Source: Pseudomonadota bacterium
GTDB taxonomy: Bacteria; Desulfobacterota; JAPLJL01
Assembly (NCBI GenBank): GCA_026388655.1
Contig: JAPLJI010000152.1
Span: forward strand, 1-39,734
Length of the DNA: 39,734 nt
Direction: 5' to 3'
The notes under the pieces are model-generated. The model ran no database searches, was not told the DNA's origin, and saw only the letters and a list, made by a program, of their open reading frames with translations. The first letter of the stretch is position 1. Every line of letters starts with the position of its first letter. The position numbers were made by a program, and so were the translations under genes. Positions 1 through 39,734 of this stretch are shown piece after piece.

Positions 1-112
1 GATGCACAAAACGCGTCCATTTTTGCGCCAGAATTTTCGCAGGTGTCTTTGAGCTCTTTTCTCACTTTTTACGACGGAGTGAAACCCAAATATGTTCATT
101 GACACTAATCTA

Positions 113-1201
113 TCATAGTGCCAAATGTTTTATAATCACCAAATAATAATATATACTTATTATTGAAAAAGATATAAAAATAATCATTGTCGGTATCAGT
201 AAATAACAATGATGAATGCCGAAATCTTGGGTTCGCGAGAAAAGTAAAAAAGTTATTATAAATTGGATCAGAAGAAATAAGGAAAACCGTCTTGTTTTAA
301 CGCTGACCGCCGATTGAATAAAACCCAGTAAAAAAAAGAAAATTGAAAATAATCCAAAATAGCTCAAGAATTCCATGAATGCCTGAGTAGCCATCCTGCT
401 TTCTTTATAAGCAGAATAAATATCCGCATAATTGGTGAAGAGCATTCTTTTTGCGATTGGAGCCGCAATGGAAAAAAATGAAATCACAGAGACAGCACAA
501 ATGACAACAATGTTTTTAGCAGAAGGTAAATAATACTTTATCTTGAAACGGTGTTCACGAAAAAGAAAAATCAATCTTTCTATGACGAGGGAAATAAAGA
601 AAGAAACAACCCAATAGGCATACCATCGTCTCAGCATTATTAAAAAAGCGAGAAAAAAGCCGGTTACTACTAAAGTTAAAAAATCTTGTTTCTCAATAGG
701 ATTTTTTAAGTATATGAATAATATTATATTGATGATTAAAACACCGATGACATCAGGATAACCGAAAAGAATTGGGTAAAAGAATTGAGGAAAGAACATG
801 ACAGTTAAAAATGTTATGGAGGAAACAGTAAACAAACGTTTATCATGAGGTTTGGATATAATTATTGCCAACAAAATCATAAATGAAATTGCAGTAGGGA
901 GGGCATAAATATTCAGTATCGAAGAGATATACGCAAGTCGTTGATTGCCAAATAAAAAATTAAAAGGAATGAGAAAGAACACGGGAAGCAGATTATAATC
1001 GTCATGGCGAATAGAATGTATTAAAGTCTTGGCTGCAAGAATGAAGTTGTTTTTGAATAAATTACTTATGTCTTGATATTTATCCCAATAGTTAGCGGAA
1101 TCCCAAAAATAGATAAATCTTTCCTGCCTGATGAAATAATAGACAAACAAATTAAGGCTCAAATAGACAAGAAATATTAAAAGATAGTTTTTTCTATTCA
1201 T
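113..1201 (-). CDS. Multi-spanning membrane protein, possible GT-C-type glycosyltransferase
   Basis: The 362-residue product is dominated by about nine to ten hydrophobic segments rich in I, L, F and Y. It begins MNRKNYLLIFLVYLSLNLFV, so the first membrane helix starts almost at once. The segment FWDSANYWDKY soon after helix 1 resembles the acidic first outer loop of GT-C polyprenyl-phosphate-sugar glycosyltransferases, but no full family motif is visible and the assignment is inference. The ATG at 1201 is the first start in the frame, and the gene is divergent from folC. It is clearly more AT-rich than nearly everything to its right, which suggests a different origin, such as a surface-polysaccharide or lipid-modification island to the left of the window. 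It could equally be an uncharacterised membrane protein. Confidence 0.6.
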   Translation of the reverse strand: MNRKNYLLIFLVYLSLNLFVYYFIRQERFIYFWDSANYWDKYQDISNLFKNNFILAAKTLIHSIRHDDYNLLPVFFLIPFNFLFGNQRLAYISSILNIYALPTAISFMILLAIIISKPHDKRLFTVSSITFLTVMFFPQFFYPILFGYPDVIGVLIINIILFIYLKNPIEKQDFLTLVVTGFFLAFLIMLRRWYAYWVVSFFISLVIERLIFLFREHRFKIKYYLPSAKNIVVICAVSVISFFSIAAPIAKRMLFTNYADIYSAYKESRMATQAFMEFLSYFGLFSIFFFLLGFIQSAVSVKTRRFSLFLLIQFIITFLLFSRTQDFGIHHCYLLIPTMIIFISFSIISIYYYLVIIKHLAL

Positions 1202-1313
1202 TCAGATTCTCAAAGGCAAAACACTTGCACGGTAAAAAGTTCAACATCTATTCTTGAGCGTACCGAATTCTAAGAAAGATTTCCATGCAAAATTGGGGGA
1301 CATAATTGAAATG

Positions 1314-1341
1314 TTGACTTGGTGATGGTTTGGGGTAGGAT
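1314..1341 (+). promoter_or_regulatory. Candidate sigma-70 promoter for folC
   Basis: TTGACT at 1314-1319 and TAGGAT at 1336-1341 are separated by 16 bp. This gives a -35 with five of six and a -10 with four of six consensus bases, about 90 nt before the folC ATG. It lies in the divergent gap 1202-1434, which otherwise shows no gene. The support is pattern only. Confidence 0.25.
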
Positions 1342-1434
1342 TTTTTTTGCCGCGGACAGGAATAATACATGCGCCGGTGATACTGCACCATGTGATGGCG
1401 CGAGGGATAGAACGGGGACCGATATTTCAGGCAA

Positions 1435-2871
1435 ATGATTCCGGATGATCCGGTTGATTTTCTGCTTTCGCTTTCCCGCTCCGAGTACCTGGGAATGAAG
1501 CCGGGGCTCGAGCGGATTCGCGAGCTCCTGGAGAAACTCGACCACCCGGAGGCCGCTTTTAACTCGGTCTTGATCGGCGGAACCAACGGGAAGGGCTCGA
1601 CTTCGGTGATTCTGGCCAGCCTCCTCGCCCGGGTCGCGGGGAAAGACGGAAAACCGCTCCGCCTGGGTCTTTACCTTTCGCCCCATCTCGTCAACCTGGA
1701 AGAAAGGATCCTGGTCGGGGGCAAACCGGTTTCCCGGGAACAGATCCGGGAAACGGCCCGGAAACTTCTGCCCTCCTTCGCTAACCTGTCCGACATAGCT
1801 TTGGCGAAGTCGGAAGCTACGGAGGGTTCCGCCCGCCGTAAGCTTGGTGGAGGTGCCACGGCTTTCAGCCGTGGGGCTCCACCCGCCGAAAAGGCGGAGG
1901 CGGGGCGGGACCGCTGGACCTTTTTTGAATTTATCACCGCCATCGCTTTCGCCTGTTTCCGGGATGAAAAGGTGGATCTGGCCGTCACCGAGGTCGGCCT
2001 GGGGGGCCGGCTGGATGCCACCAACGTGCTGAGCCCGCCGGTTTCGATCATCACGAATATTTCCCTGGAACATACCGAATGGCTGGGAAAAACCGACCGG
2101 GAGATCGCCCGGGAAAAATCGGGGATTATCCGGGAGGGAGGGGTGGTGGTGACCGGTGCCGAGGGTGAGGCGCGGGAGGAAATCCACCGGATCGCCGGAC
2201 AGAAAGGCGCCAAGATGCTATCATTAGGACGGGATTTCGCCGTGGCCAGGGCGAAATCCGGCGGATTTGATTACCAGGGTTTAAGTCTGGATCTGAAGGG
2301 ACTGCCCCTGTCCGGCCGCGGCGATTATCAATTTCGAAACGCCGCGCTGGCCCTCGCGGGTCTGGAGGTGCTGGCGGGGCGGATGAATTTTCAACCGCGG
2401 GAAAAGGAGATCCGGGCCGGATTGGATAGCTTCACGATTCCCGGCCGTTTGCAGATAGTAGAGAAGGAGGCGCCGATCGTCCTGGATGGGGCGCATAATC
2501 CCGGCGCGGCCCGGGTGCTGTCCGAGGAATTGAAAAGTATGTTTCCCGGGCGGAAGGCCCGGATAATTTTTGCCGCCATGCGGGACAAGGAAGTGGATAA
2601 AATCCTGGAGCAGGTTTTACCCCTGGCTTCCCGGATGATCCTGGCTGACCTGGGCGGGAAAAGGGCTTTGGCGCCCGCGGAGCTGGAAAAGATCATTCGG
2701 GACAAAAGCGCGGACCTTGATCTCGAAAAAGCTGACGGAGTGAAAGCCGCCTTGGATCTGGCCCGGGAGGGAATTCGGGAAGGCGAGTACGTCCTGGTAA
2801 CCGGTTCCCTTTACCTGGTCGGGGAAGCCCTCCGGGCTTTGGAATTGCCCGGTTACGTGCGGATAAATTGA
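1435..2871 (+). CDS. folC: Bifunctional folylpolyglutamate synthase/dihydrofolate synthase with in-frame repeat insertion
   Basis: FolC adds glutamate to folates and makes dihydrofolate from dihydropteroate in the cytoplasm. The Mur-ligase-type P-loop GTNGKGS is at residues 49-55 (Lys53). It is followed by YLSPHLVNLEERI, the core segment EVGLGGRLDATNV, SLEHTEWLG and the C-terminal VLDGAHNPGA. At 478 residues the protein is about 45 longer than usual. The excess falls between KLLPS (about residue 114) and RWTFFEFITAIAF (about 160), exactly where the DNA shows nested palindromes (1771-1912). The insertion keeps the frame and both conserved flanks, so the enzyme is probably functional with an extra loop. 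The ATG follows only a weak CAGG Shine-Dalgarno-like sequence. No folate or acc gene lies next to it in the window. Confidence 0.93.
   Translation: MIPDDPVDFLLSLSRSEYLGMKPGLERIRELLEKLDHPEAAFNSVLIGGTNGKGSTSVILASLLARVAGKDGKPLRLGLYLSPHLVNLEERILVGGKPVSREQIRETARKLLPSFANLSDIALAKSEATEGSARRKLGGGATAFSRGAPPAEKAEAGRDRWTFFEFITAIAFACFRDEKVDLAVTEVGLGGRLDATNVLSPPVSIITNISLEHTEWLGKTDREIAREKSGIIREGGVVVTGAEGEAREEIHRIAGQKGAKMLSLGRDFAVARAKSGGFDYQGLSLDLKGLPLSGRGDYQFRNAALALAGLEVLAGRMNFQPREKEIRAGLDSFTIPGRLQIVEKEAPIVLDGAHNPGAARVLSEELKSMFPGRKARIIFAAMRDKEVDKILEQVLPLASRMILADLGGKRALAPAELEKIIRDKSADLDLEKADGVKAALDLAREGIREGEYVLVTGSLYLVGEALRALELPGYVRIN
1771..1912. repeat. Palindromic element inserted in frame in folC
   Basis: Two adjacent imperfect palindromes lie inside the folC reading frame. 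The first (1771-1826) has CCCTCC/GGAGGG ends with a nested CTTCGC/GCGAAG and TCCGAC/GTCGGA. The second (about 1825-1912) has GGTTCCGCCC against GGGCGGGACC at its ends. Inside these are GGTGGAG (1846-1852)/CTCCACC (1877-1883), enclosing CACGGCT/AGCCGTG with a 3-nt loop, then CCGCC/GGCGG around GAAAA. The encoded residues are Ala/Gly/Arg/Lys-rich and have no counterpart in ordinary FolC. The idea resembles Rickettsia palindromic elements, but there is no evident sequence kinship. Confidence 0.75.
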
Positions 2872-2889
2872 TTGTTATCATAAAAAAAG

Positions 2890-3081
2890 TGAGACCGTTG
2901 CAAAAAGCTTTTTCTGTCATTCTGAGCCCCTTCAGGAGCGGGGCGAAGAATCTCTCTTTCGTCGGAGAAATCCGAAAAACCAGATCCTTCGCTTTGCTCA
3001 GGATGACAAAGAGGGAAGGACTCAGGCACCGTCCTGAATGAAATGAAGGAATGACATATCGAGGGTTTTGCAACGGTCTCA
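2890..3081. mobile_element. MITE-like element with 16-bp terminal inverted repeats
   Basis: TGAGACCGTTGCAAAA at 2890-2905 is matched exactly by its reverse complement at 3066-3081, giving a 192-bp element with no gene inside. Just inside the ends is a second, imperfect inverted pair built around GTCATTCTGAGC and GCTCAGGATGAC. This organisation suggests a non-autonomous element. No transposase is visible in the window. It fills most of the folC-ugd gap (2872-3190). Confidence 0.65.
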
Positions 3082-3095
3082 TAGTGTATGAAAAC

Positions 3096-3166
3096 CCCTT
3101 GCCCTTCCTTCTCCCCTCCCCGCCCTTGACGGGGCAAGCTGGGGGAGAGGATTTAGGTGAGGGGAA
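3096..3166. repeat. Pyrimidine/purine palindromic repeat before ugd
   Basis: A C/T-rich left half (CCTTCTCCCCTCCCC) faces a G/A-rich right half (GGGGGAGAGG, GGTGAGGGG) and could fold into an imperfect hairpin. It sits between the MITE-like element and the ugd ribosome binding site. It is probably a dispersed intergenic repeat, though only one copy is seen here. Confidence 0.5.
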
Positions 3167-3190
3167 AATCAATTCCAGGAGAGAGGAAAA

Positions 3191-4492
3191 ATGAACATCG
3201 GGGTTGCGGGTCTGGGATATGTCGGATTGGTGGCGGGCACCTGCCTGGCTGACGGGGGCAATGATGTGCTGGGGATGGATATCGACGCTGACCGGGTTCG
3301 CCGGCTCTCCCAGGGGGAGATGCCAATTTATGAACCGGGGCTGAAGGAGCTCCTGGAACGGGGAATCCGGGAGGGGCGGCTGCGGTTTACCACCAACCTG
3401 GAGGAAACGGTTGATTTCGCCGCGGCGATTTTTATCGCGGTCGGAACCCCGGAGGGGGAGGGGGGGCGGGCGGACCTGCGCAATCTTTTCGCGGTGGCCC
3501 GGGAGATCGCGAAAGCCGCCCGTGGTCCCAAGGTGGTGATTATCAAAAGCACCGTCCCGGTGGGGACCGGGGACGAGGTGGAGAAAATCATGCGTGAACT
3601 GTCCCCGCACCCGATGGAAGTGGTCAGCAACCCGGAGTTTCTGAAGGAAGGGGCGGCGGTGGAGGATTTCCTGAAACCGGACCGGGTGGTGATCGGGACC
3701 GAGAGCGCCCAGGCCGCCGAGCTCATGCGCCAGATTTATGCCCCCTTTGTCCGGACGGAAAGGCCGATCCTGGTCGTCAGGCGCAGGAGCGCGGAAATGG
3801 TCAAATACGCCAGCAACGCGTTTCTGGCCACCCGGATATCGTTTATTAATGAGATCGCGAACCTCTGTGACCGGATGCAGGCGGATGTGGACGAGGTGAG
3901 GAGAGGGATGGGCTTTGACCGGAGGATCGGTCACCAATTCCTTTTCCCGGGGGTAGGATACGGAGGTTCCTGCTTCCCGAAAGATATGCGGGCCATCATC
4001 CAGTTCGCCCAGGATATCCGGATGGAAATGAAAATTTTGCAGGCGGTGGAGGAGGTCAACCGGAGGCAGAGGGATATAATTTTGCAAAAAATCACCGGAC
4101 ATTTCGGTCCCGACCTTTCCGGTAAGACCTTCGCGGTCTGGGGAATCGCGTTCAAACCGAACACCGACGACCTGCGCGAGGCGCCGGCCCTTACGATTAT
4201 CAACGGCTTGCTGCAGCGGGGGGCGAAGATCAAGGCTTACGATCCGGAAGCGGGGACCGGTGCCCGCAAGATCTTCGGGGAAAAAATCGAAGTCACCGAT
4301 GGGCCCTACCAGGCGGTTCAGGGATCGGATGCCCTGGTGCTGGTCACGGAGTGGGGGGAATTCCGGCACCCCAACTTCGAGCGGATCCGGAAAACGCTTA
4401 AGTCTCCGGTCATCTTTGACGGAAGAAATATTTATGACGCGAAGATCCTCCGGGAACTGGGATTCGTGTATTACGGGATGGGAAGAAGCTGA
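3191..4492 (+). CDS. ugd: UDP-glucose 6-dehydrogenase
   Basis: This enzyme oxidises UDP-glucose to UDP-glucuronate with two NAD+ in the cytoplasm. The N-terminal Rossmann motif GLGYVGL is at residues 7-13. NPEFLKEG carries Lys152 and MVKYASNAF carries Lys205. The nucleophile is Cys261 in GVGYGGSCFPKD, and the C-terminal domain contains FAVWGIAFKPNTDDLREAP. At 433 residues the length is normal for the UDP-glucose/GDP-mannose dehydrogenase family, and the motif set favours UDP-glucose over GDP-mannose. The ATG is preceded by AGGAGAGAGG at good spacing. The next gene looks like UDP-glucuronate decarboxylase, so the pair would convert UDP-glucose to UDP-xylose for surface glycans. Confidence 0.95.
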   Translation: MNIGVAGLGYVGLVAGTCLADGGNDVLGMDIDADRVRRLSQGEMPIYEPGLKELLERGIREGRLRFTTNLEETVDFAAAIFIAVGTPEGEGGRADLRNLFAVAREIAKAARGPKVVIIKSTVPVGTGDEVEKIMRELSPHPMEVVSNPEFLKEGAAVEDFLKPDRVVIGTESAQAAELMRQIYAPFVRTERPILVVRRRSAEMVKYASNAFLATRISFINEIANLCDRMQADVDEVRRGMGFDRRIGHQFLFPGVGYGGSCFPKDMRAIIQFAQDIRMEMKILQAVEEVNRRQRDIILQKITGHFGPDLSGKTFAVWGIAFKPNTDDLREAPALTIINGLLQRGAKIKAYDPEAGTGARKIFGEKIEVTDGPYQAVQGSDALVLVTEWGEFRHPNFERIRKTLKSPVIFDGRNIYDAKILRELGFVYYGMGRS

Positions 4493-4513
4493 TATAAAAT
4501 AAAGCAAGAGTTT

Positions 4514-4601
4514 AAAGTTCAATGTTCAACGTTCAAGGTTAAAAGCAAGAGGAAGGTCAAAGCTCAAAGGTGAAAGGTCAAAGCGCAGAGCGTAAGGCGT
4601 A
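4514..4601. repeat. Heptamer-period array between ugd and uxs
   Basis: Four heptamers (AAAGTTC, AATGTTC, AACGTTC, AAGGTTA) fill 4514-4541. Seven more run in strict 7-bp register from 4553 to 4601, starting AAGGTCA, AAGCTCA. A 30-nt stretch at 4553-4582 recurs exactly, inverted, at 33133-33162. The rest of the gap (4493-4720) holds an imperfect palindrome around GAAGCTTC at about 4653-4690 and the uxs ribosome binding site. Confidence 0.75.
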
Positions 4602-4720
4602 AGGGGCAAAAAGAAAGGTCAAAAGTTGTTGGATGACCACGGACGGCCGAGCCTACTTCGCTGAAGCTTCGAAGCCCAGGCCGCTGAGAGCTGAAAGCTT
4701 TAGGTGGCTGAGGAGAAATT

Positions 4721-5710
4721 ATGAAAAAAAGGGTTTTAATTACCGGCGGGGCGGGATTTATCGGTTCCTGGCTGTGCGACCGTTTTCACTCGGAAAACTT
4801 CGAGGTGATTACCCTGGATAATCTCCTGACCGGGAATATCAAGAACATCGAGCACCTCTTCGGGCGGGAGGGTTTTGTTTTTCTGGAGCATGACGTGACG
4901 GATTATATTCACGTGCCGGGTCCCCTGGATTTCATTTTGCATTTCGCTTCCCCCGCCAGCCCGATCGATTACCTGGAACTTCCCATCCAGACCCTGAAGG
5001 TCGGGGCCCTGGGCACCCATAAGGTTCTGGGGCTGGCCAAAGCGAAGAAGGCCAGACTGCTCCTGGCTTCCACTTCCGAGGTTTATGGCGACCCGCTCGA
5101 ACACCCGCAGAAGGAATCCTACTGGGGGAACGTGAACCCGATCGGTCCCCGCGGGGTTTACGATGAAGCCAAGCGGTTCGCCGAGGCTTTAACCATGGCT
5201 TACCACCGCTACCATGGGGTCGAAACCCGGATTGCCCGGATTTTCAATACCTACGGCCCCCGGATGAGATTGCATGACGGCCGGGCCATTCCCAACTTTA
5301 TCAACCAGGCCCTCCGGGGGGAGAAAATCACGGTTTTCGGCAGCGGAAACCAGACCCGGTCGTTCTGCTATATCTCCGATCTGGTCGAGGGTATATGCCG
5401 GCTGCTTTTCTCGGAGAAGCCGGGAATCGAGGAGCCGGTTAACCTGGGAAACCCGGAGGAAATGACGGTTCTCGATCTGGCCCGCCGGACGATTCAGATG
5501 ATTCCGGGAAAAGGAGACGCGGAAGGGAGAATCGAATTCAAACCGTTGCCGGAGGATGACCCCCGGGTGAGGAAACCGGATATCTCCCGGGCGCAGAAGT
5601 TACTGTCCTGGAACCCCGGCATATCGCTGGAGCAAGGGCTCAGGCAGACAATCGGGTATTTCTCCGAGCAGTTTACCCGGGAATCAAAATCAAATGCCAA
5701 ATCCCAATAA
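4721..5710 (+). CDS. uxs: UDP-glucuronate decarboxylase (UDP-xylose synthase), extended SDR
   Basis: The protein is a 329-residue extended short-chain dehydrogenase/reductase. The NAD-binding motif GGAGFIGS is near the N-terminus. The UXS-type segments are [40 protein letters not shown] with the catalytic pair Tyr147/Lys151, and [10 protein letters not shown]. These separate it from plain GalE or RmlB enzymes, which lack the SPASP and GPRGVYDE blocks. It would decarboxylate UDP-glucuronate, the product of the upstream ugd, to UDP-xylose. The ATG follows GAGGAGA. The last residues (SKSNAKSQ) run into low-complexity sequence. The gap to the convergent neighbour, 5711-5852, has no gene and contains ATCGGTTG (5736-5743) inverted at 5831-5838. 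Confidence 0.9.
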
Positions 5711-5852
5711 CCAAACGATAAATAAAGCTAAGTAAATCGGTTGCGGTTGCGCTGCTGGGGTCGTCAACCGGCATTCGTTCATCGTTTTAAAAAACCGAAA
5801 GACGTAAACCGCAAGCCGAAACGAGCCGCCCAACCGATCAACGTAATACGTT

Positions 5853-7826
5853 TTATTGAGATTCAGGATTGATGATCACCGCCTGGCCGGAATAAAAGTA
5901 CGAACTAAAAAACTGGGCGGCCTGAAGATCGGCTTTGATGCTCTCGGCGTCCCCGGGATCAAATCCCGTCCCGGGAAATTCAAACAATCCCCCGGAAAAA
6001 GAGCCCTGGATATTTCCCTCCACCGGGCTTGGCTGCGTTCCTGACCCCTCCTCGCTCGGGAGGGAAGGCAGGAGCAGAGGAATCCCGTAAGCCCGGGCGA
6101 GATTGAAACTGGAAGAATTCGGAACCAGGGGATCGGGGATAAGAACCTGGAATAAAACATTATGCAAGCCCGCCCCGCCGGTTTCTTCCGATTTGAAGGA
6201 GGGGAAGAAGTTGATCGCGTCGGCAGGGTCCAGAAGGGGACCGATCAGGGCCTGGAAAAGGGAGAGGTCGAGCAGGGAAAAGCCTTTCTGCTGAAGGTAC
6301 GCGGTCAGGCCCGAAGACCAGAGCGGGGTGTCGAAGAGAATCTCCGGCCAGCCGCCTCCGGGGCGGCGAAAGACCGCGGTCAGAACCTCGGTTTGCCGGG
6401 AGAGGGAGAGGAGCCCGGGAATCGTCCCGGAAGTATCACCGAAGAAACCAACCCGGGTGAGATCAAGGTCCGGGATTCCATCGCCGGTGGAGGTCGGGCC
6501 CCGGGGATAAAGATCAAGTTCGCTGAGCTCGGGAATGGATTGAATCAGGAGAGAAAGGGACGCGGCGGTCTGGAGAAAATAATCCCGGAATTGCCGGAGG
6601 TCGAAATATTGGTTTTCCAGGTTTAATCCGGGGATTTTCCGCCACCAGGGGAAGGCGGGGCTGGAGACGTCCCGGGGATAAAAAGCTTCCGGGGCCGGGA
6701 AAGTCGATTGGAGCAGGAGGGTGGCGATTCCGTTTTCATTCAGGGCTTGAACCAGGTTGGAAAGCGAGGATCCGGGATCGAAAAGCCCGGGTTGAACGAT
6801 CACCAGGGGAAAAGGAGGGGAAACCGAAGCGGTCAGGTTCCCGGGCAGGGTAATGGTCGCGGGGACCGGGAAGGTGAGCTTGAAATCCACCCGATATCCC
6901 GGGAGGAGGCCGGGATACCGTCCGGACCTGGGGTCATGCAGGATCAGTTTGCCTTTCCAGTCCAGGTAATAGGGAAGCAGGATTTCCCCGTGATAGGAGA
7001 GGTTTTCCGATGAGGCATTTTCCGGTTCGATGGATTCAATCAGGGGAAGCGGGCGCCGGCGGGTGTCGTTGATCAAAACCTGCAACGGGTCCTGAATCGA
7101 GGCTTCGATAGTGAATTCCACCGCGAGGCAGATGGATTCTTTGGAAATCCCGAGAATTTGATAAATATCGGTAAAAATTTTCGAGTATTTCCCCCGGAGG
7201 GCCTCAAGATATTCGATATTTAAAATGTAATCAGCCTTCATCAGGCGAAAAAAAGAGGAAGATTGGACCGCATTTCCATTCCTATCCTTCAATTGATCGG
7301 TGATAACCAGCAGGTGTATTTCTCCGGGCTCCAGCGGGGTCCGGGGCTGAATAACCAGAGCATTATTCTCCCAGTCGAATTTCCAGCGAAAAAGGTATCT
7401 TTTTCCTAAATGGCCATGGTCGGGATCGAAGTTGAGAAGAAAAACCGAGCTTCCGTCCCGGAGGGACGATTCGGGGGTGGGAGGGAGGCTGGAGAGATCT
7501 ATCCAATCCGAAAATTGCACAATGATCGGACCGCTCGGGGAAAACCCATGAAGATCAGCAAGTTCATGTTCAAGGTCGGGAGTGATCTGGTTGAATTTGA
7601 CTTTCTGCTCCGGGCTCAGGCGGGGGAGAAGGGGCCGGGTGTTTTCAGAAGAGTAATCCAGATGAACAAGGTCGGATGGGAAAGGAAGATTTTCGGAACG
7701 GGGATCGAAATAAATCTGGACCGGGAGCGGTTTTGACTCACAGCCGGCCAGGAGCAAAATCCAGACCGCCAGTTGAATTAAAATGAGTCCGCGAGACAGG
7801 CGAGACATGAATTTCTTTTTCGCCAT
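5853..7826 (-). CDS. Lipoprotein resembling bacterial lipase N-terminal/alpha-beta hydrolase family
   Basis: The 657-residue product has a signal peptide ending in the lipobox LLAGC (Cys29), so it is a predicted lipoprotein. The next part (FDPRSENLPFPSDLVHLD, then HGFSPSGPIIVQFSDWIDLSSLPP) resembles the N-terminal domain of bacterial virulence-factor lipases (Lipase_bact_N). A hydrolase-like part follows, with PLVIVQPGLFDPGS where the oxyanion-hole segment is expected. Where a GxSxG elbow should sit the sequence is GDTSG, with Thr465 at the nucleophile position, so catalysis is doubtful. An alternative start is Met7. The gene is divergent from the cpoB-like gene and convergent with uxs. It could be a degenerate lipase or a binding protein derived from one. 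Confidence 0.6.
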   Translation of the reverse strand: MAKKKFMSRLSRGLILIQLAVWILLLAGCESKPLPVQIYFDPRSENLPFPSDLVHLDYSSENTRPLLPRLSPEQKVKFNQITPDLEHELADLHGFSPSGPIIVQFSDWIDLSSLPPTPESSLRDGSSVFLLNFDPDHGHLGKRYLFRWKFDWENNALVIQPRTPLEPGEIHLLVITDQLKDRNGNAVQSSSFFRLMKADYILNIEYLEALRGKYSKIFTDIYQILGISKESICLAVEFTIEASIQDPLQVLINDTRRRPLPLIESIEPENASSENLSYHGEILLPYYLDWKGKLILHDPRSGRYPGLLPGYRVDFKLTFPVPATITLPGNLTASVSPPFPLVIVQPGLFDPGSSLSNLVQALNENGIATLLLQSTFPAPEAFYPRDVSSPAFPWWRKIPGLNLENQYFDLRQFRDYFLQTAASLSLLIQSIPELSELDLYPRGPTSTGDGIPDLDLTRVGFFGDTSGTIPGLLSLSRQTEVLTAVFRRPGGGWPEILFDTPLWSSGLTAYLQQKGFSLLDLSLFQALIGPLLDPADAINFFPSFKSEETGGAGLHNVLFQVLIPDPLVPNSSSFNLARAYGIPLLLPSLPSEEGSGTQPSPVEGNIQGSFSGGLFEFPGTGFDPGDAESIKADLQAAQFFSSYFYSGQAVIINPESQ

Positions 7827-7860
7827 ATATACATTAATAACTTAGGTAAGATAAGCTTCC

Positions 7861-7889
7861 TTGACAATATCCGTCATAAATTATATAGA
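7861..7889 (+). promoter_or_regulatory. Sigma-70 promoter of the cpoB-like gene
   Basis: A perfect -35 TTGACA (7861-7866) is followed after 17 bp by TATAGA (7884-7889). This predicts a transcript start near 7896 and a leader of about 43 nt before the ATG at 7939. A longer reading frame beginning at the TTG at 7861 would start inside the -35 box and is therefore unlikely to be translated from there. Confidence 0.65.
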
Positions 7890-7938
7890 ATTCAATAGGT
7901 GTTGGGATAATAATGCAGGCGAATATTGGAATAAGACA

Positions 7939-8676
7939 ATGAAAAAACCGTTCCAACTATTTCTAATCGTTAATTTTCTTCTGTTGAATTCCTGTGTCTC
8001 CACCCGTCTGGAAAATCGGGTTACAGCCTTGGAATCCGGATTGTACGATGTAAAAGAGAGCAATAAGCGTTTGTCCAATCAGATGTCGGATCTGGAGAAA
8101 CGCCTGGGAGAGCTCGACAATTCAATCTTTATCCTGAAAGATTTGATGGATTCCACCTCGGCGGGATTAAAGGAACTCAAAGAGGGAGCCGCCGGGTTGA
8201 AAAAAGCCGAAACCCCGGCTCCGGAACAGCCGCAACCCGTGCCCGCGATTATTTCCTCGATTCCCCCCGAAAAGAATATTTTCCCGAAAGCGAGCGAACC
8301 GGAAATTACCGACCCCTACCTGTTTTACAGAAAAGCTTATGATTATTTCCAAGCGGGTGATTATGCGTCCGCCCAGGCGAAATTCTCCAGATTTGTCGAG
8401 GTTTTCCCCCGGCATGACCTGAGTGATAACGCCCTTTACTGGATGGGGGAGTGTTATTATTCCCAGAAGGATTTCCCCTCGGCGATCCAGACGTTTGAGC
8501 GGGTCTATCGGGATTTCCCGGAAGGAAACAAGGTTCCGGATGCCCTTTTAAAGTTGGGGTATTCTTACATTTCCGCCGGCAATCAGGGCAAGGCGAAGGA
8601 GGTAATCCAAAAATTAATCCAGGAATATCCGCACTCCGAAGCGGCCAATAAGGCCAAAGAAAAATTGCGCTTTTAG
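7939..8676 (+). CDS. cpoB: Tol-Pal system protein CpoB/YbgF-like TPR lipoprotein
   Basis: The chosen ATG gives 245 residues starting MKKPFQLFLIVNFLLLNSC, a signal peptide with a lipobox at Cys19. A coiled coil follows (LENRVTALESGLYDVKESNK through LKELKEG, about residues 22-95), then a Pro/Glu linker. The C-terminal half has TPR units with the family pattern YxxAYDYFQAGDYASAQAKF, FPRHDLSDNALYWMGECYY and FPEGNKVPDALLKLGYSY. This coiled-coil plus TPR order is that of CpoB, which links the Tol-Pal machine to septal cell-wall synthesis. Family members usually have a cleaved signal rather than a lipid anchor, and no tol or pal gene is in view, so the partnership is inferred. A strong promoter lies at 7861-7889. 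Confidence 0.75.
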   Translation: MKKPFQLFLIVNFLLLNSCVSTRLENRVTALESGLYDVKESNKRLSNQMSDLEKRLGELDNSIFILKDLMDSTSAGLKELKEGAAGLKKAETPAPEQPQPVPAIISSIPPEKNIFPKASEPEITDPYLFYRKAYDYFQAGDYASAQAKFSRFVEVFPRHDLSDNALYWMGECYYSQKDFPSAIQTFERVYRDFPEGNKVPDALLKLGYSYISAGNQGKAKEVIQKLIQEYPHSEAANKAKEKLRF

Positions 8677-8695
8677 AGGGGGAAAGGAGAAAATC

Positions 8696-9967
8696 ATGAA
8701 ATCAAGGATGACCACCTCTGTTTTCTGGTTGGTGGGAATTTATCTTGCGTTGACCGCGGGGATCGCGGCTCAGGTCGCGGTCCAGGAGGAAATGTCGCCC
8801 CAGACCCGGGTTTACGTGGTCAAAGGCGGGGATACGTTGTGGGATATCTCCACCCGGTTTCTGAATAGCCCCTGGTACTGGCCCCAGCTCTGGGCCTTGA
8901 ACCCGTACATAACCAACCCCCACCTGATTTATCCGGGCGAACCGATTGCTTTGGGCCAGTCCCCGCAGGTGCAGGTGGCCCAGGCCCAGCCTCCTCAGGT
9001 GGGGGAAGAACAGCCAGCCGTGCCGGCCCCGGAGGCGGCGGCCGCGCCGATAGCCGCGGCCCCGGAAGCGGTTCTTCCGACTCCCGAAGCCGTGCCGGCC
9101 CCCGAGGCGATGGCGCCCGCGCCTTTCGCCGCGGCCCCGGCCCCGGAGGTGGTGACGATGGCTCCGGAAGCGGCCGCGCCCGCTTTGCCGGCGCCTCTCG
9201 AAGTGGCCACCCCGGAAGAGTATGTCCCGGCTGAACCGGAAGCGCCGCCCCCGCCGGTATCCGGAGAAATGATCGGGCTTCAGGAGGTTGTGTATTACGC
9301 CAAGGTTACCAATCACGGATTTATTTCCCCCGGGGAGCTGGGAAAAATGGGATTGATCGTAGAAAGTGCAGAGGAAAAGATTCTCCTTTCGGCCGGCGAC
9401 GTGGTTTATACCAACCTCGGGGACGCTTCCGGGGTCAAGGTCGGCGATCGTTTTTCCATTCTCGAACAGGGGGAGAAGGTTTTCCATCCCAAAACAAAAA
9501 AACTCATCGGCTATCAGGTGGAGATCCTGGGTGATCTTCAGATCACCGAGCTTAACGGAGACGTTTCGACCGCCAAGATCCTGCATTCTTACAACGTGAT
9601 TTCCAGGAACAATTATATCCGTGCCTTCGAACCGGCGGTGAAGGAAATTGATTTGAAGCAATTCTCGGGACAGCTCGACGGAATGGTGATCGGGTCACAG
9701 AACCCGGTGCAAAATTCCGTGGAGAAGGATATCGTCTATCTGGATCGGGGCGCGCGCGAGGGGCTGACGGTGGGGAATCTCATGCTGCTTTACCGTCCCG
9801 GCGGGAGCACCCTGGAGCCGGGAAGCAAGAAGAAACTGAATCTGCCGCCTCGGCTTCTGGGGAAAATGTTAATCGTGGACGTGAAGGATGAGACCGCCGC
9901 GGGGTTGATTACTTCAAGCCTGGACACGATCATGGTGGGGGATTGTTTCCGGAGCGGAATATATTAG
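8696..9967 (+). CDS. LysM-domain envelope protein with Ala/Pro-rich linker
   Basis: The product has 423 residues. A signal-like N-terminus (residues about 1-27) is followed by one LysM peptidoglycan-binding domain, YVVKGGDTLWDISTRF then WYWPQLWALNPYI and HLIYPGEPI. A long Ala/Pro/Glu-rich linker (about residues 95-185) comes next. The C-terminal half has beta-rich sequence with two similar stretches, SAGDVVYTNLGDASGVKVGD and DIVYLDRGAREGLTVGN, that look like repeats of one fold. The ATG follows AAAGGAGA. It lies 19 nt after the cpoB-like gene and is probably co-transcribed. LysM predicts cell-wall association; the role of the C-terminal part is not known to me. Confidence 0.8.
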   Translation: MKSRMTTSVFWLVGIYLALTAGIAAQVAVQEEMSPQTRVYVVKGGDTLWDISTRFLNSPWYWPQLWALNPYITNPHLIYPGEPIALGQSPQVQVAQAQPPQVGEEQPAVPAPEAAAAPIAAAPEAVLPTPEAVPAPEAMAPAPFAAAPAPEVVTMAPEAAAPALPAPLEVATPEEYVPAEPEAPPPPVSGEMIGLQEVVYYAKVTNHGFISPGELGKMGLIVESAEEKILLSAGDVVYTNLGDASGVKVGDRFSILEQGEKVFHPKTKKLIGYQVEILGDLQITELNGDVSTAKILHSYNVISRNNYIRAFEPAVKEIDLKQFSGQLDGMVIGSQNPVQNSVEKDIVYLDRGAREGLTVGNLMLLYRPGGSTLEPGSKKKLNLPPRLLGKMLIVDVKDETAAGLITSSLDTIMVGDCFRSGIY

Positions 9968-10084
9968 GCCTTCAGGTCGTTAACCAGACCCGGACGCGGT
10001 AAAAATTTTCTTTCCCTCCGCAGGAATCAGACCAAGCCAGGGAAGAAGAACGGGGGCGGGGATTTTTAACCGTGGGGTTTTTTC

Positions 10085-10103
10085 CCGGGATAGATTATCC
10101 CGG
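10085..10103. promoter_or_regulatory. Inverted repeat upstream of ffh
   Basis: CCGGGATA and TATCCCGG form a perfect 8-bp stem with a 3-nt loop, ending about 21 nt before the ffh ATG. It has no T-tract typical of a terminator. It could be an operator or an mRNA hairpin. The rest of the gap 9968-10124 shows no gene. Confidence 0.3.
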
Positions 10104-10124
10104 TTTGAGGGGTAAGGATCGGTA

Positions 10125-11480
10125 ATGTTTGAAGGAATAAATGATCGGCTCAGCCAGGTTTTTCGAAAACTTAAGGGTTGGGGCAAGCTTTCCGAATCGA
10201 ATATTGAAGAAACCCTGCGGGAGATCCGCCTGGCTTTTCTCGAAGCGGATGTCCATTACCAGGTGGTTAATGATTTTTTAAGCCAGGTCAAATCCCGGGC
10301 CCTGGGACAGGAGGTAATCGGGAGCCTGACCCCCGGCCAGCAGTTCATCAAAATTGTCCGGGAGGAAATGATCAGGATCCTGGGAGAAAAAAGCCAGGAT
10401 CTGGATTTAAGCGGGTCTCCGCCCGTCGGGATCATGCTGATCGGTTTGCAGGGGTCCGGCAAGACCACCACGGCGGCCAAGCTCGCCGGCTTTCTGAAAA
10501 AGTCCCGGGGACGAAATCCCCTGCTGGTGGCTTTTGACTCCCGGCGTCCGGCCGCCGAGGAACAGCTGGAGATCCTGGCCGGCCGGGTCGGGGTGGGTTT
10601 CTACCGGACCCGGGAAGAATTGGCCTCGAACCGGGTGGAGCAGGTGATTGCCGGGATCCGCGAACAGGCCCAGACCCGGGGATATGACGTAATCATCCTG
10701 GACACCGCGGGTCGTCTACACGTGGACACGGAGCTGATGTCGGAGCTGGCGGTCGTCCGCGATGCCCTCAAACCCCGGGAAACCCTCCTGGTGGTGGATG
10801 CGATGGTCGGGCAGGATTCGGTCCGGATGGTGCAGAACTTTTCCGCCGGGGTCGGGGTGAGCGGGATTATCCTTTCCAAGCTGGATGGCGATGCCCGGGG
10901 CGGAGCCGCCCTTTCCATCCGGGCCGCGGCGGGAATCCCGATCAAATTTTTAGGGGTGGGGGAGAAAGAGGAGGATTGGGAGGTTTTCTACCCCGAGCGT
11001 CTGGCGGATCGGATTCTCGGGATGGGGGATCTCGTGTCCCTGATCGAAAAGGCGGAGTCGGTCTGGGAGGAAAAAGAGGTCGAAAAGGTCCAGAAAAAGC
11101 TGGCCGCCGGGGGGCTGGACCTGGAGGATTTTCTCGAGCAATTCCGGATGTTGAAACGAATGGGATCTTTCGAGTCGGTTTTGGCCCTGGTGCCGGGGAT
11201 GAAGAAATTCGCCTCCCAGCCGGAAGAGATGCAGAGAGCGGAGCAGGAAATCAGCCGGTTCGAGGCCGTGATCAATTCCATGACCAGGACGGAAAGACGG
11301 ACCCCGGGATTGATTAACGGTTCCCGGCGCCGCCGGATTGCGGCGGGGAGCGGAACGACCCCGGCGGATGTCAATCGCCTGTTGAAGCGTTTCCAGGAAA
11401 TGAGGAAATTAATGAAATTCAAACCGGGGCGGAAGCCCGGAAGGATGGCTTTTCCTTTTCAAACCGGTTTAAATATCTAA
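10125..11480 (+). CDS. ffh: Signal recognition particle GTPase Ffh/SRP54
   Basis: Ffh binds signal peptides of nascent chains and, with SRP RNA and FtsY, targets them to the membrane. The N domain starts [18 protein letters not shown]. The G domain has the P-loop [10 protein letters not shown] (residues 107-116), DTAGRL and [10 protein letters not shown]. The Met-rich M domain carries the RNA-binding stretch after [28 protein letters not shown]. At 451 residues the length is normal. In place of the usual ADVYRPAA the protein has FDSRRPAA, a conservative oddity in the insertion-box region. It opens the cluster ffh-rpsP-khpA-trmD-rplS. Confidence 0.96.
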
Positions 11481-11521
11481 CTGATTTTATACTGGTCAAG
11501 ACAGCGAAAGCGGAGGTTAAA

Positions 11522-11809
11522 ATGGTAAAAATCAGGTTATTTCGGGTCGGAGGAAGGTCAAAACCCTTTTATCGGATTGTGGCGGCCGACTCCCGGTTTC
11601 CGCGGAGCGGGCGTTTCATCGAGCGGATCGGTTCTTATGACCCCAAAGGCGATCCCGCCCGGGTGAGTCTGAAAATGGATCGAATCCGTTACTGGCTCGA
11701 AAAAGGGGCCCAGCCGAGCAAGACCGTGGAGGTGATCATCCGGAAGGAAGGCTACTATCGCAAACAGGAATCTCCGGACTCGGGCCCAGAGCGGAGAGAG
11801 GCCAAATGA
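11522..11809 (+). CDS. rpsP: 30S ribosomal protein S16
   Basis: This 95-residue small-subunit protein begins [20 protein letters not shown], the standard S16 start. It continues with [20 protein letters not shown] and [16 protein letters not shown]. The ATG follows the ribosome binding site GGAGGTT. The end overlaps the khpA start by four bases (ATGA), indicating translational coupling. The C-terminal tail [14 protein letters not shown] is short and charged, as usual for the family. Confidence 0.97.
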
Positions 11810-12039
11810 AGGAGTTGGTTGAGTATCTGGCTCAGCTCCTGGTGAACGATTTCAAGGAAGTGGAGGTGAAGGAGGTTCTCGGAGAGTCCACCCTGGTGAT
11901 CGAGCTCAAGGTTCCCCAGAACGAAGTGGGCCGGGTGATCGGCCGGGAGGGAAAAACAGCCCGGGCGATCCGGACGATCCTGGGGGCGGCCGGGGCCAAG
12001 TCGAACAAAAAGGTGATTCTGGAGATAATTCCCAAGTAA
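11806..12039 (+). CDS. khpA: KH-domain RNA-binding protein KhpA
   Basis: The product is 77 residues long. It is a single type II KH domain with the GxxG loop in [19 protein letters not shown]. It is the usual partner of S16 in this operon, and in studied Gram-positive bacteria KhpA works with KhpB/Jag in RNA binding and cell elongation. The start overlaps the rpsP stop. The following 87 nt (12040-12126) contain no RimM gene, although rimM commonly stands between khpA and trmD. Confidence 0.93.
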
Positions 12040-12126
12040 AAAATTTCCCGGATGGGATTTTCAGGCGGCGGGGGCGTAGAGAGATGGTGCCGGCGGGCGG
12101 GGCCAAAGTCCGAATGAGGGCGGGAA

Positions 12127-12921
12127 GTGAATGATTCATCCTCCGCCCTCGAGTTCGTGATTTTAACCTTATTCCCCCGGTATTTCGTTTCCCCCTTTTC
12201 CGAGTCCATCTTATCCAAGGCCCAGGCCAAAGGGTTGGTGAAAGTGAAGATCGTGGATATTCGAGATTTCGCCGAGGGCCGGCACCGGGTCGCCGATGAT
12301 TATCCCTTCGGGGGAGGGGAAGGAATGGTGCTCAAGGTGGAACCCATCGCCCGGGCGCTGGAACAGGTCGGCCGGGATTCTCCCGGGCCGATGCGGGTAG
12401 CCCTTTTGAGCCCCCAGGGGCAGTTATTTAGCCAGGAATTGGCGCAGGAACTGGCCCGGCAAAAGAAACTGGTCCTGATTTGCGGGCACTATGAGGGAGT
12501 GGACGAGAGGGTGGCGGAACATTTCATCGACCAGGAAATCTCCATCGGGGATTACGTGCTTTCCGGCGGAGAAGCCGCCGCCCTGGTGATCGTGGAAACC
12601 GTGGCCCGCCTGGTCCCCGGGGTGCTGGGGAATCCCCTGAGCCCCGGTAATGATTCCCTGGCGGGGGGGGTCTTAAAACATCCGGTTTATACCCGCCCGG
12701 CGGATTATTCGGGCCGCCAGGTGCCGCCGGTGCTTTTCAGCGGCGATCATCATAAAATTGACCGATGGCAGAGAAAAGAATCATTGCGGCGAACGCGGAG
12801 CCGTCGTCCGGATCTTTGGGCTAAATTGGAATTGTCCGAGTCCGACCAGGAAATTCTGGCGGAAATCGAGACGGAGGAAAGAGAAAGAGGAGGCCAAGAT
12901 GAACCTGATTCAAAAAATTGA
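12127..12921 (+). CDS. trmD: tRNA (guanine-N1)-methyltransferase TrmD
   Basis: TrmD makes m1G37 in tRNAs, which prevents +1 frameshifting. Family blocks are [53 protein letters not shown] (the trefoil-knot SAM-binding region) and [12 protein letters not shown] followed by LFSGDHHKI and [11 protein letters not shown]. At 264 residues the length is near normal. The only in-frame start before the first conserved block is the GTG at 12127; an ATG four bases later is in another frame. The last 23 nt overlap rplS, so translation of the two is probably coupled. Confidence 0.95.
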
Positions 12922-13249
12922 AAATGAAACCCTGCGCCCAGGCCTGCCGAGAATCAAGCCGGGGGATACGGTCCGGGTCCATTCCCGGATTAAAGAAGGG
13001 GATAAGGAGAGAATCCAGGTGTTCGAGGGGGTGGTCATCTGCAAGCAGGGCGGGGGCAACCGGGCCTGTTTCACGGTGAGAAAAATCTCCTACGGAGTGG
13101 GGGTGGAAAGGATTTTCCCATTGCATTCTCCCTTGCTGGAAAAAATAGAGGTGGTGCAGTCGGGAAAAGTGCGGCGGGCCCGGCTTTACTATCTCCGGGG
13201 GCGCAAAGGCAAGGCGGCCAAGATCCAGCCGGTTAGAGCCGAGCGATAA
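12899..13249 (+). CDS. rplS: 50S ribosomal protein L19
   Basis: The product is 116 residues, the usual length for L19. Family segments are [54 protein letters not shown] and [20 protein letters not shown]. The ATG at 12899 sits behind AAGAGGAGG and gives the canonical N-terminus. The frame is open further upstream, but that part is shared with the end of trmD and is not needed. After the stop, ATTCCACA (13249-13256) can pair with TGTGGGAAT (13265-13273) with one bulge, a weak hairpin that could mark the end of the cluster. Confidence 0.96.
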
Positions 13250-13290
13250 TTCCACAGAATTTTTTGTGGGAATAATTTTAGGTTTACGCC

Positions 13291-15210
13291 TTGGATTTTG
13301 CCGAAATAATCGTCCAGGGAATTGGTCCTTTCCCCAAGCCTTTCAAGCTGGTATTCGGCCCCGGGTATAACCTGATCCTCGGGGGGAATGAAACCGGCAA
13401 AACCCTGATCTATCAACTGATGACCGCGGTGATCGACCCGGATCGGTTTGCCGCGGTGCAAGCCCAGGTCCCGATCGCGGAGGGCGGGGAAGTCGCGCCC
13501 CGGGCCGGGATCCGCTTCCGGGGCCAGGACCGGGAATACCGGGTCGTCCGCGATTTTAAAACCGGGGATCTGGTGATCAACCAGCTGAATCCGGACACCC
13601 AGGAATGGAAGGTGGTGGACCGCAATCCCGAGACCTGGAAGAAATTGTGGAGAAAAGAAGCGGGGATCAGCGCCGCGGATTACGTCAGTCTTTTTACGCT
13701 GGACCGGTTTGAACTCGCCCGGGTTCCCCAAGCCAGACCGGTCCGGGCCCCGGAGAAGAAACCCACCGTCACCGCCCCGCCGGCGCCGGCCCCGAAGAAT
13801 CAGGGGGAAAGGGAGCAAAAATTAAAAACCTTGAAAGCCGAACTAGCCAGGGCGGAGGAAATCGAGCGGATCGAGTTTGAAATGGATGGTTTGCATACCC
13901 AGCTTTTTCAGATCGAGGAGAAGGGCAAGGGCGTCCCCGGGATCGAGGATAAAATCAAGGAAGTGACGGGGAAGATCCGGAAGTATCCCGGCTGCGAGGA
14001 TCTCCCTCCCGATCTGGATGCCAAAATCGAATCCTTTAAAAAATTGAACACCCAGAAGGCGGAGGAACTGGGCAAACTCGAGGAAGACCGAAAGCAGGTG
14101 GAAGCCGAGCTCGCCGTTCACTCTAAAATGCGGGATTTTTACCGGGAGCCGCTTTTCATCGCGGGCGCGGCGGTGGCTTTCCTCGCCTTGATCAGCGCGA
14201 TCGCTTTTTCGCGCTGGATTCCCACCTGGAGCACAGCTCCCTTCCTGTTTGGGGGAGCGGGGGCCTGCTTTTACTCGCTCTGGAAATTCTGGTCCAGCCA
14301 GGAGAAAGCGGCCAAGATCAAACAGCAGATCGCCGGCTGGGACGAAAAAATCCGGGTGATTGAGAAACGTTTCGAGATCGAGGGGAATTTTATCCGCCGC
14401 CTGCTGGAAAAAACCGGGGCAATTTTACCGGATGAAATTCCGGAGAGACGGAAAGAATACCGGGCCTTGGTGGAGGAAAAGAAAGGGTTGGAGCGGGAAA
14501 TGACCGACTACCTGGCCCGGGTCAACCTGGCCGAGGTGGAAGCCCAACGGGCCCAGTTCCAAGCCGAGATCGACAAAAGACAGAATCAACTCCTGGAGAT
14601 GGGCGGGGTGGCCATGGATCCCATGGAAATGAGACGGGAGATCAAACGTCTCGAATCCCAAATGGGGACGGCCGGCCCGGGAGCTGGGATCGAACCGGTC
14701 GAGGATCTGGGGGGATTTTCCGAAGATCCGGAATTCACCCCGACCCCGGGGGTGAAAATCGAACCGGGCGGGGCCGGGCCCTGGGAGAGAATTCGGGAGA
14801 TTCTGAAAGTCAACGAGGATGAGCTGCGCAAAAAAATTATCGAAGGCTCCAGCCAGGCCCTCGGGATCCTGACCCAGGGCCGTTACCAGCTGCTTCCCGA
14901 TCCCCGCGGCGAATACGGTTTCCAGGTGGTCTCGGCGGCCGACCGGCAGTCGTTGGCCGCCCGGGGCTTATGCCCGTCCACCCGGGAGACCGCCGCGGCG
15001 TCCTGGCAATTGACCATCTGGAAAGCGCTCTGCTCGCGCTTCTCCCTGCCGATCATCCTGGATGATCCCTTTCGCAATTTTGACCAGTCCCGGCTCGCCG
15101 TTCTGGTGCAAACCCTCAAGCGGATTTCCACCCGGGCCCAGATCATTCATTTTTCCTTCAATCCCGCCCTGACCAAAATCGCCGACCAGACGGTGCCGCT
15201 GGGGAAGTGA
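13291..15210 (+). CDS. YhaN-like AAA/SMC-type ATPase with two membrane segments
   Basis: The product has 639 residues. The Walker A GGNETGKT (residues 31-38) follows FGPGYNLIL, as in SMC/RecF/YhaN ATPases. Coiled coil flanks a central hydrophobic pair, FIAGAAVAFLALISAIAF (about 288-308) and a second helix about 314-330. The C-terminal part has the YhaN-like block STRETAAASWQLTIWKAL in place of the ABC signature and the Walker B IILDDPFRNFD (Asp591/Asp592). This membrane-anchored SMC-like layout fits the AAA_27/YhaN family, whose role is poorly known and DNA-related. It is shorter than Bacillus YhaN. The chosen start is the TTG at 13291 after AGGT. No SbcD/YhaO-type nuclease partner is adjacent; yraN follows directly. 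Confidence 0.75.
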   Translation: MDFAEIIVQGIGPFPKPFKLVFGPGYNLILGGNETGKTLIYQLMTAVIDPDRFAAVQAQVPIAEGGEVAPRAGIRFRGQDREYRVVRDFKTGDLVINQLNPDTQEWKVVDRNPETWKKLWRKEAGISAADYVSLFTLDRFELARVPQARPVRAPEKKPTVTAPPAPAPKNQGEREQKLKTLKAELARAEEIERIEFEMDGLHTQLFQIEEKGKGVPGIEDKIKEVTGKIRKYPGCEDLPPDLDAKIESFKKLNTQKAEELGKLEEDRKQVEAELAVHSKMRDFYREPLFIAGAAVAFLALISAIAFSRWIPTWSTAPFLFGGAGACFYSLWKFWSSQEKAAKIKQQIAGWDEKIRVIEKRFEIEGNFIRRLLEKTGAILPDEIPERRKEYRALVEEKKGLEREMTDYLARVNLAEVEAQRAQFQAEIDKRQNQLLEMGGVAMDPMEMRREIKRLESQMGTAGPGAGIEPVEDLGGFSEDPEFTPTPGVKIEPGGAGPWERIREILKVNEDELRKKIIEGSSQALGILTQGRYQLLPDPRGEYGFQVVSAADRQSLAARGLCPSTRETAAASWQLTIWKALCSRFSLPIILDDPFRNFDQSRLAVLVQTLKRISTRAQIIHFSFNPALTKIADQTVPLGK

Positions 15211-15590
15211 TGGCCTCCAATTCCCGGAAAGAACTCGGCCGGAAAGCGGAGCGCGAGGCGGAACGGTTCCTTTGCCGCCGACACCGCTACCGGGTGCTGG
15301 AACGGAATTATGCCTGCCGGTGGGGGGAACTCGACCTGGTCTGTCTGGACCGGAAGACCCTGGTCTTCGTGGAGGTGAGGTCCGCGGGGGAAACCGGTCT
15401 GTCCCGGCCGGAGGAAAGCGTGACGGAAAGAAAGCAGAGGCAAATCATCAAGGCGGCCAAATTTTTTATCCAGGCCCGGAGAATAAAAGAGATGAACATG
15501 CGCTTCGACGTCCTCGGGGTCACCTTCCGGCCCGGCGGCGAGACGGGATTCGCGCTTTATCAAAACGCCTTTGAGCTTCCCCCGGGATAG
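15210..15590 (+). CDS. yraN: YraN/UPF0102 family nuclease-like protein
   Basis: The product is 126 residues. Family segments are LGRKAEREAERFLCRRHRYRVLERNY, the restriction-endonuclease-like core WGELDLVCLDRKTLVFVEVR (E, D and ExR pattern), and KQRQIIKAAKFFI with RFDVLGV. YraN proteins have a nuclease fold and are often found near ribosomal genes such as rplS; their cellular role is uncertain. The ATG overlaps the stop of the upstream ATPase (TGATG). A GTG three bases earlier is an equally possible start. Confidence 0.88.
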   Translation: MASNSRKELGRKAEREAERFLCRRHRYRVLERNYACRWGELDLVCLDRKTLVFVEVRSAGETGLSRPEESVTERKQRQIIKAAKFFIQARRIKEMNMRFDVLGVTFRPGGETGFALYQNAFELPPG

Positions 15591-15624
15591 CCGGGGAAAA
15601 ATCATAGGAAAACCGGCACGTTAG

Positions 15625-16581
15625 ATGACCCACACGCACCTCAGCGAAAACAGCAGATCTAATATCAACATTGCCCGGGTTTCGATTATCTCCAACACCA
15701 TTCTCACCGTCGGGAAGCTGGCTTGCGGAATTATTATGTCTTCCGCGGCCGTGATCAGCGAGGGGGTGCATTCCGGGATCGATCTGATCGCCGCCATCGT
15801 CGCTTTTATCTCGGTGCGGAAGAGCGGGGTTCCGGCGGACGAGGAACACCCGTTCGGGCATGGCCGTTACGAGAACATCAGCGGTTTCGTGGAAGGGGTG
15901 CTGATTTTCATGGCCGCTCTCCTGATCATTATTGAAGCCATTGAAAAAATCCTGAACATGTCTCCGGTGCGGGAACTGGGCGCGGGCATGATCATAATGG
16001 GGGTTTCGTTGTGCGTGAACGTGACCATCAGCACGTTGTTATTCCGGGTCGCCCGGAAGACGGAGTCAATCGCCATCGAGGCGGATGCCGAGCATCTGCG
16101 TACGGACGTGATCACTTCCGGGGGAGTCCTGGCGGGGCTTTTGGTAATCAGGTTGACGGGCTGGCATATCCTGGATCCCCTGATTGCCCTGGTGGTGGCG
16201 GGCTTGATAATTTCGGTGGCGTTCAGGATTTCCAAGAAATCATTCGAAGGCTTGGTTGACACTAAAATCGGGATGGACGAAGAGCGGAAGATCAAACGGG
16301 CGGTGGCAGAGGAAAGTCCCCGGATGGTATGGCTGCATAAGCTCCGAACCAGGCGGGCGGGGGTGGATCGCTTCGTGAACCTGGTTCTCTTGAGTTGCCA
16401 TAAACTCGATATCGAAGAGGCGCATAAAATCTGCGACGCGATTGAAAGCAAAATCAAGAAAGAAATAAATAATGCCAATGTGTTCATTCATGTCGAACCC
16501 TGCCCGGATCTGGAATGCAATCATACGGAGAGCGAGTGCCGCATGCTCAAGAACGGCGGCGCTCCAATTAAGGGCCGGTAA
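15625..16581 (+). CDS. Cation diffusion facilitator family metal exporter
   Basis: This 318-residue inner-membrane protein exports divalent metal in exchange for protons. Transmembrane helix 2 carries the metal-site pattern HxxxD in EGVHSGIDL (His49/Asp53), and helix 5 carries EADAEHLRTD (His157/Asp161). The loop HPFGHGRYENISG is diagnostic. A cytoplasmic domain follows, with HKLRTRRAG and NVFIHVEPCPD. The HxxxD at both sites fits zinc-type or similar transporters better than iron-type DxxxD sites. The tail adds CPDLECNHTESEC, an extra Cys/His-rich patch. The N-terminal MTHTHLSEN is His-containing. The start follows TAGGA. Confidence 0.9.
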   Translation: MTHTHLSENSRSNINIARVSIISNTILTVGKLACGIIMSSAAVISEGVHSGIDLIAAIVAFISVRKSGVPADEEHPFGHGRYENISGFVEGVLIFMAALLIIIEAIEKILNMSPVRELGAGMIIMGVSLCVNVTISTLLFRVARKTESIAIEADAEHLRTDVITSGGVLAGLLVIRLTGWHILDPLIALVVAGLIISVAFRISKKSFEGLVDTKIGMDEERKIKRAVAEESPRMVWLHKLRTRRAGVDRFVNLVLLSCHKLDIEEAHKICDAIESKIKKEINNANVFIHVEPCPDLECNHTESECRMLKNGGAPIKGR

Positions 16582-16671
16582 ACCGGAAGAGAAAACCGAT
16601 CCCCCGGATTCCCTAATTTGTCCCAAGCGAAGTCGAAGGTAACGAAACCTCGTGGCTTCCGATAATTAGTT

Positions 16672-18944
16672 ATGAAATACCGCAAAGACCTTTTCTATCT
16701 TTTTCTGCTTTTAGGATTCGGAATTGTTTTTTGGTGGGGAGCGCTCGCGCCCGGCCAAGTGTTTTTTCTGAGGGATATTTCCTCAGAAATTATCGCGAAA
16801 AGGCATTTCTGGGCAATGTCAAACGGGTTTACGCTCTGGTCTCCTTACAGTTTCTTCGGAATACCTTACGCGGCCAATCCACAATCAGAAGCATTTTATC
16901 CTTTTAACTTTTTATTTTTGATTTTTGGCGCGGAGCGGGGAGTGGTTTATTACCTGGTTTTCCATCATCTATTTTTTTTACTCACGTTTTACCTAGCCTT
17001 GCGGCAGATTGGATTTAAGGAAGAAGCTGCCCTGATTGGTTCGGTGGGCTTTGGGTTTGGCGGATATCTGATTTCTTTTACGCATATCCCATTGTTTTTT
17101 AGCACAGTTACCTGGTTAGGGTTGATAATAATTTGTTTGCATGAGGCTTTGGGAAGAAGGTGGCTGATCTGGAGTCTTTTGCTGGGCTTGGTTATTGCGG
17201 TCCAGATTTTAGGGGGAGCAATTGAAGCTGCGGGTATGTGCTGGGTGCTGGCATTCTGCACCGTAGCTTTTGCCACCCCCCGGAAAGTTGGGCCCAGGGA
17301 CCTGGCCAAGATGCTGGGCGTAATGATTTTCGGATTGATATGGGGGATTATCTTAAGCTTGCCCCAAATTGCTATCGCTCTGGAACTGGTGCCTATTTCC
17401 AACCGGGCGGAAGGAATGCGTCTGACGGAGGTTTTAAACTGGTCTTTACCATTATCCGGGTTGAAATCGTTCCTGATTCCAAATTACCTGCTTCCCTTAT
17501 CTGCGGGAATTTACTGGGGATTGGGTTTTTTCAGCGGCTATTCCTATCTTTTTAGTTATTATCTGGGAGTAACTTTATTGCTTTTGATGTTCTTTTCCTT
17601 TGCCGGGCCAACCAAACGGAAGGCATTGTTCTGGCTGGTTCTCACCTTGTTCGGTCTGATTATGATGCTGGGAGACAACCTCGGTGTTTACGAATTGTTT
17701 TGTAAATATCTGCCCGGTTTTAATCTGTTTCGAATCCCGGTAAAATTCTTCTTTTTTTTGAATTTCGGTTTTGTACTGTTGGCTATCTTCGGATATGAAT
17801 ACCTGTCCGGTGGTAAATATGAGCGCTCTTTTTCCTGGGGATCGCTGGTCTGCCTATTTGCCGCGGTTACCATTTTTATTCTGCTCCTGCTGAATCCGCT
17901 CAAGGTTCAAGAACTCGGCGACAATTATTCTGCGATTTCCACTTATCTTTTCTGGAGAAGCATTTTGCGGGTTTCGGTATTTTTTCTGATCATGCTCGGG
18001 CTGGTCTTTTTAGCGGGCCGGATGAACCGGGATCGGCTCGGGCCTTTGTTCGCGGTGGTTATTTTCCTTGATCTGCTTTTTGCCCACCATTTGCTTAATC
18101 CCTCCACGACCAAAGATTTTTTTCGGCCAAATTCTTTCATCCGGGAGTTATGGATTAAAGAAAAAAACGGATTGCTCCACCGCGCATATTTTCCATTTCA
18201 CCCCCGAAACAGGATTTAGTTTTACAAAGGTTAACGGATCCTTTGGCATCCTACAAAGATTTTCAAAATTCACTTGAGTCGGGATGGGCTATTTACTTCG
18301 ATCTAAATAATCTTCGGGGGTCAGGTTCTTTTTATCCAGCGGATGTGGATAAATTTAAAAAACTTTTGGCTGAAGCGAAATGGCCGCAAAATGAATTTAT
18401 TTTAGCCCGGTCCGGGGTGGAATATAAATACTACCGTGATAGTGGTTTCACCAGAATTTCCGGTACCTTTCCCAGAGCCATGATTATTTATCAGGCGAAG
18501 GCGTTTCCAGATCAGGATCAAGTTATCAAGCTCTGGTCAAACCCGGATTTCCCCGCCGATCAATTGCTGCTGGTAGAGGCCGAGCCAGGAAAAATGAGCC
18601 CCGGCTCTGGATTAATGGGATCAGAGTCGGCAAATATTATTGAATACCAAAACGAGAAAGTGGTGGTCGAGGCTGAGGCGAAGAAAGATGGATGGTTTTT
18701 GCTTCTTGATAGTTATTATCCTGGTTGGAAAGCAGAGGTGGATGGCAATCCGGTTGAGATTTTCCGCGCTGATGGTTTTTTCCGGGCGGTGAAAATTCCG
18801 GCAGGTAAGCATAGGATAGCTTTCAACTATTTTCCGGTAATTTTCAAAAATTCGCTTTGGGTTAGCGGCCTGGGGTTTTTGGCCTGGCTGGGGCTAATTA
18901 TATTCGCCTATGTCCGACCAACTGAAAGAGAAAGATCGATTTGA
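16672..18944 (+). pseudogene. YfhO family membrane protein, split by a 2-bp frameshift
   Basis: Frame 1 (16672-18219) encodes about a dozen membrane helices starting MKYRKDLFYLFLLLGFGIVF, with WSPYSFFGIPYAANPQSEAF and the Phe/Leu-rich GT-C-like core. Its last codons (AYFPFHPRNRI) are nonsense for the family. From 18186 another frame reads IFSISPPKQDLVLQRL and continues to 18944 through DGWFLLLDSYYPGWKAEVDG and FRAVKIPAGKHRI, the typical YfhO C-terminal domain. Removing one GC from CCGCGCATA (18180-18188) restores one 756-codon frame. YfhO proteins are implicated in glycosylation of lipoteichoic acid and other envelope polymers. It is either a real mutation by dinucleotide slippage or a sequencing/assembly error. 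The downstream gene overlaps it. Confidence 0.8.
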
Positions 18945-19684
18945 AAAAGGTAGAAGGGAAAAAGGTTTGGGTTTTTCTCCCGGCATATAACGCTCGGGAA
19001 ACCCTCAAAAAAACTTACCAGAATATCCCCCGAGATTTAGTTCACGAGATTCTTCTGGTTGATGATGCCAGCCAGGATGGCACCCCGGAATTAGCCCGGA
19101 GCCTTTCCATCCGTACGGTTGTCCATGAGCGTAATTTAGGATATGGGGCCAATCAGAAAACCGGTTTTAGGATCGCGCTGAAAGAGGGGGCGGACATCAT
19201 CGTTCTCCTTCATCCTGATTACCAGTATGATCCCCAGATGATTCCCGAACTCATAGGGTCAATTCTCGAAGACAAGGCAGATGTAGTCTTGTGCTCGCGC
19301 ATGCGCGGCCGGGAAGCGCTCAGACGGGGGATGCCATATTATAAATTTATCGGGAATATCTTTCTCACCCGGGTAGAAAATTTTTTTCTGGGAACCAGTT
19401 TTTCAGAATTGCACACAGGGTTGCGAGCCTATTCCCGGGTGGCTTTGGAAGCCATCCCCCTGGAAAAGAACTCCGATGATTTTGTTTTTGATTCGGAAAT
19501 GGTGGTAGAGCTTTTAACCCGGGGGTTTCGATTTGCTGAGATTTATTCCCCGGCCCGTTATCTGCCGGATTCCTCCTCCATCGGTTTTTTCCGTTCCGTG
19601 GTTTATGGAGTGGAAACCTTGCTAGTATTATTTAAATATTTTTTCCATCGGATTGGACTGGTTAAAGACGAAAGATTTGGATAA
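18941..19684 (+). CDS. Family 2 glycosyltransferase (dolichyl-phosphate-mannose synthase-like)
   Basis: The product is 247 residues with a GT-A fold. VWVFLPAYNARETLKKTY begins the nucleotide-binding half. LLVDDASQDGTPELA and VVHERNLGYGANQKTGF follow, then LLHPDYQYDPQMIPEL in place of the usual DADxQ metal motif, and ELHTGLRAYSRVALEAIP. Such enzymes often make polyprenyl-phosphate-linked sugars that feed GT-C transferases, which would suit the YfhO-type neighbour. The start is TTG, overlapping the YfhO stop (TTGA). Coupling to a frameshifted upstream gene might reduce its expression. Confidence 0.85.
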   Translation: MKKVEGKKVWVFLPAYNARETLKKTYQNIPRDLVHEILLVDDASQDGTPELARSLSIRTVVHERNLGYGANQKTGFRIALKEGADIIVLLHPDYQYDPQMIPELIGSILEDKADVVLCSRMRGREALRRGMPYYKFIGNIFLTRVENFFLGTSFSELHTGLRAYSRVALEAIPLEKNSDDFVFDSEMVVELLTRGFRFAEIYSPARYLPDSSSIGFFRSVVYGVETLLVLFKYFFHRIGLVKDERFG

Positions 19685-19926
19685 AAATGCGGCGCCAGAC
19701 CTGCGATCCACCGCATCCCCAAAACAGGATTTCCCGGTATCTCCCCTTGACAAGATTTTTTTTTCAAGTAGTTTTAATAGTGATGTTTTTTGGAAGCGAA
19801 AGAATTTATCAGAGGAGGAGGTCCAGCGTTATTTGGTGCTGGCGAACCTAGGACCGTTTTCCCGGGGCCGCCGGCATTTATTTTAAAATAGTTTCGTTCA
19901 TTCATTAAAGATAATTTGGCAGTTTC

Positions 19927-19968
19927 AAGGCCATGGGCTCCGGAAGGGTTCATGGCCTTTTATTTTTT
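19927..19968 (+). terminator. Hairpin plus T-tract upstream of trpE (terminator or attenuator)
   Basis: AAGGCCATG (19927-19935) pairs perfectly with CATGGCCTT (19951-19959) across a 15-nt loop and is followed by a T-rich run to 19967. It lies only about 28 nt before the trpE ATG, so it may end the upstream glycosyltransferase transcript or act as a trp attenuator. I see no leader peptide with tandem Trp codons in 19685-19926. Confidence 0.6.
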
Positions 19969-19995
19969 CGGTAAAAAGATTTTGGGGTGAGAGAA

Positions 19996-21546
19996 ATGAC
20001 CACAGTCGATATAAACGGAAGAGGTTTTCCGCAGATTCAGGTTTTGTCTCCGATCGCAAAGGAGATCCTGGCCGACCGGGATACCCCGGTTTCGGTTTTC
20101 GAAAAGATTAATCAGGGGGAATACGGCTTCCTCCTGGAGAGCGTCGAGGGAGGGGAACGCTGGGGGAGGTACAGTTTTCTCGGGTTCGACCCCTTCCTGG
20201 TTTTCCGCCTTCAGGACGGCCGGATCACCATCACGTCTCCCGGTTCCGCCCCGGGTTATCCGGGGTCCTTCCCCGGACCGTGGACGGGCCCGGTGGGGAA
20301 AGGAAATCCCCTCTTTTCCTTGCGGGAGCTTTTCCGGTCCTGCAAATTTTCTCCCTCCCCCGGCCCGGCCCTGCCGCGTTTCTTCGGGGGCGGGGTGGGG
20401 TATTTTTCCTATGACCTGGTGCGTTACCTGGAAAGGCTTCCCGAGCTCCGGCCGGTCCCGAAGGCCAATTCGGGTTTTCCGGACGCGGTTTTGATCTTTA
20501 CCGAATCCCTGGTGGTTTTTGATAATGTCCGGAAGACGCTCAAGGTGATGGTTACCCCTTTATCCCGGAATGGGGAGGGGGGGAGCGCCTCCCGGCGGAT
20601 GGCCTCGGCCCGGATCGAGGAAATCCTGGATTTGATTCGCAGCCAGGCACCGGTTCGGAAACCGGTAAATCCGGAAACGGCTGCCGATCCCGGGAGGGGA
20701 ATCGGGGAACGGGCCCTGATCGAGGAGTTTCCCGGACCGGATTTCCAGTCCGCGGTCCGGGAGGCCAAGGACCTGATTGCCGCCGGCGAAATCATCCAGG
20801 TGGTTCTCTCGCGGCGCTGGAGGAAGACCTACCGCCAGGATCCTTTTGATATTTATCGGGCCCTCCGGTTTTTAAATCCCTCGCCCTACATGTTCTATCT
20901 CCGGCTGGGATCCGAGACCCTGGTGGGGGCTTCCCCGGAAGCCCTGGTCCGGCTGGAGGACGGCGAGGTTTTCACCCGGCCGATCGCCGGAACCCGCCCG
21001 CGCGGGCAGGACCAGGCCGGGGACGAGGCGCTGGGGCGGGAATTGCTGAACGATGAAAAGGAGCGCGCCGAGCATGTCATGCTCGTGGACCTGGGCCGGA
21101 ATGACCTCGGGCGGGTCGCTGAAATCGGCACGGTCCGGACCAACCAATTCATGGAGATCGAGAGATATTCCCACGTGATGCACCTGGTCTCGGAGGTGCA
21201 GGGAAAATTGCGGGCCGGCCAGGATGCCTTTGATGTGCTCTCGGCGGTTTTCCCGGCCGGGACCGTTTCCGGGGCCCCGAAAATCCGGGCGATGGAGATA
21301 ATCGAAGAGCTGGAGAAGGACCGGAGAGGCCCCTACGCCGGTTCGGTCGGTTATATCGGCTATTCCGGGAACATGGATATGTGCATCACCATCCGCAGCA
21401 TATTTTTAAAGGACGGCCAGGCGGTCTTCCAGAGCGGGGCCGGGATCGTGGCCGATTCCGACCCGGTGCGGGAAACCCGGGAAACCGAGGAAAAGGCGGA
21501 AGCGATGTTCCGGGCCCTGGAGCTGGCCGGGGGAGGGATGGGATGA
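19996..21546 (+). CDS. trpE: Anthranilate synthase component I
   Basis: TrpE converts chorismate to anthranilate using ammonia from TrpG, the first committed step of tryptophan synthesis. The N-terminal regulatory region has GEYGFLLESVEGGERWGRYS, including the LLES element of the tryptophan feedback site. The catalytic half has GASPEALVRLE, RPIAGTRPRG, LLNDEKERAEHVMLVDLGRN, FPAGTVSGAPKIRAMEIIE and GYIGYSGNMDMCITIRS. Together these separate it from PabB or isochorismate synthase. I take the ATG at 19996, with GGGGTGAG about five nt upstream, rather than the GTG at 19987. It opens the trp operon E-G-D-C-B2-F-B1-A. Confidence 0.96.
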   Translation: MTTVDINGRGFPQIQVLSPIAKEILADRDTPVSVFEKINQGEYGFLLESVEGGERWGRYSFLGFDPFLVFRLQDGRITITSPGSAPGYPGSFPGPWTGPVGKGNPLFSLRELFRSCKFSPSPGPALPRFFGGGVGYFSYDLVRYLERLPELRPVPKANSGFPDAVLIFTESLVVFDNVRKTLKVMVTPLSRNGEGGSASRRMASARIEEILDLIRSQAPVRKPVNPETAADPGRGIGERALIEEFPGPDFQSAVREAKDLIAAGEIIQVVLSRRWRKTYRQDPFDIYRALRFLNPSPYMFYLRLGSETLVGASPEALVRLEDGEVFTRPIAGTRPRGQDQAGDEALGRELLNDEKERAEHVMLVDLGRNDLGRVAEIGTVRTNQFMEIERYSHVMHLVSEVQGKLRAGQDAFDVLSAVFPAGTVSGAPKIRAMEIIEELEKDRRGPYAGSVGYIGYSGNMDMCITIRSIFLKDGQAVFQSGAGIVADSDPVRETRETEEKAEAMFRALELAGGGMG

Positions 21547-21552
21547 AGAAAT

Positions 21553-21580
21553 GCGGATTGCGGATTGACGATTGCGGAAT
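21553..21580. repeat. GCGGATT heptamer array between trpE and trpG
   Basis: Four 7-bp units stand in register: GCGGATT, GCGGATT, GACGATT, GCGGAAT. They fill much of the 72-nt gap between trpE and trpG. The unit sequence differs from the arrays elsewhere, but the period is the same. Confidence 0.7.
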
Positions 21581-21618
21581 GAAAACCGAAGAAAACAAAT
21601 AAAGAATAAGGAAATTTA

Positions 21619-22221
21619 ATGATTTTGCTGATCGATAATTACGACTCTTTTACCTTCAATCTTTACCAGTACCTGGCCGAGCTCGGGAAAGAGATTCACA
21701 ACCGCCCGGAGGAGGTCAGGGTGGTTCGGAACGATCAGATCACGGTCGGGGAAGTGAGCGTGCTCGCCCCGGATTACCTCGTGATTTCCCCCGGCCCGGG
21801 GCGTCCGGAAAAGGCGGGAATCATTGTTGACCTGATCCGGGAACTGGCCGGGCGGCTTCCCATCCTGGGGGTGTGCCTCGGACACCAGGCGATCGGGATG
21901 GCTTTCGGCGGCGGACTCCGGAGGGCGAAGCGCCTGATGCACGGAAAAGTTTCGGAAGTCACCCACGACGGGAAAGGAATATTCGCCGGGCTTAAGAATC
22001 CCCTGGTTGCCAACCGCTACCATTCCCTGGTTTTGGAAGGAACGGCTCTCCCCCCCGACCTGGAGATCAGCGCCCGGAGCGAGGACGGCGAGATTATGGG
22101 GATCAGGCATCGGCGGTATCCCATCGAGGGGGTCCAGTTTCATCCGGAATCCATTCTCACCCCGGACGGGAAAGCCCTCCTCGCGAATTTTCTCCGGTTA
22201 AAAGCGGGGGAACGAGAATGA
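21619..22221 (+). CDS. trpG: Anthranilate synthase component II (glutamine amidotransferase)
   Basis: This 200-residue class I amidotransferase supplies ammonia to TrpE. It begins [19 protein letters not shown]. It has the oxyanion segment [13 protein letters not shown], the nucleophile Cys86 in [10 protein letters not shown], and the His175/Glu177 pair in [25 protein letters not shown] and NRYHSLV are typical of TrpG/PabA. It may also serve p-aminobenzoate synthesis, as in organisms with one shared subunit; no pabB is in view. The ATG has AAGGAAA upstream. The stop overlaps the trpD start by four bases. Confidence 0.95.
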
Positions 22222-23231
22222 ATATCCGGGAAGCGATTGACCGGGTGATTCACCGCGACGATCTCTCCGAGACCGAGATGGAGGGGGTGATGGGCCAGAT
22301 CATGGAGGGGGAAGCCAGCCCGGCTCAGATCGCGAGCTTGATCACCGGGCTCCGGATGAAAGGGGAGACCGTGCTGGAAGTCGTCGGGGCCGCCCGGGCC
22401 ATGCGCGGCCGGGCCCGGAAATTAAGCGTTCCCGGGGGGGACTGGCTGGACACCTGCGGAACCGGGGGTGACGGCTCTTTCACTTTTAACATCTCCACCG
22501 CCGCGGCCCTGGTCGCCTCCGGGTGCGGCCTGGCCGTGGCCAAGCATGGCAATCGCTCGGTCAGCTCGAGCTGCGGCAGCGCGGACGTGCTCCGGGAACT
22601 GGGGGTGAACATCGAGTGCGCTCCGGAACTGGTGGAAAAATGCCTGGCTGAAGTCGGGGTGGCCTTCTTTTTCGCTCCCCTCTGGCATCCGGCGATGAAA
22701 TTCGCGATCGGACCCCGGCGGGAAATCGGCATCCGCACGGTCTTCAACCTCCTGGGTCCCCTGACCAATCCGGCCGGGGCGACCCGGCAGCTTCTGGGGG
22801 TATACGATTCCCGCTGGGTTAAAGCCCTGGCGGAGGTCCTGGAAAGATTGGGATCCCGGCGGGTGATGGTGGTTAACAGCCAGGATGGCCTGGATGAGAT
22901 TTCCCTCTCCGGAATTACCCGGGTCGCGGAGCTGAAAGAGGGAGATATTAAAACTTATGAACTCAGCCCGGAGGATTTCGGCCTCCCCCGCTTCGAACTC
23001 GCGAAGATCCAAACCCGGAGTCCTCAGGATAACGCCCGGATCATCCTGGGGGTTTTGTCCGGGGAGAAGGGCCCCCACCGGGATGTGGTTCTCGTCAACG
23101 CGGCCGCGGCGCTATCCGTGGGGGGGAAGGCCGGGAGTTTTCGGGAAGGGGTGGAACTGGCAAAAAATTCCATTGATTCCGGGGCCGCGGGGGAAAAACT
23201 GAGAAAATTAGCGGAGGTTACGAATCAGTAA
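22218..23231 (+). CDS. trpD: Anthranilate phosphoribosyltransferase
   Basis: TrpD joins anthranilate to PRPP. At 337 residues it has the normal length. The PRPP-binding glycine loop is [17 protein letters not shown]. It is followed by [23 protein letters not shown], the anthranilate-site region [22 protein letters not shown], and [10 protein letters not shown] (the DE metal motif). Translation is coupled to trpG through ATGA. The product would be used by TrpF, encoded three genes downstream. Confidence 0.96.
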
Positions 23232-23279
23232 GTGAAAGGTGAAGGGTTCAGAGGTTCAAAGTTCAAGGTTCAAGGTTGA

Positions 23280-23370
23280 GACCAGAGACCAGAGACCAGA
23301 GACCAGAGACCAGAGACCAGAGACCAGAGACAAGAGACAAGAGACAAGAGACAAGAGACAAGAGACAAGA
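23280..23370. repeat. Thirteen-unit heptamer array abutting trpC
   Basis: Seven perfect copies of GACCAGA (23280-23328) are followed by six perfect copies of GACAAGA (23329-23370), ten bases before the trpC ATG. Upstream, 23249-23277 holds TTCAAAG/TTCAAGG heptamers. The array is stop-free in the trpC frame back to a TTG at 23276. A change of copy number could alter spacing or any N-terminal extension. Confidence 0.85.
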
Positions 23371-23380
23371 GACTTCACAG

Positions 23381-24178
23381 ATGGACTTGCTGAGCAGAAT
23401 AATTAAATCCAAGCGTGAGGAAATCGCGGAGCTTAAGGGCTCACAGCCGCTCTCCGAACTTAAGGCGATGATCGCCGATTTTCCCCGGCCCCTGGGCCTC
23501 GCCGAGGCGGTTCGGCAAAATCCCCCGGGGATTATTGCCGAAATCAAACGCAGGTCGCCCTCGGCGGGGGAGTTCCGATCCGACCTGGATCAGGATGAAT
23601 TCATCAGACTTTCCCGGTTTTATCAGGCCGGCGGGGCGGCGGCCATTTCCATCCTGACGGAAAAGGCGTTCTTCGGGGGAAGCCTGGGTGACCTGGCCGC
23701 CGTAAAAATGGAGGTTCGTCTTCCCCTCCTGATGAAGGATTTTATCCTGGACGAATACCAGTTGTATCTGGGCCGGCTGATGGGGGCGGACTCGGTTCTT
23801 TTGATCGTGAAAATATTGAATAACTCCCGGCTGGGGAAATTCATCGGGCTGGCCCGGGAACTGGGTTTCGAGCCCCTAGTGGAGGTGCATGACGAGGAAG
23901 AGGTGGAACGAGCAGTCCGGGCCGGGGCGGTTCTGATCGGGATCAACAACCGCGACCTCCAAACCCTGAAAACCGATCTCGAGGTAACCCGGAGACTCTT
24001 CACGAGAGTCCCGACGGACCGGTTGGTTATCAGTGAGAGCGGGATCAAGACCCGGGAAGAAATTGAGAGTTTATGGGGCCTGGGGGTCAGGGGTTTTTTA
24101 ATCGGGGAGTCTTTGTTGAAGACCCGGGACCCGACCCAAAAATTGAGAGAATTAACCGGCGTAAAAATGGTGAGTTAA
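23381..24178 (+). CDS. trpC: Indole-3-glycerol phosphate synthase
   Basis: TrpC closes the indole ring from CdRP with loss of CO2. The 265-residue (beta/alpha)8 barrel has the catalytic [13 protein letters not shown] (Lys56), [24 protein letters not shown] (second catalytic Lys), [25 protein letters not shown] and ISESGI. It is a monofunctional enzyme, since trpF is separate. I choose the ATG at 23381, which gives the usual [15 protein letters not shown] start. No clear Shine-Dalgarno is present because the heptamer array runs to within ten bases of it. A TTG at 23276 would add a 35-residue repeat-encoded tail and is judged unlikely. Confidence 0.94.
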
Positions 24179-24209
24179 CCTGTTCGTAAAAGAGAAAGGA
24201 GAAAAAAAG

Positions 24210-25559
24210 ATGGAAACCAAGATTTTACTGAAAGAGAGCGAAATGCCGAGGGAATGGTACAACATTGTGCCGGACCTTCCCTCCCCGTTGCCGCCGCCTT
24301 TGCATCCGGGGACCAAGCAACCGATCGGTCCGGATGATTTAAAGGCGATCTTCCCGATGGGCCTGATCGAGCAGGAGATGTCGTCGGAGCGCTGGATCAA
24401 GATCCCGGAAGAAATTCTAAAGATCTACACCCTCTGGAGGCCGTCGCCGGTCTACCGGGCCTTGCGGCTCGAGGAAGTCCTGAAGTCCCCGGCGAAGATA
24501 TATTACAAGTACGAGGGGGTGAGCCCCGCCGGCAGTCACAAGCCCAATACCGCGGTGGCCCAGGCCTATTACAACAAAAAGGAAGGGGTCAAGCGGATCG
24601 CCACCGAGACCGGGGCGGGCCAGTGGGGGAGCGCGCTTTGCTTCGCCACCAATCTGTTCGGGATGGAATGCACGGTTTACATGGTCAAGGTGAGCTACGA
24701 GCAGAAGCCCTACCGGCGGAGCATGATGGAGACCTGGGGCGGGAAGGTGATCCCGAGCCCGAGCTCGCTGACCGAGTCCGGCAAAAAAATCCTGGCGGCC
24801 GATCCCAATTGTCCGGGGAGCCTGGGGATCGCGATCAGCGAGGCGGTGGAGGATGCCGCGACCCACAAGGAGGTCAATTATTCCCTCGGGAGCGTTTTAA
24901 ATCATGTCTGTTTGCATCAGACAATTGTTGGCCTCGAGGCCAAGAAACAGATGCAGATGGTGGGCGATTACCCGGACGTGGTCATCGGCTGCGTGGGCGG
25001 GGGAAGCAATTTCGCGGGACTGGCCATTCCCTTTATCCAGGACAAGCTCACCGGAAAAAAGGTTCGGGCGCTGGCGGTGGAGCCGGTCGTCTGTCCCTCG
25101 CTGACCCGGGGGCTTTACGCTTACGACTTTGGAGATGCCGTCGGCCTGACCCCGCTTTTGAAGATGTACACCCTGGGTCATAGCTTCGTGCCGCCCCGGA
25201 TCCACGCCGGCGGACTCCGGTATCACGGGGTCTCGCCCCTGATCTGCCACCTGCTCAAGCAGGGCCTGATCGAGGCCCGGGCTTATACCCAGCGGCCGGT
25301 GTTCGAGGCGGCGGTTACCTTCGCCCGCTGCGAAGGGATCATCATGGCTCCGGAGAGCGCGCATGCCTGCAAGGCGGTTTTTGACGAGGTGGAGCGCTGC
25401 AAGCAGGAAGGCAAGAAAGAGACGATTCTTTTCAATCTTTCCGGGCATGGCTTGGTTGATATGGCGGCTTACGATGATTATTTTTCGGGCAAAATGCAGG
25501 ATGTCGCGCTCTCGGAAAGTGAACTCAATCGGGCGATGGCCGATTTGCCAAAGGTGTAA
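24210..25559 (+). CDS. trpB2: Tryptophan synthase beta chain, TrpB2 type
   Basis: The 449-residue PLP enzyme belongs to the longer TrpB2 branch. It has an N-terminal extension with [20 protein letters not shown] and [20 protein letters not shown]. The PLP lysine is Lys111 in [36 protein letters not shown], the insertion [20 protein letters not shown], and the phosphate-binding [12 protein letters not shown] follow. TrpB2 enzymes make tryptophan from indole and serine, generally without strong activation by TrpA; their physiological role is debated. The ATG has AAAGGAG upstream. A canonical trpB lies 1 kb downstream in the same operon, so the cell has both forms. Confidence 0.93.
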
Positions 25560-25568
25560 CGACCGCAG

Positions 25569-25600
25569 CCTCCGGCCCGTTAGGGCCTACGGCCCGGAGG
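25569..25600. repeat. 32-bp GC-rich palindrome, copy 1
   Basis: CCTCCGGCCC at the left pairs with GGCCCGGAGG at the right with one mismatch around a TAGGGCCTA-like centre. Near-identical copies occur at 27889-27920 and, inverted, at 37582-37613. The rest of 25560-25846 holds a GAGCT/AGCTC hairpin near 25615, a tandem CTAGAAAG pair near 25680, and no gene. Confidence 0.8.
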
Positions 25601-25846
25601 GACCGCCGCCTGCCCGAGCTGACAGCTCGTGTCGGCCAGGGACCGCCGACCGCGGGAAAAACTGGAATCTGGAAGGCTAGAAAGCTAGAAAGCAAGAGGT
25701 TAAAGGAGGAGGAGGGACGAGAGCGGGAAGGCCGGGCGGTGAGAGGGCGAATCCCGGATCAAGGCTTTGCCGGGTGAACACCAGGAAGATTGGAAGAGAT
25801 GATTTGGCTTTCAAACCGTCCGGCCTTCAAGCTTTCGGGCCGCTTT

Positions 25847-26479
25847 ATGATCAAGGTCAAGATCTGCGGCATCACCCGTCCGGAGGACGCCCTGGCCGCG
25901 GCGGAAGCCGGGGCCGACTACCTCGGCCTCAATTTTTATCCCCGGAGCCGGCGCTTTGTCCACCCGGCGGCAGCCGGGAAAATCGTCCGGGCGACGGAAT
26001 CGGCCGGCATCAAATGGGTCGGGGTCTTCGTTAACGAGAAAATTGACCGGGTTCAGAAAATAGCCCGGGAGGTGGGCCTCCGCCTGGTTCAGCTTCACGG
26101 GGAGGAGTCCAAAGAATACTGCCGGGATTTGGCCAGGAGGAATGACCGGGTCGAGATCATCAAGACTTTCCGGATCCGGGGCGAGGAAGATATCAAAAGC
26201 CCAGGGAGATTTCCGGCGGATTTTTTCCTTTTCGATACCTATTCCGCCGGCTACGGGGGATCAGGCCGGGCCTGGGATTGGGAAATGCTCAGAGGGAAAA
26301 AATTGCCCCGGAAGCGATTATTCCTTTCCGGGGGATTGACCCCGGGCAATGTCCGGGAAGCCATCCGGCTGGTCCGGCCTTACGGGGTGGATGTGGCTTC
26401 GGGAGTGGAAAGCTCGCCGGGGAAAAAAGACCGAAAGAAAATGGTTGAATTCATTAACAGAGTAAAAAGTGAAAAGTAA
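25847..26479 (+). CDS. trpF: Phosphoribosylanthranilate isomerase
   Basis: TrpF isomerises phosphoribosylanthranilate to CdRP. The 210-residue barrel starts MIKVKICGITRPEDALAA with the catalytic Cys7. It has LGLNFYPRSRRFV, WVGVFVN, LVQLHGEE, FDTYSAGYGGSGRAWDW (the catalytic Asp region) and LSGGLTPGNVREAI with DVASGVESSPGKKD. I take the ATG that gives the family N-terminus, although no Shine-Dalgarno is seen. Frame-open starts at 25790 (TTG) and 25799 (ATG), with GGAAGA nearby, would add 16-19 residues. It lies between the two trpB genes. Confidence 0.93.
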   Translation: MIKVKICGITRPEDALAAAEAGADYLGLNFYPRSRRFVHPAAAGKIVRATESAGIKWVGVFVNEKIDRVQKIAREVGLRLVQLHGEESKEYCRDLARRNDRVEIIKTFRIRGEEDIKSPGRFPADFFLFDTYSAGYGGSGRAWDWEMLRGKKLPRKRLFLSGGLTPGNVREAIRLVRPYGVDVASGVESSPGKKDRKKMVEFINRVKSEK

Positions 26480-26537
26480 ATGGTAGCCGCAGGCTTTCCT
26501 TCGACAAGCTCAGGACAGGTAGCCTGCGTTTCAAGTG

Positions 26538-26565
26538 GCAAGTAGCAGGTAACAGGTAGCAGAAT
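26538..26565. repeat. GCAGGTA heptamer array between trpF and trpB
   Basis: GCAAGTA, GCAGGTA, ACAGGTA and GCAGAAT stand in exact 7-bp register. Just upstream (about 26488-26527), AGCCGCAGGCT and AGCCTGCG flank CCTTCGACAAGCTCAGGAC, a separate imperfect palindrome. Confidence 0.6.
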
Positions 26566-26580
26566 CTGGACTTTGGACTG

Positions 26581-27786
26581 ATGGCAAAAAACAGAGAGGC
26601 ATACAATTATCCTGATGCCAGGGGTTATTTCGGAAGATTCGGGGGAAGGTTTGTCCCCGAGACCTTGATCCCCGCACTTGATGAACTGGAGAGCGGTTAT
26701 CGGAAGATCCGCCGGGATCCGGCTTTCCGGAAGGAATACCAGCGGCTGCTTCATGATTTCGCCGGGCGGCCGACGCCCCTGTATTTCGCGGCCCGGATGA
26801 CCGGAGACCTGGGCCGGGCCCGGATCTATATCAAGCGGGAAGACCTGGCTCACACCGGCGCCCACAAGATCAACAACGCCCTGGGCCAGGTTCTCCTGGC
26901 GCGTAGGCTGGGGAAGACCAGGATCATCGCCGAGACCGGGGCCGGCCAGCACGGGGTGGCCGTGGCGACCGCCGCGGCTTTTCTGGGCCTGGCCTGCGAG
27001 GTTTACATGGGGGAGGAAGACATCCGGCGCCAGCATCTGAACGTGGTCCGGATGGAGAGATTGGGAGCAAAGGTTGTCCCGGTGAACTCGGGCTCCAGAA
27101 CCTTGAAGGACGCCATCAACGAGGCGATCCGCGACTGGGTCACCAATGTTGACCATACCCATTACCTGCTCGGTTCGGTGGTGGGACCGCATCCATACCC
27201 GATGATTGTCAGGGATTTTCAATCGATGATTGGAGCGGAGGTTAAAAAGGAATTCAGTTCGCGGGGAAATCGGTTCCCGGATTATTTGATCGCCTGCGTG
27301 GGAGGGGGCAGTAACGCCGCCGGGATATTTTACCCTTTTATCGATTACCCCCGGGTAAGAAAAATCGGGGTGGAGGCGGCGGGCGTGAGGGGAATAAGCG
27401 GGGCCTCGCTCTGCCAGGGCCGACCCGGGGTCCTGCATGGCGCTTACACCTACCTGCTCCAGGATGACGACGGGCAGATCAAGGAAGCCCACTCCATAGC
27501 TCCGGGCCTTGATTATCCCGGGGTAGGACCCGAGCTCTCTTACTGGAAAGAGGCGGGCCTGGTTGAATATCACCAGGTTGGCGACCGGGAGGCGGTCACC
27601 GGCTTTAAGTATCTGGCCCAAGTGGAGGGAATCATCCCGGCCCTGGAACCATCTCACGCCGTGGCGTTTTTGCTTAAATTCATCAAGAAAACCAGGAAGG
27701 GCGAAAGCGTGGTTTTGAACCTGTCTGGAAGGGGAGACAAGGACCTAGGAATTATCGAAAACCAAAAGAAAAGTTCAAATGCTTAA
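26581..27786 (+). CDS. trpB: Tryptophan synthase beta chain, canonical TrpB1
   Basis: The 401-residue PLP enzyme condenses indole with serine in complex with TrpA. It starts with [20 protein letters not shown], the TrpB1 signature. The PLP lysine is Lys96 in [51 protein letters not shown] (COMM-domain region that contacts TrpA) and [15 protein letters not shown] follow. The normal length and the presence of trpA downstream suggest the usual alpha2beta2 complex. No clear Shine-Dalgarno precedes the ATG because the heptamer array is close by. Confidence 0.96.
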
Positions 27787-27888
27787 GCTCAAATTTCAAA
27801 TAAATGTCAAAACTAATAATTCAAATGTCTAAAAATAATAATCAATCTGAATTTATTTTTTGGGGTTTTATTTGCCATTTGAACTTGG

Positions 27889-27920
27889 CCTCCGGCCCAG
27901 TAGGGCCTACGGCCCGGAGG
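27889..27920. repeat. 32-bp GC-rich palindrome, copy 2
   Basis: It differs from copy 1 by two adjacent bases in the centre. It is embedded in AT-rich (T)TCAAA-type repeat sequence that fills the trpB-trpA gap (27787-27971). Read on the minus strand, the sequence just before it ends CAAAGTTC, the same as the flank of copy 3 at 37582. Confidence 0.8.
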
Positions 27921-27971
27921 GAACTTTGAACTTGTTTTGTCATTTGGATTTTGAACTTTGACATTTTAAAA

Positions 27972-28784
27972 ATGAATCGGATTGACGAAAGCTTTTCCCG
28001 GCTGAGAGAGCGGAAGAAAAAGGCTCTAATCACCTATATTACCGCCGGAGACCCGGACCTGGAGGCCACGATCCGGATCGCGCTGGAACTGGAACAGTGC
28101 GGAGCGGATATTATCGAGCTCGGGATACCGTTTTCCGATCCCCTGGCGGATGGGGCAACGATCCAGGCCGCCTCCGCCCGGGCCCTGAACCGGGGCACGA
28201 CCCTGAAGGGGATTTTATCCGCGGTGGAAAAAATCCGGAGGCGGAGCGAGGTCCCCCTGGTTTTGATGGGGTATCTCAATCCGATTCTCGCGCTGGGGGC
28301 GGAGCGGTTTTTCGCCCGGGCCGGGACCGTCGGGGTGGATGGGGTGATTATCCCCGACCTTCCGGCTGGGGAAATGACGACCATCTCGAAATTGGCCTGC
28401 CATCACGGGGTGGCGCTGATCTTTCTGGTTGCTCCCAACACGCCGGAAGAGAGGATCAAAATGATCGTGCGGGAGAGCCGGGGTTATATCTATTGCGTTT
28501 CGGTTAAGGGGGTGACCGGGGCCAGGACAAAACTGCCCCGGACGATCGGCTCGATGGTCCAGCGGGTGAAGAAATCCTCGTCTCTTCCGGTGGTGGTGGG
28601 ATTCGGGATTTCCCGCCCGGACCAGGCCCGCTGGGTTTGCTCGCCCCGGGGAGGCGGGGCGGATGGGGTGGTGGTGGGCAGCGCCTTGATAAAGGTGATT
28701 GAAAAATGCCAGGGAAAAAGCAGTCTGCTTCCTTCCCTCTCGCAATTTGTTCGCACCCTGCGAAAATCCCTGGATGGGGTTTAG
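27972..28784 (+). CDS. trpA: Tryptophan synthase alpha chain
   Basis: TrpA cleaves indole-3-glycerol phosphate to indole. The 270-residue barrel has ITYITAGDPDLEATI, the catalytic Glu49 and Asp60 in IIELGIPFSDPLADG, AALNRG-like ARALNRGTTL, VPLVLMGYLNPIL, GVDGVIIPDLP, APNTPEERI and GFGISRPDQARWV with ADGVVVGSALI. The ATG at 27972 gives the usual short N-terminus. The TTG at 27951 lies in repeat sequence and is rejected. It ends the trp operon, and only 12 nt separate it from the convergent divIVA, so no intergenic terminator fits. Confidence 0.95.
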   Translation: MNRIDESFSRLRERKKKALITYITAGDPDLEATIRIALELEQCGADIIELGIPFSDPLADGATIQAASARALNRGTTLKGILSAVEKIRRRSEVPLVLMGYLNPILALGAERFFARAGTVGVDGVIIPDLPAGEMTTISKLACHHGVALIFLVAPNTPEERIKMIVRESRGYIYCVSVKGVTGARTKLPRTIGSMVQRVKKSSSLPVVVGFGISRPDQARWVCSPRGGGADGVVVGSALIKVIEKCQGKSSLLPSLSQFVRTLRKSLDGV

Positions 28785-28796
28785 TCGGAAATCGCT

Positions 28797-29396
28797 TTAG
28801 CCCTGCTTTTTCGCCGGGGACGGAGCCGGGGCGTTGACCGCGGCCTGAAGTTTGACTTCCGGCTTTTGCGCCTGGGGCTCGGGGTTGAGCACCCGGGGCG
28901 GGCGCTGCATCATCCGGAGTTTTTCCTCCACGGCCTGGACTTTTCCGATCTGTTCCTGGGCCGCTTCCAACAACTTCAGGTGGGTTTCGATTTCGGATCG
29001 GAGGTTGGTTTCAAACTGGAGCTTCTGGCGCTTGAGTTCCTTGATCTCGTTCAGGATCTCCCCCAGGCGCACCTGGGCTTCCCGGATGATATCTTCGGCT
29101 TTCAAATCGGCCTCGGAGAGAACGATCCGGGCTTCCTTCAGGGAATTGGCGCGGACATTCTCGGTGATTTTTTGAGCGGTGATGATAGCGGATTTCAGGA
29201 TTTCCTCCTTGCTCCGGTATTCGTCCACCAGGTATTTCAGGCGGGTCAGCTCTTCTTTGAACTTCTGGTTTTCCAGGATCTGGCCTTCGAACTCATCCCG
29301 GAGCAGGTTGAGGAATTCCTCCACCTCCCGGAAATCATAGCCGCGGATCCTCCGGCGAAAGGTTTGTTGCTGGATGTCTAAGGGCGTGACTTTCAT
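28797..29396 (-). CDS. divIVA: DivIVA-domain coiled-coil protein
   Basis: The 199-residue protein begins MKVTPLDIQQQTFRRRIRGY followed by DFREVEEFLNLL, the DivIVA N-terminal lipid-binding domain. A long coiled coil spans about residues 30-160. A Pro/Ala-rich tail ends PAPSPAKKQG. DivIVA-type proteins mark curved membrane and organise division or polar growth. In this kind of organism the partner is unknown. The start has GGAAGGG upstream. The gene lies 21 nt after yggT on the same strand, an arrangement reminiscent of the ylm-divIVA clusters of Gram-positive bacteria. Confidence 0.9.
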   Translation of the reverse strand: MKVTPLDIQQQTFRRRIRGYDFREVEEFLNLLRDEFEGQILENQKFKEELTRLKYLVDEYRSKEEILKSAIITAQKITENVRANSLKEARIVLSEADLKAEDIIREAQVRLGEILNEIKELKRQKLQFETNLRSEIETHLKLLEAAQEQIGKVQAVEEKLRMMQRPPRVLNPEPQAQKPEVKLQAAVNAPAPSPAKKQG

Positions 29397-29417
29397 CGGT
29401 TTACCCTTCCTTTTCGG

Positions 29418-29738
29418 TTAAATTGCCAAAGCCTGGCCCTGCTTCCAACGCCGGGCCAGATCGTACATCGAACCTACAAAAAAATATTTTATGAAAAGGA
29501 TAACGGCGATGACTACCAAGGGCGATAAATCTACCCCTCCGTGAATCAACGGGAGGCGGCGGCGGAACCAGGAGAGCACCGGCTCGGTCAGGGCGTGGAT
29601 GAACCTGACAATGGGATTATAGGGGTCGGGGCTGACCCAGGAAAGAACGGCGGAGATGATCACCACCCACATATAAAAGGTGAGGGCGAAGTTAAGGATC
29701 TCGGTGATGGCGAAGATCAGGTTGCCCAGAACAAACAT
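29418..29738 (-). CDS. yggT: YggT family membrane protein
   Basis: This 106-residue protein of the YggT/YlmG family starts MFVLGNLIFAITEILNFALT. It has a WVSPDPYNPIVRFIHALTEP segment between its hydrophobic parts and a second helix region LSPLVVIAVILFIKYF. Family members are linked to division or osmotic stress but are poorly understood. I choose the ATG at 29738 over a TTG at 29768. The extended -10 at 29746-29754 would start transcription within a few bases of this ATG, so the mRNA is probably leaderless, and no Shine-Dalgarno is seen. Confidence 0.85.
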   Translation of the reverse strand: MFVLGNLIFAITEILNFALTFYMWVVIISAVLSWVSPDPYNPIVRFIHALTEPVLSWFRRRLPLIHGGVDLSPLVVIAVILFIKYFFVGSMYDLARRWKQGQALAI

Positions 29739-29745
29739 AAGTTTA

Positions 29746-29775
29746 ATTATAGCATAACTTTCATGCAAATGACAT
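29746..29775 (-). promoter_or_regulatory. Extended -10 promoter for yggT-divIVA
   Basis: On the minus strand TGCTATAAT (29754-29746) is a perfect extended -10. An 18-bp spacer separates it from ATGTCA (29775-29770), four of six consensus at -35. The start of transcription would fall at about 29738-29740, at the yggT ATG. Confidence 0.55.
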
Positions 29776-29947
29776 CAATTTATAGAAATTTAGGAAAATA
29801 CCTTATTGCCTAGTCCGAAGTCCCTAATTTGATATCATTAGTAAGGGGCCAAAATTGGTTTTAGCGAATGATCGGCCATCAGGAAGAAACATTTTAGATA
29901 TTTGATCTACAATAAAAAATCATGGAGGTGGGGGAGCATTTGGGACT

Positions 29948-30012
29948 GCATTATTCGCGGGTCAGCCGGATTGCCTCGGGAAAAGCACGAAGCAAGACCT
30001 GACCCCCACAAT
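29948..30012. repeat. 65-bp direct repeat, left copy
   Basis: It begins GCATTATTCGCGGGTCAG and ends CTGACCCCCACAAT, so GGGTCAG and CTGACCC also form an inverted pair inside it. A near copy (about five differences including one deletion) is at 31034-31097 in the same orientation. The remaining gap 29769-30152 is AT-rich with no other recognisable feature. Confidence 0.8.
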
Positions 30013-30152
30013 CAAGCCCACAATCAAGGCTTTTACAGTTGAAGGGATTTATAGTATCATAAAAAAAGACATAAAGAATGCAAACGTGAAAAATAGCTCA
30101 AGCTGAAAATTTTTCCATAACATCGTATGTTTTGAATCACTGAAACTATTTC

Positions 30153-30464
30153 ATGATTTATATCGAATGGATAATAAAAAAGGTTCAAAAAGGGGAATAT
30201 TACTTTTCCAAACATGGAGATCTGGAAAGACAGAATGAGGATCTGCTCATATCCGAGATTGAAGAAGCTTTAATCTCGGGTAGAATCTTGGAATCCTATG
30301 AAGACACGGGAAGGGGAGAAAGCTGTTTGATCGCAGGCTTCTCAAATAGGGGTAAGCCAATCCATATCGTTTGTGGAAAAAGAGGGTTACAAATGGCTAT
30401 TATTACCGTATATATTCCTGGTCCTCCCAAGTTTAAAAGCACTTTTGAAAGAGGGAAAAGATGA
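30153..30464 (+). CDS. DUF4258 domain protein, putative toxin
   Basis: The product has 103 residues. YYFSKHGDLERQNEDLLISEIEEALISGRILESYEDTGRGESCLI has the DUF4258 layout, a His near the start of a helix and a G-E-Y/D stretch before a beta strand. PIHIVCGKRGLQMAIITVYIPGPPKF completes the small alpha/beta domain. Genes of this type are often followed by a YgiT-type zinc-finger gene, as here, in a toxin-antitoxin-like pair; toxicity is inferred from that arrangement. The base composition is AT-rich. The end overlaps the next gene by four bases. Confidence 0.8.
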   Translation: MIYIEWIIKKVQKGEYYFSKHGDLERQNEDLLISEIEEALISGRILESYEDTGRGESCLIAGFSNRGKPIHIVCGKRGLQMAIITVYIPGPPKFKSTFERGKR

Positions 30465-30715
30465 AAAAGGTGTGTAATTTTTGCGGCAATAAAAATTTCA
30501 AAACCAGAAATACTCAATATATTTATAAGCACGGGGGGCGGCTTTTTATTGTTAACGATGTGCCGTGTGAAGAATGTGAATACTGTGGAGAACAATATTT
30601 CAAATCCAGCGTTTTAAAGAAAATCGAAAACGATTTTCAGAAAATCCAATCTTCTCGGAAAAAACCCAAACAAGAAATCAGGGTGCCGGTAGAAAATTTC
30701 GCCGAACTAAGATAA
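30461..30715 (+). CDS. YgiT-type zinc finger protein, putative antitoxin
   Basis: The product has 84 residues. It starts MKKVCNFCG with Cys5/Cys8. A second CxxC at Cys39/Cys42 lies in CEECEYCGEQYF, giving the four zinc ligands of the MqsA/YgiT N-terminal domain. The basic region KIQSSRKKPKQEIRVPVENF follows. There is no helix-turn-helix domain like that of full MqsA, so DNA binding would need another surface. ATGA overlap with the DUF4258 gene implies coupled translation, as in toxin-antitoxin pairs where the antitoxin comes second. Confidence 0.85.
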   Translation: MKKVCNFCGNKNFKTRNTQYIYKHGGRLFIVNDVPCEECEYCGEQYFKSSVLKKIENDFQKIQSSRKKPKQEIRVPVENFAELR

Positions 30716-30731
30716 ATGTGTCAGCGGATGA

Positions 30732-30896
30732 TCAAGCATTCTTATTAATACCACTACGGTTTATGTCAACGGCCAGGCGGCCAATGGAACGGGAAATAGC
30801 TTCCAGCGGACCGTCAGCTTGGTGATGGGCTCAAATACCATCACGGTTTTTGCCCTGGATGCTGTGTTGGGGGCCAAAATAGATTCAAAAGAGTGA
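30732..30896 (+). pseudogene. Fragment of a bacterial Ig-like domain gene
   Basis: An open stretch of 54 codons with no start encodes NTTTVYVNGQAANGTGN, then SFQRTVSLVMGSNTITVFAL. This is the repeat pattern of Ig-like domains in large bacterial surface proteins. It is cut off by a stop at 30729-30731 upstream and by TGA at 30894. No other part of such a gene is nearby. The rest of 30716-31112 is AT-rich and ends with the right direct repeat. Confidence 0.65.
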
Positions 30897-31033
30897 TCAA
30901 TCATTCAGAACCAATATTTTAGCAATCTAATCAACAAGACAAACCGTAATTTCCCCAAAATCCCGTAAAAATAGAGGCAATAAGCTTAGAATTCAGACTG
31001 AAAAGACAGATTTTAAATAAGCTTCTACCTATC

Positions 31034-31097
31034 GCATTATTCGCGGGTCAGCCGGATCGCCTTGGAAAAAGCAGAAGCAAGACCTGCCCCCCACAAT
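31034..31097. repeat. 65-bp direct repeat, right copy
   Basis: This 64-bp copy has the same orientation as 29948-30012 and lies just downstream of the proC stop. With the left copy it bounds about 1.0 kb containing the DUF4258/YgiT pair and the Ig-like fragment. Confidence 0.8.
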
Positions 31098-31112
31098 TCA
31101 TTTTTCCCTTTT

Positions 31113-31967
31113 TTAGCTTTTAATCTTTACTGTTTTTTCCCCCGCGGTTTCGAGCTCCTGGGAACGTCGAGCCGCGGCCGCGACCGCCTCGATCAGGGCG
31201 GAGCGGAGGCCGCGGGCTTCCAGGACCTCGATCCCGGCGATGGTGGTTCCCCCGGGAGAGGTGACCTGGTTTTTAAGCTCGGCCGGATGCTTGCGGGTTT
31301 CCTCGAGCATCCGGCCGGCCCCAAGGATGGTGCGGGAGGAGAGCAGGTCGGAAAGCGGGCGGGAGAGCCCGAGCTTGACCCCGGCGTCGGAGAGGGCCTC
31401 GGCGACAATGTAAATGAAAGCCGGTCCGGACCCCGAGAGGCCGGTCACGGCGTTCATCAGCTTTTCCGATTCAATGAAGGCGGTCAGGCCCACGGTCCGG
31501 AATATACCCGCGGTGAGCTCCAGGTCTTCCCGGCGGACGGAAGGGTCGGCGTAAACAGCAGTTACCCCGGCCCCGACCATGGCCGGGTTATTGGGCATGA
31601 CCCGGATCACCCGGGAATTTTTCCCCAGGACGGATTTGAGCCGGTTCACCGGGATGCCCGCGGCGATCGAGATCAGGAGCTTGTCCCGGAAAACGGTTTT
31701 GATCTCGGAGAGAACCGCGGGGACCACCGGCGGCTTGACCGCCAGGATGATGACCTGGCTGGATTGAACCAGCTCGAGGTTGTCCTCGGTGATTTTGACC
31801 CGGTAATGGGAATTAAGGTGGACGAGCCTTTCCTTTATTTTGTCGCTGACCTGGAGAGAAAATTCCCGGGAAGCCGAGAGGCCGCGGATGAGGGCCTCGG
31901 CCATAGTGCCTCCCCCGAGAAAACCCAGAACCGGCCGGGGATTTTTGGGGCTGCTGGTTTTAGCCAA
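31113..31967 (-). CDS. proC: Pyrroline-5-carboxylate reductase
   Basis: ProC makes proline from pyrroline-5-carboxylate using NAD(P)H. The 284-residue protein has the Rossmann motif LGFLGGGTMAEALIRGL, IILAVKPPVV, SIAAGIPVNRL, RVMPNNPAMVGAGVTAV, VTGLSGSGPAFIYIVAEAL and the C-terminal QVTSPGGTTIAGIEVLE. The TTG start lies eight nt after AGGAG. It follows yggS by five nt on the same strand, so the two are surely co-transcribed; proC beside yggS is a common bacterial arrangement. Confidence 0.95.
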   Translation of the reverse strand: MAKTSSPKNPRPVLGFLGGGTMAEALIRGLSASREFSLQVSDKIKERLVHLNSHYRVKITEDNLELVQSSQVIILAVKPPVVPAVLSEIKTVFRDKLLISIAAGIPVNRLKSVLGKNSRVIRVMPNNPAMVGAGVTAVYADPSVRREDLELTAGIFRTVGLTAFIESEKLMNAVTGLSGSGPAFIYIVAEALSDAGVKLGLSRPLSDLLSSRTILGAGRMLEETRKHPAELKNQVTSPGGTTIAGIEVLEARGLRSALIEAVAAAARRSQELETAGEKTVKIKS

Positions 31968-31972
31968 GTTGC

Positions 31973-32668
31973 TTACTCCTTTCTGGGGCCGAAAATCGCG
32001 GTCCCGATTCTCAACAGGGTGGCCCCTTCTTCCACCGCCGTTTCCAGGTCGAGACTCATGCCCATCGAGAGTTCCGGCAGGGGCAGGTCCGGGCCGGCCA
32101 GTTTCTCCCGGAGGGCTCGAAGCCGACGGAAGTAGGGGCGGGAAGATTCGGGGTCAGGGCCGGGCGGGGGAATGGTCATCAGGCCGATCAGGGAAAGGTG
32201 GGGAAGGGAGCGGGAAAAATCGATCAACCCGGGCAGGCTTTCCTCCCTGATTCCGGATTTGCTTTCCTCCCCGGCCAGGTTCACCTCGATCAGGACCTGG
32301 GCCTTGATCCCCTTTTCCCCGGCCCGGCGGTTGATTTCCTCCGCCAAATCCTTCCGGTCGAGGGAGTGGATGAAGCGGAACCGTTCGATCACCTCCCGGG
32401 CTTTTTTCTGCTGCAGGTGACCGATGAAATGCCAGACGATCGGTCCGGGGAGAAGCGCCTGTTTCCGCCGGGCTTCCTGCAGGTAGTTTTCCCCCAGATG
32501 CTCCAGTCCGGCCGCGGTGGCGGCCCGGATCATCTCCGGCTCCACGTATTTGGTCACCCCCACGAGGATAATATCCGTTTCTTTCCGTCCGGAACGCTGA
32601 CAGGCTCTCGCGATCCGGGCCCGGACTTTTTCCAGGTTGGGCTTAACGGTTTCCGGCGACAGAATCAT
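31973..32668 (-). CDS. yggS: YggS/PLPBP family pyridoxal-phosphate homeostasis protein
   Basis: The 231-residue single-domain protein carries PLP on Lys40 in ILVGVTKYVEPEMIRAA. Family blocks are HLGENYLQEA, WHFIGHLQQKKAREV, IHSLDRKDLAEEI, VLIEVNLAGEESKSGI, GLMTIPPP, ELSMGMSLDLETAVEEGATLLRIGTAIFG. It buffers PLP rather than catalysing a known reaction. The ATG lies three bases from a heptamer array (32671-32747), and no ordinary ribosome binding site is present. Confidence 0.94.
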   Translation of the reverse strand: MILSPETVKPNLEKVRARIARACQRSGRKETDIILVGVTKYVEPEMIRAATAAGLEHLGENYLQEARRKQALLPGPIVWHFIGHLQQKKAREVIERFRFIHSLDRKDLAEEINRRAGEKGIKAQVLIEVNLAGEESKSGIREESLPGLIDFSRSLPHLSLIGLMTIPPPGPDPESSRPYFRRLRALREKLAGPDLPLPELSMGMSLDLETAVEEGATLLRIGTAIFGPRKE

Positions 32669-32670
32669 CA

Positions 32671-32747
32671 GGGTTCAAAGGTCAAGGCTCAAGGCTCAAA
32701 GGTTAAAGACAAAAAACCAAAGATCAAAGGTCAATGGTCAAAGGTTG
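32671..32747. repeat. Degenerate AAGGTCA heptamer array, 11 units
   Basis: Eleven units keep exact 7-bp register, including AAGGTCA, AGGCTCA (twice), AAGGTTA, AAGATCA and ATGGTCA, although their sequences have diverged. The array fills the whole gap between yggS and the four-helix-protein gene. It also supplies the last codons and stop of the latter. Confidence 0.8.
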
Positions 32748-33105
32748 ATTTTTTCAGGTATTTAACCAAACCCATAAGCATGTTTACTATTTCCTTGGCC
32801 TGAGCTTCCAAAGTGCTGAAAGTTTCCATACTAATCCAGTTTCTCATTCTAAAGATAATCAACAGTGTCATCGTTTCATAAAGAGACCCTCTGGAAATAT
32901 ACAAAAATTGAATAAACTCCTTTTTGGAAAATCTACCTTTTCCCTCAGCAATATTCATCGGGATCGAAGTAGATGATGATTCCAGTTGCTCCAATAAACG
33001 ATAATGCTTCCTGGGGGACTTTACATCTTCAATGACAGAAATTACCTGATTGGCGAAATCAATTGACTTTTTCCAAACTTCTAAATCCTCAAATCCAAAT
33101 CCCAT
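32731..33105 (-). CDS. Four-helix bundle protein, 23S rRNA-intervening-sequence protein family
   Basis: The product has 124 residues. Family segments are FEDLEVWKKSIDFANQVI, RLLEQLESSSTSIPMNIAEG, FSKKEFIQFLYISRGSLYE and the final helix AQAKEIVNMLMGLVKYLKK. Proteins of this family form four-helix bundles and were first found in insertions of 23S rRNA genes; free-standing copies have no settled function. The ATG follows AGAGGTAGC. The last five residues (STFDH) and the stop are read from the heptamer array. Arrays in opposite orientation lie on both sides (32671-32747 and about 33133-33185), as if gene and repeats arrived together. Confidence 0.9.
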   Translation of the reverse strand: MGFGFEDLEVWKKSIDFANQVISVIEDVKSPRKHYRLLEQLESSSTSIPMNIAEGKGRFSKKEFIQFLYISRGSLYETMTLLIIFRMRNWISMETFSTLEAQAKEIVNMLMGLVKYLKKSTFDH

Positions 33106-33132
33106 TTTGCTACCTCTTTTTTGGGTTATTGT

Positions 33133-33185
33133 TTTGACCTTTCACCTTTGAGCTTTGACCTTCTTCGACCTTTGCCTTTCACCTG
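33133..33185. repeat. Inverted heptamer repeat right of the four-helix gene
   Basis: Positions 33133-33162 are the exact reverse complement of the 30 nt at 4553-4582. The stretch continues in TTTGACC/TTTGCCT-type units to about 33185. Orientation is opposite to the array at 32671-32747. Confidence 0.8.
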
Positions 33186-33278
33186 TTTTAGTTTATACCA
33201 TTTTCCATTGGGTTTTAAACTTTTCGCCTGATCGGTTAGAATTTTCACCGTTATTTTTTGTGGAAAGGGCAGGTTAAT

Positions 33279-34565
33279 ATGGCCGAGATCAAACCATTTA
33301 CCGGCTGGCGTTATTCCCCTCGGACCTATGGACAAGATCCGGGCGTGGTTACCGCTCCCCCTTATGACGTGATCGACGAAAATTTTCAGGGAGAGCTTTA
33401 TCGCCGGCATCGCAATAATATCGTCCGCCTGATTCTCCCCCGGGAGAATGACCGGGAAAAAGGGGCCGCGGACCGCTATGAATCCGTCGCGCTCAGAATC
33501 CGGAAGTGGCGGAAGGAAGGCGTCCTCACCCCCGATCCTACCCCGAGAATTTATCTTTACGAACAGACCTTCCGCTTCGGGAAAGGACCGGAACTTACCC
33601 GGAGGGGTTTCCTGGCCCTGATCCGGCTCGAGGAGTTTGACCGGGGGGAGATCCGGGCCCATGAAAAGACCCTGGCCGGGCCCCGCGAGGACCGGCTCCG
33701 GCTTTTACGCGCCACCCGGGCCAACCTGAGCCCGGTCTTTTTCTGCTATTCCGATCCCCAGGGGAAACTGGATTTCCGGCTCCGCCCGGATGACCCCGGG
33801 GTCATCCGTTTTACCGATGAAATGGGGGTGGCCCATAGCTTCGGTTTTGTCGACCGCCAGGACCTGGTGGAAAAATACGTAGCGGGGCTCGCCCGAAGGA
33901 AGTTATTCATCGCGGACGGCCATCACCGTTATTCCTCCGCCCTGGATCACTGGCGGGAAAATCCGGGATCCGATCCCGAGGCGGGGTATGCCCTCGGTTT
34001 TTATACCCGGGTGGAAGACCCGGGCTTGCTGATTCTTCCCACCCACCGGATGATCAAGGCGGTTCCCGGCCTCTCCGACCGGGAGGTTTTTTCGCGGATC
34101 TCGAGCGATTTCGATTCGAAGGCGGGGGAATTGCCTCCCGGGATGTCCGAAGGAGAGATCGCGGATTGGATCAACGGGGAAATCCAGGAGGGCGGGTTCG
34201 CTTTCGTCTTGCTCTCGGCGGGAAGCCCCGGGATCCATTTTTTCCGGCTCCGGCCCGGGGTGGATCTCAATTCCCGGCTGGCCGAGGTTCCCGAGGCGGT
34301 CCGCCCGATTCCGACGGCGATCCTGGACAATCTGGTCCTGGGCAAAATGCTGGGGGTGGCCCGGGAGGAGATCGGTTATACCAGTAATCCCCTGACGGTG
34401 ATCCAGGGTTTAAGGGAAGGAAAATATCAAAAGGTTTTCATCCCGCGTTCGGTTTCACCCGCGGAAGTGCTCCAGGTAGTGGAAAAGGGGGAGATCTGCC
34501 CGCCCAAGACGACCTTTTTCTACCCCAAGCTCCGTTCCGGGCTAGTGATGAGGCTTTTTTCCTGA
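33279..34565 (+). CDS. DUF1015 family protein
   Basis: The product has 428 residues. It begins MAEIKPFTGWRYSPRTYGQDPGVV in the family manner, followed by TAPPYDVID, NNIVRLILP, IYLYEQTF, RRGFLALIRLEEF, IRAHEKTLAGPREDRLRLL and the conserved LFIADGHHRYSSAL. The C-terminal part has SNPLTVIQGLREGKYQ and PPKTTFFYPKLRSGLVMRLF. The family is widespread in bacteria and archaea and is not characterised to my knowledge. I use the ATG at 33279, with AGGT upstream, rather than one seven codons earlier. It is divergent from the four-helix gene. Nothing in the context fixes its job. Confidence 0.9.
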   Translation: MAEIKPFTGWRYSPRTYGQDPGVVTAPPYDVIDENFQGELYRRHRNNIVRLILPRENDREKGAADRYESVALRIRKWRKEGVLTPDPTPRIYLYEQTFRFGKGPELTRRGFLALIRLEEFDRGEIRAHEKTLAGPREDRLRLLRATRANLSPVFFCYSDPQGKLDFRLRPDDPGVIRFTDEMGVAHSFGFVDRQDLVEKYVAGLARRKLFIADGHHRYSSALDHWRENPGSDPEAGYALGFYTRVEDPGLLILPTHRMIKAVPGLSDREVFSRISSDFDSKAGELPPGMSEGEIADWINGEIQEGGFAFVLLSAGSPGIHFFRLRPGVDLNSRLAEVPEAVRPIPTAILDNLVLGKMLGVAREEIGYTSNPLTVIQGLREGKYQKVFIPRSVSPAEVLQVVEKGEICPPKTTFFYPKLRSGLVMRLFS

Positions 34566-34640
34566 CTTGACCAGGATCAATACGGATTTACATGGTAATT
34601 CCCCGTTGTCTTGCCACGGGCTTACCTTATATTATTCGCC

Positions 34641-34783
34641 TGGATTCCCGCTTACGCGGGAATGACAAGAGCAGGAATGGATTCCCGCTTACGCGGGACT
34701 GACAAGAGCAGGAATGGATTCCCGCTTACGCGGGAATGACAAGAGCAGGAATGGATTCCCACTTTCGTGGGAATGACAATCGA
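34641..34783. repeat. Four tandem 37-bp REP-like palindromic units
   Basis: Units start at 34641, 34678, 34715 and 34752. Each carries TGGATTCCCGC and GCGGGAATGACA around TTAC, plus an 11-nt linker. The last unit has CCCAC/GTGGG in place of CCCGC/GCGGG, a paired change that keeps the stem. The rest of 34566-34845 contains a CCCGC/GCGGG hairpin (34812-34830) partly overlapping the ribosome binding site of the next gene. Confidence 0.85.
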
Positions 34784-34845
34784 CTAATTAAGAATTACTT
34801 TTTAAAAATATCCCGCGGTTTTGCTGCGGGGAGGTTCATTTGAAA

Positions 34846-35679
34846 ATGGATAAGAATATCCCGATGAAAATCAAACCCGGCGAGACGCTCGATGTGATCC
34901 TGGGGGACAGCCTCCAGCTGATCCAGAGCGGGAGCGGTTATCGTTTTTCCATCGACGCCCTGCTCCTGGCGGCCTTCGTGGAACCCCGAAAAGGCGAGCG
35001 GGTGGCGGAACTGGGGACCGGCTCGGGCGTAATCGCGCTGATCATCGCCAGGTTTTTTCCGGTCCGGGAAGTAATCGGGATCGAGGTGCAGGCGTCTTTG
35101 CTGGACCGGGCCGGCCGAAATATCAGGCTTAACGGTTTAGCCGACCGGGTTCGGCTGGTCCGGGGAGATATCAAAAGGATTCGCCGGCTGGCGGAAGGGG
35201 GCGGTTTCGACCTGGTCATTTTCAATCCACCCTTTCGTTCCGCCCGGGAGGGGAGGATCAATCCGGATCCGGAGAAGGCCGTCGCCCGCCATCAGCTCCG
35301 GGCGGGTTTGCGAGAATTTCTGGACGCGGCGTTTTTCCTGCTCAGGAATTCCGGCCGGTTGGATTTTATCTACCCGGCCGCCAAGCTGGCGGAACTGATT
35401 TTCGAATTGCGCCGGAGGCGGTTGGAAATAAAGCGCCTGAGACTGGTCCACTCCCGGAAATCCACCCCGGGGGTGCTGGCCCTGGTGGAGGCCCGGAAAG
35501 GGGCGGGGATGGAGCTCGAGATCCTGCCCCCGCTTTATCTTTTCCAGAACCGGGGGAATAAATATACCCGGGAAGTCCGGGAGATCATCAACGGTAACTA
35601 TTTCCGGCGGCGAGCCCGAAAATTAAAATCCCCCCTCGCCCCCTTTATTAAAGGGGGGATGGGGGGATTTAATCGGTAA
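34846..35679 (+). CDS. tRNA1(Val) (adenine-N6)-methyltransferase-like protein (TrmN6 family)
   Basis: The product has 277 residues. It is a Rossmann-fold SAM methyltransferase with SGYRFSIDALLLAAFV, the SAM loop AELGTGSGVIALIIA, IGIEVQ, and the amino-methyltransferase motif IFNPPFRS. This is the pattern of TrmN6/YfiC enzymes that modify A37 of tRNA1Val; the exact substrate is inferred. The ATG at 34846 lies behind GGGGAGG; a TTG two codons earlier is possible. The last residues (SPLAPFIKGGMGGFNR) are encoded by a palindromic repeat at 35626-35670, so the natural C-terminus probably lay near RARKLK. Confidence 0.82.
   Translation: MDKNIPMKIKPGETLDVILGDSLQLIQSGSGYRFSIDALLLAAFVEPRKGERVAELGTGSGVIALIIARFFPVREVIGIEVQASLLDRAGRNIRLNGLADRVRLVRGDIKRIRRLAEGGGFDLVIFNPPFRSAREGRINPDPEKAVARHQLRAGLREFLDAAFFLLRNSGRLDFIYPAAKLAELIFELRRRRLEIKRLRLVHSRKSTPGVLALVEARKGAGMELEILPPLYLFQNRGNKYTREVREIINGNYFRRRARKLKSPLAPFIKGGMGGFNR
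35626..35670. repeat. Palindromic repeat encoding the C-terminus of the methyltransferase
   Basis: AAATCCCCCC pairs with GGGGGGATTT, and inside it CCCCCTTT pairs with AAAGGGGG around ATT. This makes a nearly perfect 45-nt hairpin. It is in frame with the upstream gene, which ends nine bases later. Confidence 0.8.
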
Positions 35680-35680
35680 A

Positions 35681-35980
35681 TTATTTTTCCCCGGGATTGG
35701 AAAGGCTGATCCGAATCTCGGAGACAAATTTTTCTCCCAGAAGATCGTTGGCTCTTTTGATCAGGGATTTTTGCCGGAGCTTGAGCTCGTTCATCCCCGC
35801 CGAACTCCTGGCCTGGAGATACAGCACCCCCTTCTCGACCCGCTCCGGGAAAACCTCTCCGACCAGGTCGGGGTCGAGAATCTGCGGAAAACCGGCGAGG
35901 ACCCGGCCCTCCTTGAGCTGGGGCTCAATCTGTAATTTCCGGAAAAAATCCTTGATTATCGAACCGAGGGATTCAATCAT
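35681..35980 (-). CDS. DUF721/DciA-like protein
   Basis: The product has 99 residues. MIESLGSIIKDFFRKL then PQILDPDLVGEVFPERVEKGVLYLQARSSAGMNELKLRQKSLIKRAND and VSEIRI follow the DUF721 pattern (W/P-x-I-V-G, V-x-x-G-x-L-x-V-x-S-x-x-x-x-E-L). DciA of this family is the ancestral loader of the replicative helicase DnaB. Only the core domain is present and the usual Trp residues are replaced, so confidence is moderate. The ATG follows AGGAAG. It is convergent with the methyltransferase gene, leaving one base between the stops. Confidence 0.7.
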   Translation of the reverse strand: MIESLGSIIKDFFRKLQIEPQLKEGRVLAGFPQILDPDLVGEVFPERVEKGVLYLQARSSAGMNELKLRQKSLIKRANDLLGEKFVSEIRISLSNPGEK

Positions 35981-36119
35981 AAGCAGGCTTCCTAATCATT
36001 TGTAATATATTATACTGGGATGGGCAACTCCATTGACACCCAAGTCGGTTTGGGAATAGTCTTTTTAAGTTATTTGTCGGCATAATTGAGGTCCAAATAA
36101 ATAATCAGGAGGAAGAACC

Positions 36120-36893
36120 TTGAGAACCGGAATCGTTTCGATTTTTTGTGTTTCGATCCTGTTTCTTTTCGCCTTAAGCCTGGGGGCCGACGATTCCAGT
36201 CCACAGGCCAAGGCGAAGATTAAGGCCCTGGAAGGGGAGGCGTCATACTCCCTGGATGGAAAGACATTCTCGCCGGTGAAATCGGGGGGGGAGATTCCCG
36301 CGGGCGCGATCGTGAAAACCGGACCGAACGCCCGCCTGGAACTCGGGCTTCCCGACGGGAGTTTTTTAAGGATGTCCGGGAATTCCCAGATGAAGTTAAA
36401 TGCCGTGGAGTATCAGCAAGAAGCCAAAAGCCGGGATTTTAAATTCCACCTGGATCTGGGAAAGATCTGGGCCAAGGCCCGGGATATCTCCGAACGGGGC
36501 TCCAGGTTCGAAGTGGAAACCGCGACGGCGGTAACCGGCGTCCGGGGCACGGTTTTCCGGATTAACGTGGACCCCGACCGGGCCATGATCGTGAAGGTTT
36601 ACCAGGGTTCGATCCTGCTCCGGAGTCCCCGGGAGGTTTTCCGGCCGGCCGGGGCGGGCGAGACGCGGAAAGAGATCGCCGGGCCCCGGGAGGTCGCTCC
36701 CCCGGACGAGATCGGCCGGGCGGAATGGGAACTCCTGGTGAAAGCCATGCAGGAGGTGCGCGTATCCCCGGACGGGAAGGCTTCCCGTCCCAAGGATTTT
36801 ACCCTGGAAGAAGACCTGGACGATTGGGTGAAGTGGAACCTGGAACGGGATAAATCCTCCGCCCCGGAACCCCAGGAAAACCCGGCGAAATAG
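36120..36893 (+). CDS. FecR-domain exported protein
   Basis: The product has 257 residues with a signal peptide (IFCVSILFLFALSLGADD). The FecR beta domain follows: IKALEGEASYSLDGKTF, GAIVKTGPNARLELGLPDGS, FHLDLGKIWAKA, FEVETATAVTGVRGTVFRI and VKVYQGSILL. The C-terminal part is charged and without recognised domain. Stand-alone FecR-domain proteins are probably periplasmic or surface-located, unlike the membrane-bound FecR regulators; no sigma factor is next to it. The TTG start lies seven nt after a perfect AGGAGG. Confidence 0.85.
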   Translation: MRTGIVSIFCVSILFLFALSLGADDSSPQAKAKIKALEGEASYSLDGKTFSPVKSGGEIPAGAIVKTGPNARLELGLPDGSFLRMSGNSQMKLNAVEYQQEAKSRDFKFHLDLGKIWAKARDISERGSRFEVETATAVTGVRGTVFRINVDPDRAMIVKVYQGSILLRSPREVFRPAGAGETRKEIAGPREVAPPDEIGRAEWELLVKAMQEVRVSPDGKASRPKDFTLEEDLDDWVKWNLERDKSSAPEPQENPAK

Positions 36894-36923
36894 CGAAGAT
36901 TTCTCCAAGCTTTTAATCCCGGC

Positions 36924-37532
36924 ATGGAAAACAAATCTTCAGATTTGCTCCCTAGCGATATCCTTACTATTCCCAATCTGCTTACCGGTCTGAGGATATT
37001 ACTGCTTCCGGTCTTTACGATTTTGTTTCTCAAAGAAAAATACAAAATTTCCCTGGTGGTTTTTTTAATCTGTGGAGCCAGTGATTTTCTGGATGGTTAT
37101 CTGGCCCGGCGTTTAAACTCCAGGTCCCGGCTGGGATCGTATCTGGATCCCGTGGCCGACCACGGAAGCGTAATCCTGATTTACATCATGTTGACGTTTT
37201 CTTCCGGGCTTCCCTTCCAGATCCCACTCGCGTTGTTCATCCTGATCGCGGTCCGGGATCTTCTGGTCGGCGTCTCCGAATTAGGGGTGCTGAAATTCCA
37301 GGGCCTGGATAAAACCTGGGATCCGATTTATTCCGGCAAGGTCGCCATTAATACCCAATTCATCAGCGCCTGCGTGGTGGTAATCGCCAATATTTATCCG
37401 CGGTTTTTCCGGGATAACCTTAATGTGATGCTGGTGGCCGTATATATCATCACGGGTGTTTTCACCCTGTATTCTGGGTTACAATATCTAAACCGGGGTT
37501 TGGATTTTTGGCGGGAAAGGAGGAAGCAATAA
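36924..37532 (+). CDS. CDP-alcohol phosphatidyltransferase family protein
   Basis: This 202-residue integral membrane enzyme makes a phospholipid from a CDP-linked precursor. The complete family motif is seen: Asp54, Asp57-Gly58, Ala61-Arg62, Gly71, Asp75 and Asp79 in ASDFLDGYLARR and GSYLDPVAD. The N-terminal ILTIPNLLTGLRILLLPVF is the usual first helix of PgsA/Cls-type members. Phosphatidylglycerophosphate synthase or a cardiolipin-synthase-like enzyme are both possible. The stop overlaps the next start (TAATG), so translation of the two is coupled. Confidence 0.88.
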   Translation: MENKSSDLLPSDILTIPNLLTGLRILLLPVFTILFLKEKYKISLVVFLICGASDFLDGYLARRLNSRSRLGSYLDPVADHGSVILIYIMLTFSSGLPFQIPLALFILIAVRDLLVGVSELGVLKFQGLDKTWDPIYSGKVAINTQFISACVVVIANIYPRFFRDNLNVMLVAVYIITGVFTLYSGLQYLNRGLDFWRERRKQ

Positions 37533-38821
37533 TGAAAAGGGTTCAAGGGTTCAAGGGTTCAAGGTTCAAAGTTCAAGGTTCCCTCCGGGCCGTAGGCCCT
37601 CTCGGGCCGGAGGCAAAGTTCAAGGTTCAAGGTTCAAGGGTTCAAGCATTAATCCCGCTCTTTGTTCTTTGCCTCTCACTTTTGTTCGGGGTAAACGCTT
37701 TGCTCTTTGCTCCTTCCGCGCGGGCCCAGGAGAAAAAGTCCATCGCGGTTCTGGATTTCGAGTCTCCCGTGGAGAAACAGTATTTTGACATGGGCAAGAG
37801 CGCCTCTGATTATCTCACCACCCAGCTGGCGGAACTGGGGGCTTACCGGGTCATCGAACGGTCCCGGCTCGAAAAGATTCTTAAGGAACACGAGCTGGGA
37901 ATGATCGGGGTGGTGGATCCGGACAAGATCAAGCAGATGGGGAAATTTCTGTCCGCCGATTATATTCTGATGGGCAGCATCACCTTTCTGGGTGATTCCT
38001 TCTCGATTAATGGAAGAATCGTGGATGTGGAGACCGCCGAGATCGTGGGAGCCAAGTCATCCGTTTTCAAGGACCCCACCCAGCTTCGGGTGGCGGTAAA
38101 AAACCTCGCCCGGGCCCTCTCCGACCTGGCCAAGCCCAAGTCGGGCGGCCCCAGCGGCCAGTCCTCGGCCGAGCTTTTCATGGGGGTTAACTCCCGGGAT
38201 TTCTATGATTCCGCGGAAGCGTTGATCCGGGAGATCGGAGCCATCGAGGTATACGTGGTGGGAAGCCTTACCGAGGTTAATACCCTGAACCGGAAGGTCA
38301 GGGTGGCTTCCTCCATGAAAACCGGGGCCCGGGAGGGTCTCCGGCTGAAGGTTCAGAAACTCGGCTTTTCCGGGCCCGAAGATGCGGGAAGCATCTATGT
38401 GACCCTGATCGGCACGGGGTTCCTGGAGGCGTCTTACCAGGAAGGAGAACAGGTTAAATTTTCCATCGGGGATCAGGTCACCAGCAAAAATTACCGCTTT
38501 AAAGTGGCGGTGGGTCCGATCCTGGACGAGGTTGAGGATAACCAGGACCTGACCAAGAAATACCGGGAAGCGGTGGTGGAGAACCTGGCCGGTTCCGAGT
38601 TTTTGGACTCGGCCGATGAAGATGACATGCAGAAGGATCTTTCCCAGCTCCGGCCCGGCAACCGGAAAGCCATTCTGGCCAAGCTGTTCAAGAGCGGGGT
38701 GGACCTGGTGGTGGAGGGGAGATTTCATGGAACCCCCGGGGCCCGGAGAACCGATTTTAATCTCTGGAACGCTTATGACGGGAAAATCGTGAAAAAGATC
38801 AGTTTTGAAACCAAATTATAA
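37532..38821 (+). CDS. CsgG/LpoB-like secreted protein with repeat-encoded N-terminus
   Basis: The product has 429 residues. The mature part starts SIAVLDFESPVEKQYF and continues LTTQLAELGAYRVIERSRLEKILKEHELGMIG, ADYILMGSITFLGD and NGRIVDVETAEIVG, the CsgG family fold. The C-terminal half, with LKKYREAVVENLAGSE-like sequence, I do not recognise. The signal sequence is odd. About 37 residues (from KRVQGFKGSRFKVQGS through the arrays and the palindrome) precede the hydrophobic core ALIPLFVLCLSLLFGVNALL and the site SARA/Q. The start is firm: AAAGGAGG lies upstream and TAATG overlaps the preceding stop. There is no lipobox, so it is not a typical CsgG lipoprotein. Confidence 0.75.
   Translation: MKRVQGFKGSRFKVQGSLRAVGPLGPEAKFKVQGSRVQALIPLFVLCLSLLFGVNALLFAPSARAQEKKSIAVLDFESPVEKQYFDMGKSASDYLTTQLAELGAYRVIERSRLEKILKEHELGMIGVVDPDKIKQMGKFLSADYILMGSITFLGDSFSINGRIVDVETAEIVGAKSSVFKDPTQLRVAVKNLARALSDLAKPKSGGPSGQSSAELFMGVNSRDFYDSAEALIREIGAIEVYVVGSLTEVNTLNRKVRVASSMKTGAREGLRLKVQKLGFSGPEDAGSIYVTLIGTGFLEASYQEGEQVKFSIGDQVTSKNYRFKVAVGPILDEVEDNQDLTKKYREAVVENLAGSEFLDSADEDDMQKDLSQLRPGNRKAILAKLFKSGVDLVVEGRFHGTPGARRTDFNLWNAYDGKIVKKISFETKL
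37541..37647. repeat. Heptamer/octamer array with 32-bp palindrome copy 3 inside a coding region
   Basis: Three octamers AGGGTTCA and then heptamers AGGTTCA/AAGTTCA lead into an inverted copy of the 32-bp palindrome (37582-37613). AAGTTCA/AGGTTCA units follow to about 37647. All of it is in frame and stop-free in the CsgG-like gene. Its left flank CAAAGTTCAAGGTTC resembles the minus-strand flank of palindrome copy 2. Confidence 0.85.
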
Positions 38822-38903
38822 AGGCAGGCTTTTGTCCGCGGGTAAACGGTAACCAGTGGCTAGGGTAGTGCGTCCAACAGTTCTTTATATTAATTTCGAA
38901 GCC

Positions 38904-38933
38904 GTCATTCCAACCAATGTCCACTGGAATCCA
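38904..38933. repeat. REP-like palindrome
   Basis: GTCATTCC and GGAATCCA are the conserved ends, around a variable centre. It is the inverted counterpart of the units at 34641-34783 and 39090-39116. Confidence 0.6.
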
Positions 38934-38987
38934 TTCGAATCCTCCTTTCCAAAGCGGGAAGATTCAGGTGCCCTCTCTTTGTTCACA

Positions 38988-39059
38988 GGTGGGCGAGACG
39001 CCCACCCTCCATTGGAGGCAGGGCATCCTGCCCTGCACTGCGAGACGTCTGGGAATTAG
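38988..39059. repeat. Stacked small hairpins
   Basis: Three perfect stems lie head to tail: GGTGGGCG/CGCCCACC with loop AGA, CCTCC/GGAGG with loop ATT, and CAGGGC/GCCCTG with loop ATCCT. The palindrome AGACGTCT follows. No gene is present; it may be a dispersed structured repeat. Confidence 0.6.
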
Positions 39060-39089
39060 GCAATGATTTAGATGAGGATGTTTTTCGGA

Positions 39090-39116
39090 TGGATTCCGGG
39101 TCAAGCCCGGAATGAC
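39090..39116. repeat. REP-like palindrome
   Basis: TGGATTCC and GGAATGAC flank a GGGTCAAGCCC centre. It shares its ends, but not its centre, with 34641-34783. The rest of 38822-39308 contains no recognisable gene. Confidence 0.65.
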
Positions 39117-39170
39117 AATCAAAGTAAGGGGACTTTCGACTAGTAAACGGAAATTGAATAAAGAATATAG

Positions 39171-39185
39171 TGACAATTTTTGTCA
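39171..39185. promoter_or_regulatory. Candidate activator site upstream of the pilin promoter
   Basis: TGACA-ATTTT-TGTCA is a perfect palindrome about 150-165 bp before the predicted transcript start. That is the distance usual for enhancer-type sites of sigma-54 activators such as PilR. Assignment to PilR is inference. Confidence 0.35.
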
Positions 39186-39308
39186 TTTAAAACAAGGAAA
39201 GCTGAGAAAAATCGTAACTGCTTTAAATTTACCGGGTGCCGTTTTATATTTATTTATAAAAATCAACTGGTTACAAGGACAGGAGTATATTTTTGAAATT
39301 ATTTTTAA

Positions 39309-39324
39309 TGGAACGCTATTTGCA
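39309..39324 (+). promoter_or_regulatory. Sigma-54 (RpoN) promoter of the pilin gene
   Basis: TGGAACGCTATTTGCA matches the -24/-12 consensus TGGCACG-N4-TTGCA at all defined positions except one. GG is at 39310-39311 and GC at 39322-39323, with the required 10-bp spacing. The transcript would start near 39335, about 66 nt before the pilin ATG. Confidence 0.75.
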
Positions 39325-39400
39325 TAATATATTTGCAAATACATCCTTTAAATTCAAGGATGGGTGTAAAAATTTTCGAGGAAAGGAGGTGAAATAGAAA

Positions 39401-39734
39401 ATGCTAAGAACTGAAAAGGGTTTTACGTTGATTGAGCTGATGATCGTTGTGGCGATCATCGGAATCCTGGCGGCCATCGCTATCCCTAATTTTATGAGGT
39501 TCCAGGCCAAATCCAAGCAGTCTGAGGCCAAGATGAATCTGGGAGCGATTGGGACCACCGCGGAGGCATATCGGGCCGAGAGGGACACCTACGACGCCAA
39601 CTTCACCGAACTCGGCTGGGCTCCTCAGGGCAACACGAGGTATGCGTACTATTTCAATCCTAGCACGGGCCTTAGCACCATTCTCAATACCGTGATCCCA
39701 ATGTCCGGCCTTTGTGTCGCGAGCATGCCGACCG
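39401..39734 (+). CDS. pilA: Type IV major pilin (PilA-like), cut by the window end
   Basis: The first 111 codons are present. [20 protein letters not shown] is a type III prepilin signal. PilD would cleave after Gly7 and methylate Phe8, and Glu12 is the conserved Glu5 of the mature protein. [20 protein letters not shown] completes the N-terminal helix. The globular part has [20 protein letters not shown], then [10 protein letters not shown] and Cys near the window end. The ATG follows a perfect AAAGGAGGT (39382-39390). A sigma-54 promoter upstream agrees with regulation by PilR known for pilins in several Proteobacteria. A minor pilin or type II pseudopilin is less likely given the length and expression signals. 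Confidence 0.92.

Follow-up and report, generated by a model that had tools for sequence, protein, structure and literature searches.

In-frame palindromic insertions in protein-coding genes are best known from Rickettsia and certain REP families, for which an empty site is not always available. The RPEs of Rickettsia are palindromic repeats of ~100–150 bp that lie in frame in housekeeping genes and are expected in protein loops; they are often intragenic, nearly half of them being so (PMC10969869). REPs of the GTAG/CGTC type have occasional in-gene copies, coding for 20–82 residues (PMC3733652, PMC2817692), and short mobile repeats that overlap open reading frames or are fused to them include QMITE1 and QMITE2 of Coxiella (PMC5896051) and the intragenic small mobile repeats of enterobacteria (PMC2759123). 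By working features, the known system that appears closest to the element described here is that of the palindrome-associated transposable elements (PATEs) of Haloquadratum walsbyi (PMC3119063). PATEs have no terminal inverted repeats, carry near-terminal palindromes with similar cores, leave no target duplication, are too short to encode a transposase, occur as strain-specific insertions and contain small palindromic modules nested in palindromes; the element in the present locus resembles them in every one of these respects.

The window analysed, 39,734 nucleotides in length, makes up contig C2 in full. The contig belongs to draft genome G000 (3.56 Mb, 94% complete), which was compared with its two known congeners, G001 (JAPLJL010000050.1, Lake Pavin; 82% complete) and G002 (JAQTNV010000008.1), both of them MAGs; all genomes used are draft metagenome assemblies. 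At 1435–2871 on the forward strand lies folC, encoding a folylpolyglutamate/dihydrofolate synthase of 478 residues with Pfam domains Mur_ligase_M and Mur_ligase_C and matches to FolC entries of the PDB. This is the only full-length folC found in G000, in which other matches to FolC concern the element-encoded peptide only. DNA alignment with G001 and G002, which both have the empty site, delimits a palindromic insert at 1772–1882 with a net length of 111 bp, equal to 37 codons in frame (approximately residues 113–149), its ends being ambiguous by 1 nt. The FolC proteins of G001 and G002 (79% and 76% identical to that of G000, respectively) are both exactly 37 residues shorter and lack the segment, which is absent also from the remaining FolC of the phylum in the alignment. 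Foreign palindromic DNA was thus inserted into folC in the G000 lineage after its split from the two known congeners.

The first-pass annotation, made from the letters of the window, had described ~140 bp of nested stem-loops at 1771–1912 and an in-frame, stop-free gain of ~45 residues in FolC. The fold stands, with the segment 1765–1920 folding better than 200 of 200 dinucleotide shuffles (z of −3.9 as DNA and −4.7 as RNA), as do the reading frame and the position; the size does not, for the foreign DNA is limited to the 111 bp and 37 residues given by congener alignment, and the borders first drawn were ~30 bp too wide. Within those borders, positions 1883–1912 (forward strand) are ancestral folC sequence outside the element: their G+C-rich arms are predicted to pair with the insert, yet they align with folC of G001 and G002. 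The same annotation had advised aligning FolC with close homologues and searching the genome for the element. The homologues lack the segment, so it is not a conserved stretch of protein, and the search yielded many more copies, so the element does not stand alone.

As had been supposed, the insert is one member of a repeat family, which has further copies elsewhere in G000 and in its congeners. Whole or in part, it matches ~40 other places in G000, and a consensus of full copies matches all three congeners. A covariance model based on 15 full copies finds ~19 copies in G000 and nine each in G001 and G002, as well as up to 35 related ones in genomes belonging to other families of the phylum, through which the spread is patchy (13/297 genomes by covariance model, 14/395 by DNA search). 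One full-length copy in a genome of another family (L100; G318:C241:917–1071) is 89% identical to the consensus, and reflects either a mis-binned contig or horizontal transfer from one family to another. Searches of plasmids, phages and viral contigs returned no match to the element, and a search of Rfam returned no family, with one sub-threshold chance hit only. It is a new repeat family in an uncultured lineage, of a known kind, comparable to Rickettsia RPEs and intragenic REPs.

In folC orientation, a full copy begins with CCCGCC directly after TTTA and comprises four hairpins in the order hp4, hp3, hp2 and hp1, with a length of ~151–157 bp, or of 183–184 bp where an extra 30-nt palindrome is nested in hp3. 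The core of hp4 is CCACGGG-ttta-CCCGTGG; hp3 is formed by CCCTCC...GGAGGG, hp2 by GCTTCGGCGGG...CCCGCCGTAAGC and hp1 by GTGGAGGTGCCACGGCT...AGCCGTGGGGCTCCAC. Palindromes are found near both ends of the element, hp4 and hp1 having a CCACGG..CCGTGG core in common. Terminal inverted repeats are absent, the left end CCCGCCTTCG being unrelated to the right end as reverse complement, GTGGAGCCCC; the right end reads GGGGCTCCA(C/T). Both end hairpins persist in distant families, where the middle is variable. At about 151–184 bp, the element is too short for transposase coding. QMITEs, unlike the folC element, have direct repeats as well as terminal inverted repeats, and those in functional genes sit at the 3′ ends.

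The folC copy consists of a long-form hp3 with inverted loop, the 3′ arm of hp2 and hp1, and is without hp4. Its hp3 module (1771–1826), a CCCTCC...GGAGGG hairpin whose inner loop runs the other way from that in canonical copies, shares 97% identity with copies on contigs C191 and C24 but lies on the strand opposite to the hp1 module of those copies. Nested in it at 1785–1814 is the inner 30-nt palindromic module (CCTGTCCGACATAGC...GAAGTCGGA), which is missing from short-form copies; related stretches also stand alone, with matches on C50, C32, C9 and C187. Only the 3′ arm of hp2 follows (1827–1843), the 14-nt 5′ arm TTAGCTTCGGCGGG of canonical copies being missing, and then the hp1 module at 1847–1882, with a predicted fold of GTGGAGGTGCCACGGCT-ttc-AGCCGTGGGGCTCCAC. 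This module forms the right end of the element, a conserved end that is listed at 42 sites among the loci fetched.

Most left ends have TTTA or TTA immediately before them. At folC the G000 flank is now CTTCTG, with no TTTA visible, and we infer its former presence from the empty site of both congeners, which reads TTTTA. An intergenic copy on contig C190 has an empty site in G002, where TTTTA is joined directly to CCGG, and target duplication is absent from all three filled and empty pairs: this one, folC, and the ispH case described below. Further copies are site-polymorphic, that on C119 being missing from G002 and, less exactly, that on C7 from G001; base-exact empty junctions were sought at the C7 and C118 sites and none was obtained. 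The insertion pattern is what IS200/IS605-type, single-strand transposition would leave, though it falls short of proof. As in IS200/IS605-derived PATEs, a hairpin-ended, non-autonomous element would have inserted beside the T-rich site in folC, behind TTT(T)A, with a candidate HUH/Y1 transposase presumably acting on it in trans. There are seven Y1_Tnp matches in G000, five of them with open frames of about 290–340 aa. When the flanks of 37 Y1 loci from ten genomes were scanned for both element ends there was no true match, no Y1 gene being flanked by the hairpins, and no TnpB was found in the eight genomes searched; these results, like the missing TTTA at folC, weigh against the reading. Because the search for an IS605-type transposon with the same ends had no success, the element is named PATE-like rather than PATE, and a partner may exist elsewhere. 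It is further unlike PATEs in being bacterial and in having in-frame coding copies, and the likeness drawn is one of features. On the whole, we consider it probable that a non-autonomous PATE-like hairpin element entered folC and that the copy there, a truncated one, is translated and tolerated.

Among the alternatives, the one that survives best, though we regard it as unlikely, is that the element is a REP/BIME-type composite moved by RAYT-like Y1 proteins of the genome, rather than an IS200/IS605-derived PATE. The Y1 frames of G000 would supply such proteins, the mosaic of palindromes is modular as in BIMEs, and the right end, read backwards, begins with GTGG, resembling the GT(A/G)G head of REPs. 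That head is present at one end only, however, and is GTGG in one subfamily but ATGG in another; the unit measures ~153 bp against 20–40 bp; and RAYT genes are described as always lying between two REPs, whereas no Y1 gene here is flanked by the repeat. A classical MITE, mobilised by a DDE transposase, would likewise be short, non-coding, multicopy and polymorphic in its sites, but such an origin is highly improbable, since terminal inverted repeats are absent and the target is not duplicated at folC, at ispH or at C190.

A PATE-like insertion is not confined to folC. Both folC and ispH are usually essential genes, and a second in-frame copy lies in the ispH of G001 (322 aa, LytB/IspH by Pfam), the only ispH found in that genome, in keeping with the first-pass view that the repeat can enter genes of essential type. 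The ispH insert is 93 bp, or 31 codons (approximately residues 144–174), with the element in the orientation opposite to that in folC; both element ends are kept, and most of hp4 and hp3 is lost. The site is empty in G000 and in G002, with TTTTC joined to CTGG at the junction; G001 and G002 are 93–96% identical around the insert, and all ispH homologues in the phylum lack it. As all genomes are draft metagenome assemblies, one must consider that a repeat was misjoined into folC during assembly, but this is highly improbable given that the flanks are contiguous and colinear with the congeners, that the insert is in frame, that the folC copy differs from every other copy, and that an independent in-frame case occurs in another genome.

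Both intragenic copies are internally deleted, as expected if selection spares only such copies. When 15 full copies were read in all six frames, only 4/90 frames were both in-frame and stop-free, and the folC frame would meet a TAG if the missing hp2 arm were present. A full-length copy in a gene would usually cause a frameshift or a stop; the folC copy, short of hp4 and of one hp2 arm, amounts to 111 bp in frame and free of stops. The 37 residues are therefore translated within a loop that varies naturally in length, two other FolC having ~20 extra residues there. The AlphaFold2 model of FolC, a check that had been advised from the start, gives pLDDT of 40–59 in the insert and mostly >90 elsewhere, and so predicts a disordered loop within a confident fold; the ispH insert is likewise predicted as a disordered loop in an otherwise confident fold. 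With dN/dS of 0.22–0.28 against the congeners, compared with 0.25 between them, and with every alignment-invariant residue retained, folC remains under purifying selection with the insert tolerated, and the enzyme is presumably functional. The description of the insert as 'domesticated' has to be withdrawn, there being no sign of a new function. That the segment is instead a conserved functional FolC domain or an RNA element, its DNA palindromes incidental, is scarcely credible in spite of the strong predicted fold, being refuted by the empty sites and opposed by its absence from congeners and from other FolC of the phylum, by the same DNA lying between genes, by the lack of an Rfam family and by its disorder in the AlphaFold2 model.

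Nor is any habit of inserting into genes supported for the family. Within the genus, 2/~37 copies are intragenic; among ~80 further copies fetched, ~70 of them from outside the genus, only one has at least 40 codons of open frame to either side of it (a 161-codon frame, at most a putative gene), and the ~70 include no convincing gene case, although this count may have passed over degenerate copies within genes of distant genomes. Most of the family accordingly lies between genes, and the copies inside genes are rare survivors. Open frames also span copies at L017, L018, L074, L084, L087, L089, L106 and L222; judged from their translations, these are probably spurious or outside the true gene, the copy at L018, for example, lying upstream of an ornithine cyclodeaminase-like gene and not within it. 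The folC and ispH copies resemble Rickettsia RPEs in their approximate length, in their frame within housekeeping genes and in their predicted loops; they differ in the low intragenic fraction, in their multi-hairpin architecture and in that the coding copies are internal deletion derivatives, the comparison being one of descriptions.

Enzymes taken to be vital can gain protein sequence from elements of this sort, but rarely do. With folC and ispH, a single family offers base-exact empty sites in congeners, from which tolerance, deletion and decay can be traced stepwise. It is conceivable, if on balance doubtful, that a single-strand-transposing element feeds coding sequence to essential enzymes, with hairpin-mediated internal deletion making a frame-breaking copy stop-free and in-frame, and that core proteins of this genus are lengthening now; if true, the exact empty sites in sister species would date each lengthening step.

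Palindromic DNA of another kind is present in the same window. At 2891–3080, between folC and a UDP-glucose dehydrogenase-like gene, lies a second element, MITE-like and unrelated to the one in folC; it has a long foldback and its inverted ends, GAGACCGTTGCAAAA, are perfect, with similar ends at L017, L018 and L027 of G000. At L018 and L017 (contigs C55 and C107 of G000), an hp3-type long hairpin is found inside or beside this other MITE-like repeat, with GAGACC(A/G)TTGCAAAA ends; from these two loci, palindromic modules may invade each other as well. Elsewhere in the window, at 23278–23373, 13.7 tandem copies of the 7-mer GAGACCA lie directly upstream of trpC, within the predicted start of its open reading frame.
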